Shown one piece after another: positions 1-64,000 of a stretch of DNA of 64,000 bases. Every line of letters begins with the position of its first letter. Positions within the stretch are counted from its first letter, which is position 1. The notes beneath the pieces were generated by a model. It had not been told where the DNA came from, did no database searches, and worked only from the letters and a program-made list of their open reading frames with translations. Made by a program: the position numbers and the translations under genes. The DNA is from Candidatus Competibacteraceae bacterium (lineage in GTDB: Bacteria; Bacteroidota; Bacteroidia; CAIKAF01), in assembly GCA_014879445.1 (NCBI GenBank), contig JACSSC010000024.1, positions 62,001 to 126,000 of the forward strand. Reading direction: 5' to 3'.

Positions 1-2356
1 CAGGTAACGATCCGGCAATAGTGGCATTACCAGAAATAGCTACATCAAGAGGCGTTGCTCCTGTGCTGATTATATTAATATTACCTGAATGCATACCTGC
101 GCTGATAGGATTGTATCTTACAAAGATCCAGACAGGAGATAAGGTGCCTGAGCTCGGTGTTAATTGCAGAGATGTGGCAAATCCTGAGCCGTAAGAAAGT
201 GAAATTTCGAAAGGGGTAGGTGCTGAAAGAAATACGTCGTTTGTGAGATATAATCCTGAAACTTGAAAACTATCGGGTAGAGTTGCTAATCCTACCTGAG
301 AGTTGAATATAGGAAGTGTTGTAACACTAGCAAACAAAGAAGGGATTGTTGGAGTTGAAATCATGGCTGTTGGTGGAGTAGTAATTAAGTATTCGCCTGG
401 GTTACAATTATATTCCATAACAGAAAAATAATAGTCCTGACCGGGCTGAAGTCCTGTAACTGAAACACTATTTCCTGTTCCATTATATAGAACATAACCT
501 GAACCCAGCTCGGTTCCAGTTGTGCCGAAATTGTTGTTGGCTGTGTAATTGGTTCCGTTCACGGGATTGTCTGAAACAGCTGATCCCAATCGGCCAATGA
601 CAAGTCGATTAGTACCGCTACCGTTGGTCCAGTTCAGGTCAACTGATGTGCCTGTGATGTTGGATGTTTGTAAAACAGTAGCTTGTACAAGGGGCGCTGC
701 ACATGCAATGAATTTAGGTGTGATGATTAAATCGTCAATTGCCATACCATCATCACTACCGGTAACATCTATATCTTTCCATCTTATCCATACAGAAGCG
801 CCTGTATTAATGTTGCCGAAACCTGTAATTTCATCACTAATTAATAATCGATTTGCAGGGAGATTTCCATCCAACGCGCCAGAAGTACCATCTTCGTGTA
901 TGGCAGCAAAGTTGAGCGTTGAGAATGGAGTCCAAGTGCCTGTATTTAATGATGTAGCATCTGTACTGAGTTCAAACATGAGTTTATCTCCGGCTGTTGT
1001 ACCTCCTTTTCTCCATTGTTCTCCTGTGAAAGTGATTTCTAGTGCGTTTACCAGTGTGCCGGTATTGTTGAGCAGACGAGCACCAATATGACAAGGCCCT
1101 AGCGTACCTGTTGACAATGAACCTAAAGCTCTTTCTGATGAAGATGTGCTGCCATAACTATAGGTGTCTCCCGTTGTTGAAGAGCCATTGTCGGATCGAT
1201 AATAGATATTGGCATTTGTGTTTTGCTCAAAAAAGTATATGCCACGTGGCACAGTTGTGTTGGTTGTTCCTGTTATTTCCAACTCATCAAAAGTGGTAGT
1301 AGTTGAAGGTGTATTTAAAGCAATAAGATGTATGGATTCGTCATCATCAATGATACTTATACTTACAGAAAAAGGATTAGACATTACTAGTCCGGGGCTA
1401 ACACTCGATATGGCTATTAGCGCATTTTCTATTCCTTCATTCAAGTTGTCATTCTGAATGGTGAAAGTTGCAGTTCCTGTAGTTTGCCCATTTAGAATGG
1501 TAATTTGACTGCTGCTTAAAATATAATCAGAAGCCGTAATTTGTGATCCAGATACAAATAAGTCAACGGTTTCATTGGATGTAACCGGTGAAGCCGCTGT
1601 TGCGGTAATGGTAATTGAAGTAGATGACGATTCGTTTCCGGTTGTAAGGTCGGCGCTTAATGAAACAGGGATGAGCGGAGGACCTGAATATACCGAACTG
1701 CTTATGGTAATGTCATCAATCCGTATTTCAGGTCTTGAACCACCATTATTGGCGGCTTGCTGATAATATATCCAACGCACTTGAACCAGTGGCTGATGGT
1801 TACAGGCGGATGGAAGTACAATACCTGAGTAAGATTGAGAATGCCCGCTGATTTGACCGGCTGATGCATATTCTGTTACAGGACTTACATCGGTCCATGC
1901 GCCGGCCAATCCAATTTTATATTGCAACCGAATGCGATAATCGCGAGGTGTTGGGCTTCCATCACCTTGAGTAACTAATCCCGCCGTAAAATCAATGGTA
2001 ATATCTTGACGGTTGCTTGCATTAAGCGCCAAAACTGCTTGACCTAAAAAGCCGGATGTGCCGGTATTAAGGAATGAAAATCCAGAAGTGCCGAGGCCTT
2101 TAATTCGTGTTCCACTGCTTGCGTTATATGCACCGGTATAATCAGTCGAAGCTATAAATGTTGATAGTGATGCATCTTGCAGATTCCCCAAATGAAAAAT
2201 CATATTGGATGGGTAAGTGCCTGCCGGTTCGGCTGCCGCCCATTCCGTTAATGTGTAATTACCGCTTCCCAAATCATAAGTAGCAGGGATAGTTTGTGCT
2301 TGCAGCTGGTAAAGCGAAAGTGTGAAGACAAAAAGATAAAGAATGTGCTTTTTCAT
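1..2356 (-). CDS. Large secreted multidomain protein with Calx-beta-like and fibronectin III-like regions (partial, C-terminus beyond left edge)
   Basis: Reading the minus strand from an ATG at 2356 gives 785 uninterrupted codons running off the left edge. The start MKKHILYLFVFTLSLYQLQAQT is a clear Sec signal peptide with AQ/T cleavage near residue 21. Then comes a Gly/Ser/Thr-rich extracellular sequence: an N-terminal part repeatedly using TGTSGF and SGTRI motifs, a Calx-beta-like stretch (ATFTIQNDNLNEGIENA, about residues 305-325), a jelly-roll-like segment ending SDDGMAIDDL, and a fibronectin III-like unit (SVSVTGLQPGQDYYFSV). Such proteins are usually T9SS substrates in this phylum; the sorting domain would lie beyond the edge and is not seen. 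Plus-strand open frames across 549-1763 are shadows. Function is unknown; adhesin or surface nuclease-like roles are possible. Confidence 0.85.
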   Translation of the reverse strand, partial: MKKHILYLFVFTLSLYQLQAQTIPATYDLGSGNYTLTEWAAAEPAGTYPSNMIFHLGNLQDASLSTFIASTDYTGAYNASSGTRIKGLGTSGFSFLNTGTSGFLGQAVLALNASNRQDITIDFTAGLVTQGDGSPTPRDYRIRLQYKIGLAGAWTDVSPVTEYASAGQISGHSQSYSGIVLPSACNHQPLVQVRWIYYQQAANNGGSRPEIRIDDITISSSVYSGPPLIPVSLSADLTTGNESSSTSITITATAASPVTSNETVDLFVSGSQITASDYILSSSQITILNGQTTGTATFTIQNDNLNEGIENALIAISSVSPGLVMSNPFSVSISIIDDDESIHLIALNTPSTTTTFDELEITGTTNTTVPRGIYFFEQNTNANIYYRSDNGSSTTGDTYSYGSTSSSERALGSLSTGTLGPCHIGARLLNNTGTLVNALEITFTGEQWRKGGTTAGDKLMFELSTDATSLNTGTWTPFSTLNFAAIHEDGTSGALDGNLPANRLLISDEITGFGNINTGASVWIRWKDIDVTGSDDGMAIDDLIITPKFIACAAPLVQATVLQTSNITGTSVDLNWTNGSGTNRLVIGRLGSAVSDNPVNGTNYTANNNFGTTGTELGSGYVLYNGTGNSVSVTGLQPGQDYYFSVMEYNCNPGEYLITTPPTAMISTPTIPSLFASVTTLPIFNSQVGLATLPDSFQVSGLYLTNDVFLSAPTPFEISLSYGSGFATSLQLTPSSGTLSPVWIFVRYNPISAGMHSGNINIISTGATPLDVAISGNATIAGSLP

Positions 2357-2374
2357 TACTCCGATATTTGATAG

Positions 2375-2382
2375 CAAATATA
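2375..2382 (-). promoter_or_regulatory. Candidate -7 promoter element for the large secreted protein
   Basis: The minus strand reads TATATTTG, matching TAnnTTTG, 18 nt upstream of the ATG at 2356. It lies inside an imperfect inverted repeat (2361-2386, CCGATA/TATCGG arms). No convincing -33 TTTG is seen. Confidence 0.4.
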
Positions 2383-2471
2383 TCGGATTTGTGTCATTGG
2401 CTTGTTATGACAGAGTAAAGAAGATATGAATAAATATTGACAATCATTATATAAGAGATACTCAAAATAAA

Positions 2472-3803
2472 CTACTTGTTTAGGCGCTTTGATTGTTGTT
2501 TAATTTCTTGCAGTAATAATTCTCGAACTTGATTCCCTTCGCTGAAGGAAATATAATTTCCACCGCCCTCACTACTCATTTTTCTCATTGCACCAACGGC
2601 ATTTTTTTCTTTTCCAAATCCAATGACAGAAAGTTTGATCCCCTTGTTCTTAAATGAACGAATCATGAGTAGAAGTTGTGATTCAGAATAGTTGGGGCTG
2701 TTGAATATGCCGTCTGTAGCTATTATAACCTGGTTGTTTCCACCTTCAATAAAATAATTGATGGCTTGTGCGTATGCTTTTTCAATACCCAATACCCCAT
2801 CTGTTGTTCCCTTTCCCTGAAGCTTATCTATTTCTGGTAAAATTCTTTGTTTTTGGTCGCCCGGTGTGTTCGTCAGTATGTCTTGAGTGAAGGAGGAGAA
2901 TGTTATAATTGTTACTCGGTCAACACTGCGGAGCTGATTAGCTAATGTGTGAATGGCAATTTTAAGTGAATCTATTTTTCCTCTTTGTTTCATAGAACCC
3001 GATACATCTAGTAACATGACAATATGATTGGCTTTGTATTCTCGATATGAGAATAGTGGGTTATCGTCCTTAATATCAGTTAATGTATCTACATTTATTA
3101 CAGGGTTTTCTACATATAGCGTGTCTTTGCTTATGGGCTGGTCTGCCGGAATAAGCTCAATGACGAGGGTTCCTATATCGCTTTTGATACCAATATATTC
3201 AGAAAACGGATGATAGCCATCGGCTTGGGCATATAAGCCATATACGCCGGGTGATAGTTTTATGTTTAGCTCTCCATTTTTTTGTGAATAAAATTTATCG
3301 CGGCCTAAAGTTGCCAATACTAAACTCACCGGCTCTTTGGTGAGTTTGTTTATGAATTTTATGCCCACTAAGTTTTCTTTGGGCTCCGGTTTGTTGGTTT
3401 GATTAAAGTCGGGACATTGAGTTAGGGCATTATCTGACAGAGATTTGATGTTGCCTTTGATGGTTAGCTTTATGGGGGTATGCGACCCACTTGTATAGAT
3501 AAGTATTTCTTCCTGAAAATTGCCGGTTTGTGATGTGTAAAAATAGATTCTCAATTCACTTTTTTCGGCTGATTCTATTTTGTTTCTGGGGTAATCTACA
3601 TACACATTACGGCTTACTTTGGGTGAAAGGATATATTGTGCATCAAAAGAATTGTTTTCGAACCGAAATACAGCGGGTGGATTATCCCATGATTTTACAG
3701 TACCAAAATCATATGTATGGGTTTCAAACTCAAAACCCCTTTGAGACGATGCCGTCAAAAAGATAAATGAAGATAGCAGACATAAAAAAACCTTCGCAGT
3801 CAT
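2472..3803 (-). CDS. Exported vWA-domain protein with DUF1573-like and carboxypeptidase-regulatory-like domains
   Basis: The 443-residue protein starts with a signal peptide (cleavage near TASSQ, residue 20). Residues about 22-120 resemble a DUF1573/immunoglobulin-like domain (FGTVKSWDNPPAVFRFEN). Residues about 145-220 resemble a PEGA/carboxypeptidase-regulatory sandwich (SPGVYGLYAQADGYHPF). Residues about 260-440 form a von Willebrand A domain with an intact MIDAS: DVSGSMKQ, a Thr in KGTTDG and ATDGIF. Metal-dependent protein binding in the periplasm or at the surface is the family expectation; the partner is unknown. Its start codon lies in a hairpin that looks like the terminator of the upstream gene (see 3784-3827). 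It follows the sigma/barrel pair on the same strand but may be transcribed separately. Confidence 0.85.
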   Translation of the reverse strand: MTAKVFLCLLSSFIFLTASSQRGFEFETHTYDFGTVKSWDNPPAVFRFENNSFDAQYILSPKVSRNVYVDYPRNKIESAEKSELRIYFYTSQTGNFQEEILIYTSGSHTPIKLTIKGNIKSLSDNALTQCPDFNQTNKPEPKENLVGIKFINKLTKEPVSLVLATLGRDKFYSQKNGELNIKLSPGVYGLYAQADGYHPFSEYIGIKSDIGTLVIELIPADQPISKDTLYVENPVINVDTLTDIKDDNPLFSYREYKANHIVMLLDVSGSMKQRGKIDSLKIAIHTLANQLRSVDRVTIITFSSFTQDILTNTPGDQKQRILPEIDKLQGKGTTDGVLGIEKAYAQAINYFIEGGNNQVIIATDGIFNSPNYSESQLLLMIRSFKNKGIKLSVIGFGKEKNAVGAMRKMSSEGGGNYISFSEGNQVRELLLQEIKQQSKRLNK

Positions 3804-3827
3804 CCTGTAATTTCAAACTGCGAAGGT
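3784..3827 (-). terminator. Intrinsic-terminator-like hairpin overlapping the start codon of the vWA gene
   Basis: An exact 11-bp inverted repeat (ACCTTCGCAGT at 3790-3800, ACTGCGAAGGT at 3817-3827) has a 16-nt loop and, on the minus-strand RNA, is followed by a run of U (3784-3790). It begins 28 nt after the stop of the barrel gene (3856), the usual place for a rho-independent terminator. The ATG of the vWA gene (3801-3803) is the last three bases of the loop, and the 3' arm encodes its first codons. Confidence 0.65.
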
Positions 3828-3828
3828 A
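3821..3828 (-). promoter_or_regulatory. Possible -7 element for the vWA gene (one mismatch)
   Basis: The minus strand reads TACCTTCG, one base off TAnnTTTG, about 17 nt before the ATG at 3803. A transcript from here would start inside the hairpin loop and lack the 5' arm, so it would escape the terminator. Confidence 0.3.
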
Positions 3829-3855
3829 ATGAGAATATTGTATCTATAAATCAAA

Positions 3856-5388
3856 TTAGAATCGGAAAGAGAGACCGGTATTGGCGCCAATCATGATGGG
3901 GTTAATTTTCACACCTTCACGTGTGCTCCAATTCATCAATGAATAGCGTACAGTAGGTTCGAAGGTAAAATACATCCAAGGTGTAATCTGTACATCCATG
4001 CCAGCTCCGAAAACCAAATTAAAGTTCACATTGCGAATATCACGTGTTTGACCAAATCTTACGCTTTCAAAATCGTTTTCAGCATAGGCATCATTACGAA
4101 CCGTAAATCCTGTACTCATTCCAGCTGTAAACAAAAGACCGACTCTTGATAATGCCAAACGGTACTTAACCAAAACCGGCACTTCAATAAACCCAAATGT
4201 TTGCACAATCCTGTCAATAGGGTGTTGCATAATGCCATCCTGCAAATACACTATGGGCCCATCTATCGGATTGTCTAAATTGGGGTCAACAAATATACCT
4301 TCAAGCTCTCCTGCACTGGTTTGTAATATCAACATGGAGTCGTTGCCTGCCTGACTGAATGGCTTGGATTGTAATTGATTTTTGTTAATTCCATGTGTAA
4401 TTTGGTTGTATGTGCATCCAACGTGTAAGCTGATACTACGATTAAAATTGTATCCGAGCAGCACACCCGTTTGATAGCTGAAATAGGTGTTTTGATTAAA
4501 ACGGTCGTCATAGCCCGGATAAATCGGGTCATATAGCGATTCGTTATTGCTTGAATTGCGAATAGCATACATGGGAGAGAAAAATGGACTTATACTGAAA
4601 AGTGGGAAATAGGTGTTGGGCGGTTGTAAGTCATCATACAAATCAATTTGGGGCTTTTCGACTAATGCACCTGCTTGAAGAGCTAATTCAGCAAATTGCA
4701 TATTATTGACTTGTGACGCTACTTCAATATTCTCTTGATTGTCAATTTGCTGGCTCATGTCAATAGCAACGGGTTCTACCTGATCTTTCTCTGTTTGATC
4801 AACAAGCATGGAATTTTCGCTTTTTGTATTGTTGTCAAACTTATCTGATTTTTCCAGCGTTACATCGGCAGTGGATGATTTATCATCTAGCTTGTCACGC
4901 ATGTCGTTCGACTTAAACAGCGGTTGATTAACTACTTTTTTCTTATGCCGTTGATGTGTCGTGGCGTAAGATTTTTCTTTTGTTGTGGATGCTGTTTCTT
5001 TGGTAGAAGCGTGCTCATCTGCTGATTTCGAATCATTTTCAGACAAATGACTGTTTGATTCTGATTTGACATTCGAATTTGATGAAGATTTATGCGACTC
5101 ATTCGTTGAATGAGAATCAACATCAATAGGCAAAACCTGCTCTGTGGGAGGCAAATCCTGTGCCATCTGCGTTGATTTATACACGTTTGAGAGGTAGTAT
5201 CCTGAAACAAATGCCGCTACCACGGCAGCTCCCGATCCAAACAACCACCACAAGCGATGCTTGCGTTTGTTGCCGGCTTTGTCTAATGCGCTGTTGATGT
5301 TATCCCAGACATAAGCGGGAGGTTCTGCCTGGAAATCCTGCAATGAATTGCGGAATACATCGTCAATATTCGTAAACTTCTTTTCCAT
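3856..5388 (-). CDS. Inner-membrane-anchored protein with C-terminal PorT-like outer-membrane beta-barrel domain; candidate anti-sigma partner
   Basis: The 510-residue protein has no cleavable signal peptide. It starts with a short charged cytosolic segment (residues 1-42, containing PPAYVWDNI), then one strong membrane helix (about 45-66, LWWLFGSGAAVVAAFVSGYY). A roughly 190-residue Ser/Asn/Lys/Glu-rich, probably disordered linker follows. The C-terminal 240 residues have the alternating pattern of a PorT/OMP_b-brl barrel and end in SFRF with a terminal Phe. It sits 7 nt downstream of an ECF sigma factor gene, so the two are almost certainly co-transcribed. The N-terminus plus single helix is the layout of FecR/RseA-type anti-sigma factors; that role is inferred. 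Confidence 0.8.
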   Translation of the reverse strand: MEKKFTNIDDVFRNSLQDFQAEPPAYVWDNINSALDKAGNKRKHRLWWLFGSGAAVVAAFVSGYYLSNVYKSTQMAQDLPPTEQVLPIDVDSHSTNESHKSSSNSNVKSESNSHLSENDSKSADEHASTKETASTTKEKSYATTHQRHKKKVVNQPLFKSNDMRDKLDDKSSTADVTLEKSDKFDNNTKSENSMLVDQTEKDQVEPVAIDMSQQIDNQENIEVASQVNNMQFAELALQAGALVEKPQIDLYDDLQPPNTYFPLFSISPFFSPMYAIRNSSNNESLYDPIYPGYDDRFNQNTYFSYQTGVLLGYNFNRSISLHVGCTYNQITHGINKNQLQSKPFSQAGNDSMLILQTSAGELEGIFVDPNLDNPIDGPIVYLQDGIMQHPIDRIVQTFGFIEVPVLVKYRLALSRVGLLFTAGMSTGFTVRNDAYAENDFESVRFGQTRDIRNVNFNLVFGAGMDVQITPWMYFTFEPTVRYSLMNWSTREGVKINPIMIGANTGLSFRF

Positions 5389-5395
5389 GCTCGGT

Positions 5396-5950
5396 TTAGC
5401 TAACTATTTTTTTTTGTATGGGGTTATATAATTTCATAACTTCTTCTTGTAATACGGCTCTAGCTCTGGCTAATTGAGATTTCGACGTGCCCTCACTTAT
5501 TCCCAACATGTCGGCTATTTCCTGATGTGAATATCCTTCAATCGCATAAAGGTTGAAAACAGTTCGGTAACCAGGCGATAGCTTTTGTACTAATTGCATC
5601 AATTCGGCAGCCGACATATTGCTTTCTATATCATCGTACTTCATGTTCTTGGCAATGGGATATACTTCACTTACTGTGATGAGCGGATTTTTCTTCCTGA
5701 ATCGCTCTAATGCTGTATTTACCATGATGCGTCGAACCCAACCTTCAAAAGAACCTTCATGCTTAAATGAACCCATGTGCTGAAAAACTTTAATAAAACC
5801 ATCTTGCAATATATCCTCTGCTTCTGTTGTATCTTTGGCATAACGCAGACATACTCCGTACATCTTCGACGCAAACATCTTATAAAAGGTGTTCTGCGCT
5901 GAACGCTTGCCGGCGATGCAATCGTTTATTATTTGTTCTAAGTTCTCCAA
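5396..5950 (-). CDS. ECF (extracytoplasmic function) RNA polymerase sigma factor
   Basis: The protein has 184 residues, the normal length of a group 4 sigma factor with only regions 2 and 4. Region 2 is visible at about residues 25-90 (TTEAEDILQDGFIKVFQH, then GWVRRIMVNTALERFRKK). Region 4 is at about 115-170, with the helix-turn-helix EGYSHQEIADMLGISEGTSK. It directs RNA polymerase to a stress or envelope regulon. The next gene, 7 nt downstream, encodes a membrane-anchored barrel protein that is the likely antagonist. No TAnnTTTG element is seen upstream, as expected if the operon is driven by its own sigma factor. Confidence 0.93.
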   Translation of the reverse strand: MENLEQIINDCIAGKRSAQNTFYKMFASKMYGVCLRYAKDTTEAEDILQDGFIKVFQHMGSFKHEGSFEGWVRRIMVNTALERFRKKNPLITVSEVYPIAKNMKYDDIESNMSAAELMQLVQKLSPGYRTVFNLYAIEGYSHQEIADMLGISEGTSKSQLARARAVLQEEVMKLYNPIQKKIVS

Positions 5951-5996
5951 GTTGTATGTAATCGTCTCTTCATTCGTTAATTTTTCTTCTTGATAT

Positions 5997-6013
5997 GATT
6001 ATGATTGATAATC
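5997..6013. repeat. Short inverted repeat upstream of the sigma factor gene
   Basis: GATTAT and ATAATC are separated by 5 nt. It lies about 50 bp upstream of the sigma factor start in a 256-bp spacer between divergent genes. It could be an operator, but a 6-bp arm in A+T-rich DNA is weak evidence. Confidence 0.2.
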
Positions 6014-6206
6014 AGATTTGTAAGGTTTTCTCTCTAATTATTTAGCATTTTTCAAAATCGTTTTTTATAATCAAATCACGCTTACTTGATGTAAATATAC
6101 AATTTAGGGTTGCATCTTTGCTCAATTCTTTGTTAATTTATCAATCAATTATATGGTTTTCTTTATCTAGTTCATTGATTTTCAAAAAGAAATATTAAAC
6201 AGGGTT

Positions 6207-6572
6207 ATGAACATTGAGGAAGTACGAACTTATTGTTTGAGCAAGTTAGGCGTAACAGAGTGTTTGCCATTTGATGAAGATACGCTTGTTTTTAAAGTGG
6301 GTGGAAAGATGTTTGCTTTATTGGCTTTAGATGAATCTCCTTCATCCATAAACTTGAAATGCGAACCTAATCTAGCTACTGAGTTACGTGAAAGCCATAC
6401 TGCCATTCGGCCAGGATACCACATGAACAAAAAGCATTGGAACACATTAACCCTCGACGAATCTTTATCCGACATGCTTGTTTGTCAATTGATTGACCAT
6501 TCATATGCGTTGGTAGTTGAAGGACTTCCGGCGCGCCTGAAAAAAGAATTGAGCTATCCTCCCCCAAAATAG
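6207..6572 (+). CDS. MmcQ/YjbR family protein
   Basis: The 121-residue protein matches the YjbR/MmcQ (CyaY-like fold) family over its whole length. It has the N-terminal MNIEEVRTYCLSKLGVTE pattern, the central FKVGGKMFAL strand and the typical RPGYHMNKKHWNTL motif, ending with LPARLKKEL. The family is often called DNA-binding, but its role is not established. It is a single gene read away from the sigma factor operon and convergent with the FKBP gene; no operon partner is seen. Confidence 0.9.
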   Translation: MNIEEVRTYCLSKLGVTECLPFDEDTLVFKVGGKMFALLALDESPSSINLKCEPNLATELRESHTAIRPGYHMNKKHWNTLTLDESLSDMLVCQLIDHSYALVVEGLPARLKKELSYPPPK

Positions 6573-6628
6573 AAGATAGGTAAAGTTTAATACATCTAAC
6601 TCCCCAAAAATAAAGGGAAAGGGTTCTG

Positions 6629-7345
6629 CTATTTTACGATTTCGAGCAATTCCATCTCAAAAACCAATGTACTACCTGGTTTAATCGGTGTGCCGGGAGG
6701 TGGATTGTTACCATAAGCCAATTTAGCAGGAATGATGAGTTTATAACTAGCTCCAGGGCTCATCATTACTAATGCTTCCTGCCATCCTTTAATCAGATTA
6801 CCAACAGGAAATACGGCCGGCTCGCCTCGTTCGTATGAGCTGTCAAATACAGTTCCGTCGGTCAGATATCCTTTGTAATTTACTTTTACGTTATTTTCAA
6901 GGGTGGGCTTATTTCCTTTACCTTCTTTAATAACCAAATACATCATGCCCGATGGCGTAACCTTGTATTTGGGCTCTTTAGATTTCTCTTGTTCCATGAA
7001 CTGCTGACCCTCTGCTTCGTATTGTGCTGCTAATTGTTGTTGGCCTTGTTGTGCTTTTTGCATTTGTTGTTGCTGAAACTCGTTGAAGGCCTGATTCATC
7101 TCATCTTCGGTCATTAACAACTTAATTGAATCGCCTCCCATAGCTGCTAAAATACCTTCCGATACCAAACGTGCATCTAAAGTAACGCCCTGAGATTTAA
7201 GATTCATTCCTAAATCATAACCAATCCCGTAACTTACTTTTTCGTCTAATGTCTCGGGCTTTTTTACTTCTTGTGCTTGATTTTTAGAGCCACATGAGCT
7301 TATCAGTATGGACAAAAAAGTGGCAGCAATTACAACATTTTTCAT
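6629..7345 (-). CDS. FKBP-type peptidyl-prolyl cis-trans isomerase, lipoprotein
   Basis: The 238-residue protein begins with a lipoprotein signal (lipobox ISSC, Cys about 18), so it should be anchored in the envelope. Residues about 30-115 form the helical FKBP_N dimerisation domain, including a Gln-rich stretch (QQQQMQKAQQGQQQ). Residues about 130-237 form the FKBP catalytic domain, with GTVFDSSYERGEP, the active-site-lining GWQEAL and the C-terminal TLVFEMELLEI. It should catalyse proline isomerisation to help fold exported proteins. It starts 6 nt after the upstream glycosyltransferase stop, but a separate -7 element lies inside that gene's 3' end. Confidence 0.95.
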   Translation of the reverse strand: MKNVVIAATFLSILISSCGSKNQAQEVKKPETLDEKVSYGIGYDLGMNLKSQGVTLDARLVSEGILAAMGGDSIKLLMTEDEMNQAFNEFQQQQMQKAQQGQQQLAAQYEAEGQQFMEQEKSKEPKYKVTPSGMMYLVIKEGKGNKPTLENNVKVNYKGYLTDGTVFDSSYERGEPAVFPVGNLIKGWQEALVMMSPGASYKLIIPAKLAYGNNPPPGTPIKPGSTLVFEMELLEIVK

Positions 7346-7351
7346 GGAAAT

Positions 7352-8539
7352 TTATTTTTTATTGGCAACAAAGGTAGGTTTTTCTTTTTCAATTTGCATA
7401 TAAAGCGATTCAAGTGTCTTCTTTTCTTTTTCCCAAATCAATATTTCTGATGCGATGGTGGCATTTTCTCTACATGTTTGATATTCATCGGGGTTTTCAA
7501 AAATATAGATAATTTTTTTGGCAATGCTTCCGGGTGTTACATTTTCTGTAATCCACCCTACTTTGTAGGTTTGAATAATATTTGTTAACTCTGGAAGCGG
7601 AGATGAAAGTACGGGAAGCCCTGCTTGCAGATAATCGAAAATCTTGTTGGGTAAGCTGTATCGGTAATTCAGATTATTATCCTTATCGAGGGTTACCCCC
7701 AAATCACAGCAGATAGTGTAGGCCTTAAGTTGCTCGTATGGCATACGACCGATAAATTGAACCTTATTTTGCAATTGTTTTTCTTCTACTTCTTTTTTTA
7801 GATACGGTATTACATCACCATTGCCAATAATTAATAAAAGAAATCTTTCATCAAGCTGTTGCATGGCTTGTATGAGTTCTTCTGAACCACGGTGAATATT
7901 AATCCCATTGCCCTGCAATAATATCAGAAACCGGTTGGCCGGTAATCCAAGTTCTGCTCGCTTGCAATCAGATATTTTTGCCCATTTTTGAGGTACATTA
8001 CGAAGTACATGAAAATGAATGTGATATTGATTTGCATATAGGTTAGCAATGGAGTCGTTGACCGTAAGGCAATATTTTAATTTAGGAACAATCCATCTTT
8101 CTATCTGCTCCCAACTGCGCCTGGCAAAGTGATTATGAATTAACTCCGGAACGCCTGTAAAATATTCATGACTGTCATATACAATGGGTTTGCGTTTGAT
8201 GATTGATACAAGGAAATTGGCAGGCAGGGTGTCTAGGTCATTGGCATGCAAAATATCTGATGGGCTAAAAAGTAGCTTGAAGAATAGACGAATGTTTAGG
8301 CAGGCATAAAACAATGGCCCTTTTCGAAAAAGCAATTTCAAGCGAATTTGTTTATATGGTTTCTGTGTAATTGGGAGAGAATGAGGTAATTTGCGACCTA
8401 TCAGACAAACGTCATACCCCATATCAGTAAGGGTAGTACAAACCTTGGCTACTCTTTGATCGGTAACCAAGTCGTTGCTTACTGAAACCATGATTTTTTT
8501 TCTGTTCACAGAGGTCAAAGGTAGATTACTTTTTGGCAT
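7352..8539 (-). CDS. Glycosyltransferase family 4-like protein
   Basis: The 395-residue protein has the GT-B fold signature: an N-terminal domain opening with KKIMVSVSNDLVTDQRV and HANDLDTL, and a C-terminal domain with GNGINIHRGSEELI, the donor-binding segment PNKIFDYLQAGLPVLSSP and a final helix. Substrate cannot be told. The first ATG (8539) directly abuts a -7-like element at 8541-8548. If that promoter is real, the true start is internal: GTG at 8509 would give MNRKKIMVSVSND, a more typical N-terminus for this family. The gene precedes the FKBP gene by 6 nt but shows no functional link. Confidence 0.88.
   Translation of the reverse strand: MPKSNLPLTSVNRKKIMVSVSNDLVTDQRVAKVCTTLTDMGYDVCLIGRKLPHSLPITQKPYKQIRLKLLFRKGPLFYACLNIRLFFKLLFSPSDILHANDLDTLPANFLVSIIKRKPIVYDSHEYFTGVPELIHNHFARRSWEQIERWIVPKLKYCLTVNDSIANLYANQYHIHFHVLRNVPQKWAKISDCKRAELGLPANRFLILLQGNGINIHRGSEELIQAMQQLDERFLLLIIGNGDVIPYLKKEVEEKQLQNKVQFIGRMPYEQLKAYTICCDLGVTLDKDNNLNYRYSLPNKIFDYLQAGLPVLSSPLPELTNIIQTYKVGWITENVTPGSIAKKIIYIFENPDEYQTCRENATIASEILIWEKEKKTLESLYMQIEKEKPTFVANKK
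7369..7376 (-). promoter_or_regulatory. -7 promoter element for the FKBP gene
   Basis: The minus strand reads TACCTTTG, an exact TAnnTTTG match, 23 nt before the ATG at 7345 and inside the end of the glycosyltransferase gene. Confidence 0.4.
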
Positions 8540-8540
8540 T

Positions 8541-8548
8541 CAAATATA
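8541..8548 (-). promoter_or_regulatory. -7-like element abutting the glycosyltransferase ATG
   Basis: The minus strand reads TATATTTG and ends 1 nt before the ATG at 8539. Transcription would then begin inside the frame, arguing for the GTG at 8509 as start, or else the match is fortuitous. Confidence 0.3.
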
Positions 8549-8632
8549 CTTTCTCAGGGTTTTAGATGGGTAGATAATTGTTAATCTGTCATTGAATTTT
8601 GTTTATAGTTTATCACATTTCAAATAAAAAAC

Positions 8633-8640
8633 TATTTTTG
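8633..8640 (+). promoter_or_regulatory. Candidate -7 promoter element for porE
   Basis: TATTTTTG matches TAnnTTTG about 80 nt before the ATG at 8723, giving a fairly long A+T-rich leader. No clear -33 element. Confidence 0.35.
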
Positions 8641-8722
8641 CAACGCTTTGTAATAATATTGTTTAATCAAAAACTTTATTACTTTAGCATATTATTTTGG
8701 AATTAACCAACTAATAAAAAGT

Positions 8723-10762
8723 ATGAATTTGAAAAAGTTTATCGCATTCGGTTTGTTTTTATCCCTTTCAGGATATTCTGGATGGACACAATGCAATACT
8801 TCTGCTACCAATAAGGCAGATTATGCATATAATACCAACTCTTTTTATCAGGCCATTGAGCTATATACCAAGGCGTTAGGTAAGTCAAAGAAAGACAAAG
8901 ATTTGAAGTTTTGTATTAATTTTTCAATAGCGAAATGTTATCTGAAACTTAATGAATACAAAAAAGCAGAGGCGCAATTCAAGAAAATTATGAAGGGCGA
9001 AATATCAGAACCAATTGCATACTACCATTATGGAATGATGTTAAAAAATCAGGGAAGATATGAAGAAGCCAAGTTGCAGTTTGAGAAGTATGTGCAGAAA
9101 ATTCCAGACGATTATAAAGGGAAATCGGCTTTGGAGTCATGCGAAAATGCCATTAAATGGATAAAAGACCCAACTTGTTATCAATTGGAGAATGTAAAAG
9201 CATTTAATACTAAAGAGTGGGAATTTTCACCTATTTATGCCAACAAAAAACAAACCCAGTTGTATTTTACATCCAATCGCGCCAATTCTTTAGGTAAAGA
9301 AAATATCATATGGGGATTTAAAAATGAGGATTTATGGGTTTCCAATAAGGATAAAACCGGTAAATGGTCAACACCTGCAGGTGTGCCTGTATTGAGTACT
9401 CAGTTTAGTGAAGGAGCCGGAGTTTTTGATGCCAAGTACAGCACTTTGTATTTTACTCGCTGTTTTGGGGATAAGAAAAACGGCTCTGGTTGTCAGATTT
9501 ACAGCGCCCGTCGTCAGGGGCCTGATAAATGGAATGAGCCCGTTAAATTGGAATTGGCCCCAGATTCATTTACGACAGGACACCCCGCATTGACGGTTGA
9601 TGGCAAATTCCTTATATTCTCTTCCAATATGCCCGGAGGTGAAGGAGGGATGGACTTGTGGATTGCCGAATATAATAAGAAAGAAAAAACTTTTACAAAT
9701 CCCAAAAACTTGGGTCCTAAGATTAATTCATTCTTTGAGGAAGTTTATCCTCATGTCAAAGAAGATGGCAAATTATACTTTTCTTCCAACCGGCCCGAAG
9801 GAATGGGAGGACTGGATATTTATAAATGTGATGTAACGGCACCCCAACAATGGGCAAAACCCGAAAACATGATGTACCCAATGAACTCTGAAGGAGACGA
9901 TTTTGGTATTGTATTCGAAAAAGGCAAAGAAGCCGGTTTTATTACATCAAACAGACGAGGCGGTAAAGGTTATGATGATATTTATGCGTTCTCTATCCCT
10001 AAAGCTATCATTACACTTAGCGGAACGGTTCGCGATAAAGATACCAAAGCGGTTATTCCTGATGCTACTATTACTTTGGAGGATTCGCAAGGTAATAAGT
10101 TTGAAACAAAAACCGATGCAACAGGATATTACAGAAAGGATATTCCTTTTGGTGCCGCATACGATATGACTGCCAGCAAGAAGGATTATTATAATGATGT
10201 GAATCGTGCTTCATCTATGGGCTTGGATCCATTGAAAACTTGCAAAGATACTAATATCATTGCCGACTTTTTGCTCAAAACACAAAAAGTGGATTTGGAA
10301 TTTGAAATACAATTCGTTTTTGATAAAGCAGAATGGTTTCAGGAATACAATGATACTTTGAATAAGATTATTGTGATATTGAAAGACAATCCTACAATGA
10401 TTGCTGAATTGGGAGCGCATACCGATGCTCGTGGTAGTGATAAGTATAACCAGGATTTATCCCAACGTCGTGCAGATGCTGTAGTAAAATATTTAGTGGA
10501 TAATGGTATTGAAAAAGAACGCCTGCAAGCCAAAGGATATGGTGAATCTGAGCCACGTAAGCTTCAGCGTGATATGAAAGGTGCTGAGTCCGGATTCATC
10601 TTTACTAAAGACACGCAACTTACCGAAGAGTATATCAATAACCTGAAGAAAGAAGAAAACGGTGAAAAGAAGTTTGAAGATGCGCATCGTTTGAATCGCC
10701 GTGTTACGGTGAAGAAAATTAGCGATAACTTTAAACCAAAGAAAGAAAAAGAAGAAGAATAG
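8723..10762 (+). CDS. porE: PorE-like type IX secretion system protein: TPR, WD40-like (PD40), regulatory sandwich and OmpA domains
   Basis: The 679-residue protein has the domain order and length of Porphyromonas PorE. There is a signal peptide (about 1-22), TPR repeats (about 25-150), a PD40/WD40-like propeller (about 160-430, with repeated LYFTSNR and LIFSSNMPGG blades), a carboxypeptidase-regulatory-like domain (about 432-520) and a C-terminal OmpA peptidoglycan-binding domain. The last has GAHTDARGSDKYN and LSQRRADAV, keeping the diaminopimelate-binding Asp and Arg. In T9SS, PorE is thought to tether the secretion machinery to peptidoglycan. Cys24 is present but no good lipobox precedes it. 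A rho-independent terminator follows. Other OmpA proteins in this phylum share the architecture, so the symbol is probable, not certain. Confidence 0.82.
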   Translation: MNLKKFIAFGLFLSLSGYSGWTQCNTSATNKADYAYNTNSFYQAIELYTKALGKSKKDKDLKFCINFSIAKCYLKLNEYKKAEAQFKKIMKGEISEPIAYYHYGMMLKNQGRYEEAKLQFEKYVQKIPDDYKGKSALESCENAIKWIKDPTCYQLENVKAFNTKEWEFSPIYANKKQTQLYFTSNRANSLGKENIIWGFKNEDLWVSNKDKTGKWSTPAGVPVLSTQFSEGAGVFDAKYSTLYFTRCFGDKKNGSGCQIYSARRQGPDKWNEPVKLELAPDSFTTGHPALTVDGKFLIFSSNMPGGEGGMDLWIAEYNKKEKTFTNPKNLGPKINSFFEEVYPHVKEDGKLYFSSNRPEGMGGLDIYKCDVTAPQQWAKPENMMYPMNSEGDDFGIVFEKGKEAGFITSNRRGGKGYDDIYAFSIPKAIITLSGTVRDKDTKAVIPDATITLEDSQGNKFETKTDATGYYRKDIPFGAAYDMTASKKDYYNDVNRASSMGLDPLKTCKDTNIIADFLLKTQKVDLEFEIQFVFDKAEWFQEYNDTLNKIIVILKDNPTMIAELGAHTDARGSDKYNQDLSQRRADAVVKYLVDNGIEKERLQAKGYGESEPRKLQRDMKGAESGFIFTKDTQLTEEYINNLKKEENGEKKFEDAHRLNRRVTVKKISDNFKPKKEKEEE

Positions 10763-10780
10763 CAAGCTTAACACAATCAT

Positions 10781-10817
10781 AAGAGCATTCTGTCTAGCTA
10801 GCGGGATGCTCTTTTTT
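10781..10817 (+). terminator. Rho-independent terminator of porE
   Basis: AAGAGCAT (10781-10788) pairs with ATGCTCTT (10806-10813), extended by a wobble pair and a C-G pair, and runs into a T-tract ending at 10817. It lies 18 nt past the porE stop. Confidence 0.8.
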
Positions 10818-10836
10818 ATTTATTGATTTAGCCAAC

Positions 10837-12000
10837 ATGAATACTAAATACGAAAAACGTGGTGTATCGGCTGATAAGTCGGAAGTGCATCAGGCCATAC
10901 AAAATCTAGATAAAGGTATTTTCCCTAATGCTTTTTGCAAAATACTCCCCGACCTGGTTGCCAACGATGCATTATATTGTAATGTAATGCATGCTGATAC
11001 TGCCGGCACTAAAACTTCATTGGCTTATATCTATTGGAAAGAAACAGGCGACAATAGCGTATGGAAAGGGATTATACAAGACGCCATTGTCATGAATTTG
11101 GATGATATGGCTTGTGCCGGTATCACAAATGATATTATTCTATCAAGTACCATTGGCCGAAATAAGAATCTTATTCCGGGTGATGTTCTTTCATTTTTAA
11201 TTGAAGGTACCCAGGATTTTATTCAAAAAATGCAGAATCATGGAGTTTCAATTGTGCTTTCAGGTGGTGAAACTGCTGATGTAGGCGATATAGTAAGAAC
11301 ATTAGATGTCGGATTTACTGCATTCGCTCGTCTTCCAAGAAAAGATATTATTGATATACAAATTCATCCCGGTGATGTGATTATTGGCTTTGCTTCGTAT
11401 GGCAAATCCGTTTATGAGGATGCATATAATGGAGGGATGGGTAGCAACGGTTTGACCTCTGCACGGCATGATGTTTTTGCTCATGAATACTATAGCAAGT
11501 ATCCAGAAAGTTTTGATCCGGCTACTGATGAATCGCTGGTGTATGCAGGGAATATTAAACTAACGGATATCGAACCTGAAACAGGTCTTACTTATGGCAA
11601 ATTAGTGCTTTCACCTACTCGAACTTATCTTCCTTTAATTCAGCAGATACTACGGCAACACAGATCTGACATTCATGGCATCATCCATTGTACGGGCGGC
11701 GCTCAAACCAAAGTCATGAAATTTGTATCTGGATTACACGTCATCAAAGATCAGCTTCTTCCTATTCCTCCTTTGTTCAAAACCATAATGCAGCAATCAG
11801 GTACAGCACCTGAGGAGCTTTACAAAGTATTTAATATGGGGCACCGTTTGGAGGTTTATACATCTGAAAACATGGCTGCATCCATCATCGAAATAGCTCG
11901 CAATCTAGGAATTGAAGCACAGATTATTGGACGCTGCGAAGCAAGTAATTCAAACAAGTTGACCATCTCTTCCGAGTTGGGCACTTTTGTATATCAATAA
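10837..12000 (+). CDS. purM: Phosphoribosylformylglycinamidine cyclo-ligase (AIR synthase)
   Basis: The 387-residue protein belongs to the PurM/PurL ATP-binding family in the form usual for Bacteroidota. Residues about 45-130 hold HADTAGTKTSLAYIYWKE and VMNLDDMACAG, typical of the AIR synthase N-terminal domain. The central glycine motif is LSGGETADVGD (about residues 142-152). The C-terminal domain has ETGLTYGKLVLSPTRTYL and IHCTGGAQTKV. It converts formylglycinamidine ribotide plus ATP to aminoimidazole ribotide, the fifth step of purine synthesis. It starts 19 nt after the porE terminator and runs 9 nt ahead of prfA, with which it likely forms an operon. Confidence 0.92.
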   Translation: MNTKYEKRGVSADKSEVHQAIQNLDKGIFPNAFCKILPDLVANDALYCNVMHADTAGTKTSLAYIYWKETGDNSVWKGIIQDAIVMNLDDMACAGITNDIILSSTIGRNKNLIPGDVLSFLIEGTQDFIQKMQNHGVSIVLSGGETADVGDIVRTLDVGFTAFARLPRKDIIDIQIHPGDVIIGFASYGKSVYEDAYNGGMGSNGLTSARHDVFAHEYYSKYPESFDPATDESLVYAGNIKLTDIEPETGLTYGKLVLSPTRTYLPLIQQILRQHRSDIHGIIHCTGGAQTKVMKFVSGLHVIKDQLLPIPPLFKTIMQQSGTAPEELYKVFNMGHRLEVYTSENMAASIIEIARNLGIEAQIIGRCEASNSNKLTISSELGTFVYQ

Positions 12001-12009
12001 GAAAAGATT

Positions 12010-13083
12010 ATGTTGGAGAAGTTGTCATTGATTTACCAGCGTTGGCTTGATTTAGGCGAGCAATTGTCAGATCCCGGACTGGTTGCAGATGTGAAGAATT
12101 ATGTCAAGGTGAATAAAGAGTACAAAGACCTGATGCCAATAGTGGATGCCTTTAAAAAATATCAATTATTGTGTGCAAATATTGATTCTGCAAAAAAAGT
12201 ACTTGAAGCCGAGAAAGATGAGGAGTTTAGGGCTTTAGCCAAAATGGAGTTGGATGAATTGGAGCCCGAAAAAGAAGAAATGGAAGAAAACATTCGTATT
12301 CTACTTATTCCTAAAGATCCGCAAGATAGCAAGAACGCCATACTCGAAATTCGTGCAGGCACAGGGGGAGATGAGGCCTCAATTTTTGCCGGCGACTTAT
12401 TGAGAATGTATTTGAAATATGCCGAAAGAAAAGGTTGGAGTTCAAATATTCTCACCGAGAGCGAAGGCACTGTGGGCGGCTATAAAGAAGTTGTGGTAGA
12501 GGTGAATGGTGAAGATGTATATGGCACATTAAAATTTGAGAGTGGAGTGCATAGGGTACAACGTGTGCCTGATACGGAAGCCAGTGGTCGCGTTCATACT
12601 AGTGCAGCAACTGTAGCTGTTTTGCCTGAGGCCGAAGAAGTGGATTTTGAACTTCGTGATGCAGATGTAAAAATGGATACTGCTCGAAGTGGCGGGGCAG
12701 GCGGACAAAACGTAAATAAAGTAGAAACGAAAGTAATTCTGACTCATATTCCATCCGGCACGGTTGTGATGTGTCAAACGGAACGAACACAGCTTAAAAA
12801 TCGTGAAAAAGCTATGAATATGCTGCGTACTAAATTGTATGAAGAAGAAGTTCGCAAACATGAGGAAGCGATTGCAAGCAAGCGCAAAACCTTAGTGAGT
12901 ACAGGCGATCGCAGTGCCAAAATTCGTACTTATAATTATCCACAAGGTCGTGTTACTGATCATCGTATAGGCCTTACTGTTTATAATTTGCCGGATGTAA
13001 TCAATGGTCATCTTGATGAGTTTATCGAACAGCTACAATTTGCTGAAAATGCTGAAAAGATGAAAGAAGGAAATCTTGTATGA
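12010..13083 (+). CDS. prfA: Peptide chain release factor 1
   Basis: The 357-residue protein is standard length for RF1. It has the N-terminal coiled region, the domain 2 sequence [18 protein letters not shown], in which PDT occupies the position of the stop-codon-reading PxT tripeptide, and the universal GGQ motif in [10 protein letters not shown] at about residues 231-233. The C-terminal [19 protein letters not shown] is also typical. It recognises UAA and UAG in the ribosomal A site and triggers peptidyl-tRNA hydrolysis. It follows purM by 9 nt and ends 5 nt from a convergent permease gene. Confidence 0.97.
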
Positions 13084-13088
13084 TATGG

Positions 13089-14171
13089 CTAACGTCTGAT
13101 TCGTGGATCCATTACTCCATACAGTAAATCAACCAATAGATTAATCAGTACAAACATAGTGGCAATGGTTAGTATGCTTCCCATCACTACTGGATAATCA
13201 AGTTTTTGTAATCCATTTACCATTTCACGACCTAATCCGCGCCATCCAAAAATGTATTCAACAAAAACGGCTCCTGCTAACAAACTACCCAACCATCCTG
13301 ATATTGCTGTTATAACAGGATTTAATGCATTTCTCAATGCATGTTTTAAAATAACAGAGATGGTTCCCAATCCCTTGGATCGTGCTGTGCGTATGTAGTC
13401 ACTCGACATTACATCATATAGGTTGTTACGGGTTAATTGCATGATGACGGCTAGTGGTCGTATGCCTAAAGTAACAGATGGCAAAATCAAATTTTTTAGC
13501 ACAATATTACTTTGACCTGTGTAATCGTCAATAACAAATAAATTACCCCAAGGGTTTAATCCTGTGTGTGCATGCCAAACATATCCAAAAAGCCAACTAA
13601 ATACAATGGCTATAAAAAATGAGGGAAGCGACATACCTAAAGTGCTGATGAATAATAGAAATTTATCAGGCCAACGACCATAGGTCCAAGTTGATACAAT
13701 GCCAAAAAAAATACCCAATATGGAAGCCAAAATCATGGCACTAAGAGCCAAAATGAGTGTGCCGGGAAGACATTGCAACAGTGTGCTTCCTACGAGTGCT
13801 TGTGTTTGGTAGCTTCTACGCAAATAAGGGGCTTTCAAAAAAAATCCTTCTTGATTCCCGATTGGAATAATTCGGAATCCATGATATGAATCTGGCTTGA
13901 AATATAAATTGCTGTTGGGTGAATGACTATGATAAGCTAAAGGAGAAAGGTCGTTTAGATATAATGCTAATTGTATTAGTACCGGCTTGTTCATGTGGTA
14001 CTCATCACGAATGCGTTCAATTTCTGCCGCTGATGTATTTTGACCAGTCATCTCATAGATGGCCTGATTGTTATTGTTGAGGTAAGTAAAAAATAAGAGA
14101 CCAAGTATGATTGCTATTCCTGCTAATACCAAAATGCCATAACCAACCCGATGTAAAAAATATCGGATCAT
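13089..14171 (-). CDS. ABC transporter permease, DppB/OppB type
   Basis: Start chosen at the ATG at 14171 (MIRYFLHRVGYGILVLAGI), which begins the first membrane helix; the frame is open further upstream but only into the preceding gene. About 360 residues include six membrane segments and the inner-membrane permease EAA loop (SDYIRTARSKGLGTISVI followed by HALRNALNPVI), ending in DPRIRR as in DppB-like permeases. The family imports peptides or nickel with a partner permease, two ATPases and a binding protein. None of those is adjacent, so this is an orphan subunit here. A long periplasmic loop (about residues 35-115) separates helix 1 from helix 2. Confidence 0.9.
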   Translation of the reverse strand: MIRYFLHRVGYGILVLAGIAIILGLLFFTYLNNNNQAIYEMTGQNTSAAEIERIRDEYHMNKPVLIQLALYLNDLSPLAYHSHSPNSNLYFKPDSYHGFRIIPIGNQEGFFLKAPYLRRSYQTQALVGSTLLQCLPGTLILALSAMILASILGIFFGIVSTWTYGRWPDKFLLFISTLGMSLPSFFIAIVFSWLFGYVWHAHTGLNPWGNLFVIDDYTGQSNIVLKNLILPSVTLGIRPLAVIMQLTRNNLYDVMSSDYIRTARSKGLGTISVILKHALRNALNPVITAISGWLGSLLAGAVFVEYIFGWRGLGREMVNGLQKLDYPVVMGSILTIATMFVLINLLVDLLYGVMDPRIRR

Positions 14172-14173
14172 GT

Positions 14174-15610
14174 TTATTTTAGATATCGCGTTTTTATTTG
14201 ATCTAATGTGGGAATGTCGTTGTAGTGCCATTTTCCTACAACTATTCCGTTATGCAGTAATACCAAACCTGGATTGCTCCTGACTATTGTTTTTAATGCT
14301 TTCTCATCGTTAAAGTAAAAACGGAAAAGATTTTGATTAGCATGCCTGAAATCTTCTATCATTTCTGCTGATGATGAGGTACCACCTACAAACATGATTT
14401 GTTTTGATAATGCGTATTCAGAAATTTGATTGATGCGATCCATGTTTTTAAGCGATGTTTTCTTAAGGTCTGGAGCAACTAAGAGAAATGCATAACCCGA
14501 ATTTGAAAATAAGGAATCAGCAATATTTTCGCCAGTTTCTGGATCTTCCAAACTCATGTCCTTTATTTTGGGTTCAACAGCGGCTTCAATAACGCGTTTA
14601 TCTTGCTTGTAAAATAAGTGCGTGGCTTCAAAAGTACTATCTAGCCACGACCAGTCATCAGTTGAATGTCGAACTTCTGCACACGACTCCTTATTCAGGT
14701 AAACCATTTCAATAATGGCATTTTCGGGCTTGCCTACACGAAGTTCACGCGTTTGATTCCCTATGCGCCATGGGCGATAGTCCCTAATCGAAAGGTGCTC
14801 GATGCAATGCATGGCAAATATGGATGAACCAAGTGTAATTAATAACAACAATAATAATTCTTGCACAACGGCTCGCATCTTAATGGATGCTAGAAAACGA
14901 ATTCCTAAAAACGCTGCATGAAAATAAATAGGGAATAGCCATTTGAATTGCAACACACACAACGCTATCATTAATACTAATGAAATCGCACTAATAATAT
15001 ATTCATATGTGTTGAGTGGCGAACCTTTGATTTTTTTTCGTGCAAAAAAGATAGGCAAAATAAAAACGAGCAGAAAAATATCCTTGCTAAAGGATTGCCA
15101 GGGTGTAAGTTTTAATGCATCGCCAAAACAGCCACAGTCGGTAACTTTATTAAAATATGCTGAATAGAACGTGAGAAAAGTGAAGAAGATAATCATGAGT
15201 ATAAGTATCCAACTTACCATCCTCATTTGAAAGCCCATCACAGTAAACAATCCCAACACAATTTCAATCACACATATAAAAATAGCCAACAGCAAAGCAT
15301 GTTTGGATAGATACATAAATACATCTACCAGCGTTCGTTTAAAAAAACCTAATTCTGCTCGTGGAATTACTTCTTGTGTGTATTCCTTTTTGAATTGTAG
15401 CTTGCTAAAACAGGGCGATTGTTTTATGGCCTCGTCAATTTCTTGGGGTACTTCTGTCTTTTTACTTCCCATTTCTGTACTGAATACCACAAAGTATTCT
15501 TCCAATTTATATGCAAATCCATGAGGGTCGTTTGCTTTAATCAGACCGGAAATAACGAAAAGTGTGCCTACGATAATTCTTGAGATACCCGTTAGTGTTT
15601 TCATCTGCAT
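14174..15610 (-). CDS. BT_3928-like membrane protein: DoxX/MauE domain fused to a thioredoxin-like domain
   Basis: The 478-residue protein has an N-terminal DoxX/MauE-like membrane domain (four helices, about residues 1-190, starting GISRIIVGTLFVISGLIKANDP). A further set of helices follows (about 195-275) and then a soluble C-terminal domain (about 280-478). This pattern is found in a family annotated BT_3928 in Bacteroidota. No CxxC redox motif is visible in the C-terminal part, so thiol chemistry is uncertain. Alternative start at 15604. The stop is 2 nt before the downstream permease start, indicating a two-gene operon. Confidence 0.82.
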   Translation of the reverse strand: MQMKTLTGISRIIVGTLFVISGLIKANDPHGFAYKLEEYFVVFSTEMGSKKTEVPQEIDEAIKQSPCFSKLQFKKEYTQEVIPRAELGFFKRTLVDVFMYLSKHALLLAIFICVIEIVLGLFTVMGFQMRMVSWILILMIIFFTFLTFYSAYFNKVTDCGCFGDALKLTPWQSFSKDIFLLVFILPIFFARKKIKGSPLNTYEYIISAISLVLMIALCVLQFKWLFPIYFHAAFLGIRFLASIKMRAVVQELLLLLLITLGSSIFAMHCIEHLSIRDYRPWRIGNQTRELRVGKPENAIIEMVYLNKESCAEVRHSTDDWSWLDSTFEATHLFYKQDKRVIEAAVEPKIKDMSLEDPETGENIADSLFSNSGYAFLLVAPDLKKTSLKNMDRINQISEYALSKQIMFVGGTSSSAEMIEDFRHANQNLFRFYFNDEKALKTIVRSNPGLVLLHNGIVVGKWHYNDIPTLDQIKTRYLK

Positions 15611-15620
15611 GAATTTGTTT

Positions 15621-15628
15621 CAAAAATA
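15621..15628 (-). promoter_or_regulatory. -7 promoter element for the DoxX-permease operon
   Basis: The minus strand reads TATTTTTG, a TAnnTTTG match 10 nt before the ATG at 15610. Confidence 0.4.
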
Positions 15629-15667
15629 CAAGAAAAATGTGAATAGAGTTGCTGCTTGCGCTTCATG

Positions 15668-16699
15668 TCAAAATTTATCTCTGATAATTTTCCCACTCCT
15701 TGTTGTCTGTAATTCGCTTATCTGCACAGATTCATGAATTTTTTTATGATGGTTAAACAGATTATTGATTTGATTTAATGTGAAACTATTAACATATTGA
15801 GTGCTTACAAGAACTATTTTTTCTCCAAATTTTTCATTTGATTTTGAAGAAATATAGAATGTGTTTTCAGCTAACAACCCTGCTTGAACAATTGCATATT
15901 CCATTTGTTCGGGATGAATTTTTATGCCTCCTGAATTGATTACATTATCAGCTCTGCCAAGCCACTCAAATGATGAAGGGGTAATCAGTTTTATCATATC
16001 ATTGGTTACAATACAATGATTTTTTTCATTTATGATAAGACAACCTGCATCGTTGATAGAAAATCTGATTTCAGGATGAATGGAATGAAACGAATCCCAT
16101 TTTTCAGGGCAAAGTTTTTGAACTGCCACGTGTGTAAGGGTTTCTGTCATGCCGTATGTGGCATATATCTGATTCTGGAAATTTGAAATAGATTGCTTGA
16201 GTTTTGTATGAACCGGTCCTCCACCAAGTATTATTTTTGATATTTTATGAAGTTGATTGTTGAAATTGCAATCAAGTAGCGATTGGAATTGAGCAGGTGT
16301 AAATGCTGCAAATTCAAGTGTTGGATGTTGTGGTATTTCAGGACATAGTGTTGGAGCTATCGGTATTAAATTTGCACTAGATGCCCAAGCACGTGCAACC
16401 ATCATGCGACCGGCTACATATTGGCAAGGGAGTGCTAGTAATAAATTTGCATTCTTGTTAATCTTGAAGTAGTTATTTGTACGATTGGCTGCATGTAGTA
16501 TTTCTTCTTTTTTGAAATATATTTCTTTGGGCGTTCCAGTTGATCCGGATGTTTGAAACATAATAGGATGGCTCTGTGGCATGGTTAACCATGCGGCAAA
16601 GTAATATAAATCTTTTTCCCAACCATATGCGTGGTTGGACATCTCGGCCAATGTTTCGTATTGATATATCTTTCCCTTTATGCGAATAATTTTATGCAT
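15668..16699 (-). CDS. menE: o-Succinylbenzoate-CoA ligase (menaquinone synthesis), short form
   Basis: Start taken at ATG 16699, overlapping the end of menC by 8 nt; the frame extends upstream only into menC. The roughly 343-residue protein is an ANL-superfamily adenylating enzyme of the short Bacteroidota type. It has the P-loop-like SGSTGTPKEI, the adenylate motif YGMTET, the Asp/Gly segment LGRADNVINSGGIKIHPEQME and the C-terminal catalytic Lys region TRSGKIIRDKF. It activates o-succinylbenzoate with CoA and ATP. Adjacency to menC strongly supports the assignment over other acyl-CoA ligases. Confidence 0.92.
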   Translation of the reverse strand: MHKIIRIKGKIYQYETLAEMSNHAYGWEKDLYYFAAWLTMPQSHPIMFQTSGSTGTPKEIYFKKEEILHAANRTNNYFKINKNANLLLALPCQYVAGRMMVARAWASSANLIPIAPTLCPEIPQHPTLEFAAFTPAQFQSLLDCNFNNQLHKISKIILGGGPVHTKLKQSISNFQNQIYATYGMTETLTHVAVQKLCPEKWDSFHSIHPEIRFSINDAGCLIINEKNHCIVTNDMIKLITPSSFEWLGRADNVINSGGIKIHPEQMEYAIVQAGLLAENTFYISSKSNEKFGEKIVLVSTQYVNSFTLNQINNLFNHHKKIHESVQISELQTTRSGKIIRDKF

Positions 16700-17813
16700 C
16701 AGAGAGATTAATTTTCCACTTGTTGGCTGTATCGTATATGAGCATATCATTGTGCATGACTAACGGCGATTCAAAGTTGTTGTGAAAAAGTTTTCCTGTT
16801 CCCAGTCCTTGTGGCATCGGGTTTTGTAATGTGAATGTCCATTGAGCAATGGCATTTAATCCAATATTACTTTCAAGTGATGAGGTTATCCACCAACCGA
16901 TTGAGCGTTCTTCTGCTAACTCAATCCAATCACTACAATGCTGAAATCCTCCGGTTAATGATGGTTTAAGAATAATGTACGACGGGAGAATGGCATCCAG
17001 TATCTCGCTTTTTTCTTCGCGATTGTAGTTCCCAATCAATTCTTCATCTAATGCAATGGGTATCGGGCTTTGGCGGCAAATGTCGGCCATCAAATCCCAT
17101 TGCCCAGCGACAATGGGCTGTTCGATAGAATGAATTTGCAGAGGCGCCAAGCTTTCGAGCCGATCTAATGCTTCTGAAGAGTCAAATGCGCCATTGGCAT
17201 CTAAGCGCAATTCAATTTCGTCGTATCCGAAAGTATTTCTAAGCTCTTGCAGAATAGCTAACTCTTCTTCAAATTTCATACTCCCGATTTTCATCTTGAT
17301 GCACTTGAATCCTTGATTGATTTTTTCGTTAAGCTGGTCAATCATAAACTGTGGTGAACCCATCCAGATAAGCCCATTAATAGTGATTTGCTCATTCCCG
17401 TCGGTAAATTTTGATGGAAATAAAATACGTTTTCCTCCTCTCAGCAAATCAATCAATGCTTGTTCGAGGGCAAACCTTACTGACGGAAAGCACAAGTTAT
17501 CGTCGCTAAGCAAATTAGAGTATTGATTAATCCGTAAGCAAACATCAGATAAGTTCTTAACAGTCATCTGTGGCGTTTCAATACTGAGACCTGGCAATGG
17601 AGCACACTCACCTAGCCCGAAAATATCAGGTCGGTTGGTTTCATACACCCTCAATAACCATATTTGTCTTTCCAGCATAGTGCCTCTCGAAGTACGAGCA
17701 GGGTTAATAAATCGTAAAGTATATGGCGACCAACTTGCTGTCAAGTGTTCAAAATGCAAACTCCTGATGGTGTCAAAAATATCGGGAGAGTTATATTCCC
17801 ATCCGTGCATCAT
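16692..17813 (-). CDS. menC: o-Succinylbenzoate synthase
   Basis: The 373-residue enolase-superfamily enzyme has the capping-domain start PYTLRFINPARTSRG, the catalytic Lys motif KCIKMKIGS, metal-ligand Asp in RLDANGAFD, Glu in SIEQPI and Asp/Glu in ALDEELIG, and the second Lys in YIILKPSLTGG. It dehydrates SHCHC to o-succinylbenzoate in menaquinone synthesis. It begins 10 nt after gcvP and overlaps menE by 8 nt, so gcvP-menC-menE appear to be one transcript. The exact start (17813 or the next Met, 17810) is uncertain. Confidence 0.94.
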   Translation of the reverse strand: MMHGWEYNSPDIFDTIRSLHFEHLTASWSPYTLRFINPARTSRGTMLERQIWLLRVYETNRPDIFGLGECAPLPGLSIETPQMTVKNLSDVCLRINQYSNLLSDDNLCFPSVRFALEQALIDLLRGGKRILFPSKFTDGNEQITINGLIWMGSPQFMIDQLNEKINQGFKCIKMKIGSMKFEEELAILQELRNTFGYDEIELRLDANGAFDSSEALDRLESLAPLQIHSIEQPIVAGQWDLMADICRQSPIPIALDEELIGNYNREEKSEILDAILPSYIILKPSLTGGFQHCSDWIELAEERSIGWWITSSLESNIGLNAIAQWTFTLQNPMPQGLGTGKLFHNNFESPLVMHNDMLIYDTANKWKINLSDA

Positions 17814-17823
17814 ACAAATAGGT

Positions 17824-20712
17824 CTATCCGTTTATTGTTTCAGCATATGCTTCGAGTGGCAAGCATGAACAAACCAAATTTCGGTCGCCATAAGCATTGT
17901 CAACACGAGAAACAGGGGGCCAAAATTTATTCTCTTTTACAAAATTCAGCGGATAAGCAGCTTGGGTTCGAGTGTATGGATAATTCCATTCGTCTGCTGT
18001 TACTATTTCAGCCGTATGAGGGGCGTTTTTAAGTACATTCTGTTGCATATCGGCTACACCCGTTTCAATTTCACGTATTTCTTCCCGGATTTGGATAAGT
18101 GCATCACAAAAGCGATCCATTTCATCTTTTGATTCACTTTCTGTCGGTTCAATCATCAACGTGCCAGCAACAGGAAATGAAACGGTAGGCGCATGAAACC
18201 CATAGTCCATTAATCGTTTTGCGATATCAACCACTTCAATACCGGCTGTTTTTTTGAACTCTCTGCAATCTGCAATGAATTCATGAGCAACGCGGTTATG
18301 TTTTCCTGTATAGAGAATGGGATAATGTTTTGCGATTTTTTCTTTCATGTAATTAGCATTGAAAATAGCCATTTCAGTGGATTTTCGCAATCCATAACCT
18401 CCCAGCATTTTGATATATCCGTAAGAAATAATAACGATGAGCGGGCTTCCGAAAGGTGCTGCTGATACTGCATGTATAGCTTTATCACCGCCGGTTTTAA
18501 TAATAGGATGACCGGGAAGAAAGGGTGTAAGATGAGATTTTACACCTATAGGTCCCATGCCTGGGCCGCCCCCTCCATGGGGTATAGCAAATGTTTTATG
18601 AAGATTCAGATGACATACATCTGCACCGAGCATAGCAGGATTGGTTATGCCTACCTGTGCATTCATGTTGGCGCCGTCCATATATACCTGTCCTCCGTTT
18701 TCATGTATGATGCGGGTTACATCTATGATAGATTCTTCATACACACCATGTGTAGAAGGATAAGTTACCATAAGGCACGAAAGTGTGTCCTGATATTTTT
18801 GGGCTTTTTCTTTTAAATCAGCGACATTGATATTTCCCATATCATCACATGCCACAACTACTACCTGCATGCCGGCCATAACGGCGCTGGCCGGATTAGT
18901 GCCATGGGCTGATGCCGGAATAAGCACCACATTGCGATGGTGGTCGCCACGGCTCTGATGATAAGCACGAATAACCATCAGCCCTGCATATTCGCCCTGA
19001 GCACCGGAGTTGGGTTGTAATGAAATAGCGTCAAAACCAGTTATCTCTGCTAAATCTCTCTCTAATGTGCGAATAATTTGTGCGTATCCTTGAGCCTGAG
19101 CAGATGGAACAAAAGGATGGATGGCATTAAATTCGGGCCAGCTCAATGGCATCATCTCAGTTGCCGCATTCAGTTTCATCGTGCATGATCCTAAAGAGAT
19201 CATTGATAAGTTAAGTGATATATCTTTACCTTCCAGCTTGCGTATGTATCTCATCAGTTCGGTTTCTGAATGATAGCAATTAAATACCTGTGCTGTTAGA
19301 TATGGTGTTTTGCGAATATGTGCATTTGATATAACAGAATTAATTTCGTTGTATTCTGTTTCACTAATTGAAGATGATGCTATTTTTTTTGTCTGAGTAA
19401 AAATTGTCAAGGCAAGATTCAGCATGCCCAAGTTGGTTGTTTCATCAACAGATAGCGATATCAGGCCTTTATCAGTGTAGAAAAAATTACACTCTTTTTC
19501 TTCGGCCAACTGTTTGATTTGTTCCAACTCATCACTTTCTGGCTGAATAGTAATGGTATCAAAGAAATCATGATTGATAATTTTATACCCCGCATCGGAT
19601 AATTTTTTTCGAAGTAAAGTTGTTTTTTTATGAATTTGAAGAGCAATGTCTTTAATACCTCTTGGCCCATGATATACGGCATACATCGAGGCCATGATAG
19701 CTAAAAGTGCTTGAGCAGTACAGATATTGGAAGTAGCTTTATCGCGTTTGATGTGTTGCTCACGTGTTTGCAACGACATGCGTAACGCAGGTTGTTGGGC
19801 AGCATCAACAGAAACCCCAATAATACGACCCGGTATCTGACGTTGAAATTCTTTTTTTGTCGCAAAATATGCAGCATGAGGGCCGCCATACCCCATAGGA
19901 ACGCCGAATCGCTGGGTGTTGCCGACAACTATATCAGCACCCCATTCGCCTGGTGGGCTAAGTAATGCCAAGCTCATGATATCGGCAATTACAACCACCT
20001 TCATCTGTAATGCATGTGCTTGTTGTATTAATGAAGATTGTTGGTCAATATTTCCTATTGCGTCAGGATATTGAAAAATCAATCCAAAATAGGTTTCGTC
20101 AGGTTGAAACGATTGAATATTTCCAACTACTAGCTCTATACCCATAGGTACGGCACGGGTTTGAAGGACAGAGATGGTTTGCGCAAAGCAACTGTCAGCA
20201 ACAAAAAATTTATTGACAGCTTTTGATTCAGCGTCTTTGCTTCTCATATGAAAAGCCATACCCATCGCTTCAGCAGCTGCTGTGGCTTCATCTAATAATG
20301 ATGCATTGGCTAAATCCATTCCGGTTAAATCCATAATCATGGTTTGGAAGTTTAATAGTGCTTCCATTCGTCCTTGAGCAATTTCTGCTTGATAGGGCGT
20401 GTATGCTGTGTACCATCCCGGGTTTTCGAAAATATTTCTTAAAATAGGAGAGGGGGTAATGGTACCGTAATAACCCTGACCTATAAAGTTTGCATAGCGT
20501 TTGTTTTGCTGGGCAATTTCCCATATATGTTGTAAATATTGATGCTCACTCATTCCTTCTTCAAAATTCAAAGGTTTGGGATTTACAATATGCGACGGAA
20601 TAACTTGTTGAATGAGTTCGCCCACATCGGAAACTTGCAGGGTTGAACACATAGCTTTTGTTTGTTCAGCATCAGGCCCGAGATGCCTTAGCAGGAAGTG
20701 ATTTCTAGGCAT
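17824..20712 (-). CDS. gcvP: Glycine dehydrogenase (aminomethyl-transferring), P-protein of the glycine cleavage system
   Basis: At 962 residues this is the full-length single-chain P-protein. It starts MPRNHFLLRHLGPD, has the N-terminal half with QTREQHIKRDKATSNICTAQ, and the catalytic C-terminal half with NLHKTFAIPHGGGGPGMGP, in which the Lys near residue 705 binds pyridoxal phosphate. It decarboxylates glycine and passes the aminomethyl group to lipoylated H-protein. No gcvH or gcvT is adjacent; instead menC and menE follow on the same strand. A complete promoter with both -33 and -7 elements precedes it. Confidence 0.98.
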   Translation of the reverse strand: MPRNHFLLRHLGPDAEQTKAMCSTLQVSDVGELIQQVIPSHIVNPKPLNFEEGMSEHQYLQHIWEIAQQNKRYANFIGQGYYGTITPSPILRNIFENPGWYTAYTPYQAEIAQGRMEALLNFQTMIMDLTGMDLANASLLDEATAAAEAMGMAFHMRSKDAESKAVNKFFVADSCFAQTISVLQTRAVPMGIELVVGNIQSFQPDETYFGLIFQYPDAIGNIDQQSSLIQQAHALQMKVVVIADIMSLALLSPPGEWGADIVVGNTQRFGVPMGYGGPHAAYFATKKEFQRQIPGRIIGVSVDAAQQPALRMSLQTREQHIKRDKATSNICTAQALLAIMASMYAVYHGPRGIKDIALQIHKKTTLLRKKLSDAGYKIINHDFFDTITIQPESDELEQIKQLAEEKECNFFYTDKGLISLSVDETTNLGMLNLALTIFTQTKKIASSSISETEYNEINSVISNAHIRKTPYLTAQVFNCYHSETELMRYIRKLEGKDISLNLSMISLGSCTMKLNAATEMMPLSWPEFNAIHPFVPSAQAQGYAQIIRTLERDLAEITGFDAISLQPNSGAQGEYAGLMVIRAYHQSRGDHHRNVVLIPASAHGTNPASAVMAGMQVVVVACDDMGNINVADLKEKAQKYQDTLSCLMVTYPSTHGVYEESIIDVTRIIHENGGQVYMDGANMNAQVGITNPAMLGADVCHLNLHKTFAIPHGGGGPGMGPIGVKSHLTPFLPGHPIIKTGGDKAIHAVSAAPFGSPLIVIISYGYIKMLGGYGLRKSTEMAIFNANYMKEKIAKHYPILYTGKHNRVAHEFIADCREFKKTAGIEVVDIAKRLMDYGFHAPTVSFPVAGTLMIEPTESESKDEMDRFCDALIQIREEIREIETGVADMQQNVLKNAPHTAEIVTADEWNYPYTRTQAAYPLNFVKENKFWPPVSRVDNAYGDRNLVCSCLPLEAYAETING

Positions 20713-20731
20713 AAAATGAAGTTTTATAGAA

Positions 20732-20761
20732 CAAATGTAGTCATTCTATCGAGCCAACAAA
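20732..20761 (-). promoter_or_regulatory. Promoter of gcvP-menC-menE with both Bacteroidota elements
   Basis: On the minus strand a -33 TTTG (20758-20761) and a -7 TACATTTG (20732-20739) are separated by 18 nt, fitting the TTTG/TAnnTTTG consensus. The gcvP ATG is 19 nt further on. Confidence 0.65.
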
Positions 20762-20819
20762 TATCCTCCCTTTTCTTAACATATCTCTGTTAATACCTGT
20801 TTAATCTAAAAAAATCTCT

Positions 20820-20827
20820 TACGTTTG
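20820..20827 (+). promoter_or_regulatory. -7 promoter element for the unknown exported protein at 20849
   Basis: TACGTTTG matches TAnnTTTG 21 nt before the ATG. It is divergent from the gcvP promoter in the same 136-bp spacer. Confidence 0.45.
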
Positions 20828-20848
20828 CATAGTTAATTTAAATCGCTC

Positions 20849-21640
20849 ATGAGATTAGGAATAAACCAGGCCCTTGTTGTTTTTTTTATTTTTTGTTTTT
20901 CTCAAATGAATTATGCACAGGATTTAATTCTGCTGCTGAATGGCAAAGAGATACCATCGTTGGTTGAAAAAGAGGATTCGTTCTTGATTTATTACACATC
21001 TATGAAGAAAGTGAAACGGATGGAAAAATCTGAAATTGCCGATATCCACCCTCATCAGTTTGTAATGAAATCGGGAGAAATTAAACCGTTTTATTTCTGT
21101 ATAGATAGTTTTGATTTAAGCAGCCCGTATCTATATTATCGCGAAGCAGGCAAACCCAAAACCATAGCCAAACATAAAGTTTTTAACGTGCGTAAGCGCA
21201 ACATGGACAGTTTAAGGGTGTATGCCGACACAATTAGTGTAGCCGACACAGAACGAATGATTTATATGCAGGATACGCTTGACAGGCGTTTTGTGCTGAC
21301 TGAATATGAAATGAGGTGTTGGGTAATGGGGCGTCGTTCGGCTCGTAAACACTTTAAATCACCATTGTCAACACTAGGAGGGGCTTTTGTAGGATTAGGC
21401 GGAGGCCTGTTAAACTTTTTTGTTTCACCTCTTCCGTCAACTGTTTTTGTTGCTGTTAATGGCGCGATCAAACCAAAGGTTGGAAAAACAGCTATTGAAG
21501 ATGCTCCATTCCTCAATGAAGAATTATTTGTTGATGGTTATCGTATGCAGGCAGGAAAAAAGAAACTCATGAATTCACTTTTGGGAACATTGCCCGGATT
21601 GGCAGCCGGCGTCCTGATTAATGCTTTTTTGATTCCTTAA
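20849..21640 (+). CDS. Exported protein of unknown function with two hydrophobic C-terminal segments
   Basis: I do not recognise a family. The 263-residue protein starts with a good signal peptide (cleavage after NYAQ, about residue 24). Residues 25-110 look like a compact beta-rich domain (LLLNGKEIPSLVEKEDSF, then HQFVMKSGEIKPFYF). Residues about 176-200 are Gly/Phe-rich and hydrophobic (GGAFVGLGGGLLNFFV), and the last 20 residues are hydrophobic again (LGTLPGLAAGVLINAFL), so it may be membrane-associated. It has its own -7 element and is followed 42 nt later by elbB; co-transcription is possible. Confidence 0.75.
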   Translation: MRLGINQALVVFFIFCFSQMNYAQDLILLLNGKEIPSLVEKEDSFLIYYTSMKKVKRMEKSEIADIHPHQFVMKSGEIKPFYFCIDSFDLSSPYLYYREAGKPKTIAKHKVFNVRKRNMDSLRVYADTISVADTERMIYMQDTLDRRFVLTEYEMRCWVMGRRSARKHFKSPLSTLGGAFVGLGGGLLNFFVSPLPSTVFVAVNGAIKPKVGKTAIEDAPFLNEELFVDGYRMQAGKKKLMNSLLGTLPGLAAGVLINAFLIP

Positions 21641-21682
21641 TTTTTCTTTATTTAATTTGAAATCTGATTATATAATCATGTT

Positions 21683-22369
21683 ATGAAAAAAATTGCAGTT
21701 ATTCTTTCAGGTTGTGGCGTTTATGATGGCGCTGAAATTCATGAATCCGTATTCGCGCTCTTAGCCATTGCCGAGTTGGGTGCAGAAGCGGTTTGTTTTG
21801 CTCCTGATGATTTTCAACATCATGTTGTAAATCATATGACCGGAAATGAAATGAACGAAAAAAGAAATATGATGGTTGAAGCAGCTCGTATCGCTCGTGG
21901 ACATATTCAACCGTTACAATCATTTAATGCTAGTGGGGTGGATGGACTTGTGATACCCGGAGGATTTGGTACTGCTAAAAATCTTACCCAATGGGCTTTT
22001 TCAGGACCAGACGGTACAATTCGTGAGGATGTATCTGCTGCCATCAAAGCTATGGTGCAAAATAAAAAACCAGTTGTAGCATTGTGTATGGGCCCGGTTG
22101 TGGTTGCTAAAGCGCTGGAATCGTTACACATTCATCCCGAACTTACTGTTGGCACAATCTCTGAACAGTCACCATACGAAATTCAAGCCATTAGTGAAGG
22201 CATAAAAAAAACCGGCGCAATACCGGTTATGAAATCAGTTCGTGAAATTTCTATTGACCATGCTTCTCGAATCATCTCAGCCCCTTGCTATATGATGGAA
22301 GCAAGTTTGCTTGATGTGCGGAATAATATCAGGCAAGCCATTGAAGCCATGATGAAAATGTTGTCATAA
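21683..22369 (+). CDS. elbB: ElbB-like DJ-1/PfpI superfamily glyoxalase
   Basis: The 228-residue protein matches ElbB in length and motifs. It begins KKIAVILSGCGVYDGAEIHE, has GLVIPGGFGTAKNL, and the nucleophile elbow VVALCMGPVVVAKAL with a conserved Cys followed by Gly-Pro. ElbB shows glyoxalase activity in E. coli and was once linked to isoprenoid synthesis. It probably detoxifies glyoxal-type aldehydes in the cytoplasm. It stands alone between an unknown exported protein and a convergent carbonic anhydrase gene 8 nt away. Confidence 0.93.
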   Translation: MKKIAVILSGCGVYDGAEIHESVFALLAIAELGAEAVCFAPDDFQHHVVNHMTGNEMNEKRNMMVEAARIARGHIQPLQSFNASGVDGLVIPGGFGTAKNLTQWAFSGPDGTIREDVSAAIKAMVQNKKPVVALCMGPVVVAKALESLHIHPELTVGTISEQSPYEIQAISEGIKKTGAIPVMKSVREISIDHASRIISAPCYMMEASLLDVRNNIRQAIEAMMKMLS

Positions 22370-22377
22370 AGTCATTT

Positions 22378-23046
22378 TTAGCTCGCCGTTATCATTGATG
22401 ATTGCATACTTGGCTTGTGTTCTGAAGTGTAGAAATCCACTTCTCCCGTTTCTACATCATACATGCCCGAGGCAATGATGATTTCTTTTTTCTCCACCAT
22501 CTCTTTAAGAATCGGGCTGCGTTCTGTGATTTGTTTTGCTGTCAGCTCAACATTAATGCTGGCAACGCGCTCCACAAATTCATTATTACTTGAATTTCTA
22601 TTTTCTAATGTGATTGATTCGGCATCAACAGCAGGTTGTATTTTTTTTATCAGCGTTGTCAGATTCCCGAGCTCTACATGATCGCAAGCTCCTTTAACGG
22701 CACCGCAACGGCTGTGGCCAAGTACCAAAACGATTTTTGCACCTGCTACTTTGCAAGCAAACTCCATGCTGCCCAAAATATCTTCATTCAGAATATTGCC
22801 CGCAATGCGACAACTAAAAATATCACCCAGCCCCTGATCGAATATTAATTCGGCAGATGTTCTCGAATCAATACAGCTTAGCACAAAGGCAAACGGAAAC
22901 TGCCCATCGGCTGTATCGTTGACTTGTTCAAGAAGATTACGGTTTGCTTTCAGATTACTTACAAATCGTTCGTTACCTTTTTTTAAGATGTTGAGCGCTT
23001 GTTCGGGTGTTAAAGCATGCTGAATTTCTTTTGTGACTGTTCTCAT
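22378..23046 (-). CDS. Beta-class carbonic anhydrase
   Basis: The 222-residue protein carries the beta-carbonic anhydrase zinc site: Cys58-x-Asp60-x-Arg62 (CIDSR) and His111-x-x-Cys114 (HSRC). The Asp-Arg dyad is intact, so it should interconvert CO2 and bicarbonate in the cytoplasm. It lies 8 nt after a SulP transporter on the same strand, a pairing that suggests bicarbonate uptake and use. It is presumably under the same control as the transporter, through the inverted repeat at 24618-24651. Confidence 0.95.
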   Translation of the reverse strand: MRTVTKEIQHALTPEQALNILKKGNERFVSNLKANRNLLEQVNDTADGQFPFAFVLSCIDSRTSAELIFDQGLGDIFSCRIAGNILNEDILGSMEFACKVAGAKIVLVLGHSRCGAVKGACDHVELGNLTTLIKKIQPAVDAESITLENRNSSNNEFVERVASINVELTAKQITERSPILKEMVEKKEIIIASGMYDVETGEVDFYTSEHKPSMQSSMITAS

Positions 23047-23054
23047 AATATATA

Positions 23055-24593
23055 TTATTTATCAATTTCTAATCCTTGTAATTCTACAGTTATATTTTTT
23101 GTTTTGGCTGATGTCATAAAATTTTTAATGATTTCCATAACGTCATAATGAATGAATTTGGACTTGGTTCCGTCTATTATAACGTGGCAACCTTCGGGCA
23201 CATGATTCAGCATTTGTAAAATACTTCCTTTGTTTAGAAAAGAAACCTCTTCTGATAAAGTAACTATACGCTTGGGTGTTTGCTTATCCCCATTTTTCCA
23301 AACATAAAACGGATTTCGAAAGTTGTTTCGAAGGAGATAAAAAATGGCAAAACCCATCCCAATTGCGATGCCTTTGAGCAAATCAGTAAGCAAAATCCCA
23401 ACAATGGTTGCGATAAAGGGGATGAATTGTTCCCATCCCAACTTATATGCTTGCTTAAAGAGAGAGGGTTTGGCTAGTTTGTATCCTACAACGAATAATA
23501 CGGATGCCAAGCTGGCTAATGGAATCAAATTTAAAATACGTGGAATAAAAATAGCACTGATTAAAATTAAAACCCCATGTATTATTGCAGACATCTTCGT
23601 TCTTCCTCCGAATGATATATTGGCACTGCTTCTTACGATAACTTGTGTCAGTGGCAGACCTCCAATCAGGCCAGAAATGATATTGCCAATACCTTGGGCT
23701 TTAAGTTCGCGGTTGGTAGGGGTAACCCGTTTAAAGGGATCTAATTTGTCGGTGGCTTCAACACTCAGTAATGTTTCTAAACTTGCAACAATAGCCAGTA
23801 CAATGGCTATGGTATATACATTTATATTAGTGAAGTGTGAAAAATCGGGCATCGTAAACTGGCCGATGAAAGACGAGAAAGAAGTGGAAACCGGTACTTG
23901 TACAATTTGTTTTTCGGTAAGAGAAAAGGGAAGTATATTGTTTTGAAAGAGAATGTTAAGAATGATTCCTGAAGAAACGGCTACAAGAGGCCCGTTAATC
24001 ATGCTGAATATTTTATGCTTTTTCATTAATACCTGATCCCACAGGATGAGGATGAATAGTGCCGTGGCTGCAATGATTATGGCTCCAGGATTTATGAAGT
24101 CCGTCATTTTTAAGATTTCAGAAAAAGTATTTTCTCCATCCGGTTGGTTGAATCCCATATCACCCTCATAGTCCTTGTCGTATCCAAAAGCATGGGGTAT
24201 CTGTTTCAGAATGATAAGCAATCCGATACCGCTTAACATGCCTTTGATAACTGAGTTTGGAAAGTAATAAGCAATGGTACCTAGTTTCAAAAATCCTAAA
24301 ATGATTTGAATAATGCCGGCGATAACAACTGCCATCAAAAACGCTTCCCAACTTCCCAAAGTGGCAATCGCAGAGAAAACGATAACAGCCAAACCAGCAG
24401 CAGGGCCGGATACACCTAATGCAGAACCACTGGCTCCGCCCACCACAATTCCGCCTACAATACCGGCAATAATGCCGGCAAAAAGCGGCGCCCCTGAAGC
24501 AAGTGCAATGCCCAAGCACAGAGGCACAGCAACAAAGAAGACCACAATGCTGGCCGGTAAATCGTGTTTTAAATTTTCAAATATATTTTTCAT
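23055..24593 (-). CDS. SulP family anion (probable bicarbonate or sulfate) transporter
   Basis: The 512-residue protein begins with the SulP core, opening HDLPASIVVFFVAVPLCLGIALASGAP, and has many Gly-rich membrane helices plus the conserved ATDKLDPFKRVTPTNRELKAQG loop. The C-terminal 70 residues look like a short STAS domain (GCHVIIDGTKSKFIHYDVMEII). The next gene is a beta-carbonic anhydrase 8 nt away, so bicarbonate (BicA-like) is the likelier substrate than sulfate; this is inference from context. It is divergent from a TetR gene, with a long inverted repeat over its promoter. Confidence 0.93.
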   Translation of the reverse strand: MKNIFENLKHDLPASIVVFFVAVPLCLGIALASGAPLFAGIIAGIVGGIVVGGASGSALGVSGPAAGLAVIVFSAIATLGSWEAFLMAVVIAGIIQIILGFLKLGTIAYYFPNSVIKGMLSGIGLLIILKQIPHAFGYDKDYEGDMGFNQPDGENTFSEILKMTDFINPGAIIIAATALFILILWDQVLMKKHKIFSMINGPLVAVSSGIILNILFQNNILPFSLTEKQIVQVPVSTSFSSFIGQFTMPDFSHFTNINVYTIAIVLAIVASLETLLSVEATDKLDPFKRVTPTNRELKAQGIGNIISGLIGGLPLTQVIVRSSANISFGGRTKMSAIIHGVLILISAIFIPRILNLIPLASLASVLFVVGYKLAKPSLFKQAYKLGWEQFIPFIATIVGILLTDLLKGIAIGMGFAIFYLLRNNFRNPFYVWKNGDKQTPKRIVTLSEEVSFLNKGSILQMLNHVPEGCHVIIDGTKSKFIHYDVMEIIKNFMTSAKTKNITVELQGLEIDK

Positions 24594-24612
24594 AAGTTTG
24601 TTTTTCGAGGAA

Positions 24613-24620
24613 CAAAGATA
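24613..24620 (-). promoter_or_regulatory. -7 promoter element for the sulP-carbonic anhydrase operon
   Basis: The minus strand reads TATCTTTG, a TAnnTTTG match 19 nt before the sulP ATG at 24593. Its upstream three bases overlap the left arm of the inverted repeat at 24618-24651. Confidence 0.5.
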
Positions 24621-24651
24621 GTAATACTTTGTTTTGTGATAGTATTACTAT
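24618..24651. promoter_or_regulatory. Candidate TetR operator: 11-bp inverted repeat between sulP and tetR
   Basis: ATAGTAATACT (24618-24628) and AGTATTACTAT (24641-24651) are perfect inverted copies separated by 12 nt. The dyad lies in the 96-bp spacer between divergent sulP and TetR genes and overlaps the sulP -7 element. This is the expected position for autoregulated repression by the adjacent TetR protein. Confidence 0.6.
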
Positions 24652-24664
24652 TGTCAATATTTAT

Positions 24665-24672
24665 TACATTTG
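24665..24672 (+). promoter_or_regulatory. -7 promoter element for the TetR gene
   Basis: TACATTTG matches TAnnTTTG 17 nt before the ATG at 24690. Confidence 0.45.
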
Positions 24673-24689
24673 AAAAATAATTAACAATC

Positions 24690-25367
24690 ATGACTTATCT
24701 CATCAGGGCACTTAATCCACAACTTTATATCCGTAATCCCGAGGATTCTGCCTTAGGAAAGGAAATTGTCGGTAAGGGCTTGCTCTTGATTCATGAAATG
24801 GGATTAGAGGCCTTTACGTTTAAAAAGCTCGCCGACGCAATACCTACTACAGAGGCCAGCGTATATCGTTATTTTGAAAATAAGCATCGGCTTCTTATGT
24901 ATCTTATAAATTGGTATTGGACGTGGTTGGATTATCGTCTCGAAAAGGCAACAAATCGTTGCAGAAAGCCAGATATAAAAATTAAAAAATCAATTCAATT
25001 TTTTTCAGCTATTGTAGAAGTTGATAATTCTGTGGCTCATATTAACGAAAAACTGCTTTATCAGGTTGTTATTGCTGAGTGGACTAAATCATTTTTTACC
25101 AGTCATGTTAAGGATGATAATCAAAGTCAGTTTTTTCAATCCTATAAACAACTAGTGGTTCGTTTTGCTTCATACCTTCATGATATGAATCCCTCTTATC
25201 CTTATTCACGAACGCTGGCTTCTTCAATCATTGAGATTGCACATAGTCAGAAATTTTATATGCAGCATTTACCCAAAATTACGAATCTCACAACTAAAAA
25301 CAATGAAAAGATGCTGGCTACTTTTCTGGAAGGAATGGTTTTTAGTACACTTTCATCTTATCCATAA
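24690..25367 (+). CDS. TetR family transcriptional regulator
   Basis: The 225-residue protein has a TetR-type N-terminal DNA-binding domain at about residues 25-75: GKGLLLIHEMGLEAFTFKKL, then PTTEASVYRYFENKHRLL. The remaining 150 residues are a helical ligand-binding/dimerisation domain without recognisable ligand motif. The divergent sulP operon and the 11-bp inverted repeat between them suggest it represses both sulP and itself. A second, different palindrome precedes the DUF302 gene downstream, so it may also control that operon. Confidence 0.93.
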   Translation: MTYLIRALNPQLYIRNPEDSALGKEIVGKGLLLIHEMGLEAFTFKKLADAIPTTEASVYRYFENKHRLLMYLINWYWTWLDYRLEKATNRCRKPDIKIKKSIQFFSAIVEVDNSVAHINEKLLYQVVIAEWTKSFFTSHVKDDNQSQFFQSYKQLVVRFASYLHDMNPSYPYSRTLASSIIEIAHSQKFYMQHLPKITNLTTKNNEKMLATFLEGMVFSTLSSYP

Positions 25368-25408
25368 TCGCTGATACAATTCGCATTTTTACATAAGTAA
25401 CTTATATT

Positions 25409-25421
25409 ACATTTAAAATGT
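25409..25421. promoter_or_regulatory. Palindrome in the promoter of the DUF302 operon
   Basis: ACATTT-A-AAATGT is a perfect 13-bp interrupted palindrome, 11 bp upstream of the -7 element at 25433, where the -33 region should be. The position suits a repressor or activator site. The sequence differs from the sulP dyad, so a different regulator, perhaps the AraC protein of the same operon, may bind it. Confidence 0.4.
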
Positions 25422-25432
25422 ACCTTAGATAT

Positions 25433-25440
25433 TACTTTTG
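25433..25440 (+). promoter_or_regulatory. -7 promoter element for the DUF302-OsmC-AraC operon
   Basis: TACTTTTG matches TAnnTTTG 18 nt before the ATG at 25459. It overlaps a possible upstream TTG at 25438, arguing against translation starting there. Confidence 0.5.
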
Positions 25441-25458
25441 TCTAAAATTAGTATCATT

Positions 25459-25848
25459 ATGAAGTATTATCAATCAAAACGTATCTCCGGCATCAGCTTT
25501 GAAGAAGCCAAGGAAAAAGTTATAGCCGCTCTTCAAACAGAGGGGTTTGGTGTGCTTACGGAAATTGACATTCAAGCCACGATGAAAAAGAAGTTGGATA
25601 AGGATTATCTTCCTCATACCATTTTGGGCGCATGCAATCCTGTATTTGCCGATAAAGTTTTGCAAATCGAACCTACAATAAGCACGATGTTGCCATGTAA
25701 TGTTACACTACGCAAATTAGATAATAATGATATCGAAGTGGCAACCATTGATCCATCTTCGGCTATGACGGCAGTTGGCAACGATGCCATACTTCCAATT
25801 GCCTCCGAGGTTCAGCAAAAACTAAAAAATGTTCTTGACGCATTATAA
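25459..25848 (+). CDS. DUF302 family protein
   Basis: The 129-residue protein starts at the ATG at 25459, because the promoter -7 element lies at 25433-25440. It covers the DUF302 domain: SFEEAKEKVIAALQTEGFGVLTEID near the start, then LGACNPVFADKVLQIEP and LPCNVTLRK with two conserved Cys positions. DUF302 proteins often sit beside redox, metal or sulfur genes, but their function is unknown. It is the first gene of a likely operon with OsmC (19-nt gap) and the HMA-AraC gene (22-nt gap), which suggests a thiol or metal stress response. Confidence 0.92.
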   Translation: MKYYQSKRISGISFEEAKEKVIAALQTEGFGVLTEIDIQATMKKKLDKDYLPHTILGACNPVFADKVLQIEPTISTMLPCNVTLRKLDNNDIEVATIDPSSAMTAVGNDAILPIASEVQQKLKNVLDAL

Positions 25849-25867
25849 TTCATAATATAAATATTGT

Positions 25868-26305
25868 ATGACACCACACAGTTATCCAGTAAAACTAACA
25901 TGGGTTGAGGGGCGCAAAGGCCATATTGTATCACCCGACCTCCCACTCGAATTTGATGTGGCCACTCCTCCTCAATTTGATAATGGCATTCCCCATATTT
26001 GGTCACCCGAGCATCTTTACACAGCGGCTGTACTTAGTTGTTTTATGACCACTTTTTTGGCCGTTGCCGGGTTCTCTAAACTTGAATTTTCTGCTTTTTC
26101 ATGCGACTCGGAAGGGGTACTTGATAAAGTAGAGGGAAAATTTCTGATGACAGAAGTAAAGCTTCGCCCTGTACTCACCATCTTAAATGAAGCAGATAAA
26201 GAAAAGGCCGAAAAGATTTTGCATAAATCTGAAGCAGCTTGCCTTATTTCTAACTCTATTAAAACAACGGTTACGCTTGAACCAGAGATTCGCATAGCTC
26301 CATAG
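25868..26305 (+). CDS. OsmC/Ohr family protein
   Basis: The 145-residue protein has the OsmC fold and both redox cysteines. One is in the helix VLSCFMTTFLAVAG (about residue 57), the other in SEAACLISNSIKTTV (about residue 125). Family members reduce organic hydroperoxides with dithiol cofactors. The position between DUF302 and a metal-sensor-like AraC protein supports a peroxide or metal stress role. The typical Ohr catalytic Arg is not clearly identifiable, so the broader OsmC label is safer. Confidence 0.92.
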   Translation: MTPHSYPVKLTWVEGRKGHIVSPDLPLEFDVATPPQFDNGIPHIWSPEHLYTAAVLSCFMTTFLAVAGFSKLEFSAFSCDSEGVLDKVEGKFLMTEVKLRPVLTILNEADKEKAEKILHKSEAACLISNSIKTTVTLEPEIRIAP

Positions 26306-26327
26306 TTTTTTACATTATGTTCAATTA

Positions 26328-26903
26328 GTGATTCGGAAATACCATCTCAAAAACATGTATTGCATGAGTTGCGTACAACTCATTGAGCTGGTATTTTCAC
26401 ATGAGAAGCATATTCGTTTACAAAGTGTGATTGCCGGAGAAGTTGTATTGAAGGCACCTGATCGGATTTCTGATTCTTATATTATCAATATCTTCAGAAG
26501 GTATGGATTTGAACCGGTTTACAACCCCGATGAGATGATTTGCGAACGCATCAAGCAGGCAGCTGTTGAACTGATTTTTTACGCATACAATGCCAATTCC
26601 CTTTTAAGGAATTCTGATTATATCAGTCAAAAATTACAACTTCCTTACGATCGTTTATCAAAGTTGTTTTCAAAAGTTACAGGCACAACACTCGAAAAAT
26701 ATATCATTCTTCTTAAAATAGAAAAGACAAAAGAAATGTTGTTGAGTGATGCTTTTACCGTGAGCGAAATTGCCTTTATGATGGGCTATAGCAGTGTTCA
26801 GTATCTTAGTAATCAGTTTAAGAAAATCACCGGCGAAACCATCTCTGCATTTAAGACAAATCCCTCACCTCATCGAATCCCAATAGATAAACTACTTGAT
26901 TGA
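26328..26903 (+). CDS. Fusion of a heavy-metal-associated (HMA-like) domain to an AraC-type DNA-binding domain
   Basis: The 191-residue protein has an N-terminal ferredoxin-like fold of about 70 residues resembling copper-chaperone HMA domains. It has CMSC (Cys12, Cys15) in the metal-loop position and ends GFEPVYNP. Residues about 90-185 form an AraC helix-turn-helix pair: LSKLFSKVTGTTLEKYI and SEIAFMMGYSSVQYLSNQFKK. The GTG at 26328 is preferred because the first strand IRKYHLKNMYC is needed for the HMA fold; the first in-frame ATG (26355) would truncate it. It is the last gene of the DUF302-OsmC operon. Metal sensing by the CxxC is inference. Confidence 0.85.
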   Translation: MIRKYHLKNMYCMSCVQLIELVFSHEKHIRLQSVIAGEVVLKAPDRISDSYIINIFRRYGFEPVYNPDEMICERIKQAAVELIFYAYNANSLLRNSDYISQKLQLPYDRLSKLFSKVTGTTLEKYIILLKIEKTKEMLLSDAFTVSEIAFMMGYSSVQYLSNQFKKITGETISAFKTNPSPHRIPIDKLLD

Positions 26904-26980
26904 TTTTCTATTTCAACTTATCTCCTGAATATTATACATCTTTTTCCAAATTTTATAACGATATATGTGAATTCATCAAA

Positions 26981-26988
26981 TACCTTTG
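26981..26988 (+). promoter_or_regulatory. -7 promoter element of the six-gene RRE/ATP-grasp operon
   Basis: TACCTTTG is an exact TAnnTTTG match 17 nt before the ATG at 27006. No TTTG is seen at the -33 spacing. The 102-bp spacer upstream contains no small open frame that could be a precursor peptide. Confidence 0.5.
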
Positions 26989-27005
26989 CATAAATTATCT
27001 ATGTA

Positions 27006-27245
27006 ATGAAACTTAAAAAAGATATTGCCATAAGCGATTCAGGATTTCTTTTCAATCCTTCTTCAGGCGACAGCTATACGGCTAATCCTATTGCAACTGA
27101 AATCTTAAAATATATGCAATCTGGCTTTTCAAATGAACAAATTATTGTCTCGATTATGGAATCATACGACGTGGAGCGTTCTACTATCGAAAAAGATTTG
27201 TTTGATTTGGAATCAATGTTGTCTAATTATAAACTCACTCGTTGA
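27006..27245 (+). CDS. PqqD-like protein (RiPP recognition element fold)
   Basis: The 79-residue protein matches PqqD-type RREs in length and pattern: a beta pair at the start (ISDSGFLFNPSSGDSYTAN), then PIATEILKYMQSGFSNEQII and an amphipathic helix-turn-helix (VERSTIEKDLFDLESML). In RiPP pathways this winged-helix fold binds the leader peptide and presents it to modifying enzymes. Here it heads a tight operon with an ATP-grasp ligase (25-nt gap) and a PLP decarboxylase. No precursor peptide gene is visible nearby, so the peptide may be encoded elsewhere, or the domain may act as a scaffold. Confidence 0.85.
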   Translation: MKLKKDIAISDSGFLFNPSSGDSYTANPIATEILKYMQSGFSNEQIIVSIMESYDVERSTIEKDLFDLESMLSNYKLTR

Positions 27246-27270
27246 GCATGAATAAGTAATCTTATTTAAG

Positions 27271-28335
27271 ATGAAGAGAAAAAAAAAGATGAAGCCGTGT
27301 TATACGATTGCAGTTACCGGGATAAACGCTATTGATAGTCCAGGGCCGGGTGTCCCTGTAATCAGATCTCTAAAAGAAGCTTCAAGCTTTGATGTGCGTA
27401 TTATTGGGCTGAGTTATGAAGCCCTCGAACCTGGAATCTATATGCGTAATCTTGTGGATAAAGTGTATCAGGTTCCTTATCCATCAGCAGGTACAGATAT
27501 GATGTTTGAGCGATTTAGGTATATTCAATCCATTGAGAAAATTGATTTTCTATTTCCCAATTTTGACGCTGAACTTTTCAACTTCATCAAATTGGAACAA
27601 AAATTACGTGACGAATTGGGTGTCCGAATGGTGGTTCCTTCTTTACAACAATTTGAATCCCGAAACAAGGTTAATCTTTTTGAATACGGTAAAAATCATG
27701 GGGTTAAAGTACCTGCCGCAACACTTGTACATTCTGCTCGTGAGGTAAGCGCAAAGCTGGTTGACATGAATTTTCCTATTGTAGTAAAAGGTAAATTTTA
27801 TGATGCAAAAATTGCTTATACAAATGAACAGTCCATACAACATTTTGACAAAATTAGTGCACAATGGGGATTACCTGTTTTGTTGCAGGAATTTATTCCG
27901 GGCACCGAGCTCAATGTATGCGGTGTGGGCGATGGTGCAGGCAAACTAGTTGGCGCTGTCCCTATGCGTAAACTTTATATTACTGATAAAGGTAAAGCTT
28001 GGGCGGGTGTTACAATTTCGGATAAGAAATTGATTGAACTAACTCGTAAACTAGTAAAAGAAACCCAATGGAATGGCCCGTTTGAATTGGAAGTTATGAA
28101 AACAGTAGATGATAAATATTATCTGATAGAAATTAATCCCCGTTTTCCGGCTTGGTGCTATCTTACTACTGGTGCAGGGCAAAATCAGGTGGAAAGTGTT
28201 GTGAATATCGGTATGGGTAATGATGTTACTTATTTCAGAAAATATGAAACAGGCAAGTTGTTTATTCGCTATGCATATGACATGATTGTTAACATGAATG
28301 AATTTGAACAAATTTCCATTAACGGCGAGCTATAA
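27271..28335 (+). CDS. ATP-grasp domain ligase
   Basis: The 354-residue protein has a pre-ATP-grasp Rossmann-like domain (about 10-115, AVTGINAIDSPGPGVPVIRSL). Next comes an ATP-binding domain with PIVVKGKFYDAKIAYT and QEFIPGTELNVCGVGDGAG, then a metal-binding end with FELEVMKTVDDKYYLIEINPRFPAW (the catalytic E...EINPR). It resembles CarB-like and amino-acid ligases: it should activate a carboxylate as acyl phosphate and couple it to an amine or thiol. The substrate is unknown. M7 (27289) is an alternative start. It lies between the RRE and the PLP decarboxylase, 8 nt before the latter. Confidence 0.88.
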   Translation: MKRKKKMKPCYTIAVTGINAIDSPGPGVPVIRSLKEASSFDVRIIGLSYEALEPGIYMRNLVDKVYQVPYPSAGTDMMFERFRYIQSIEKIDFLFPNFDAELFNFIKLEQKLRDELGVRMVVPSLQQFESRNKVNLFEYGKNHGVKVPAATLVHSAREVSAKLVDMNFPIVVKGKFYDAKIAYTNEQSIQHFDKISAQWGLPVLLQEFIPGTELNVCGVGDGAGKLVGAVPMRKLYITDKGKAWAGVTISDKKLIELTRKLVKETQWNGPFELEVMKTVDDKYYLIEINPRFPAWCYLTTGAGQNQVESVVNIGMGNDVTYFRKYETGKLFIRYAYDMIVNMNEFEQISINGEL

Positions 28336-28343
28336 TATTTTAT

Positions 28344-29714
28344 ATGATGAAGAAGAAAGAAAAAAAAATCTATGAACGCCCTCTTATCAGGCCATTAAAT
28401 GCCAGCATTTCCAATAAGTTTGGTAGACGAACTGAATGGTTGCCACTAACACATATTGACGGAATTCCTGTTGTTGATTTGATAAATGAATTTGGATCGC
28501 CACTTTTTGTATACTCAGAGAAAAAAATTCGTGATAATTTTATGATGGCAAAGCGGGCTTTTGAAACTCGTTATCCTAAAATTCAGTTTGCTTGGTCTTA
28601 TAAAACTTGTTATCTGAATGCCGTTTGCAATGTGTATCACCAAATGGGATCATGGGCTGAGGTGGTTTCTGGATTTGAATATGAAAAAGCTTTGCAAAAT
28701 GGTGTGCCGGGTGATAAAATCATTTTTAATGGTCCTGATAAATCTAAGCACGATTTACTGTTGGCAATGAAAAACAATACCTTGATACATATTGACCATT
28801 TTGATGAATTATATTTATTAACAGAATTAGCTTCTAGTTCGAAATCTAAGCCAAGAGTTGCTATTCGTATAAATATGGATACCGGTGTATATCCACAATG
28901 GGATAGATTTGGATTTAATTATGAAAATGGTCAGGCATGGGAGGCAGTTAATAAAATTCTGATGAATGATGCACTTGATTTGGTAGGTATTCATACTCAT
29001 ATCGGAACCTTTATGATGACGCCATCCGCTTATGCTGTGGCAACTGCAAAAATGACGGAATTGGCTATTCAAATTAAAAAGAAATTTAATCATATAATTA
29101 CCTATATTGACATGGGTGGTGGATTCGCTTCAAAAAATACATTGAAGGGCTCTTATTATGCAGGGGCGGATGCTGTGCCAGATATTGGAGAGTATGCCGA
29201 AGCGATAACATCGGCCTTGCTTAATGCCGGATTTGATAGAAACAATCTTCCTTTTCTGTATTTAGAAACAGGGCGTGCATTAGTAGATGATACAGGATTT
29301 TTATTAGGCACTGTTTTGGCCAATAAACGATTGGCTGATGGAAGAAGAGCAACTATCTTGGACTTCGGAGTGAATACATTATTTACATCTTTTTGGTACG
29401 ATCATAAAATTTCACCAGCACAAGAAATGGGTCATTATGCCGAAGAAACTATACTCTATGGCCCTTTATGTATGAATATTGATGTGGTACGTGATGCAAT
29501 ATCATTACCACCTCTAAAGCCCGGACAACATGTTGTGGCGCAATATGTGGGCGCATATAATATTACACAATCCATGCAGTTTATTACATTTCGACCTGCA
29601 GTTGTAATGATTGACAGAGAAGGAAGGTCTCATTTGATCCGAAAACGTGAATCCCTTGATTATGTACAAAAAAATGAAATACTCCCATCACATTTAAAAA
29701 AATTAAATTGGTAG
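28344..29714 (+). CDS. Fold type III PLP-dependent decarboxylase, diaminopimelate decarboxylase/BtrK-like
   Basis: The 456-residue protein has the alanine-racemase-like barrel of the LysA family. Lys87 (WSYKTCYLN) is the PLP lysine, the phosphate-binding glycines are in YIDMGGGFAS, the PLP-ring Glu is in ETGRALVDD and the conserved catalytic Cys is Cys376 in GPLCMNID. A 40-residue N-terminal extension is unlike housekeeping LysA. Diaminopimelate is possible, but the ATP-grasp neighbour recalls the BtrJ-BtrK pair of butirosin synthesis, where a ligated glutamyl thioester is decarboxylated. The substrate is therefore probably a tethered or unusual amino acid; this is inference. Confidence 0.88.
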   Translation: MMKKKEKKIYERPLIRPLNASISNKFGRRTEWLPLTHIDGIPVVDLINEFGSPLFVYSEKKIRDNFMMAKRAFETRYPKIQFAWSYKTCYLNAVCNVYHQMGSWAEVVSGFEYEKALQNGVPGDKIIFNGPDKSKHDLLLAMKNNTLIHIDHFDELYLLTELASSSKSKPRVAIRINMDTGVYPQWDRFGFNYENGQAWEAVNKILMNDALDLVGIHTHIGTFMMTPSAYAVATAKMTELAIQIKKKFNHIITYIDMGGGFASKNTLKGSYYAGADAVPDIGEYAEAITSALLNAGFDRNNLPFLYLETGRALVDDTGFLLGTVLANKRLADGRRATILDFGVNTLFTSFWYDHKISPAQEMGHYAEETILYGPLCMNIDVVRDAISLPPLKPGQHVVAQYVGAYNITQSMQFITFRPAVVMIDREGRSHLIRKRESLDYVQKNEILPSHLKKLNW

Positions 29715-29717
29715 ATT

Positions 29718-31907
29718 TTGTCGTTTAATACATTGAAATATTATGCCCAACTTTTTATAGAAGGTATCTTTAATAGTTACGCTCAAATTTATTTTTCAAA
29801 AAATAAATGGTTGGCTTTTGCATTGATGTTGGTTGCTTGGATGCATCCATTAGCTGGATTCGCATCATTAATAATGGTTGTAATCGGTCAGTTGACTGCA
29901 CTTTTTTTTCACTATAGTCATCAAGAAATTCGTAATGGAAGCTATACATACAATTCTGCACTCACAGGCATGGCGATTGGAGCATATTATCAGTTTACCG
30001 GCGCATTTATCGTTTGGCTTGTTGTTGCAGCTATTCTAACTTTTTTTATTTCAGTTTGGTTTATGCATCAGTTGGCCATTAAAAACTTGCCATTTCTTAG
30101 CATTCCTTTTCTTGCAGTAGTATGGCTCATTATGATGGGTGAGAAAAATTTTGCAGCTATCGAACCTCACGACTCTTCTGCATATTTGGTTGTTAATCAC
30201 TTCCCTTTATTATTTTCTGCTGTAACCGAATGGATAATGCAATGGACTATAGCTGATATTATGCTGTTATATTTCCGTTCTATGGGTGCAATATTGTTTC
30301 AGTATAATGACCTTGCTGGAATACTTGTTTCCATTGGTATTTTGATACATTCTCGCATTTCATTTATTCTTTCAATTTATGGTTTCTTGCTTGGTTTTTT
30401 CTTTTATCAGCTTATGGAAGCCGATTTTTCACATTTGATTTATTCTTATATCGGATTCAATTTTATACTTACATCTATTGCATTGGGCGGATTTTTTGTA
30501 GTAGCTTCTCGCCGTTCTTTCCTCCTTCTTCTTCCCGTAATACCAATGACAGCTTTTGTTATTAGTGGTCTACACGGTATCCTTTTTACTTTTGGTTTAC
30601 CATTATACTCCTTGCCTTTTAATTTGATTGTACTTCTGATTTTATATTTTTTGAACAATCGCTTGCATGCAACAGGCCTGTTTAAAGTGCCGTTTCAACA
30701 TTATTCTCCCGAACTTAATCATTACAAGCATTTTCTTAATTCTCAACGATTCAAAAGCCAAACTTATTTTCACATTTCTCTTCCATTTATTGGTGAATGG
30801 CGGGTTTCTCAAGGTCATAATGGCGCGATTACGCATAAAGACGACTATCGTTATGCACTTGATTTTGATGTGGTGAATGAAGATTATAAGACATATCATC
30901 AGGATGGGGACAAATGTTCAGATTATTATTGCTTCAACCTCCCTGTTCAGTCACCGGCGTCAGGTTGGGTATCTTCAGTGCAGGACGGTATTGATGATAA
31001 TGAAATCGGACAGGTTAATTTATCCCAAAATTGGGGTAATACTGTTGTTATTCGTCATGGCGATTATTTGTATTCAAAATTGTCGCATTTGAAAAAAGAT
31101 TCAATTATCGTGAAACCCGGCGATTATCTACAAAAAGGACAATTAATAGGTTATTGCGGAAACTCTGGCAGATCGCCTGAGCCGCATCTTCATTTTCAGT
31201 TGCAAACATATCCTTATATTGGGTCCAAAACAATTTTTCATCCTATTGACTATTATCTTTTACGAAAAAATAATAAACTCCAACTTCGTTCTTTTGATTT
31301 GCCTCTTGAAGGCGAATTAGTATCGCCCATTGTTACTACACCTTTACTTTATGATGCATTTAATTTTTTGCCAGGAAGAGTGTTGGAGTGGAAGATAAAA
31401 AAAGGCGAAAATTTTTTTTCGAATAAGTGGGAAGTTTTTACAGATTCTTCTAACAAAACTTACATTTATTGTCATCAAACAGGTGCCATAGCTTATTTTG
31501 TGAATCAAGGCACAATTTTTTATTTTGTTGATTATTATGGTAGCAAGAAATCACTTCTACACCATTTTTACAAAGGCGCTCATCGCGTTATATTGGGTTA
31601 TTATGAAGATTTGCAAATTGACGACCGCATACTGAATACAGATTTGTTTCCTTCTGTTTTGAATTTTATTCATGATTTTACCGCTCCATTTTTTCATTAT
31701 TTACTATCTTATTACACACTTTCTTTCCATTCTCAAAATGCAATTCATAATCCTACTCAATTATCGTTTGTTTCAAATTTATACGGAAAATTTATTCATA
31801 AAACCATCATAAATAAACAGTACAATTTCCATTTATCCCGACAATGTCTGCTTTCATTTACTTATTACGAAAACAACCAAGCATGCGAGGCATCTCTCTC
31901 TCATTGA
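29718..31907 (+). CDS. Urea-transporter-like membrane domain fused to an M23 (LytM) peptidase domain
   Basis: The 729-residue protein starts at a TTG 3 nt after the previous stop. Residues about 1-310 are a polytopic membrane domain resembling the urea transporter (UT) family, including TYNSALTGMAIGAYYQ and the repeat-like NDLAGILVSIGILIHSR. Residues about 365-500 are an M23 endopeptidase domain: HKDDYRYALDFDV, GNTVVIRHGDYLYSKLSHL and the HLHF zinc motif (about 488-491) are present. About 225 further residues are unassigned. M23 enzymes cut peptidoglycan cross-bridges. A channel and a hydrolase in one chain suggests a machine acting across the inner membrane; the cargo is unknown. Confidence 0.85.
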   Translation: MSFNTLKYYAQLFIEGIFNSYAQIYFSKNKWLAFALMLVAWMHPLAGFASLIMVVIGQLTALFFHYSHQEIRNGSYTYNSALTGMAIGAYYQFTGAFIVWLVVAAILTFFISVWFMHQLAIKNLPFLSIPFLAVVWLIMMGEKNFAAIEPHDSSAYLVVNHFPLLFSAVTEWIMQWTIADIMLLYFRSMGAILFQYNDLAGILVSIGILIHSRISFILSIYGFLLGFFFYQLMEADFSHLIYSYIGFNFILTSIALGGFFVVASRRSFLLLLPVIPMTAFVISGLHGILFTFGLPLYSLPFNLIVLLILYFLNNRLHATGLFKVPFQHYSPELNHYKHFLNSQRFKSQTYFHISLPFIGEWRVSQGHNGAITHKDDYRYALDFDVVNEDYKTYHQDGDKCSDYYCFNLPVQSPASGWVSSVQDGIDDNEIGQVNLSQNWGNTVVIRHGDYLYSKLSHLKKDSIIVKPGDYLQKGQLIGYCGNSGRSPEPHLHFQLQTYPYIGSKTIFHPIDYYLLRKNNKLQLRSFDLPLEGELVSPIVTTPLLYDAFNFLPGRVLEWKIKKGENFFSNKWEVFTDSSNKTYIYCHQTGAIAYFVNQGTIFYFVDYYGSKKSLLHHFYKGAHRVILGYYEDLQIDDRILNTDLFPSVLNFIHDFTAPFFHYLLSYYTLSFHSQNAIHNPTQLSFVSNLYGKFIHKTIINKQYNFHLSRQCLLSFTYYENNQACEASLSH

Positions 31908-33259
31908 TCTTATTCATTACTTATATGCTAGGTTTGTCAGTAATTGCCAATGCCCAGTATGATTCTTTGCGAATCGAAAATGAATCACTCCGTTTGTTTG
32001 AATCCAAATCATGGAATGAACTGATTCGATTTGGAAAGGATGCAAGGAGATCTGGATTTAAGAATCACAAAAATTTATTAGCTAGAATGGGTGTCGCATA
32101 TTATCATAAAAAAATGTTTTATCGCTCAGAGAAGTATCTCGAAAAAGTGTACATAAAACATCCTATTCATTTTGATATTCATCCGTTTTTTTATGAGGCA
32201 TCTCTTTATACAGGAAATTTTTTTCAGGCAGCTGAGTTACATACATGGCTTCGGCCTACTGATAAAAGATTCACAAAAAGGGTAACTCGTATTGGCATTG
32301 AAATGGGTGCAAGAATTTCGAATAATGAACTTGCCGGACATACTTTTTTTGTTGGGATAAGTGCATCCCATCTTCCATCCCGAAAAGTAGCTTTAATGCA
32401 ACAGTATATGTATATTATTCAGCAAAAAAACATTTGGGGCAATTTTGATCAGCATCAGTATTACTTGGGGGCTGCATTTCGCATCAACAGTCGTTGGAAT
32501 TGGGATGCTGCTGCACATTTTTATCTTTATAATGCTGATATTAATTATTCAACATTATTGCCCTCTGTGGTTTCTACTCCTCCTCCTATTCCGGGTGAAT
32601 GGGCTATTGACTCCGTTACAAGAAAAAACACCTGGTATCATGGGAAATATCTACAGCCGGGCATGATTCTGCAAACCGGCGCCAGTCGTTCTTCTGGTCC
32701 ATTTAGGTTTTCTCCATTCGTTCAAATTTCTATCGAAACTCGATTTTCTGAAGTTATGCAAACCACATGGAATGACTTAATCGTAATAAAAAAGAGACCA
32801 GATACTGCATCCGTGTATAATTATTTTTATGCTTCAGATTCGCTAACCGAAAAGGTGAAACACCCTCGAATTGTGTTTCAGTTTATGGCCGGGGCATCGG
32901 CATCTTATACCTTCCCTTTTCTCAATGAACTATTTACACTGGGCGCTTCTGTTTATCTTCCTGTTGCTCGAATGCCAAAACCCATTATTTCTCCTTTTCT
33001 TCGTCTGCAAACTAAAAGATTTGTGTTTACAGGTTCATATTTCTATAAATCCTCAAGCGTCATGGCTGAGCATTATGCTTCTAATCTGATTAATACCTAC
33101 GATGTAATCAATCACCGTGTTAATACACATTTCTCTTATCAATTTACCCCGGCATTTTCATCCAAGATTCTTTACCAATGGGAAGACAAAACTGACGATT
33201 TTTCTTTGGTCAGATATCATACTCATACAGTTTCATTGATGTTTAACTTAACATTCTAA
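31844..33259 (+). CDS. TPR-containing outer-membrane beta-barrel protein (YaiO-like)
   Basis: The frame overlaps the end of the UT-M23 gene by 64 nt; a start at 31883 (MRGISLSLILF) gives a cleaner signal peptide ending ANAQ and a 25-nt overlap. The mature N-terminus (about 40-150) is TPR-like (LLARMGVAYYHKKMFYRSEKYLEKVY). The C-terminal 300 residues alternate polar and aromatic positions and end LMFNLTF with a terminal Phe, typical of outer-membrane barrels, like the YaiO family. It is probably the outer-membrane component of the operon. I do not recognise a characterised homologue. Confidence 0.8.
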   Translation: MSAFIYLLRKQPSMRGISLSLILFITYMLGLSVIANAQYDSLRIENESLRLFESKSWNELIRFGKDARRSGFKNHKNLLARMGVAYYHKKMFYRSEKYLEKVYIKHPIHFDIHPFFYEASLYTGNFFQAAELHTWLRPTDKRFTKRVTRIGIEMGARISNNELAGHTFFVGISASHLPSRKVALMQQYMYIIQQKNIWGNFDQHQYYLGAAFRINSRWNWDAAAHFYLYNADINYSTLLPSVVSTPPPIPGEWAIDSVTRKNTWYHGKYLQPGMILQTGASRSSGPFRFSPFVQISIETRFSEVMQTTWNDLIVIKKRPDTASVYNYFYASDSLTEKVKHPRIVFQFMAGASASYTFPFLNELFTLGASVYLPVARMPKPIISPFLRLQTKRFVFTGSYFYKSSSVMAEHYASNLINTYDVINHRVNTHFSYQFTPAFSSKILYQWEDKTDDFSLVRYHTHTVSLMFNLTF

Positions 33260-33262
33260 TTT

Positions 33263-33904
33263 ATGTGCATACAATTTTTTTTTTCATTCCGAGCGCGCCT
33301 TTTTAATTGGATTTTTCTTTCTTTATTACTGTATGTTCGTGTAGATGCGCAAACAGATTTTACAGCTGTTTCACAAGCTTTTTATGCAAGTTATGAATAC
33401 GAATATGCCCAAAATTATGATGAAGCGATAAATGTTTTGGAGAAAGTATATTCTGACAAACAATATGAAATTCATCTACGTTTGGGTTGGTTATATTATC
33501 TCAAAGGAGATATGCAAAAATCCATTGCATTTTACAAACGCGCTATTATGATTCAACCTAAGTCAGCAGAAGCCAAATTAGGTATGGCTTACCCCTTAGC
33601 ATCTCTTAGTAACTGGGATGAATTAGCTCTACTTTATAAAAATATTTTGAAAGATGATAGTAGAAATTATACAGCTCTTTATCGCCTTTCATTAATTTAT
33701 TATTACAAAAAGAAATATTCGGATGCCCTTTCAGCTATACAACTGCTACTGCCATTATATCCTTTTGATTATGATTGTAATTTGCTTGCCGGCAAAATTT
33801 TCATTGGTCTAGGAAAAATTACAGATGCCAAAAAGTATATTCAACGTGCCGTTTTGTATAATCCCACCGCTACCGAACCTGCTATGCTCCTGCAATCACT
33901 TTGA
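33263..33904 (+). CDS. Exported TPR protein
   Basis: The 213-residue protein has a signal peptide (hydrophobic run to about residue 30, VDAQT) followed by four to five tetratricopeptide repeats, for example EIHLRLGWLYYLKGDMQKSI, KRAIMIQPKSAEAKLGMAY and YRLSLIYYYKKKYSDAL. It starts 3 nt after the barrel gene and ends the six-gene operon. It is likely a periplasmic adaptor for the barrel or the M23 protein. Function is inferred from repeats and position only. Confidence 0.85.
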   Translation: MCIQFFFSFRARLFNWIFLSLLLYVRVDAQTDFTAVSQAFYASYEYEYAQNYDEAINVLEKVYSDKQYEIHLRLGWLYYLKGDMQKSIAFYKRAIMIQPKSAEAKLGMAYPLASLSNWDELALLYKNILKDDSRNYTALYRLSLIYYYKKKYSDALSAIQLLLPLYPFDYDCNLLAGKIFIGLGKITDAKKYIQRAVLYNPTATEPAMLLQSL

Positions 33905-34026
33905 TAAACTTTATCTTGCAATCTATTGCTGGCAAGACAGTTATCTATAATCTTGCTATTTTCTCTTGTTAATTACTCTTTGAATAACTTGCCAACAAAT
34001 ACTTTTATCAGCCCTGAGGAAGTATT

Positions 34027-34034
34027 TACCTTTG
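34027..34034 (+). promoter_or_regulatory. -7 promoter element for the dehydrogenase gene
   Basis: TACCTTTG matches TAnnTTTG 16 nt before the ATG at 34051; a TTTT at 34003-34006 lies at -33 spacing. A transcript starting here would begin next to or after the TTG at 34045, supporting ATG 34051. Confidence 0.45.
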
Positions 34035-34050
34035 ACTAAAGTTTTTGGCT

Positions 34051-35292
34051 ATGTTGGAATTAATCAGACAATTTGAGGAACAGCCCCCAGAGATTGTATT
34101 CGAATGGAAGGATAATGAGACGGGAGCTGAAGGATGGGTAGTGATTAATTCGCTAAGAGGCGGTGCTGCAGGAGGAGGCACGCGTATGCGTGTTGGGTTG
34201 GATAAAAAAGAGGTGCTTTCGTTAGCCAAAACCATGGAGGTTAAGTTTACTGTCTCGGGGCCGGCAATAGGAGGTGCTAAATCAGGCATCAACTTCGACC
34301 CCAACGATCCTCGAAAAGAGCAAGTATTACAGCGCTGGTTCAGTGCAGTTATCCCTTTACTTAAGCATTACTATGGTACAGGCGGTGATTTGAATGTGGA
34401 TGAAATTCATGAAGTAATTCCCATGACCGAAAATCTAGGATTATGGCATCCGCAAGAAGGCGTAGTGAATGGGTTTTATAATGCTCGTGAGAACGAAAAG
34501 ATTCATAAAGTAGGGCAGCTTCGCTTTGGCGTTTCAAAGGTGTTGGAAGATGTGCGATATACGCCTAATCCGTTGCGAAAATATGTAGTAGCTGATATGA
34601 TAACCGGATTTGGCGTTGCTGAATCAGTGTATCATTATTATCAACTTTATGGAGGCGCTTTAAACGGTAAAAGGGCTATTGTGCAGGGATGGGGTAATGT
34701 TGGCGCTGCAGCTGCTTACTATTTGGCACAACATGGAGTAAAAATTGTTGGTATTATTGACAGAAATGGTGGTATGATAGATGAAGACGGTTTTACGTTT
34801 GAAGAAATCCGACAACTCTTTCTTGCCAAAAGAGGTAATACGCTAAAAGCAGAAAAACTGATACCAGCAGAAGAAATGAATCAACGAGTTTGGGATTTGC
34901 CAACTCATATTTTTGTTCCTTGTGCTGCCTCACGTTTGGTGCAAAAACAACAGATGGAAAAGTTGATTCGCAACGGCTTGGAAGTTGTAACATGTGGAGC
35001 CAATGTGCCTTTTGCCGACTCCGAAATTTTTTATGGCCCCATCACAGGTTTTGTTGATGAAAAAGTATCACTCATTCCCGACTTTATTGCTAATTGTGGC
35101 ATGGCCCGCGTTTTTGCATATCTGATGCAGTCAAATATCACGATGAGTGATGAAGATATTTTTAATGATACTTCTGAAACCATCAAGCAGGCATTGATTG
35201 AGATTTATCATCGAAATAAGAATAAAACCCGACTGGCGGCTACCGGCTTCGAAATTGCACTTTCACAGCTAACCATTAATACACTAAAATAA
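34051..35292 (+). CDS. Glu/Leu/Phe/Val dehydrogenase
   Basis: The 413-residue enzyme has the N-terminal substrate domain with GGAAGGGTRMRVGLDKKEVL, and the catalytic Lys in GPAIGGAKSGINFDP. A Rossmann domain begins at about residue 205 (KRAIVQGWGNVGAAAAYYLAQ). Length and motifs fit the amino-acid dehydrogenase superfamily that oxidatively deaminates glutamate, leucine or valine with NAD(P)+; the exact substrate is not decidable. ATG 34051 is preferred over the TTG two codons upstream. It precedes the exbB-exbD-tonB genes by 21 nt but has no evident functional link. Confidence 0.92.
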   Translation: MLELIRQFEEQPPEIVFEWKDNETGAEGWVVINSLRGGAAGGGTRMRVGLDKKEVLSLAKTMEVKFTVSGPAIGGAKSGINFDPNDPRKEQVLQRWFSAVIPLLKHYYGTGGDLNVDEIHEVIPMTENLGLWHPQEGVVNGFYNARENEKIHKVGQLRFGVSKVLEDVRYTPNPLRKYVVADMITGFGVAESVYHYYQLYGGALNGKRAIVQGWGNVGAAAAYYLAQHGVKIVGIIDRNGGMIDEDGFTFEEIRQLFLAKRGNTLKAEKLIPAEEMNQRVWDLPTHIFVPCAASRLVQKQQMEKLIRNGLEVVTCGANVPFADSEIFYGPITGFVDEKVSLIPDFIANCGMARVFAYLMQSNITMSDEDIFNDTSETIKQALIEIYHRNKNKTRLAATGFEIALSQLTINTLK

Positions 35293-35313
35293 CATTAATA
35301 CCGTTAATCAATT

Positions 35314-36018
35314 ATGCATTACTTACTTCAAATTACTATGGGCACAGATTCGGCAGCAGCTTCTAATCCCCCAATCCAGCCGGCGGCTGAAGAAACCTCC
35401 ATTCAGGTTATAGATATGGCTATCAAAGGTGGATGGATTATGATTCCACTTGCCATTATGTCTATTATTGCCATCTACATTTTTATTGAACGCTTCTTTG
35501 CAATAAATAAAGCTGGAAAAGAGGATGTGAATTTTATGAACAACATTCGTGATTTTATTTTAAATGGGAAGCTGGATGCAGCGCTTTCATTGTGCAAAGC
35601 AACTCAATCACCCATTTCCAGAATGATTGAAAAGGGGGTCTCTCGAATCGGAAGACCGCTTGATGACATCAGCGCATCCATCGAAAATACAGCTAAATTA
35701 GAAGTGTATAAATTGGAGAAAAGCATGGCTCTTTTGGCTACTATTTCAGGTGCCGCCCCTATGTTAGGTTTCTTGGGAACTGTGGTCGGGATGATTAAAG
35801 CGCTTTTTGTTATGGCAAATTCTGGCGAAGGTGTAGTTATTAATTCTTTAGCCGGGGGTATATACGAAGCCATGGTAACTACTGTGGGTGGACTTACCGT
35901 TGGTATTATTGCTTATGTGGGTTATAATATTTTGGTTTCTAAAGTAGAAAAAGTAATTTATAAAATGGAAGCCCGTAGTATTGAATTCCTCGATTTATTG
36001 AATGAACCCGGAAAATAA
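35314..36018 (+). CDS. exbB: MotA/TolQ/ExbB proton channel family protein
   Basis: The 234-residue protein has three membrane helices in the ExbB/TolQ pattern: helix 1 at about 40-60 (GGWIMIPLAIMSIIAIYIFIER), and helices 2 and 3 at about 140-205 containing LLATISGAAPMLGFLGTVVGMI and TTVGGLTVGIIAYVGYNIL. It forms the proton channel that energises TonB-dependent outer-membrane uptake. It is followed after 6 nt by exbD and then tonB, giving a complete energy module. Confidence 0.94.
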   Translation: MHYLLQITMGTDSAAASNPPIQPAAEETSIQVIDMAIKGGWIMIPLAIMSIIAIYIFIERFFAINKAGKEDVNFMNNIRDFILNGKLDAALSLCKATQSPISRMIEKGVSRIGRPLDDISASIENTAKLEVYKLEKSMALLATISGAAPMLGFLGTVVGMIKALFVMANSGEGVVINSLAGGIYEAMVTTVGGLTVGIIAYVGYNILVSKVEKVIYKMEARSIEFLDLLNEPGK

Positions 36019-36024
36019 TTCCTC

Positions 36025-36432
36025 ATGAATATTAAAGGAAGAAATAAAATCAGTACAGAGTTTAATACCTCGTCTATGACAGACCTTGTATTTCTGCTTC
36101 TTATCTTTTTTATGATACTAAGTACGCTGGTTAAGCAAAATAATGTGATTGATATGAACCTGCCCAAGAGCTCCAGTACCAAAGTGTCTTCATCAAAATC
36201 TGTAGTTTCGGTTGACAAAAATTTTGTTTTCAGGGTGGATAATCAAGTGGTTGATAAAACGCAAATCGTTTCAATGCTACAACAAAAATTAGGGCCCCCT
36301 GATGCATCATCACGCGTTGAAATTGCTATGGATGAAGATGTGCCTCACAGCTATTTTGTTGAATTGGTTGACTTAGTATCTGTGCAAGCAGGTTATAAGA
36401 TTTCTATTCAAACTAAAAATAGCCAACGATGA
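36025..36432 (+). CDS. exbD: ExbD/TolR biopolymer transport protein
   Basis: The 135-residue protein has the ExbD layout: a short cytosolic start, one membrane helix (about 17-38, SMTDLVFLLLIFFMILSTLV) with the proton-carrying Asp in the TDLVFLLL motif, and a periplasmic domain (about 60-135). It is 6 nt after exbB and 44 nt before tonB. Confidence 0.93.
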   Translation: MNIKGRNKISTEFNTSSMTDLVFLLLIFFMILSTLVKQNNVIDMNLPKSSSTKVSSSKSVVSVDKNFVFRVDNQVVDKTQIVSMLQQKLGPPDASSRVEIAMDEDVPHSYFVELVDLVSVQAGYKISIQTKNSQR

Positions 36433-36476
36433 ACTTTTTTAAATGCAGGGTGTAACACGACAAAATTTATAATATT

Positions 36477-37205
36477 ATGGTTGCCAGCGAAAAAAGAAAC
36501 GGTTATATCGGTACAGCATTATACATCACCTTAGTATTTTTGTTGTTATGGATCTTGAAATTACAGTACAGCAAGCCGGTTGAAGTGCCTGCCGGTGGTG
36601 TTGATATTGATTTGGGTACTTCTGAATCAGGTATGGGTGAGAATAACCCCAATCAATCTTCTTCATCGGCTGCCGCTGCTCAATCCAATCAAACAATGAC
36701 GAATGAAACGGAGGAGGATGATGCCGTGCAAACTTCCAAGAAACCGGTGAATCAAACTCAAAATACCCAATCAACACAAAATAATACGCGTAACGAAGCA
36801 GACGATCTTTGGAGCCAGGCCTCTAATAATTCATCTACCAGTCAGGGTAATAAGGGAGGAAAAAGGGATCAAGGCAACCCGGATGGAACGGATGGCTCTA
36901 ATGGCTCAGTGCCTTGTAAGGGTTGTACAGGTGGTGGTAGCTTGGGAAATGGCGATGCTACTAAGTTAATCATTCCTCAAATCAACAACCAGGATGAAGG
37001 GACGATTGTTGTGAAGGTGAAAATTGATAAAGAAGGTAATGTGGTTGAAGTGAAAGAATATGGCAACAAGGGCACAGTGGGCAATTTGAGTGAAGAGTCG
37101 TACCGCAAAGCCCGTGAAGCAGCATTTAAAACAAAGTTTGCGCCCGAACCCAAAGCCAATGAATTGCGTACAGGATACATTAAGTATAATCTACAGCGCA
37201 ACTAA
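36477..37205 (+). CDS. tonB: TonB-like energy transducer
   Basis: The 242-residue protein has one N-terminal membrane helix (about 11-28), a long Gln/Asn/Ser/Thr-rich linker in place of the usual Pro-rich one, and a TonB C-terminal domain (about 165-240) with VVKVKIDKEGNVVEVKEYG and YRKAREAAFKTKFAP. A CKGC pair sits in a Gly-rich stretch near residue 143, unusual for TonB. It transmits the ExbB-ExbD proton force to outer-membrane receptors. Its last 4 bases overlap the end of the convergent helicase gene. Confidence 0.9.
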   Translation: MVASEKRNGYIGTALYITLVFLLLWILKLQYSKPVEVPAGGVDIDLGTSESGMGENNPNQSSSSAAAAQSNQTMTNETEEDDAVQTSKKPVNQTQNTQSTQNNTRNEADDLWSQASNNSSTSQGNKGGKRDQGNPDGTDGSNGSVPCKGCTGGGSLGNGDATKLIIPQINNQDEGTIVVKVKIDKEGNVVEVKEYGNKGTVGNLSEESYRKAREAAFKTKFAPEPKANELRTGYIKYNLQRN

Positions 37206-39424
37206 TCATTCATATTCAATTGGGCTTTTTGAATCTCGTAATATGCTATGGCTATACGCAATTGGCCATAACTAAATTTTTGTTTCGTGATACTGTGAAG
37301 TTCATTAAGCCGTGTAGTTTGGTGTTCATCGGCGAATGTAGCTACTTCGTCTAATACGGATTGTGATATGATTTCAGTTGCTTGAATACTGTTTTCGCTT
37401 ATGAGTCGGGCAAAATGATTCTCAATGGTACTTTTTGCAAGCCCCCTTTCTGTTGTAATTTCTTCTATACTTTTTCCTTCACGAAATAGTTGTAAGGTTT
37501 GTTGATATGTATTGATTTTTTCTATTTTTTTCTTGTTATCCGATACGTTTGATTGATGTATTGTTTCACTGAGATTCTCTTTCTCCTGTTTTATGATCTC
37601 AATATCTTCTTTTCCTATTAATATGCGAGCCAATAATTCAGATCGCGACATCTTGTCAATTTGGTTCTGATATAACTGTACAAATCTTGTCATATCTCTA
37701 AGCTTGGATCGCTTTCTCTTTTGTTTGCGTAATGCAGCCATGATTGAATCGGATGCTGAGAGGAGCTGGCGACATTCATGCTGAAAATATTTGAGTGCTG
37801 CTATTGTACGTTCATGAATTTTTTCTTTATCATCTGTCTCAAACAGATCATGAAGCTGTCTATTAAATCGCCTTCCTACATCCTGAAGCTCTCTGGTTTT
37901 GCGCAATACGGATCTTAACGAATGTAGATTATTCTCTTCCTCCCAAAGCACTGATAATTGATGATGGTCGGCAAATTCTGTAATTTTTTGTACTGAAAAA
38001 TCCCATAAAAATCCTTCTAAAATGGATGTTCGAATATATTCATTTCTTTTCTCGAAGTAATAGGATTGCCAGTCGTCGGGTATGATGACATGTTTGAATA
38101 TTTCATGAATCCGTTTATCTGTTTTGATGGCTTCTTTATGTACAGGGCTTGATAGTACAAGCCCTTGCATTGAAATTAATCTGCTTAATGCAACATACAC
38201 TTGCCCGGGAGAAAAGGAATCTACACTATCTATAATGGCTCTTTCAAAGGTCAGCCCCTGACTTTTATGTATGGTAATGGCCCATGCCAATCGCAATGGA
38301 TATTGTGTGTATGAACCTATGACGTCTTCCTCAAGCTTGTCTTTGTCGGGATTGTAAACATAGCGTATATTATCCCACCGTTCGCGGAACACTTCAATGA
38401 TTTCGTTATCGCCCGGACATGTTACGCAAATATGATGATTACTGATTTCGTTAATGATCCCAATTTTTCCGTTGAAATATCTTTTGTCTTCGCCTGTATC
38501 ATTTCTTACAAACATGACCTGTGCGCCTTTTTTTAGTCGAAGGGTTTGCTCAACCGGTAGTAAGTTGGCATTAAAATCATCTGTAATTTCTCCTTCGAAT
38601 TCGTAAGATTCTTCATCAATACGGGTTAATGAATGTTGATTGATACGGTCTGCTTTGAAATTATGTGTAGTTAGGATGATACACGGTTCATCCGGATCCG
38701 GTACAAAATCGGGATTGAATTTTCGATTCAGCCATTGCAAATCATCTTCTGTAAATGTATGATTCCGTATTTGATTTAGTAAATTAATAAATTGTATATC
38801 CGATTGCCTGAAAATTTTTTCGAGTGATATATATATGGGAGGCATTTCTTCAATAACACGGGCACTAAAGAAAAATGGTGAGTTGTAAAATGAAGAAAGT
38901 ACATTCCACTCATCTTCCTTCACAACAGGAGACAATTGGTATAAATCGCCGAAATACACAATTTGAACGCCTCCAAAGGGAAGTTCAGGTTTTTGCCGTA
39001 CATGTTTAAGCAGACAATCCATTGCATCAAGCATATCAGCCCTTAGCATACTCACCTCATCAATGATGAGTAATTCTAGTTCTTGCAGAATTGTACGTTT
39101 ATTACGTGAAAATCGAATATTTTTTAATAGTCCCTGGTGGGTAATAAAACGTGTAGATCCTTCCTCCCATTGATTGTCGGATGTAGGAATAAATGTGCCT
39201 GGCGGAATTTGAAAAAATGAATGAATCGTTACGCCTCCTGCCTGAATCGCTGCTACACCGGTAGGCGAAACAACAGCTATTTTTTTTCGGCAGGTATTTT
39301 TTAATTCTCGAAGCAAAGTGGTTTTACCTGTTCCTGCATTGCCTGTAATAAATACATGCTGATGCGTATAATGAACAAATTGCCTTGCAAGTTGGGTATG
39401 ATCGTTCTCTTCAGTCATGAACAT
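37202..39424 (-). CDS. PIF1/RecD-like superfamily 1 helicase with C-terminal helix-turn-helix domain
   Basis: The 740-residue protein starts with an AAA/RecD-like ATPase: Walker A GNAGTGKTTLL (about 28-38), Walker B LLIIDEVSM, the Q/motif III region QIVYFGDLYQLSP, and a C-terminal motor part with YPLRLAWAITIHKSQGLTFE and VYVALSRL (motifs V and VI). The last 110 residues resemble the HTH_40/RQC-type winged helix (GKSIEEITTERGLAKSTIENHF). PIF1-like enzymes unwind DNA 5' to 3' and resolve G-quadruplexes or stalled forks. It is a single gene; the first Met may be 39424 or 39418. Confidence 0.92.
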   Translation of the reverse strand: MFMTEENDHTQLARQFVHYTHQHVFITGNAGTGKTTLLRELKNTCRKKIAVVSPTGVAAIQAGGVTIHSFFQIPPGTFIPTSDNQWEEGSTRFITHQGLLKNIRFSRNKRTILQELELLIIDEVSMLRADMLDAMDCLLKHVRQKPELPFGGVQIVYFGDLYQLSPVVKEDEWNVLSSFYNSPFFFSARVIEEMPPIYISLEKIFRQSDIQFINLLNQIRNHTFTEDDLQWLNRKFNPDFVPDPDEPCIILTTHNFKADRINQHSLTRIDEESYEFEGEITDDFNANLLPVEQTLRLKKGAQVMFVRNDTGEDKRYFNGKIGIINEISNHHICVTCPGDNEIIEVFRERWDNIRYVYNPDKDKLEEDVIGSYTQYPLRLAWAITIHKSQGLTFERAIIDSVDSFSPGQVYVALSRLISMQGLVLSSPVHKEAIKTDKRIHEIFKHVIIPDDWQSYYFEKRNEYIRTSILEGFLWDFSVQKITEFADHHQLSVLWEEENNLHSLRSVLRKTRELQDVGRRFNRQLHDLFETDDKEKIHERTIAALKYFQHECRQLLSASDSIMAALRKQKRKRSKLRDMTRFVQLYQNQIDKMSRSELLARILIGKEDIEIIKQEKENLSETIHQSNVSDNKKKIEKINTYQQTLQLFREGKSIEEITTERGLAKSTIENHFARLISENSIQATEIISQSVLDEVATFADEHQTTRLNELHSITKQKFSYGQLRIAIAYYEIQKAQLNMND

Positions 39425-39485
39425 TAAAATTCAGCATAAATATAGCTGATATTTTAGGCGGAAAATTTCAGAGGTATTAAAAAAA

Positions 39486-40631
39486 TCAAAAATGAAAAAT
39501 ACCGGAGAAGAAAGTGTAAATTTCTTTTTGTATGGATGGATTGGCTCCTGATGCTAATGCAACAGAAATTATAAGTCCGATTAATGCATATGCCAAATCT
39601 CTGAACATCATAAATGCAGCTTTCTTTTTGTGTTTCAATCCCGATTTTTTTCTTGCCAAGCTGATGGCAATTTCTCTTCCTCCAATGATGCCTAAAAACA
39701 CCCATGTTGTGCTAAGTGGAATTGTACTGATGAATAGCTTATAGATAAGCAGAAGCACATAACTAAAATCAACAAGCGTTGCAGCGCGAACATCAGAAAT
39801 TCGGGCTTTTTCGCTAACTACTTTTTGAATCTTGTCACCACGCAAGTAGAATAAAATACCCAACCCTATGAATATAACCGAAGCAAAAACGATAAATTCC
39901 CATATATCTAAGCGCCGAGGCAAATATACTGCGATGTTAGCTCCATCCTGCATGAGCCAAACCGCCCAGAGTGATCCGCTGATAAGCCATTGTACGATTG
40001 TCCACAGGGGCGAATTTTTTCGCTGTTTGAAAAATCTTTTAATAACTTCATATAGTCCGTACCAGATAACAAATGAGAGAATAAAGGCAATTCCATATCC
40101 GCTCATACTTTTTATTACCATCGAAGTGATGCCCGACGACGTACTGCTGAAAACACTCAATAAAAGAAAAGTTGTGGAAACCGGCATCCGAAGTCGTGTG
40201 AGAATGAGTAATACCAAAGGCGCGATTACCTGAAAGAAACTGAATTGCTCCGGATGCGGATATTTAGATTCATTCTGTTCGTTGATGAGTCGTTGATATG
40301 TTACATCTCCGTCAAATATAATCCAACTGGCAGAAACTGTCACCAAAAATATTGTACCGATAAATAACCATAATACCCACCATTTCTTTTTTCGATTGCT
40401 TTCGATAAAAGTACCCAACGACTGGATGCTATCATTGGCAACTGCTGAATATGCAGCAAATCCAAACCCTACCCACATAGCCATTTGGCCTATATTCACA
40501 GATATAGCTGCCAGTATAAATGAAAGGAGTATGAAAATAAGAAATTTCTTTTCATTGGTAAGATAATCGAGAATGTCGAGATAATAATATCTTCCTCCTC
40601 CTTTTTTTACGCTGACTTTCTTGCTGCTCAT
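39486..40631 (-). CDS. Polytopic membrane protein, distantly PiT (phosphate permease)-like
   Basis: The 381-residue protein has about ten membrane helices and no signal peptide. Two segments recall the duplicated PiT signature: GFGFAAYSAVANDSIQSLG (about 54-72), compared with GFNDAANAVAT in PiT, and RMPVSTTFLLLSVFSS (about 145-160), compared with PVSTTHA. Residue match is partial, and the phosphate-binding Asp context is altered, so phosphate transport is only a suggestion. It has its own -7 element and no functional neighbours. Confidence 0.7.
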   Translation of the reverse strand: MSSKKVSVKKGGGRYYYLDILDYLTNEKKFLIFILLSFILAAISVNIGQMAMWVGFGFAAYSAVANDSIQSLGTFIESNRKKKWWVLWLFIGTIFLVTVSASWIIFDGDVTYQRLINEQNESKYPHPEQFSFFQVIAPLVLLILTRLRMPVSTTFLLLSVFSSTSSGITSMVIKSMSGYGIAFILSFVIWYGLYEVIKRFFKQRKNSPLWTIVQWLISGSLWAVWLMQDGANIAVYLPRRLDIWEFIVFASVIFIGLGILFYLRGDKIQKVVSEKARISDVRAATLVDFSYVLLLIYKLFISTIPLSTTWVFLGIIGGREIAISLARKKSGLKHKKKAAFMMFRDLAYALIGLIISVALASGANPSIQKEIYTFFSGIFHF

Positions 40632-40661
40632 TTATTTATTGTAGTTGCTAACAGTTGAGAA

Positions 40662-40669
40662 CAAAACTA
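40662..40669 (-). promoter_or_regulatory. -7 promoter element for the PiT-like gene
   Basis: The minus strand reads TAGTTTTG, a TAnnTTTG match 30 nt before the ATG at 40631. Confidence 0.4.
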
Positions 40670-40769
40670 CCTGTTTGTGTTGAGAGTTTAGGAATGAGTG
40701 CATGTTCTTAATATTAACTTAACATAGGTATTGTTTGCTTGTTTGTTATCTGAATCATGATGAATTCAT

Positions 40770-40777
40770 TACTTTTG
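40770..40777 (+). promoter_or_regulatory. -7 promoter element for the tyrosine phosphatase gene
   Basis: TACTTTTG matches TAnnTTTG 24 nt before the ATG at 40802, with TTTG at 40742-40745 as a possible -33. It lies downstream of an in-frame ATG at 40757, which therefore cannot be the start. Confidence 0.5.
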
Positions 40778-40801
40778 CAAAATAAGTTTACTGCCTTGCC
40801 T

Positions 40802-41257
40802 ATGAATATTTTGATGGTTTGTTTAGGAAATATTTGTCGTTCGCCTATGGCCGAAGGGATTATGAATCAGAAAATTCGGCTTAATCAATTATCATGGCGT
40901 GTTGATTCAGCCGGCACAGGCGGCTGGCATGTGGGCGAAACACCTGATGAGCGTGCTGTGAAAGTGATGAAGAAAAATGGTATTGACATATCTCAGTATG
41001 TGGCAAGACAGTTCTCTGCTGATGATTTTATCCATTTTGACAAAATATATGTAATGGATTCAACCAATTACCTTGATGTGATTAGACAATGCCCCCATGC
41101 CGAATACAAGAAAAAGATAGATTTGATTCTGAACATAACTCATCCAGGCATGAATCAGGCAGTACCTGATCCCTATTATGGCGAAATGAATGGGTTCGAT
41201 TACGTGTTCAGATTACTCAACGAGGCCTGTCAGCGTATTATTGATTTGCATGGATAA
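40802..41257 (+). CDS. Low-molecular-weight protein tyrosine phosphatase
   Basis: The 151-residue protein opens MNILMVCLGNICRSPMAEG with the P-loop CX5R (Cys7 to Arg13) placed where it should be in this family, and has the general-acid Asp in VPDPYYG near the C-terminus. The promoter element at 40770-40777 and the family N-terminus both select ATG 40802. It dephosphorylates phosphotyrosine; targets are unknown. Its end overlaps the next gene by 8 nt, so the two are translationally coupled. Confidence 0.95.
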   Translation: MNILMVCLGNICRSPMAEGIMNQKIRLNQLSWRVDSAGTGGWHVGETPDERAVKVMKKNGIDISQYVARQFSADDFIHFDKIYVMDSTNYLDVIRQCPHAEYKKKIDLILNITHPGMNQAVPDPYYGEMNGFDYVFRLLNEACQRIIDLHG

Positions 41258-41963
41258 AAGAGGAAAACTATATCTTCTGCCTAATCGCTTAGGAGAGCAT
41301 GAAATCAATAAGGCATTTACACCTTGGCAAGCTGAAATCGTTGAATCCTTATCCCAGTTCTTGGTCGAAAATGTGAAACCTGCTCGCCAATTGATTCGGG
41401 CATTATGTGCAAAAAAGGACATTAATGCCTGCACTTTTTTTGAAATGCATGAGCTGATATCCGACTCTGTAGCTTCTTCTCAAATCATTCAATCTATGTA
41501 TTTAGGTAATGATTTAGGTTTGATTTCTGATGCCGGATGTCCGGGTGTTGCCGATCCGGGTGCTGCTTTTGTATCCATTGCTCACGAGGCAGGTATTGAA
41601 GTTGTGCCTTTGCCGGGCCCTTCAAGTATTTTGTTGACACTCATGGCTAGCGGCCTCAACGGACAGCATTTTACTTTTCACGGGTACCTGCCCAAAGAAG
41701 CATCTCAACGACGCGCCGTTTTGCATTCAATGGCTACCGGAATTCAACGGAATGCACAAACTCATTTATTTATTGAAACCCCATACAGGGCACAACATAT
41801 GTTTGATGATATTTTACTGACAATGCCCGCTACACTAAAACTCTGCTTGGGCGTTGACTTGCTTACATCTCTTCAATTAATTGATACGCGTACGATTCAA
41901 AACTGGAAAAATCAAAATATTTCTTTAAACAAACGTCAAGTGGTCTTTGCCATTGGTAAATAA
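41250..41963 (+). CDS. RsmI-like SAM-dependent methyltransferase (tetrapyrrole methylase fold)
   Basis: Start taken at ATG 41250 (MDKRGKLYLLPNRLG), overlapping the phosphatase gene by 8 nt. The 237-residue protein has the RsmI/tetrapyrrole-methylase motifs LGLISDAGCPGVADPGA, EVVPLPGPSSILLTLMASGLNG and FHGYLPK. RsmI 2'-O-methylates C1402 of 16S rRNA. This is the shorter Bacteroidota form and lacks the usual N-terminal GTLYVVATPIGN wording, so the exact target could differ. Confidence 0.88.
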   Translation: MDKRGKLYLLPNRLGEHEINKAFTPWQAEIVESLSQFLVENVKPARQLIRALCAKKDINACTFFEMHELISDSVASSQIIQSMYLGNDLGLISDAGCPGVADPGAAFVSIAHEAGIEVVPLPGPSSILLTLMASGLNGQHFTFHGYLPKEASQRRAVLHSMATGIQRNAQTHLFIETPYRAQHMFDDILLTMPATLKLCLGVDLLTSLQLIDTRTIQNWKNQNISLNKRQVVFAIGK

Positions 41964-42017
41964 CAGTATGTTTATCTTCCTTTCTGCTTTCAAAAATAAT
42001 TTTCAGCTAAAATCGTT

Positions 42018-42025
42018 TACTTTTG
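42018..42025 (+). promoter_or_regulatory. -7 promoter element 4 nt before the BatA-like ATG
   Basis: TACTTTTG is an exact TAnnTTTG match; only 4 nt separate it from the ATG at 42030. Transcription should start at or within a few bases of the start codon, so the mRNA may be leaderless. Confidence 0.5.
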
Positions 42026-42029
42026 CGTA

Positions 42030-44078
42030 ATGCAGTTTCAGTATCCATATTTTTTATTGGCCCTTTTTGCCATCGCTATTCCGATTGTTATTCATCTCTT
42101 TAATTTCAGGCGATTCAGAAAGGTATATTTCTCAAATGTAGCTTTTCTTAAAGAAGTGAAGGTTGAAACCCAACGCCGTCAAAAAATTAGGCGGTGGTTG
42201 GTATTATTATCACGCATCTTAGCCATTTCTGCTTTAGTAATGGCTTTTGCACAACCATACATCCCCGGAACAAATGCTTCCTTTGACCCATCATCAGGTC
42301 GGGCAATCAGTATTTTTATTGATAATTCTTTTAGCATGGATGCCCAACAAAAAGATGGTCGCCTGCTGGATGTTGCGCTTACTTATGCAGATGAAATTTT
42401 GGCTTCATGCTCAGATGCCGATAAAGTTCAAATTCTTACCCAGGATTTTGAAAGTCGCCATCAGGTTTTTTATGCGCCTTCTGAAGCACGCAATCTGCTC
42501 AACGAAATTAAACTCTCACCTCAATCGCATCCTTTAAGCGATGTGATTCAACGACAATCCGACCTCTTACTCAAGCAACCGGAAGGGCTTAATAAAATCT
42601 ATATCCTATCTGATTTTCAGAAATCATTTACTAATCTTTCTTCTGTCAAACCTGATTCTTCTCTGCATATCCAATTTATACCCATTACACCTAATACCCA
42701 AAACAACTTGTTTATTGACTCTGCATGGTTGAATCAACCGGCTTTGCATCTCGGTGGTACGGTTACTATTTTAATTAGGGTTCGCAATATTTCTGATAAT
42801 GCGTATGAAAATTTGCCCATGAGGGTTGAAGTGAACGGGAAGCAAAAAGCACCCGTACTTTTTAATATTTCAGATGATGCAGCTACTGAAGTTTCACTTA
42901 CATATACAATTCAGGAACTTGGATTTCATGAGTTTCGAATTGAATTGGACGATGACCAAATTACATTTGATGATGCATTTTATTTCACCTTTAATGTTCG
43001 CGATAAAATTCCCATTTATTTAGTTGAAGGTACTCAATCGGCTCCTTTTATTCAGCGACTCTTTTCGGGTGATAACTATTTTGATTTGACAACCGTACGA
43101 GAAGGACAGATTGATTACGCTCGTTTTGCTACCGATAATTTGATTATTCTGAACGGCGTAAAAACCTTTGGTACCGGATTGACGAATGAAGCATTGAAAT
43201 TTATGAATAACGGCGGAACACTTCTCATCATCCCGCCAGCCGACTTAAACGAAATGTCGTACCAGCAGTTTGCTTCACAGTTGCACATTGGTTTTTATCA
43301 AGGTATTGATACTGCCGACACAAAAATTGACCGCATACATGCCGCCGACCCTTTTTATGCCGATGTGTTTGAAAGTATCCCTGAAAATATGGACCTGCCT
43401 AAAGTGCTAAAACATCGCATTATCTCTACTCAATCTTCACTTTATGCTTTGCCTCTGTTGCGCTTAAAGAACGGACGACCATTTTATATGAGATACCGGC
43501 CTGACAAAGGACAGGCCTATATGCTGGCTGTTGCTCTTACCGAAGAGTGGAGCAATTTCCCAATGCATGCATTGTTTGTTCCCACACTTCTCAAAACAGC
43601 ATTCTCATCGGTGCAGCAGTCGCCGCTCTATTACATCCTTGGCGATAATCAACCAATTGGTTTAAAAAATGTGGTTATACAGCGCGATAAGGTTTTGGTG
43701 ATTCGCAATGCCGACCTTTCGTTTGAAATGATACCTCAACAACAAACCATTGAAACCACTTCCTTTCTTTTTATGAATCATCAGATGCAGGATGCCGGAT
43801 TCTATTCTGTGTATGACGGCAAGGATGTTATTCATCGGTTTGCGGCGAATTACAACCGTCAGGAATCCCATCCCGCCGTTTGGGAATATAATGCCCTTTC
43901 TCAACTAATCAATGAAGCAGGATTGACTGGTGTTTCATTGATTGAAACAGGGTCACAACCTCTTAATAAACAAATCATCGAGTCAGGTCTGGGTATTAGA
44001 TTGTGGAAATTATTTATCGTTTTTGCCTTGATTTTTACAGGAATTGAAATACTTTTGATAAGATTCTTGAAAGGATAA
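42030..44078 (+). CDS. BatA-type membrane protein with vWA-like domain
   Basis: The 682-residue protein starts with the two-helix BatA N-terminal domain (FLLALFAIAIPIVIHLFNFR, about residues 7-26; second helix about 58-76). A vWA-like domain follows, with FIDNSFSMD in place of DxSxS (about 98-106), then a long beta-rich periplasmic region, and one C-terminal helix (LFIVFALIFTGIEILLI). BatA proteins belong to the aerotolerance (Bat) family of unclear function. It is followed after 2 nt by the dihydroorotase homologue and then by the ClC gene, a probable operon. Confidence 0.88.
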   Translation: MQFQYPYFLLALFAIAIPIVIHLFNFRRFRKVYFSNVAFLKEVKVETQRRQKIRRWLVLLSRILAISALVMAFAQPYIPGTNASFDPSSGRAISIFIDNSFSMDAQQKDGRLLDVALTYADEILASCSDADKVQILTQDFESRHQVFYAPSEARNLLNEIKLSPQSHPLSDVIQRQSDLLLKQPEGLNKIYILSDFQKSFTNLSSVKPDSSLHIQFIPITPNTQNNLFIDSAWLNQPALHLGGTVTILIRVRNISDNAYENLPMRVEVNGKQKAPVLFNISDDAATEVSLTYTIQELGFHEFRIELDDDQITFDDAFYFTFNVRDKIPIYLVEGTQSAPFIQRLFSGDNYFDLTTVREGQIDYARFATDNLIILNGVKTFGTGLTNEALKFMNNGGTLLIIPPADLNEMSYQQFASQLHIGFYQGIDTADTKIDRIHAADPFYADVFESIPENMDLPKVLKHRIISTQSSLYALPLLRLKNGRPFYMRYRPDKGQAYMLAVALTEEWSNFPMHALFVPTLLKTAFSSVQQSPLYYILGDNQPIGLKNVVIQRDKVLVIRNADLSFEMIPQQQTIETTSFLFMNHQMQDAGFYSVYDGKDVIHRFAANYNRQESHPAVWEYNALSQLINEAGLTGVSLIETGSQPLNKQIIESGLGIRLWKLFIVFALIFTGIEILLIRFLKG

Positions 44079-44080
44079 TC

Positions 44081-45367
44081 ATGAATGTTGCACCCATGCT
44101 AAATCTCATCCTACGTCGGGCTACCATCCTCGACAACACTTCGCCCTACAATGGGCAAACAATGGATATATGGATGGAAGGCGACATGATTCGAAAAATT
44201 GGAAGAGATTTGCCGATGCCTGATGGCGCTACCGAATATACGGCTTCCGGTTTGCATGTTTCAAAAGGTTGGATTGATATGCAATGTGTGATTGGTGAGC
44301 CGGGGTTTGAATCATGCGAAACGCTTCAATCGGCTTCTGAAGCAGCTATTGCCGGAGGATTTACAACTTTATGTATGCTCCCTGTTACCCATCCTCGTAT
44401 AGATAACCGTGCGCAGGTGGAATTTATTTTTCGACGCAATCTCTCCTTACCTGTGCATATTCTTCCATATGGCGCACTTACTGTGCAATGCGAAGGGAAA
44501 GATATGGCCGAACTGCTCGACATGGCAGATGCCGGTATCCGTGCTTTTACCGATGGGAAAAGTTCTATTGAAAATCCCAAACTACTCGAATTGATACTAC
44601 AATATGCATCTCAACACGATTTACTTGTGGTGCATCATTCCGATACTCCGGCGCTCACCCGACAGGCACAAATGCATGAAGGGATAAATAGTACCGCGCT
44701 TGGGCTGAAAGGATTTCCTGCAATAGCCGAAATGATGGCAGTTGAACGCGATTTGCATCTGCTGACATATGCCGGCGGTCGTTTGCATATTCCGCTTGTA
44801 AGCTCTAAAGAGACGGTTGAAACTATTCGTCGAGCTAAAGCTTCAGGCCAAAAGGTTAGCTGTGGCGTGGCATCTCAGTATCTATTATTCACCGACCTCG
44901 CACTTCAAACTTTTGATCCCATGTATAAAGTGAATCCTCCTTATCGTACTGATGAGGATAGGATGGAGTTGATTGATGGCATTGCTGATGGCACTATTGA
45001 TATTATCTGCTCTGATCATACACCGGTTGATGATGAGCATAAAATTCATGAATTGGCTCATGCCGATTTTGGTATAACAAACCTCGAAACGGCTTTCGCT
45101 ACTGCACGTACTGCTACATCCTCTTATATTGACATATCTACCTTAATTGAATCCCTGACTTCTCATCCGGCCTCATTACTAGGCATCCAACAACCCTCAA
45201 TAGCGGAAGGCCAACGCGCCGATATTACCCTATTCCAACCTGATGAACCCTGGCAATATAATGCCGATTCGTCACACTCATTGTCTCATAATTCTCCATT
45301 TAACGGGTTCTTATTTACAGGCAAGCCGCTCGGTGTCATCTGCAAATCAAAATTACATCTTTCTTAA
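44081..45367 (+). CDS. Dihydroorotase homologue, probably non-catalytic
   Basis: The 428-residue protein aligns by eye with type I dihydroorotases over its whole length. It has FTDGKSSIENPKLLEL, KVNPPYRTDEDR and ICSDHTPVD with the catalytic Asp. The metal-binding HxH motif is replaced: GWIDMQCVIGEPGFE reads QCV where HVH is expected, and the Arg before EPG is Gly. The later metal His is also altered (VASQYLLFTD). It is therefore likely a pseudo-enzyme, like the non-catalytic PyrC' chains that support aspartate transcarbamoylase. It sits between the BatA-like and ClC genes. Confidence 0.88.
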   Translation: MNVAPMLNLILRRATILDNTSPYNGQTMDIWMEGDMIRKIGRDLPMPDGATEYTASGLHVSKGWIDMQCVIGEPGFESCETLQSASEAAIAGGFTTLCMLPVTHPRIDNRAQVEFIFRRNLSLPVHILPYGALTVQCEGKDMAELLDMADAGIRAFTDGKSSIENPKLLELILQYASQHDLLVVHHSDTPALTRQAQMHEGINSTALGLKGFPAIAEMMAVERDLHLLTYAGGRLHIPLVSSKETVETIRRAKASGQKVSCGVASQYLLFTDLALQTFDPMYKVNPPYRTDEDRMELIDGIADGTIDIICSDHTPVDDEHKIHELAHADFGITNLETAFATARTATSSYIDISTLIESLTSHPASLLGIQQPSIAEGQRADITLFQPDEPWQYNADSSHSLSHNSPFNGFLFTGKPLGVICKSKLHLS

Positions 45368-45368
45368 T

Positions 45369-46745
45369 GTGAGTTTGTTTTTTAGTAAAATATTAATTCG
45401 CATATATCAAACGCGAAAAAAATATATCAGCCACCGCAATTTTATTCTGCTAGCTAGTTTTATTGTCGGTTTGGTTACTGCCCTTGCTGCTGTCTTTCTC
45501 AAATGGTTTATCTCAGTTCTTGAACACCAAGCCACCCGAATTAATACATGGCTGGATAGTAATTGGCTTACCGCTCTATTGCCCATGTTGGGGCTGCTGG
45601 GATCTTATCTTCTACTTACCCGTTTTTTTAGATATCGCCTTAGTCGTGGCGTAACGCCTGTTATCAGAAGCATTTTTCAAAACAACAGTCGCATGCATAA
45701 GCGTCATACATTCGGACACATGCTTACTAGTGGTATTACCGTAGCTTTTGGTGGATCTGCAGGACTCGAAGCACCTATTGTGGCAACAGGTGCTGCTATC
45801 GGAAGCAATACTGCCACTGACTTGCGTCTGTCAAAACGCGAAACAATGCTTCTATTAGCTTGCGGTACAGCCAGTGGAATTGCTGCCATCTTTAATGCTC
45901 CCATTGCAGGCATCATCTTTACACTCGAAGTATTGCTCATTGATTTTACAATCCCGTTTTTTATTCCACTCCTCATCTCTACAGCCACAGCTTCAGTGGT
46001 TTCTCAACTTCTATATCCTGATAGGTTTTATTTTCAAGTTACTGAGGATTGGGCTTTCAGTGCATTGCCTTTTTATTTATTGTTGGGTATTTTTTGTGGA
46101 ATGATTGCTATTTATACCGTACGCACAACCGAAAAATTCGACAAAATATTTACACGATGGGGCATGGGTAGCAAATCTCTTGTTGTGGGTGGCGCCGTTA
46201 TGTGTCTCATGATATTTTTATTTCCTCCTTTGTATGGTGAAGGGTATTTGACGATAGTGCATCTGCTTAAAGGCAATGAAAAAATGCTATTGGCTCATGC
46301 AATCTATGAAAGTGTTAGCCAGTCAGCATGGATGATTTTGCTCGTCGCATTTATCGTAATGTTGCTTAAACCAATAGCTACTGCGCTTACCATTGGCGCA
46401 GGTGGTAATGGGGGCGTCTTTGCTTCTTCGCTGATGATTGGCGGATTAGCCGGGTTTGTTTTCAGCAAGTTAGTGAATATTACAGGATGGTTCCATTTGC
46501 AGGTTCCAGGTTTTATAATTGCCGGTATGGCCGGTATGTTGGCCGGCGTTATTCACGCACCTCTTACTTCGATATTCCTTATCGCTGAAATTACCGGCGG
46601 ATACATCTTATTTATTCCGCTTATGATGGTAAGCGCTATTTCTTATTTTATGGTCAGAAGCACAGATGCGTACTCCATTTACCATAAGTCATTAGCCAAA
46701 GCCGGACTGTTGCCCGATCAGTCACATTCTAGCGACACTATCTGA
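45369..46745 (+). CDS. ClC family chloride channel/proton antiporter
   Basis: The 458-residue protein is read from a GTG at 45369, 1 nt after the dihydroorotase-like stop; the frame is open further upstream but overlaps that gene without a plausible start. ClC motifs are present: GSAGLEAPIVATGAAIGS, with the gating Glu, and GAGGNGGVFASSLMIGG (the GxFxP-type region). About 10-12 membrane helices are visible. There is no CBS domain. It moves chloride or fluoride against protons. It ends exactly abutting the convergent ferritin gene, with no spacer. Confidence 0.9.
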   Translation: MSLFFSKILIRIYQTRKKYISHRNFILLASFIVGLVTALAAVFLKWFISVLEHQATRINTWLDSNWLTALLPMLGLLGSYLLLTRFFRYRLSRGVTPVIRSIFQNNSRMHKRHTFGHMLTSGITVAFGGSAGLEAPIVATGAAIGSNTATDLRLSKRETMLLLACGTASGIAAIFNAPIAGIIFTLEVLLIDFTIPFFIPLLISTATASVVSQLLYPDRFYFQVTEDWAFSALPFYLLLGIFCGMIAIYTVRTTEKFDKIFTRWGMGSKSLVVGGAVMCLMIFLFPPLYGEGYLTIVHLLKGNEKMLLAHAIYESVSQSAWMILLVAFIVMLLKPIATALTIGAGGNGGVFASSLMIGGLAGFVFSKLVNITGWFHLQVPGFIIAGMAGMLAGVIHAPLTSIFLIAEITGGYILFIPLMMVSAISYFMVRSTDAYSIYHKSLAKAGLLPDQSHSSDTI

Positions 46746-47261
46746 TTACTCAGTTGTGTTGTTGACTGAAGGGGTTGCCTTTAGCCCGATTTCTTTATCA
46801 ATCAAATATAGCCCACTGCCCTGCATCCCTATTAGTTTGATTTTATCTAGTAATGTTCGGGCCAGTGTTTCTTCTTCATGTTGTTCGGAAATATACCACT
46901 GTAAAAAATTTAGCGATGTATAATCCTTTTCCTGGCCTGCTATGTAAACTAATTTGTTTACGGCCTCAGTCACGCTTCTTTCATGTTCGAGAAATGTTTC
47001 CATCAACTCTAAAATGTTTTTGAATGATGTTTTCGGCTTCTTGAGTGATGGTGTAATGGCATGCCCGCCGCGTTCATTTATAAATCGAAAAAGCTTGAGC
47101 ATATGCATGCGCTCCTCATCGCTTTGATTATAAAAGAATGTGGCCGAACCATCTAATCCATTTACTTCGCACCACGATGCCATAGCAAGATACGAAGATG
47201 AGGCATACGCCTCCATCTCTAATTGTTCGTTTAGCAGCTTTTCTAATTTTTTTCCTACCAT
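46746..47261 (-). CDS. ftnA: Bacterial non-haem ferritin
   Basis: The 171-residue protein is a four-helix-bundle ferritin. Ferroxidase ligands appear in place: Glu17 (LEMEAYASSSYLAMASW), Glu50 and His53 (DEERMHML), and Glu/Gln around 93 and 126 (EHERSV, SEQHEEE). It stores iron as ferric mineral in a 24-mer cage. It starts 23 nt after rnz on the same strand, so it may be transcribed from the rnz promoter. Confidence 0.95.
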   Translation of the reverse strand: MVGKKLEKLLNEQLEMEAYASSSYLAMASWCEVNGLDGSATFFYNQSDEERMHMLKLFRFINERGGHAITPSLKKPKTSFKNILELMETFLEHERSVTEAVNKLVYIAGQEKDYTSLNFLQWYISEQHEEETLARTLLDKIKLIGMQGSGLYLIDKEIGLKATPSVNNTTE

Positions 47262-47284
47262 AATCTTGATTTTTATTATTTATT

Positions 47285-48232
47285 TTAACAATGATTGCTT
47301 GAAAAGGTTCGATAAGCAAATGGAATGTCAATCACCTTGCCATCAAATGCTACTTCTGTATCTGTAAATTCTGATTTCGCTTCTGCCAACAAGGAATCGG
47401 TATTTGTATATCTCACCGAAAAATGACCAATAATTAGTTTTTTTACTCTTGCTAATGCGGCCATCTTCCCAGCTTCTAATGCTGTTGAATGTTGGGTCTG
47501 CTCTGCCCGTATTTTAAAATCTTGTCCAAATGTTGCTTCATGATATAATACATCTGCTTCTAATATTCGTTCGGCTACATTAGGCAAGAACGCAGTATCG
47601 GTCATATACACATATTTTCGAGGATGCATTGGTAATGTTGTTATGGAATGATTCGGAATAACCTTCCCATCTGCTTTTATGATATCATGCCCTTCTTTGG
47701 CCAACCGAATTTGCTCTATCGTTAGTCCATATTGTATGATGGCATTCTTTTTCATTCGCAGCGGACGTGCTCGCTCCTCAAATATAAATGCATGACAAGC
47801 TACGGAATGTCGTAACGGAAAACATCGAATAATAAATTGTTCGTTTTCCCATAATATTCCCTCAAATTGATTTTTTATCTCATGAAAAATCAATTCAAAA
47901 TTTGAGGGTGTATGTGTCATTTCTTTATAATGACGGATAAAAGAAATAACCTCTGAAGGCGCATACAGATGCATTGGAATCTTCCGCCCTAACAAATCCA
48001 TGCTTGATAGTAAACCCGGTAATCCTAAAAAATGGTCGCTGTGCATATGACTGATTAATATATGCTGTATGCGCTGAAACGAAATGCGATAACGTCGTAG
48101 TTGCATCTGTGTGCCCTCAGCACAATCTACCAAAAAATATCGATCGGAATAATCAACCAACTGGGCAGTGGGATAACGATCCTTTGTCGGTATTGCCGAA
48201 CTACATCCTAATATAGTGATGCGAAATTGCAT
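47285..48232 (-). CDS. rnz: Ribonuclease Z (tRNA 3'-endonuclease)
   Basis: Start chosen at ATG 48232 (MQFRITILGCSSAIPTKDRYPTA), the usual N-terminus; a Met five codons upstream is less likely. The 315-residue metallo-beta-lactamase protein has the zinc motif His62-x-His64-x-Asp66-His67 (SHMHSDHFLGLPG) and YHEATF and HSTALEAGKMA further on. It trims 3' ends of tRNA precursors. It is followed by ferritin 23 nt later. Confidence 0.95.
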   Translation of the reverse strand: MQFRITILGCSSAIPTKDRYPTAQLVDYSDRYFLVDCAEGTQMQLRRYRISFQRIQHILISHMHSDHFLGLPGLLSSMDLLGRKIPMHLYAPSEVISFIRHYKEMTHTPSNFELIFHEIKNQFEGILWENEQFIIRCFPLRHSVACHAFIFEERARPLRMKKNAIIQYGLTIEQIRLAKEGHDIIKADGKVIPNHSITTLPMHPRKYVYMTDTAFLPNVAERILEADVLYHEATFGQDFKIRAEQTQHSTALEAGKMAALARVKKLIIGHFSVRYTNTDSLLAEAKSEFTDTEVAFDGKVIDIPFAYRTFSSNHC

Positions 48233-48363
48233 GGCATAAAGATACAATTTTCAATCACCTCGCATTTGATTGCTTTATTTATCTTCTTTATTATTGTTAA
48301 TTAATCTTCACAATCAGCGTTGTTTACACTTTTATTTCGCTAATTTGTAACCGAATTCATCGC

Positions 48364-50547
48364 ATGAAAAAAATAAAAAAAATAACGCTTTTTTTCTTTG
48401 TTGCTTGTTGCACACTTTTTCTGCTTTTCACACTACTTATTCAGTACGTATTCAACAAACCCGTTGCCCAATATATCGCTTCTCAAATATCTTCTTCTCA
48501 AAATTCAAACCAGCAGGTGTTGATCCAACAACTGGATTTTAATATTTTTACTCGCTCTCTTTATATACTCGGATTTGATCTCAAAGCAGGAAATCATGAC
48601 AATCCATTTCTCCATTTCCAATCCGATACCTTGCAAATTCATGATATCTCTTTGTTCTCACTTCTGTTTCAAAAAAAGTTTTCAATCGGCAACTTGTTTG
48701 CTTCTAACGGCTCTTGCCGTATTGATATGGATGCTCCTCGACCTAAACAAAATAATACCCAAACCAGGTTCTCTATTTCAAATATATTGATTCATCACAT
48801 ACAATGGAACCTTATATCTGATGATAAATCAGCCAACTTTACGTCTGATTTTATTGCAGGCGTTTCATTTCAAATTCCATCCACTAATCTCATCCCTTCG
48901 CATTCAATGCATGCCGGTATTTCAGATATTCAACTTACATATCAAAACCGACACCTGGCTCTTGATAGCTTGTATCTGAAAAAAAATAACGATGTGCTTG
49001 ATATGCGTCTGGGGCCGGCCATGTTTAATAATATTGCCGATTTTATAGGATTTCAACGCGATACCCTTCTTTTTCCTATTCGGCAAATTCATGTCGAAAA
49101 GCTCATTACCTCTGTGCCCGTTTACTATTTCAGATATCTATCCTCGCCACACATCCGAAGCTTCGAATTGCCGTATATCGAAATCGTTAAACCCCAATTT
49201 CTTATCCAAACCGGTATGGGGGCTGCAAAACAAAAAAGCAAATGGGAACTCAAACTTGCAGGACATCCCATTGATTATTCTATCCATAAACTCCTAATCA
49301 CGGATGCTTCTATCCGAACTTACCATCAGCACGACTCAACCCCCGTTTTTTCTATAGACCAACTCAAAATCAAAACATTGAATTTTCGATCCGAAAATCG
49401 CTTTCATTCATACCCATTCTATTGCGATGCACTCGACCTCTCAGGCCATCAAATGCAAATCCAACTTAACCACCTTTTGGGCTACGTGTGTAACGCTCAG
49501 AAAATCACATTCTCTAATGCCCTGCAACAAATTCGCGTTGATGGCCTTTCTATCGAATCAACGCTGCCGATTGATACTTTCTTTGTTAGGTCTTATTTTC
49601 AAACCGATAAACCAACTCTCAAATCCCATTCACTTACTCTCAATCATACAAATATCAATCATTTTCTACATTCCGGTGAATTTTTTATAGGCTCTATTCT
49701 TGCCGATTCGATTTCTATTCATGTAATCCGCGACAGAAATTTCCCGTACAATCTCAAAGTATTTCCTCCCATGATGCAGGATCAAATCAAAAATCTACCT
49801 TTTACCTTCGCTGTTGATACTCTTTTACTGAAGAAAGGAACGATTGAATATGTCGAAATTCCTCAGAAGTTTGATATTGATGATGCCGGCGTTTTTCGCC
49901 TTTCTGATGTCTCTTTGCGTATGCATAACCTCGCCAATGCATTGCATGTGTTGCAGATTAACGATACACTTGAAATTCACTTTACCGGTAAATTATACAA
50001 CCAAGGCGAACTCAATGTTTTTATTGATATGCCTATGCTCGACCAGCTTTATACACACCGCGTTTATGGAACGATTGGAAAATTTAATGCCCGTGAGTTT
50101 AATAAACTTACTGTGCCTACAGCGGCAATCAAAATCAATAGAGGTACTATCAATGGCGGTGAATTCTACTTTGAAGCGAATAACAGAAAATCTTTTGGAG
50201 AAGCTAAACTCCTGTTCGAAAAATTGAAAATCTCTATGCTCAATCAATCTGGGCATGCATCCAAATCTCAACCCGATTTCCTTAAATCTATTATCGCTAA
50301 CGTGTTTTTAGTACACGAAAATCCTTCTCCCGGAAAACCTCCGCTCATCGGCAAAATTGATTTCGAAAGAAATATGAACCGATGGATGATAAATTTCTGG
50401 TGGAAAAGTTTACTTCACGGTTTAAAATCTATCGTCTTTGCCCGCGAAAATGAAGTCAAAGAAATGTCATCTTCTTTCTCTGCCTATCAGCAACTCCGTC
50501 AACAACGCGAAGCCAGAGAAAAAACCGATAAAATTCAAATCCCTTGA
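48364..50547 (+). CDS. AsmA-like envelope protein
   Basis: The 727-residue protein has one N-terminal membrane helix (about 9-29, LFFFVACCTLFLLFTLLIQY), then a long beta-rich periplasmic part with repeated short strands and the phrase RIDMDAPRPK. The C-terminal third has an AsmA/DUF748-like pattern (FTGKLYNQGELNVFIDMPML, FNARELNKL-type segment) and ends in a Gln/Arg-rich tail. AsmA-like proteins are proposed lipid-transfer bridges between membranes. The substrate is unknown and the family match is from pattern, not a clear motif. Confidence 0.75.
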   Translation: MKKIKKITLFFFVACCTLFLLFTLLIQYVFNKPVAQYIASQISSSQNSNQQVLIQQLDFNIFTRSLYILGFDLKAGNHDNPFLHFQSDTLQIHDISLFSLLFQKKFSIGNLFASNGSCRIDMDAPRPKQNNTQTRFSISNILIHHIQWNLISDDKSANFTSDFIAGVSFQIPSTNLIPSHSMHAGISDIQLTYQNRHLALDSLYLKKNNDVLDMRLGPAMFNNIADFIGFQRDTLLFPIRQIHVEKLITSVPVYYFRYLSSPHIRSFELPYIEIVKPQFLIQTGMGAAKQKSKWELKLAGHPIDYSIHKLLITDASIRTYHQHDSTPVFSIDQLKIKTLNFRSENRFHSYPFYCDALDLSGHQMQIQLNHLLGYVCNAQKITFSNALQQIRVDGLSIESTLPIDTFFVRSYFQTDKPTLKSHSLTLNHTNINHFLHSGEFFIGSILADSISIHVIRDRNFPYNLKVFPPMMQDQIKNLPFTFAVDTLLLKKGTIEYVEIPQKFDIDDAGVFRLSDVSLRMHNLANALHVLQINDTLEIHFTGKLYNQGELNVFIDMPMLDQLYTHRVYGTIGKFNAREFNKLTVPTAAIKINRGTINGGEFYFEANNRKSFGEAKLLFEKLKISMLNQSGHASKSQPDFLKSIIANVFLVHENPSPGKPPLIGKIDFERNMNRWMINFWWKSLLHGLKSIVFARENEVKEMSSSFSAYQQLRQQREAREKTDKIQIP

Positions 50548-50617
50548 CAATCCCAATCCCTAACCATCTTTTTTATGAACTCCTGTGATGCGTAATATCG
50601 TCCCCTGATTTCAATCG

Positions 50618-51583
50618 TTACCCTGCTGTTTTCCATATCTGATATACGATATATAACACATACAGCAAAAACATCACGATGCCCTCTATACGATTAATCT
50701 TGCCTTTGTTGCCTACAAACATGAATGCAAACAATATCACGCTGGCAAATGTGCATACCAACAAATCAATATTCAAATCTGCATTAAATGGAAGTGGCGA
50801 TATCGTAGCCGATACACCCAGTATGAAAAAAATATTAAAAATATTTGAACCCACTACATTGCCTATGGCAATGTCCGAATTCTTTTTAGAGGCCGCAACC
50901 AACGATGTGGCTAACTCCGGAACCGATGTGCCTACCGACACTATCGTTATGCCTATGATGGCTTCACTTATGCCCAGCGATTCTGCAATACTAACAGCCC
51001 CATCTACCATTAATTTCCCTCCTCCTACCAAACCAATAATTCCTACTGTAATCAATAACACCGACTTCCATATAGGATACATCCTAACGACTAATGATTC
51101 GCTCGATTGCGTATGCTTTGATGTCTCAAACGAATAATATAGAAATATAATCAAAAACGAAACCATCACCATCCCATCTATTCGAGATATTAATCCAGTA
51201 CTGCTCCCATCAATTATTATATCATTGGCCATAACCAATAACACTACGGCTGCCAACAGTGTGAATGGTATCTCTTTCCAAATCGTTGTGCGCTGAACAG
51301 CTATCGGATAAACAGTTGCAGTGAGTCCTAGTATCAATAAAATATTAAAAATATTGGAACCAATTACATTGCCAACTGCTATGTCAGTCCTCCCATCAAT
51401 GGCCGATATTAAACTTACTACAAACTCAGGCATCGATGTGCCAAATGACACTACCGTTAACCCAATTACAAGATTTGATATTTGCAATTTCTTAGCTAGT
51501 GATGATGCCCCGTCAACTAACCAATTTGCTCCATATATAGTAAGGACTATTCCAACTATTAAAAATATAATTGCCAAAATCAT
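50618..51583 (-). CDS. Calcium/sodium antiporter (CaCA family, YrbG-like)
   Basis: Start chosen at ATG 51583 (MILAIIFLIVGIVLTIYGANWLV), the beginning of helix 1, in accord with the -7 element at 51592-51599. The 321-residue protein has two inverted alpha repeats: VSFGTSMPEFVVSLISA and GNVIGSNIFNILLILG in the first, VSVGTSVPELATSLVAA and GNVVGSNIFNIFFILG in the second. They carry the ion-binding Glu and Asn residues. It exports calcium against sodium or protons. Confidence 0.95.
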   Translation of the reverse strand: MILAIIFLIVGIVLTIYGANWLVDGASSLAKKLQISNLVIGLTVVSFGTSMPEFVVSLISAIDGRTDIAVGNVIGSNIFNILLILGLTATVYPIAVQRTTIWKEIPFTLLAAVVLLVMANDIIIDGSSTGLISRIDGMVMVSFLIIFLYYSFETSKHTQSSESLVVRMYPIWKSVLLITVGIIGLVGGGKLMVDGAVSIAESLGISEAIIGITIVSVGTSVPELATSLVAASKKNSDIAIGNVVGSNIFNIFFILGVSATISPLPFNADLNIDLLVCTFASVILFAFMFVGNKGKINRIEGIVMFLLYVLYIVYQIWKTAG

Positions 51584-51591
51584 ATGAAATA

Positions 51592-51599
51592 CAAAATTA
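51592..51599 (-). promoter_or_regulatory. -7 element of the Ca/Na antiporter gene
   Basis: The minus strand reads TAATTTTG, a TAnnTTTG match 8 nt before the ATG at 51583, so the transcript is nearly leaderless. It is only 10 bp from the divergent tyrS element. Confidence 0.45.
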
Positions 51600-51609
51600 G
51601 TATAATCTT

Positions 51610-51617
51610 TATATTTG
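51610..51617 (+). promoter_or_regulatory. -7 promoter element for tyrS
   Basis: TATATTTG matches TAnnTTTG and includes the TTG at 51615, so translation cannot begin there. Confidence 0.45.
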
Positions 51618-51689
51618 CATTTACTCAACCCTCAGCCAATGGCTTTCTTCATTTCATTGTTTATCTTTGCCTCAAACTCAATGATGCAA

Positions 51690-52985
51690 ATGGATATTCC
51701 CAAATATGATCTGATTGAAGAACTGAAATGGAGAGGTATGGTACAGGATATCATGCCCGGCACGCAGGACTTTCTCAACCAACACATCACCACTGGATAT
51801 ATCGGCTTCGATCCTACTGCCGAATCACTTCATATCGGAAGTTTAGTACAAATTATTCTGCTTATGCATTTGCAGCGTGCCGGACATATTCCCATTGCAT
51901 TGGTGGGCGGCGCTACAGGTATGGTCGGCGACCCCTCCGGCAAAAGCGAAGAACGTAACCTGCTCGACAACCATAGCTTACAACGAAATGTTTTGGGCGT
52001 GAAAAATCAACTCCAAAAATTTCTCGACTTCAATCATCCCGACACACCCGCTCTTTTTGCCAATAATTATGACTGGTTTAAAGATATGGGATTCCTACAG
52101 TTTATTCGCGATGTCGGTAAACATATTACAGTCAATTATATGATGGCGAAAGATTCTGTGAAAAAACGCCTCGAATCAGGCATCTCATATACAGAGTTCA
52201 GCTATCAACTCCTTCAGGGATACGACTTCTACTGGCTCCACACTCACAAAAATTGTCATCTCCAAATGGGCGGCGCCGACCAATGGGGTAATATGACAAC
52301 AGGCACCGAACTAATTCGCCGACTCGGTGGTGCCGATTGTTTTGCATTCACTACGCCCCTCATTACCCGTGCTGATGGCGGCAAGTTCGGCAAAACTGAA
52401 AAAGGAAATATCTGGCTCGACCCTTCTCTCACTTCACCATACGAATTCTACCAGTTCTGGCTCAATACTTCCGACCAAGATGCCGAAAAATATATCCGCA
52501 TTTTTACTTTCTTGCAACGCTCCCAAATCGAAGACATCATCACCGAACACCAATCAAATCCTCACCTGCGAATCCTACAAAAAAAATTAGCAGCCGAAGT
52601 CACACAAATGGTACATTCCAGTCACGACCTCCATACCGCTATCGCTGCTTCCGATATCCTCTTTGGTAAAGCTACAAATGAGCAAATTAAATCGCTCGAT
52701 GAACATACGCTACTCTCCGTCTTTAATGGCGTGCCTCACTATCAAATCCCAATGCAGATTATCAATCAAAATACATCGGTTACCGATTTGCTTGCCGTGC
52801 ACACTTCCATCTGCGCATCTAAAGCCGAAGCCAAACGTCTTCTACAATCTAATGCCATCAGCATTAATAAAGAAAAGATTGACGAATCAACCATCATTAA
52901 TCAAGATATTCTCCTCAATCATGCTTACATGGTTGTTCAAAAAGGTAAAAAAGATTATCACCTTATCATTGCCATGCCAGCATAA
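51690..52985 (+). CDS. tyrS: Tyrosyl-tRNA synthetase
   Basis: The 431-residue class I synthetase starts at MDIPKYDLIEELKWRGM. Upstream Mets at 51639, 51681 and 51684 are possible; 51639 would add a hydrophobic 17-residue leader out of place in a cytosolic enzyme. It has YIGFDPTAESLHIGSLV (HIGH-like HIGS), the tyrosine-binding GGADQWGNMTTG, the KMSKS-like KFGKTEKG and a C-terminal S4 domain (TSICASKAEAKRLLQSNAISI). It charges tRNA-Tyr and is divergent from the antiporter gene. Confidence 0.96.
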   Translation: MDIPKYDLIEELKWRGMVQDIMPGTQDFLNQHITTGYIGFDPTAESLHIGSLVQIILLMHLQRAGHIPIALVGGATGMVGDPSGKSEERNLLDNHSLQRNVLGVKNQLQKFLDFNHPDTPALFANNYDWFKDMGFLQFIRDVGKHITVNYMMAKDSVKKRLESGISYTEFSYQLLQGYDFYWLHTHKNCHLQMGGADQWGNMTTGTELIRRLGGADCFAFTTPLITRADGGKFGKTEKGNIWLDPSLTSPYEFYQFWLNTSDQDAEKYIRIFTFLQRSQIEDIITEHQSNPHLRILQKKLAAEVTQMVHSSHDLHTAIAASDILFGKATNEQIKSLDEHTLLSVFNGVPHYQIPMQIINQNTSVTDLLAVHTSICASKAEAKRLLQSNAISINKEKIDESTIINQDILLNHAYMVVQKGKKDYHLIIAMPA

Positions 52986-53068
52986 ATTATTTCGCGCTCC
53001 CACTCTTCCCGCCAATCTCTTAATCTGCATTTTAATTCTGTTTTTATAACTATTTATCTTGTATCATT

Positions 53069-53180
53069 GGGCGCCCGCCCCGCGCTTTCAGCTGCGGGTC
53101 GCCGGGCTATCCAGGGCTTTGCTTCGCTACGGTGCTACGCACCGCTGCCTTTAGGCAGCGCCCTTTCTATCCCTGCCGCT
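53069..53180. repeat. G+C-rich palindromic intergenic repeat element
   Basis: A sharply bounded G+C-rich block starts at GGGCGCCCGCCCCGCGC and ends near CCCTGCCGCT. It contains GGTGC-TAC-GCACC (53131-53143) directly followed by CGCTGCC-TTTA-GGCAGCG (53143-53160). Elements with this wording are scattered through many Bacteroidota genomes between convergent genes; only one copy is visible here, so its repeat nature rests on prior knowledge. Confidence 0.6.
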
Positions 53181-53299
53181 AAACAACCCACACAATTACC
53201 CTAACCTCCAACAGCCCATTACTTCATTCGCAATCAATTTTTTGTTAGCTCAAGCCCAATCACACGAATTCCACTTTCATCCTCATACATTTGCCCCAA

Positions 53300-53454
53300 A
53301 ATCGAGAGAGTGAGCATCGCAAAAAACCTGTTTGAACGAAGAATATCGTAGTGAGTTTTTTTTCGCAGTGTAAAGACACGTAGATTTTCGTAATCCAAGC
53401 GACAAATGTATGCAGCAGGATTTTTTTGCGTTACTTTTTTCTATAAAAAGTAAC
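53300..53454. repeat. Second intergenic element ending in a perfect hairpin
   Basis: The stretch with CGAACGAAGAATATCG-type wording, then GCAGCAGGATTTTTTTGCG, ends in GTTACTTTTT-TCTAT-AAAAAGTAAC (53430-53454), a perfect 10-bp stem. Similar GCAGCAGGATTTTT...GTTACTTTTT sequences recur between genes in Bacteroidota. The hairpin could act as a bidirectional terminator for tyrS and the convergent cargo gene. Confidence 0.5.
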
Positions 53455-53556
53455 ATCAACACCCATATTATACAAAGCCCTACATAATGTGTTTATTTGA
53501 TTTAAGTATAACGAGTTTTGGGCAAAATTTAATGGGGCTTTACGCAACAAGATGCG

Positions 53557-56500
53557 TTATCGTTGCAGAACCATCAATCGAGTTTGTTTACGCTCGTCGC
53601 GATAATGCACAGCAATTTCATATACGCCACCGGCCCATGCTGTAGTTGCCAAGTACACATTATTTACTCCGGGCTGCAATGCTATTTGCTGTTCTGAAAC
53701 AATTTGACCTCGCATATTGCTTACTGTAATAAATGCTTCGCCACTTTGAGGCACTATCACGTGGAGTGAAGCATGATCTGTAGCAGGATTGGGGAATGGG
53801 GGCAACACATAAAACCCGCTTTCAAGTGGCACACAAAGCGTACGATTAAATACTGAATCATTTACCACGCCTGTAACCGTACCAATACGCATACAGCAAA
53901 GCAATGAACCCTCCACCATCTGCAATTGATATGTTGCCTGATATGCCAGCGTATTACCGATATACAAATTTCCGTTCCAGTTTTCTAATGCCGGTTGTGC
54001 ACCTTGTATATAGCTTTCTATTTGCATAGTGGTGATGGTAACGGTGCTCAGGTTTTGTATATGTGCCGAAAAGCCCACATAGCCATTGTTCTCCGTACAT
54101 TGCAAATCAGAAAAATCAATCTCAAAAACCGGTGTTACCACATTCACAATTTTGCTGCTGCTGTCGGTGCATCCATTGTTGTCGGTGGCATACAACATTA
54201 CGTTGTATAAGCCGGGCTGTGTATAAGTATGAGCAAAGGCCGTTCCTGTTTCCATATAGCCATCGCCTAAATTCCATAATAACTGGGTAGCAGATGCTGA
54301 TCCGCTATACGTGAATGTGCAGGCGAGTGGGGGGGGGCCTACCTGAGGTGTTGCCGTAAATTGTGCAATTGGCGGTGATTGTATCAGCACTTGTGTTTTG
54401 GCGCTATCGGTACAGTTATCGGCGCTGGTAACAATAAGTCGCACTTGCTTCCATCCCGATGTGGCAGATGATAACAATTGCGGATTGGAGCTTCCTATCG
54501 GCTGTCCGTTGATGCTCCATTGCCATAGGTTAGGCGCTGTATTGCTATACAACGAATTGTCGGTAACAGAATACAACACATCTCTACAAAGCGTATCATC
54601 AGGCAACGAAAAGGCGGCATCCACAAACTTATTGATGTGCAGTGTATCGGTAAATACATGTCGGCATCCATTGTCGGTGCTAACTATCAGTTGTACGGGA
54701 TAATTGCCGGCTTGCGTAAAAGTAAAAGACGGATTGATGATAGAAGAAGAGTCGTTGGCCGGAGTATGAAAATACCATTTATATCCTGTAATGTTGAGTG
54801 GAAAACCGGCAAAGCTGGTATTGGTAAACTGCACCTGATCGTTGAGGCATTGCTTATTAACCGTAAAACCGGCCGTGGCGGATTGTTTGATTTGCACCTG
54901 TCGTATAATGGTATCGCTGCATCCGGTTGAAGAAGTAACGACCAATTGCACTTGATAAAAACCCGGTGCAGGATAACTGAAAGTAGGATTGGAGATGTTA
55001 GCCGTATCGCCAAAAGAAGACGCTAAACCAAAATCCCAGTGCCAAGCTGAAAGTGAGCCCGCCTGTGGCAGGGAATTGTCGGCAAATAGTGCCAAACCGC
55101 GTTCGCAACTGTCGAGTACTGCAAAATGGGCTTGAGGGCGTTGTATGATATTGACAAGAATGGTAGTGTCGTTGCTGCATCCCACATCGGTGGTAATACT
55201 AAGCTGCACGGGATAAGTGCCCGGCCCCGGAAACAACAATGACGGATGCTGCACCGATGAAGGAGGCCCAGCCAACCCAAAATCCCAGTTCCATTGTTGA
55301 ATCACATCGCCTGAAGTACTTTGATCGGTGAATTGTGTAGGATAATCAGCGCATAACTGTTGTGCTTGAAACTGAACGGTGGGCGCATTCCCCACAATAG
55401 TAACCAAAATGGTATCAACGGCATTACATCCGTTGGCATTCATCACAACAACCGAATAATTGCCCGAGTTGTTGACAACAATTTGCGGACTTGTAGCGCC
55501 TGTATTCCATAAAAACGAAACCGACTCCGATTCTCCACTCAACAATCCCAAAGTATTTCCGTTGCACATTGAGCTATCAGGGCCTAAACTAACCCCTGCC
55601 GGAAAAGGGTCTTCACCGATATAGAGCAAAGGCGATGTTCTTGAACAGCCGTTTGTATCTAAAACACTAACCGAATAAACACCCGGTGTATTGATTACAA
55701 TGCTGTCGGCAGTATGGCCGTTCGACCAAAGGAAAGTATATGGATTGCCACCAAGTCCGGTATTCCATGTCAGTGAATCGCCCGGACAATATAGCAGAGA
55801 AGTAGGGGTTTGAATTTGCGGATAATCAATCACAATAGTATCCGACGATACAAAGCCAAAAATATCAGTAACCTGCACCCAGTATGTACCCGACTGATTT
55901 ACGTTGATGCTCTCGGTAGTAGCCCCATTCGACCAAAGGAAAGAAGTAAATCGCGTACCGGCCGAAAGCGTGATGTCGCAGAATGAATATATCAACGGAT
56001 TTGCCCCTAGATTAACTGGAGGTGCATATCGTGAACGCAAATACGCTTCAAGCATCGAACGATTACTGCTGTTTAACTGGTTATCAAAAACAATAATTTC
56101 AGCCATTTCACCTTGTAACGAACCACTGCCAATCGAAAGATTGTTCAGTATAAAGCCGGATGATTGAACAGATGAGGAATATGGAATATTTGTACCATTG
56201 ATTCGTAAGAAAGTAGAAGCGGCTGCCGCATCTCCATTAAGCCAACTTAGATTATGAAATTGATAAATACCTGTAGGTTGCAAGCCCGAGAAATAGCGAT
56301 AATTCGAACCGGCCAAATATAAAATAGGTCTTAAACTAATAAAATTAACATGATAGCCGGAGCCAAATCCAAAGAACTCATTGTTGACGGAATTTCCTTT
56401 GCACACCATAAAAATTTCGGTATTTAGCAATCCAAGATTCGGAGTATTGAGAATATCATTTCCATCAAAAGCAATGGAAGGGTGTTGGTTTAATGAAGCT

Positions 56501-57000
56501 ACGGCATTTGTCAATAATGGTTTTGAAGTTGAAACCGTTTGTATTGCATGATTTGCATTACCCGACAAATCATTCCACTGCTCAACCTTATTCAATCCGT
56601 CAACCTGGACACCTGTGTCGGCACGAACCCAAAATGAAAGACCCAGCGATGGAAGATCAGCTATAGTAAATGACCTAATATTACTTGTTGTACCGTCATT
56701 ACCCGAATTGAAATGTGGTGTTATTCTCCAGTAATAGGTTTGTGCTGATAAAGCAAGAAGCGTTGTGTCGGTTTGATATACCTGAAATAAAGTGGATGAT
56801 ACAAATCCATAATTAGTAGCTATTTCAAATTTATAATATAAAACATCGGCTAAAGCATCCCATTGAAAAAATACACTTTGTTCGGATTGCACATGATTGG
56901 AATTGGGATATACCAACCCAACGGTTTGCGATGAGGAACGATGCGTAGCAAAAATGATGAGGATACAAACAAGTAACCTTTTTTTCAGGATTATTGACAT
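53557..57000 (-). CDS. Large secreted PKD-repeat protein with T9SS type A sorting domain
   Basis: Start chosen at ATG 57000 (MSIILKKRLLVCILIIF), giving a signal peptide (SSSQ/TVGL) and about 1,147 residues. An N-terminal fibronectin-like segment (VQSEQSVFFQWDALADVLYYKFE) is followed by a concanavalin/LamG-like domain (about 120-340: LGLSFWVRADTGVQVDGLNKV and LNTPNLGLLNTEIFMVC). Then come about nine PKD-type Ig repeats (several with TFLWSNGATTES or GDVIQQWNWDFG wording). The C-terminal 75 residues form a type A sorting domain: FPNPATDHASLHV, GEAFITVSNMRGQ and GGVYEIAV ending RLMVLQR. It should be exported by T9SS and anchored to the surface; the ligand is unknown. Confidence 0.92.
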   Translation of the reverse strand: MSIILKKRLLVCILIIFATHRSSSQTVGLVYPNSNHVQSEQSVFFQWDALADVLYYKFEIATNYGFVSSTLFQVYQTDTTLLALSAQTYYWRITPHFNSGNDGTTSNIRSFTIADLPSLGLSFWVRADTGVQVDGLNKVEQWNDLSGNANHAIQTVSTSKPLLTNAVASLNQHPSIAFDGNDILNTPNLGLLNTEIFMVCKGNSVNNEFFGFGSGYHVNFISLRPILYLAGSNYRYFSGLQPTGIYQFHNLSWLNGDAAAASTFLRINGTNIPYSSSVQSSGFILNNLSIGSGSLQGEMAEIIVFDNQLNSSNRSMLEAYLRSRYAPPVNLGANPLIYSFCDITLSAGTRFTSFLWSNGATTESINVNQSGTYWVQVTDIFGFVSSDTIVIDYPQIQTPTSLLYCPGDSLTWNTGLGGNPYTFLWSNGHTADSIVINTPGVYSVSVLDTNGCSRTSPLLYIGEDPFPAGVSLGPDSSMCNGNTLGLLSGESESVSFLWNTGATSPQIVVNNSGNYSVVVMNANGCNAVDTILVTIVGNAPTVQFQAQQLCADYPTQFTDQSTSGDVIQQWNWDFGLAGPPSSVQHPSLLFPGPGTYPVQLSITTDVGCSNDTTILVNIIQRPQAHFAVLDSCERGLALFADNSLPQAGSLSAWHWDFGLASSFGDTANISNPTFSYPAPGFYQVQLVVTSSTGCSDTIIRQVQIKQSATAGFTVNKQCLNDQVQFTNTSFAGFPLNITGYKWYFHTPANDSSSIINPSFTFTQAGNYPVQLIVSTDNGCRHVFTDTLHINKFVDAAFSLPDDTLCRDVLYSVTDNSLYSNTAPNLWQWSINGQPIGSSNPQLLSSATSGWKQVRLIVTSADNCTDSAKTQVLIQSPPIAQFTATPQVGPPPLACTFTYSGSASATQLLWNLGDGYMETGTAFAHTYTQPGLYNVMLYATDNNGCTDSSSKIVNVVTPVFEIDFSDLQCTENNGYVGFSAHIQNLSTVTITTMQIESYIQGAQPALENWNGNLYIGNTLAYQATYQLQMVEGSLLCCMRIGTVTGVVNDSVFNRTLCVPLESGFYVLPPFPNPATDHASLHVIVPQSGEAFITVSNMRGQIVSEQQIALQPGVNNVYLATTAWAGGVYEIAVHYRDERKQTRLMVLQR

Positions 57001-57005
57001 AAAGT

Positions 57006-57013
57006 CAAAGTTA
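57006..57013 (-). promoter_or_regulatory. -7 element 5 nt before the T9SS cargo ATG
   Basis: The minus strand reads TAACTTTG, a TAnnTTTG match 5 nt before the ATG at 57000. It supports this start and suggests a very short or absent leader. Confidence 0.4.
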
Positions 57014-57070
57014 TGGAAAATTAAAACAAATAACATACACTACTAAAAAACGGGAACAAATAAAAAATTT

Positions 57071-57078
57071 TAGATTTG
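57071..57078 (+). promoter_or_regulatory. -7 promoter element of the polysaccharide operon
   Basis: TAGATTTG matches TAnnTTTG 15 nt before the ATG at 57094. The TTG at 57076 lies inside it and is excluded as a start. Confidence 0.55.
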
Positions 57079-57093
57079 TACAAACAGTCAAGG

Positions 57094-58431
57094 ATGAGTA
57101 GTCCCTCCAAAAGTATTATATTCACCATGCTCACACAAATTCCCACACAAATTTTGGGGATTATTTGCGGTGTTTTTATTACACGAATGCTGGGGCCTGA
57201 GGGTAGGGGAGTGTATGCTATCTTTTACGCCGATATTGCACTTTTTTCAACAATACTTGGTTTTAGTATCAACACGGCGATAACTCATTTCAAGGCAAGT
57301 AATTTTTTTCCGGAAAAGACACTGATCTCTGTTAGTATTTTATTTTCAATTGTTACTATACTTTTGAGTTTTGCGCTGTTAATCATTTGGCTCAACCTTC
57401 CTATAGCCGATTTGCTTTTCCCGTCTGAGCATATCTCATGGACATACTTATTGCTTTTCTCCATATTCATTATTCTTGGTCAATTAAATACCCTATATGC
57501 CGCATTTTTTCAGGGTGCCAGAAAGTTTGATGTTGTAAATAAAGTGTTGCTTCTAAACAGCATATACAACTTAATTATTTTTGGAATAGCTTTTATTATG
57601 CATCATTACATGCTACTTAGCATCGGAGTAACCCAAGTATTATTTATGGCCGGTTTGGTGCTGTTGCTTAATGCATTTCAATGGCATGTTCATTATAGAA
57701 AACATTTCACATATCAAATTAATTTGCGTGTCAAGTGGCAAACCGAAATCAAGCCATTTTTTGCATTTATGGGATTAGGGCATTTATCTAGTGTGATTAA
57801 TTTTTTTAATTATCGTTTGGTCTTGTGGGTATTGGCCTATTATCTCGACCACCAACAGATTGGAATTTTTTCGTTAGGTGCCGGCTTGGCTCAGTTGATT
57901 GATTTTATTTCAATCCCATTAGCACAAGTTTTAATGCCGTATCTAAGTGCTGAAACTGCTGAAAACAGATGGCCTATGTTTGTTAAATATGCTCGTTTGC
58001 ATTTCTCCATTGTGCTTGTTCTGGGTGCATTAAGCGTGTTGATTGCCGTACCCCTCATACCTGTCGTGTATGGCGTGGCTTTTGCCCAGTCAGCTCATGT
58101 CTTTTATATGATAGTGGGAGGCGTGATATTGGCCACTCAAACTCGTCAAATTGCCGTCTTTTTTATCTCATCCGGGAAAATTCGTCTTAACTTATATGCT
58201 ACCATCACAGGTTTCCTTCTCACATTCGGTTTCAATATTTGGCTCGTAAGGGATTATGGAATTTATGGCGGGGCCATTGCACAAACCATTACTTATTCAG
58301 GTATTTTTTTGTTTGTATATCTGGCTTTGATTAACTTTACCAAATGCAATACCCTAAATATATTTTTTGTGAACCGTGCCGACATAGAATATGCAAAACA
58401 ACGACTTAAACAGAAAACAAGAAGAGATTGA
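57094..58431 (+). CDS. Polysaccharide flippase (MATE/Wzx-like)
   Basis: The 445-residue protein has about 12 membrane helices and the Wzx/RfbX pattern: FTMLTQIPTQILGIICGVF at the start, RMLGPEGRGVYAIFYADIALF, and RDYGIYGGAIAQTITYSG near the end. It would flip undecaprenyl-linked oligosaccharide across the inner membrane. It heads a plus-strand operon in which successive genes overlap by 4-41 nt. Start at ATG 57094, selected by the -7 element at 57071-57078. Confidence 0.9.
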   Translation: MSSPSKSIIFTMLTQIPTQILGIICGVFITRMLGPEGRGVYAIFYADIALFSTILGFSINTAITHFKASNFFPEKTLISVSILFSIVTILLSFALLIIWLNLPIADLLFPSEHISWTYLLLFSIFIILGQLNTLYAAFFQGARKFDVVNKVLLLNSIYNLIIFGIAFIMHHYMLLSIGVTQVLFMAGLVLLLNAFQWHVHYRKHFTYQINLRVKWQTEIKPFFAFMGLGHLSSVINFFNYRLVLWVLAYYLDHQQIGIFSLGAGLAQLIDFISIPLAQVLMPYLSAETAENRWPMFVKYARLHFSIVLVLGALSVLIAVPLIPVVYGVAFAQSAHVFYMIVGGVILATQTRQIAVFFISSGKIRLNLYATITGFLLTFGFNIWLVRDYGIYGGAIAQTITYSGIFLFVYLALINFTKCNTLNIFFVNRADIEYAKQRLKQKTRRD

Positions 58432-59122
58432 GCATTATTACGATGAATATGTAAAACGACAAGCCCATGTGGGCACAAATCGCCGACATTATTCAATCAT
58501 TGAAAAACTTAAACTTGCAGGTCTGAAACCTACCGATCAGGTGCTCGAAATCGGCTGTGGCATTGGTACTCTCTCCGGATTGTTGATTAAACTATTACCT
58601 AAAGGTACATTGCTTTCAATGGATATTAGCAACGCAAGTATCTCTTATGCCAAAGATACTTATCAGCACCATCATAATCTCAATTTTATTCATGCCGATG
58701 CTTCAGATTATGATTTTGGAAGCCAAATATATCAGGCAATTGTATTGCCTGATGTACTGGAACATATTCCCTTGGCTCTGCATAGTCGCTTATTTGCCAA
58801 ATTGTCTCAAGTACTGCATCCTGATGGATTTATGTTTATTCATATCCCCAACCCATACTATTTGAAATGGTGCCATGATAATAGACCTGATTTATTACAA
58901 ATTATTGACCAACCTATTACTACTGATTTGCTTGTTGCCAATACCTACCCTCATGGATTTTATATCGAAAAATTAGTGTCTTATGCCATCTGGGTGCAGG
59001 CCCATGATTATCAATATATCATTATGCGAAAAAACGGGTGGCAGGATTTCTCTAAATCAATTCAAGAACCACTATCTTTGTTTGAAAAATTAAAATATAA
59101 ATGGAATGAATGGCGCCGGTAA
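58391..59122 (+). CDS. Class I SAM-dependent methyltransferase
   Basis: The 243-residue protein has a seven-strand methyltransferase core: motif I VLEIGCGIGTLSGLL (about residue 52), motif II LLSMDISNASI and motif post-I YQAIVLPDVLEHIP. A C-terminal tail PLSLFEKLKYKWNEWRR resembles membrane-associated sugar methyltransferases. It overlaps the flippase gene by 41 nt and the following glycosyltransferase by 17 nt. It probably methylates a sugar or lipid-linked intermediate of the polysaccharide; the target is unknown. Confidence 0.9.
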   Translation: MQNNDLNRKQEEIEHYYDEYVKRQAHVGTNRRHYSIIEKLKLAGLKPTDQVLEIGCGIGTLSGLLIKLLPKGTLLSMDISNASISYAKDTYQHHHNLNFIHADASDYDFGSQIYQAIVLPDVLEHIPLALHSRLFAKLSQVLHPDGFMFIHIPNPYYLKWCHDNRPDLLQIIDQPITTDLLVANTYPHGFYIEKLVSYAIWVQAHDYQYIIMRKNGWQDFSKSIQEPLSLFEKLKYKWNEWRR

Positions 59123-60338
59123 AAAACTTGTGCTATTTACTGCCGAATTCCCTTTCGGAAACAAAAGCGAAACTTTTCTTGAAACTGAAATCCCTTTTCT
59201 TGCCAAGTACTTCGACCAAATTACCATTGTGCCTTCACATGCTTCAACCTCTATTCGTGATTTGCCTAAAAACATAATCATCAACCGAGCACTGGCCGAT
59301 GCCGACTACTCACGTAGTGAAAAAATCAAAATCCTTTTTGCCAATTTATTTCTTGTCATTCGAATATTGTTTAGCGAATGCAAGATAAAAGGTTTCGGTA
59401 CAATCATAACTAATATAAAACATTATTTTGATACCATTGGGATGCAGCTGATAAAAGCTGATATCATTTCAGGAATGCATAAATATAAAAACAGAGAAAT
59501 GGTGATGTATGATTATTGGTTTCAAAATTCTACCTTGGCATTAGCTGTACTTAAAGAAAAAAATATAATTAGAAATTTTATCAGCAGAGGGCATGGTTAT
59601 GACATATATGATGAACGTAACTTGCCGGTTGGTATCATGTTTCGCGAATGGATTATGCAGAGAATTCATGCCGTTTTCATAGTTAGCCAACATGGGGTTG
59701 ATTATTTCAGCAACCAACTACGCACAGATAGTTTGCGCAATAAAGTTAAATTATCACGACTAGGTGTGAGCAAACCACACAAACGTCCTATGCAAACTTT
59801 TGGAGAAAAAAAAATGATTGTGAGTTGCTCCAGTTTACTTCCCTTTAAACAAGTTGAGCGCATTCCATTAGCCCTTGCCAAATGCAAATCCCCTATTCAT
59901 TGGATTCACTTTGGCGATGGAATAACTAGAAATGAGGTAGAAAAAAACAGCATCCTACTTCCAAAATATATTACATTCGAATTGAAAGGACATATGAACA
60001 ATGAAGAGATTATTCATTTCTACCAGAATCATTCAGTTAACTTATTCATCTCATTAAGCACGTCAGAAGGATTGCCCGTATCAATGATGGAAGCGCAGAG
60101 TTTTGGTATTCCAATCCTAGCCTACCCTATAGGGGGAATACCTGAACTGGTAATTCCCAATCTTACAGGATTTTTGCTTGAAGAGAATTTCACCGATGAA
60201 GAAATCTGTCAGCGTATAAATGAAATGTTATCCTACAATTTCGACAGAAATCAAATTGTAGACTATTTTAATCGTAATTTTAACGCTGAGGTGAATTACA
60301 CTAATTTTATCCACGAACTATGCTCCTCAGAAGAATAA
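59106..60338 (+). CDS. Glycosyltransferase family 4-like protein
   Basis: The 410-residue protein has the GT-B fold: an N-terminal domain opening KKLVLFTAEFPFGNKSETFLETE, and a C-terminal domain with MIVSCSSLLPFKQVERIP, the donor-site motif SLSTSEGLPVSMMEAQSFGIPILAYPIGGIPEL and the E(x7)E-type helix. It transfers a sugar to the growing polysaccharide repeat; the sugar is unknown. It overlaps both neighbours. Confidence 0.93.
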   Translation: MNGAGKKLVLFTAEFPFGNKSETFLETEIPFLAKYFDQITIVPSHASTSIRDLPKNIIINRALADADYSRSEKIKILFANLFLVIRILFSECKIKGFGTIITNIKHYFDTIGMQLIKADIISGMHKYKNREMVMYDYWFQNSTLALAVLKEKNIIRNFISRGHGYDIYDERNLPVGIMFREWIMQRIHAVFIVSQHGVDYFSNQLRTDSLRNKVKLSRLGVSKPHKRPMQTFGEKKMIVSCSSLLPFKQVERIPLALAKCKSPIHWIHFGDGITRNEVEKNSILLPKYITFELKGHMNNEEIIHFYQNHSVNLFISLSTSEGLPVSMMEAQSFGIPILAYPIGGIPELVIPNLTGFLLEENFTDEEICQRINEMLSYNFDRNQIVDYFNRNFNAEVNYTNFIHELCSSEE

Positions 60339-60976
60339 AGAACCGCATCTACTTGCTGGTGAAGAAATGGCACCTCAATCAATCCTATAGGGATGTGAAT
60401 GCTTCTGTGCATCCAAGCGTTATGATAGAAAGAGTTGAGTTACATGGAAAAGTGACCATTGAAGAAAAATGCAAAATACACCAAGCGGTGTTAAGCGGGT
60501 CTATTCATATTGGACGATATACAAGTTTATGGGGTCCCAACATTCAGGTACTTGCACACAACAACCCTATCACTATCGGGAATTTCTGTTCCATCGCCAG
60601 GGACGTAACCATTCAGGAATACTTTCATGACCATTCGAAACTAACAACGTATTTTATTGGAAGGAACGTATTTGGTCAACCCATCGAACACGAAGTGGTT
60701 TCCAAGGGACCCATTTCAATTGGTCATGATGTATGGATTGGAACGGGTGTTCAAATCATGTCAGGAGTCACTGTAGGAAATGGTGCTGTAATTGCTGCCA
60801 ACTCAACAGTCACAAAAGATGTGCCCCCCTATGCCATTGTTGCCGGAGCTCCGGCAAAAGTGATTAAATTTAGATTTGAACAAGAAAAAATTGACTACAT
60901 ACAAAATTTACAATGGTGGTATTGGCCCCTTGACAAGTTAGTTGAAAACAAACAATTATTTAATAATCAAGCATGA
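60320..60976 (+). CDS. CatB-type hexapeptide-repeat acetyltransferase
   Basis: The 218-residue protein has a left-handed beta-helix of hexapeptide repeats (ISIGHDVWIGTGVQIMSGVTVGNGAVIAANSTVTKDV, PPYAIVAGAPAKVI) and a preceding loop with His (EYFHDHSK) that is the usual catalytic-His region. Acetyltransferases of this type O-acetylate sugars using acetyl-CoA. It overlaps the glycosyltransferase by 19 nt and the aminotransferase by 4 nt. Confidence 0.93.
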   Translation: MLLRRIKNRIYLLVKKWHLNQSYRDVNASVHPSVMIERVELHGKVTIEEKCKIHQAVLSGSIHIGRYTSLWGPNIQVLAHNNPITIGNFCSIARDVTIQEYFHDHSKLTTYFIGRNVFGQPIEHEVVSKGPISIGHDVWIGTGVQIMSGVTVGNGAVIAANSTVTKDVPPYAIVAGAPAKVIKFRFEQEKIDYIQNLQWWYWPLDKLVENKQLFNNQA

Positions 60977-62046
60977 TCCCCGTCACCAAATCCTTCCTGC
61001 CTCCCATTGAGGAATACACAGCTCAGGTGCAGCGTGCATTTGACAATGGCTGGCTAACCAATCGTGGAGAATTGGTCTTGGAACTGGAACAGAAACTGGC
61101 CGACTATCTGCAACTTCAGCAGAGCAAGATTTTGTTGATGAATAATGGCACCATCCCCTTGCAAATCGCTTTAAAACTTTTAGGTAAAGGAGGAGAAATC
61201 ATCACTACGCCTTTCAGTTATGTAGCCACCACAGCAGCTATTGTTTGGGAAAATTGTACTCCCGTTTTTGTAGATATTCACCCTGAATATTTAACGATAG
61301 ACGAAACGAAAATTGAAGCGGCAATTACAGATAAAACAACTTGCATCTTAGCTACGCATGTGTTTGGCAACCCGTGCAACATCGAAGAAATTGATCGCAT
61401 TGCCATTAAGCACAACCTCAACGTGATTTACGATGCAGCTCACTGTTTCGGTGTGACTTATAAAGGCAAAAGCATCTTTGAATATGGCGATGTAAGCACT
61501 TGTAGTTTTCATGCCACCAAATTGTTTCATACAGGCGAAGGTGGCGCGCTCTTTTGCAAAGATGCGGAATTGTTTCACCAACTCTATTACAGCCACAACT
61601 TTGGACACGATGGTCCATTGGCTTTTCATGGATTGGGTATCAACGGAAAGATGAGTGAACTGAATGCTGCCATGGGGCTGGCTGTGCTGCCTTATATTGA
61701 CAAAATCATTGCTGAACGCAAGCACGCAGTGCATCACTATGACACACAGTTGAATTTTCGAATACTTCAAAAACTAGTCGTACGCGAAGGAACAAACTGG
61801 AACAATAGTTATTATCCGATTATTTCAACTAGTGAAGACCAGCTCATAATTATAGAACAAAAACTTATTGCACATAGGATTCTTCCTCGCAGGTATTTTT
61901 ATCCATCCTTACATGATTTACCTTATGTGCATACGCAGCAAATGCCGGTTTCTGCACAAATCGCAAGTAGTATATTGTGCTTACCTTTGTTTACAGGTCT
62001 CAAAAATCAAGATATTGAACGAATCTGCTCGCTGATAAATGATTAA
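60973..62046 (+). CDS. DegT/DnrJ/EryC1/StrS-type sugar aminotransferase
   Basis: The 357-residue fold type I PLP enzyme has the family start IPVTKSFLPPIEEY and WLTNRGELVLELEQKL. The PLP Lys183 is in CSFHATKLFHTGEGGAL, the Asp/His cofactor site in VIYDAAHCFG, and the C-terminal part includes the ILPRRYFYPSLH motif. It transfers an amino group to a keto sugar, so the polysaccharide probably contains an amino or acylamino sugar, in line with the nearby NeuD-like acyltransferase. It overlaps the acetyltransferase by 4 nt. Confidence 0.95.
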   Translation: MIPVTKSFLPPIEEYTAQVQRAFDNGWLTNRGELVLELEQKLADYLQLQQSKILLMNNGTIPLQIALKLLGKGGEIITTPFSYVATTAAIVWENCTPVFVDIHPEYLTIDETKIEAAITDKTTCILATHVFGNPCNIEEIDRIAIKHNLNVIYDAAHCFGVTYKGKSIFEYGDVSTCSFHATKLFHTGEGGALFCKDAELFHQLYYSHNFGHDGPLAFHGLGINGKMSELNAAMGLAVLPYIDKIIAERKHAVHHYDTQLNFRILQKLVVREGTNWNNSYYPIISTSEDQLIIIEQKLIAHRILPRRYFYPSLHDLPYVHTQQMPVSAQIASSILCLPLFTGLKNQDIERICSLIND

Positions 62047-62161
62047 TCACATCGAACATGTCATTCAACAAGGAGAAAATGACCACGTGGAATTCAAGCG
62101 TTCATTTAGTCAAAAAGTCATAATCTATATAGTTGCTTTTGCGAATACCAAAGGCGACTAA
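62039..62161 (+). pseudogene. Truncated fragment of an AlbA_2 (Schlafen-like) domain protein
   Basis: An ATG at 62039 overlaps the aminotransferase end by 8 nt and opens a 40-codon frame ending in TAA at 62159-62161. The translation reads IEHVIQQGENDHVEFKRSFS, then VIIYIVAFANTKGD. This matches the start of the AlbA_2 ATP/nucleic-acid binding domain (GE-x-ExLEFKrs... IVAFANTKGG), but the rest of the domain is missing, so it is a decayed or truncated remnant. The 110 bp that follow hold no gene. Confidence 0.65.
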
Positions 62162-62274
62162 TCGTAAATAATAAAATCAAATGAGTAACTTGCAACAAAT
62201 GAAATGGACAAGGATACTAACCATAACTACAGAATCGAACTGATCTAAAATAGAATGTAATAGCGCTAACAAAT
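62162..62274. other. Gene-free spacer within the polysaccharide locus
   Basis: The sequence after the AlbA_2 fragment has no frame or recognisable signal; it breaks the otherwise overlapping gene order and is consistent with a deletion or recombination scar. Confidence 0.5.
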
Positions 62275-62892
62275 ATGATTATCATCGGAGCTAAAGGATT
62301 TGCTAAAGAATTGTTAGAAGTATGCCAACAGTTGGGGCACACAGAAAATCTGGTTTTTTTTGATGACGTTTCTGCTGATTTGCCTGATAAAATTTATGGG
62401 CAATTTCCTATATTGAGAAGCAAAACAGAAGTGAAAGAATATTTCAAGAAAATATCAAACGATTTCGCATTGGGTTTAGGAAACCCGCTACTGAGAAAAA
62501 AAATGTGTTCTCTTTTTGAATCATGGGGTGGCAAACTTAGTTCCGTCATATCACCACATGCTGTAATCGGAAAATTTGACCTTCAAATGGGGCCTGGAGC
62601 AACTATTTTAGCGAAAGCCACAATCACAGGAACAGCTATTGTTGGTAAGGGTATTCTCATGTATCCCAATGCTGTAATTACACATGATTGTACACTTGGC
62701 GACTTTGTGGAACTTTCACCAGGTGCAACGCTTTTAGGGAATTGTTCAGTTGGCAGTATGACACATATAGGTGCCAATGCTACTATATTGCCAAAATTAA
62801 CCTTAGGAGAGGGTGTTGTTGTTGGCGCAGGCGCTGTTGTTACTAAAGATGTACCTGATAACTCTATCGTGAAAGGAGTACCTGCAAGATGA
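62275..62892 (+). CDS. NeuD/PglD-type sugar O- or N-acetyltransferase
   Basis: The 205-residue protein has an N-terminal Rossmann-like part (MIIIGAKGFAKELLEVCQQL, about 1-70) and a C-terminal left-handed beta-helix with hexapeptide repeats (ATILAKATITGTAIVGKGIL, CTLGDFVELSPGATLLGN). The NeuD/PglD pattern of acetyltransferases acting on amino sugars matches well. It may N-acetylate the sugar made by the DegT-like aminotransferase at 60973. It overlaps the next gene by 4 nt. Confidence 0.92.
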   Translation: MIIIGAKGFAKELLEVCQQLGHTENLVFFDDVSADLPDKIYGQFPILRSKTEVKEYFKKISNDFALGLGNPLLRKKMCSLFESWGGKLSSVISPHAVIGKFDLQMGPGATILAKATITGTAIVGKGILMYPNAVITHDCTLGDFVELSPGATLLGNCSVGSMTHIGANATILPKLTLGEGVVVGAGAVVTKDVPDNSIVKGVPAR

Positions 62893-63830
62893 TTGCCAAT
62901 AATAACATGAAAAAAACATGTGTTAGTGTGGTTATGATATCATACCAACACGAATCATACATCCAACAAGCCATTGAAGGCGTACTCATGCAAGAGGCAA
63001 ATGTTGACATAGAACTTATTATTGCAGATGATAATTCGTCCGACTTCACTGAAAAAATTGTACATCATCTCCAATCATCTCATAAAAACGGGGCATGGAT
63101 TCATTACAATAAACATGATACAAATAAAGGGATGATGCCAAATTTTGTTTGGGCTCTTTCTCAGGCAAAAGGTGATTTTATTTCACTCTGCGAAGGCGAC
63201 GACTACTGGACCGACCCACACAAAATTCAAAAACAGGTAGATTACTTGAAAAATAATCCTGATTGTGCATTGGTGTTTCATAATGCTCATAGGTTATTTA
63301 CTGACGGACGATTGGAATTATTTAATGAATACCATCGAACTCGATATACGGCTCAAGATTTATGGCATCAGTGGTTGATACCTACCGCCTCCGCATTGTA
63401 CCGAAATGATTTGCTTAAATATCCCGAATGGTTCATCAAGAGCACGCATGGCGACTTGGGATTGTTCCTTTTGCTAGGCGAACATGGCTTATTTGGCTTC
63501 ATAAATGAAACCATGTGTGTGTATCGCATTCATGATACCGGTGTCACACAAAATCATTTCAAAACTATCGAACATAGATTAAAGCATGTTGAACAGTTGC
63601 AAGAAATGGATGCTTATTTTGAATCTAAGTATCATCAACCTATTATGCAAAGAATTATTAATTATAATTTATCTGCCGCATACCTATTGGCCAAATGCCA
63701 AAAAAAAATGAAAGCCATTCACCTCTTGATAAAAAGCATGAAGTTGAATTTTGCAGCCGTGATAAGAAATATCTATTTTTACAAAACGATTTTTTGTTTG
63801 CTTTTTGCATGGAAAACCCCAAGTCATTAA
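62889..63830 (+). CDS. Glycosyltransferase family 2 protein
   Basis: The 313-residue protein has a GT-A fold opening CVSVVMISYQHESYIQQAIEGVL. The metal/donor-binding motif is in SLCEGDDYWTDPHKIQKQVD (GDDYW, about residues 98-102), with DDNSSD earlier at about 48. The C-terminal part is a helix-rich tail. The true start may be M7 (62907). It overlaps the NeuD-like gene by 4 nt and runs 22 nt past the start of the next gene. Confidence 0.93.
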   Translation: MIANNNMKKTCVSVVMISYQHESYIQQAIEGVLMQEANVDIELIIADDNSSDFTEKIVHHLQSSHKNGAWIHYNKHDTNKGMMPNFVWALSQAKGDFISLCEGDDYWTDPHKIQKQVDYLKNNPDCALVFHNAHRLFTDGRLELFNEYHRTRYTAQDLWHQWLIPTASALYRNDLLKYPEWFIKSTHGDLGLFLLLGEHGLFGFINETMCVYRIHDTGVTQNHFKTIEHRLKHVEQLQEMDAYFESKYHQPIMQRIINYNLSAAYLLAKCQKKMKAIHLLIKSMKLNFAAVIRNIYFYKTIFCLLFAWKTPSH

Positions 63831-64000
63831 TTGCTATTACTTCGTGTAATCGCCTGCCCGAAGTGCAGAAATTCATTTGGGATTATTTGCGTTTTGTGAA
63901 CGAACATCCTGCATTTGATTTTGTATTGGCGCTTGATGGAACACGTTCCGATTATCTGGAATTTGCCGATATGTATGATATTCCGATGATTTATTCTGAC
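63809..64000 (+). CDS. Probable glycosyltransferase, N-terminal 64 codons (partial, right edge)
   Basis: An ATG at 63809, inside the end of the previous gene, opens a frame to the window end. It reads MENPKSLIAITSCNRLPEVQ, then FVLALDGTRSDYLEFADMYD. The ITSCNRL opening and the LALDG strand suggest a GT-A glycosyltransferase, but too little is present to be sure. It continues the overlapping operon. Confidence 0.65.
   Translation, partial: MENPKSLIAITSCNRLPEVQKFIWDYLRFVNEHPAFDFVLALDGTRSDYLEFADMYDIPMIYSD

Follow-up and report, generated by a model that had tools for sequence, protein, structure and literature searches.

A six-gene run in the window (the whole 64,000-nt stretch of DNA that was analysed) combines a PqqD/RRE-fold protein (A), an ATP-grasp ligase (B), a PLP-dependent decarboxylase (C), a fusion of a urea transporter (UT) fold with an M23 peptidase (D), an outer-membrane barrel (E) and a secreted TPR protein (F). 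Do these genes form one system, and what could it make or move? The reading that had delimited them from the sequence alone (the sequence-only reading) gave the set no known function, and our search of open-licence literature likewise found no paper on the combination; a description elsewhere is possible.

Layout, inheritance and control of the gene set

ORF calling in the window returned the six genes at exactly the positions of the sequence-only reading (Table 1) and with the same spacing, namely gaps of 25, 8 and 3 nt, a 64-nt overlap between D and E (25 nt if E begins at its internal ATG) and a 3-nt gap. The families it had named (PqqD, ATP-grasp, PLP decarboxylase fold, UT and M23, barrel, TPR) were all recovered by Pfam, NCBIfam or structure. 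No Rfam families or tRNAs were found in the window.

Table 1. Positions of the operon, its protein domains and its upstream features in the window.
Feature	Position	Strand	Evidence
DUF302 gene	25438-25848	+	Pfam; in sister-species block
OsmC gene	25868-26305	+	Pfam; in sister-species block
U, AraC-type regulator with HMA-like N-terminal domain (NMYCMSC)	26328-26903	+	HTH_18, 58.7 bits
TACCTTTG, candidate Bacteroidota -7 promoter element	26981-26988	+	Motif enriched before gene A
A, PqqD/RRE-fold protein, 79 aa	27006-27245	+	PF05402, 32.4 bits (cut-off 23.4)
B, ATP-grasp carboxylate-amine ligase, CPSase-like, 354 aa	27271-28335	+	ATPgrasp_Ter 39.0, ATP-grasp_3 31.6, both above cut-off
C, alanine-racemase-fold PLP decarboxylase, FigC-like, 456 aa	28344-29714	+	Orn_Arg_deC_N 99.3, Orn_DAP_Arg_deC 41.2
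D, UT-M23 fusion, 729 aa	29718-31907	+	UT 179.7, Peptidase_M23 58.0
D, urea-transporter-fold domain, aa 15-311	29760-30650	+	PF03253
D, M23 metallopeptidase domain, about aa 355-500, predicted cytoplasmic	30780-31217	+	Invariant zinc ligands; topology
D, C-terminal beta-rich domain	31218-31904	+	Confident AlphaFold model
E, secreted protein, N-terminal helical repeat domain and outer-membrane beta-barrel	31844-33259 (internal start possible, 31883)	+	Signal-peptide-like N-terminus, AlphaFold/Foldseek
F, secreted TPR protein, 213 aa	33263-33904	+	TPR above cut-off

The B, C and D genes were present in exactly the same 27 of 296 Bacteroidota genomes, spread over 14 families and 22 genera, and their pairwise distance matrices correlate (r 0.84-0.89). 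All six genes were found at 85 of the 106 loci examined, the conserved order being A-B-C-D-barrel-F; most of the remaining loci are cut by a contig end, and two (L068, L082) have A-B-C with D not adjacent. This order recurs across the phylum far beyond chance, and it is near certain that the six genes form one real system. The sequence-only reading had named recurrence of the order in distant genera as support for a system and confinement to close relatives as its refutation, and the former is what we observed. The ligase is encoded in at least 560 species-level genomes, which points to a widespread bacterial function so far unassigned. Some carriers have a single-contig genome, complete in the case of G005, and a suitable strain may therefore exist among them.

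In a sister species (G297), DNA identity is 97-100% over the stretch from 25.5 to 34.0 kb, compared to about 77% on either side. This suggests that the operon, compact at about 7 kb, is mobile and is transferred whole, with its HMA-AraC regulator included. Comparison with two further genomes (G296, G298) gave no clean empty site, the downstream genes matching and the upstream genes differing, and plasmid carriage was rejected because a search at E 1e-60 returned nothing. The unit extends beyond the six-gene interval first drawn, as it also includes regulator U and the rest of the sister-species block. The genes had been placed behind one promoter; a candidate -7 element is present, but the regulator and the remaining shared block had been missed. 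Of 103 loci, 14 have an element of the -7 type 8-60 nt ahead of gene A, compared to 2.2 expected from mononucleotide shuffles. At about 30 other loci gene A directly follows a relative of U, and among operon-linked relatives the second Cys is almost invariant and the CxxC is present in about half. In G305 a U relative adjoins a copper-type P-type ATPase gene, and some other loci have LytTR-type regulators in place of HMA-AraC. The DUF302 and OsmC proteins, encoded in the same high-identity block, have 95.5% and 100% identity in G297, respectively; no such cluster recurred beside the other loci, and both are probably passengers.

Proteins encoded by the operon

The nearest solved structures to A are the lasso-peptide RREs TbiB1 and TfuB1, and residues G13, F16, G21 and N27 are near-invariant. 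An RRE protein implies a precursor peptide. Clustering of 5,532 small ORFs around the loci, covering 2.5 kb on the upstream and 1.5 kb on the downstream side, revealed no conserved one, and the top clusters resemble shadows of adjacent genes, read out of frame or from the antisense strand. The earlier description of A as a RiPP-type recognition protein holds for its family, but no RiPP precursor gene was found in the cluster; one could be encoded elsewhere. An acyl-carrier or C-terminal-carrier role for A was rejected, as it has no conserved Ser motif and its C-terminus is not conserved.

In B, residues K173, E274, E287 and N289 (E-x-NPR motif) are invariant in 24 sequences and the metal-binding E...E-x-N residues are kept; its catalytic residues are intact. 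The best solved relative of C is an N-citrylornithine decarboxylase (7kh2; 187 bits compared to 146 for DAP decarboxylase), and residues K87, H219, E308, C376, M377, D380 and Y405 are invariant in 24 of 24 sequences. C had been called LysA-type; however, it scores below the LysA cut-off (TIGR01048; 222 bits, cut-off 297.9), carries CMNID, a FigC-type Cys-Met signature, instead of the LysA-type C-x-x-D loop with an acidic residue, and the genome holds a distinct LysA (L063) with 385 bits against the same cut-off. In related decarboxylases an acidic residue adjacent to the catalytic Cys binds a free side-chain amine; FigC has Met355 at this position (PMC7857480). C also scores below the cut-off for FigC/FslC (NF041039; 217 bits, cut-off 500), and the citrate-contacting His357 of FigC is Ile379 in C.

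The AlphaFold model of D (pLDDT 92.8) matched urea transporters (target TM 0.75-0.86) and M23 domains in Foldseek, the latter including Csd1/Csd2, ShyA and DipM, and the M23 residues H373, D382, H457, H490 and H492 do not vary in any row (64 of 64 and 23 of 23). Neither Pfam nor NCBIfam matched the C-terminal domain. In solved structures, UT pores conduct solutes about the size of urea. In the homologues of D the Phe constriction of the pore is largely kept and the equivalent of dvUT Q24 is Gln in 71 of 87 rows; the equivalent of Glu187 is non-acidic throughout (A, S, G, L, F, I or Y in 87 of 87). Judged by sequence, specificity residues are thus changed in both the decarboxylase and the UT domain. 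Urease was detected in 1 of 27 carriers and 9 of 269 non-carriers, and urea assimilation was rejected as a role since urease is not associated with carriage.

UT-fold proteins have both termini in the cytoplasm. Arg and Lys are abundant in the segment that follows the last UT helix, the central UT loop is net acidic, and in G005 (L055) an ATGA junction divides D in two, with an M23 half that starts MNNKTRFRYK and has no signal peptide. Topology, charge distribution and the split homologue together predict that the M23 half of D is most likely cytoplasmic, and UT-M23 is probably not a cell-wall enzyme. This argues against the envelope-facing channel-peptidase of the sequence-only reading.

The model of E consists of an N-terminal helical (TPR-like) domain and a beta-barrel (pLDDT 87); E matched no family, and a fold search with the barrel returned only generic barrels. 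The barrel gene is present in all clades, shorter and lacking the helical part in some. F has a signal-peptide-like N-terminus ending in AQ and 14 invariant positions in 28 homologues. No PADLOC model matched the six proteins, and anti-phage defence was rejected.

A proposed synthesis-and-release pathway and its alternatives

Building on the gene set, its co-inheritance and its intact catalytic residues, we tentatively propose that the operon ligates, decarboxylates and then releases a small, neutral, amide-type product via the channel, with the barrel and the TPR protein providing outer-membrane passage; the reaction order, the cytosolic M23 domain, the outward direction and the role of A are what we infer. 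B would link a carboxylate and an amine at the expense of ATP, which yields an N-acylated amino acid, and the PqqD/RRE fold of A may hold or present the substrate. C would strip the alpha-carboxylate from the modified amino acid, as FigC does with N-citrylornithine, and the M23 domain of D would cleave a single amide bond close to the inner opening of the channel it is fused to. Amide formation and decarboxylation would remove charge, and the product could diffuse through the UT pore, with periplasmic F and outer-membrane E carrying it outside. The HMA-AraC protein would switch the operon, or another regulator elsewhere. A free amine would remain after decarboxylation, so product neutrality needs an extra assumption. 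The sequence does not explain why the pathway would require an M23 hydrolase. The only membrane-transport parts of the conserved set are UT and barrel, with no ABC, MFS, RND or TonB gene, and release would therefore take place without an energised pump. Synthesis followed by release, as the sequence-only reading had it, is still the best model, with the envelope-side role of M23 and the LysA identity altered. It is rather doubtful that the operon represents a kind of metabolite system not described before, with a cytosolic M23 amidase on a urea-channel fold freeing a small neutral product that leaves pump-free by facilitated diffusion via a dedicated inner-membrane channel and barrel. If the model is true, ATP-grasp and a FigC-like decarboxylase would be a new pairing in chemistry, a peptidase family familiar from cell walls would be at work in the cytosol, and a urea channel would have been put to a different purpose. 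As the operon is compact and apparently mobile, heterologous expression and metabolomics can test the model directly.

The operon could instead act on a peptide scaffold, with A binding a precursor encoded elsewhere, B adding or cross-linking residues, C decarboxylating an amino acid tethered by its side chain and a cytosolic M23 domain serving as leader or release peptidase. The PqqD score of A and its lasso-type structural neighbours agree with this, and M23 enzymes such as lysostaphin cut Gly-Gly bonds; the RRE, ATP-dependent ligase and predicted cytosolic peptidase resemble the B1, C and B2 roles of lasso systems, which favours a RiPP pathway. We nevertheless consider it unlikely, given that no conserved small ORF was found in the flanks searched, the gaps within the sister-species block leave scant room for a precursor and the conserved set has no peptide exporter. 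M23 enzymes mostly act on cell walls, and a periplasmic M23 domain might open or trim peptidoglycan while B and C produce a substituent for an envelope polymer that reaches the surface via E and F. The Foldseek matches to Csd1/Csd2, ShyA and DipM, the intact zinc ligands and a layout of E and F that resembles TPR-plus-barrel export pairs would suit such envelope modification. It is likewise unlikely, since UT topology and charge distribution point the M23 domain to the cytoplasm, the split M23 half has no signal peptide and the conserved set contains no glycosyltransferase, polymerase or lipid carrier gene.

A ligated and decarboxylated product might also bind a metal such as copper, sensed by the HMA-AraC regulator. 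The relatives of C, namely FigC, SbnH and AcsE, belong to siderophore pathways (PMC7857480), and the HMA-like CxxC and the G305 relative beside a copper-type ATPase point the same way. Such a metallophore is nonetheless improbable, as the conserved genes include neither an NIS synthetase nor a TonB-dependent receptor, about half of the operon-linked regulators have lost the CxxC, LytTR-type regulators stand at other loci and FigC His357 is replaced by Ile in C. Equally improbable is uptake and salvage, whereby barrel and UT would admit a small solute for hydrolysis by the cytosolic M23 domain and further processing by ligase and decarboxylase. Channels are bidirectional and an importer would be well served by a hydrolase fused to its cytosolic end, but the most conserved partner is an ATP-consuming ligase, which points to synthesis, and the distribution of urease does not support urea use.

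Comparison with known systems

The proposed synthesis-and-release pathway is similar in logic to rhizoferrin biosynthesis, where FigA/FigC (FslA/FslC) likewise ligate an acyl group to the side-chain amine of a diamino acid and then decarboxylate it, with the same Cys-Met active site in FigC and C; the ligase here, however, is an ATP-grasp enzyme and not an NIS synthetase, and the channel, M23, barrel and TPR parts are new. The BtrJ/BtrK/BtrI trio of butirosin biosynthesis also combines a small protein, a ligase and a decarboxylase, and BtrJ is an ATP-grasp ligase. BtrI is an acyl carrier protein, whereas A has a PqqD fold and no conserved phosphopantetheine-type Ser motif in the alignment. The substrate of the butirosin decarboxylase is bound to a carrier protein of 87 aa (PMC7857480).

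The lasso-peptide B1/B2/C machinery shares a stand-alone RRE, an ATP-dependent ligase and a cytosolic peptidase (predicted in D); here, in contrast, there is no precursor, the ligase and peptidase belong to other families and no ABC exporter is present. D shares the fold of dvUT and of UT-A/UT-B over the whole UT domain, most of the Phe constriction and Gln24, but differs from dvUT in a non-acidic Glu187 equivalent, fusion to M23 and beta-rich domains and no urease link. Finally, its M23 half has the fold and all zinc ligands of lysostaphin, ShyA, Csd1/2 and DipM; unlike these endopeptidases, it is predicted to be cytoplasmic, and its first His lies nine residues before the Asp rather than in the usual HxxxD.

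Gene set and its occurrence

Reading of the open reading frames bore out the layout claimed in the sequence-only reading (six genes, with their strands, gaps and overlap), and Pfam gave the same assignments for the PqqD-type RRE protein (A), the ATP-grasp enzyme (B), the PLP decarboxylase (C), the UT-M23 fusion (D) and the TPR protein (F). The barrel claimed for E, for which a Pfam search returned no family, was recovered in a structure model as a helical N-terminal domain and a beta-barrel. The -7 promoter element (TACCTTTG) is also present, and elements of this type directly upstream of A are enriched (14 of 103 loci, compared to 2.2 in shuffles).

Coordinates of the operon, its surroundings and features at related loci
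Feature	Sequence	Position	Strand
TetR and SulP genes	window	23.0-25.4 kb	
DUF302 and OsmC genes	window	25438-26305	
Block shared with congener G297 (contig L159)	window	25438-34050	
HMA-AraC regulator gene	window	26328-26903	
-7 promoter element	window	26981-26988	
Six-gene operon	window	27006-33904	+
Secreted protein upstream of A	L044	4123-5199	
Secreted protein upstream of A	L047	4417-5262	
Secreted protein upstream of A	L051	4611-5450	
Separate UT and M23 genes	L055	7944-10198	
HMA-AraC relative (genome G305)	L165	5146-5706	minus

The UT-M23 fusion was found in 27 of 296 Bacteroidota genomes (the present genome included, and four genomes matching the M23 domain only set aside), and exactly these 27 genomes, from 22 of 140 genera and 14 families, came back when either B (E <= 1e-40) or C (E <= 1e-70) was the query in a separate search. 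Neighbourhoods were examined at 106 loci, consisting of 26 of the 27 carriers and 80 further loci obtained via an alignment of the ATP-grasp enzyme, which has at least 562 encoding relatives. The complete six-gene set was present at 85 loci, in the order A-B-C-D-barrel-F, with the barrel gene after F in several of the 26 carriers and F displaced upstream in five of the 80 further loci. A contig edge ends most of the 21 incomplete loci. Among these, two (L068, L082) carry A-B-C with no D-E-F downstream, which raises the possibility that the enzyme core at times functions apart from the membrane parts, and F was not detectable at three (L055, L056, L059); given these exceptions, the six-gene rule is strong and not absolute. 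B, C and D are co-inherited, with distance matrices correlating at 0.84-0.89, to which a common species history contributes.

Several variations accompany the set. At four loci (L084, L085, L092, L094) F lies upstream, where its neighbours are a LytTR response regulator gene and a kinase-like gene, and the barrel gene is followed by another LytTR regulator; at four others (L114, L117, L131, L134) F is tandemly duplicated. In one clade a secreted protein of at least about 280 aa with a C-terminal sorting-like NPFNPST region is encoded directly upstream of A, and at L059 a gene for a secreted repeat protein of 661 aa separates A from B.

Regulator and probable transfer of the block

The HMA-AraC regulator gene is part of the operon unit, since relatives lie directly upstream of A in approximately 30 loci; at other loci LytTR-type response regulators, some with kinases, take its place. 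Its N-terminal domain is HMA-like (NMYCMSC), and among operon-linked regulators the second Cys is almost invariant, with CxxC in about half. One relative, in G305, adjoins a copper-type P-type ATPase gene, a hint that this family may sense copper, to be taken as a lead and no more.

Only 2 of 16 genomes within the order encode the ATP-grasp enzyme. The shared block displayed 97-100% DNA identity to the congener (99.7-100% in 300-base bins across 28.2-33.9 kb) compared to approximately 77% in its flanks (74-80% DNA identity in the genes downstream, 73-82% protein identity in those upstream), and the operon has a GC content of 35.6% compared to 39.3% in the remaining window. The simplest reading of these sequences is recent transfer of one block comprising DUF302, OsmC, HMA-AraC and the six genes; a small residual probability stays with chimeric assembly, both assemblies being in many contigs. 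The TetR and SulP genes are absent from the corresponding place in the congener.

Enzymes, membrane parts and a possible pathway

B should be active, to judge from the retention of K173, E274, E287 and N289; its closest solved structures are carbamoyl-phosphate synthetase domains. In C the PLP-binding lysine (K87) and the other catalytic residues are invariant, and the closest solved structure is the N-citrylornithine decarboxylase FigC (7kh2; 187 bits, compared to 146 bits for DAP decarboxylase). Other decarboxylases bind the free side-chain amine through an acidic residue beside the catalytic cysteine, a position occupied by Met355 in FigC (PMC7857480). All 24 gene C sequences have the matching C376-M377, from which we infer a substrate with a blocked side-chain amine, as expected if a ligase such as B had made it. 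FigC His357 is a proposed citrate contact; its equivalent in C is Ile379, which makes citrate improbable as the acyl group. A separate LysA is encoded in the same genome (L063).

A is PqqD-like and closest to lasso RREs. No conserved precursor candidate emerged when 5,532 small ORFs from the surroundings of all loci were clustered; the recurring clusters resemble antisense or out-of-frame shadows of adjacent genes and were rejected. This leaves two options: the peptide gene lies at another site, or what A holds is a non-ribosomal substrate or the enzymes.

In the model of D (pLDDT 92.8), the UT and M23 domains are followed by a beta-rich C-terminal domain that matches no known family. Both termini of UT proteins are cytoplasmic. 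Across 64 D homologues, positive charge occurs at the N-terminus and immediately beyond the last helix, and the central loop is net acidic. At L055, in a single-contig genome, the UT and M23 halves are separate genes that overlap at ATGA; the protein from the M23 gene starts MNNKTRFRYKSLVPIKLPFFG and has no signal peptide. This one natural case might be a frameshift. The M23 zinc ligands are all invariant (87 rows). Glu187 and Gln24 are a polar pair in the filter of the Desulfovibrio vulgaris urea transporter. In the same rows, with equivalent positions taken from an alignment, the Glu187 position is altered to A, S, G, L, F, I or Y, and Gln24 is Gln in 71. Given the changed Glu187 position and the presence of urease in 1 of 27 carriers (compared to 9 of 269 other genomes), urea itself is an unlikely solute.

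In the mechanism that we propose, ligation would precede decarboxylation, M23 would act as a hydrolase in the cytosol, and the compound would diffuse outward through UT and exit by an outer-membrane route formed by E and F. Release of a small neutral compound is preferred mainly because the conserved gene set contains no energised transporter and two diffusion devices instead. As a whole the mechanism is tentative, and the larger share of the probability is spread over rivals and readings not thought of.

Comparison with known systems

The operon as a whole belongs to no known system tested, and a search of open-licence papers found no description of it. Should a precursor peptide be found, it would become a variant of RiPP biosynthesis. 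Its enzyme pair works like FigA/FigC and BtrJ/BtrK, and it has an RRE in common with lasso machinery, but it is a member of neither; the single domains are already known, and the novelty is their combination.
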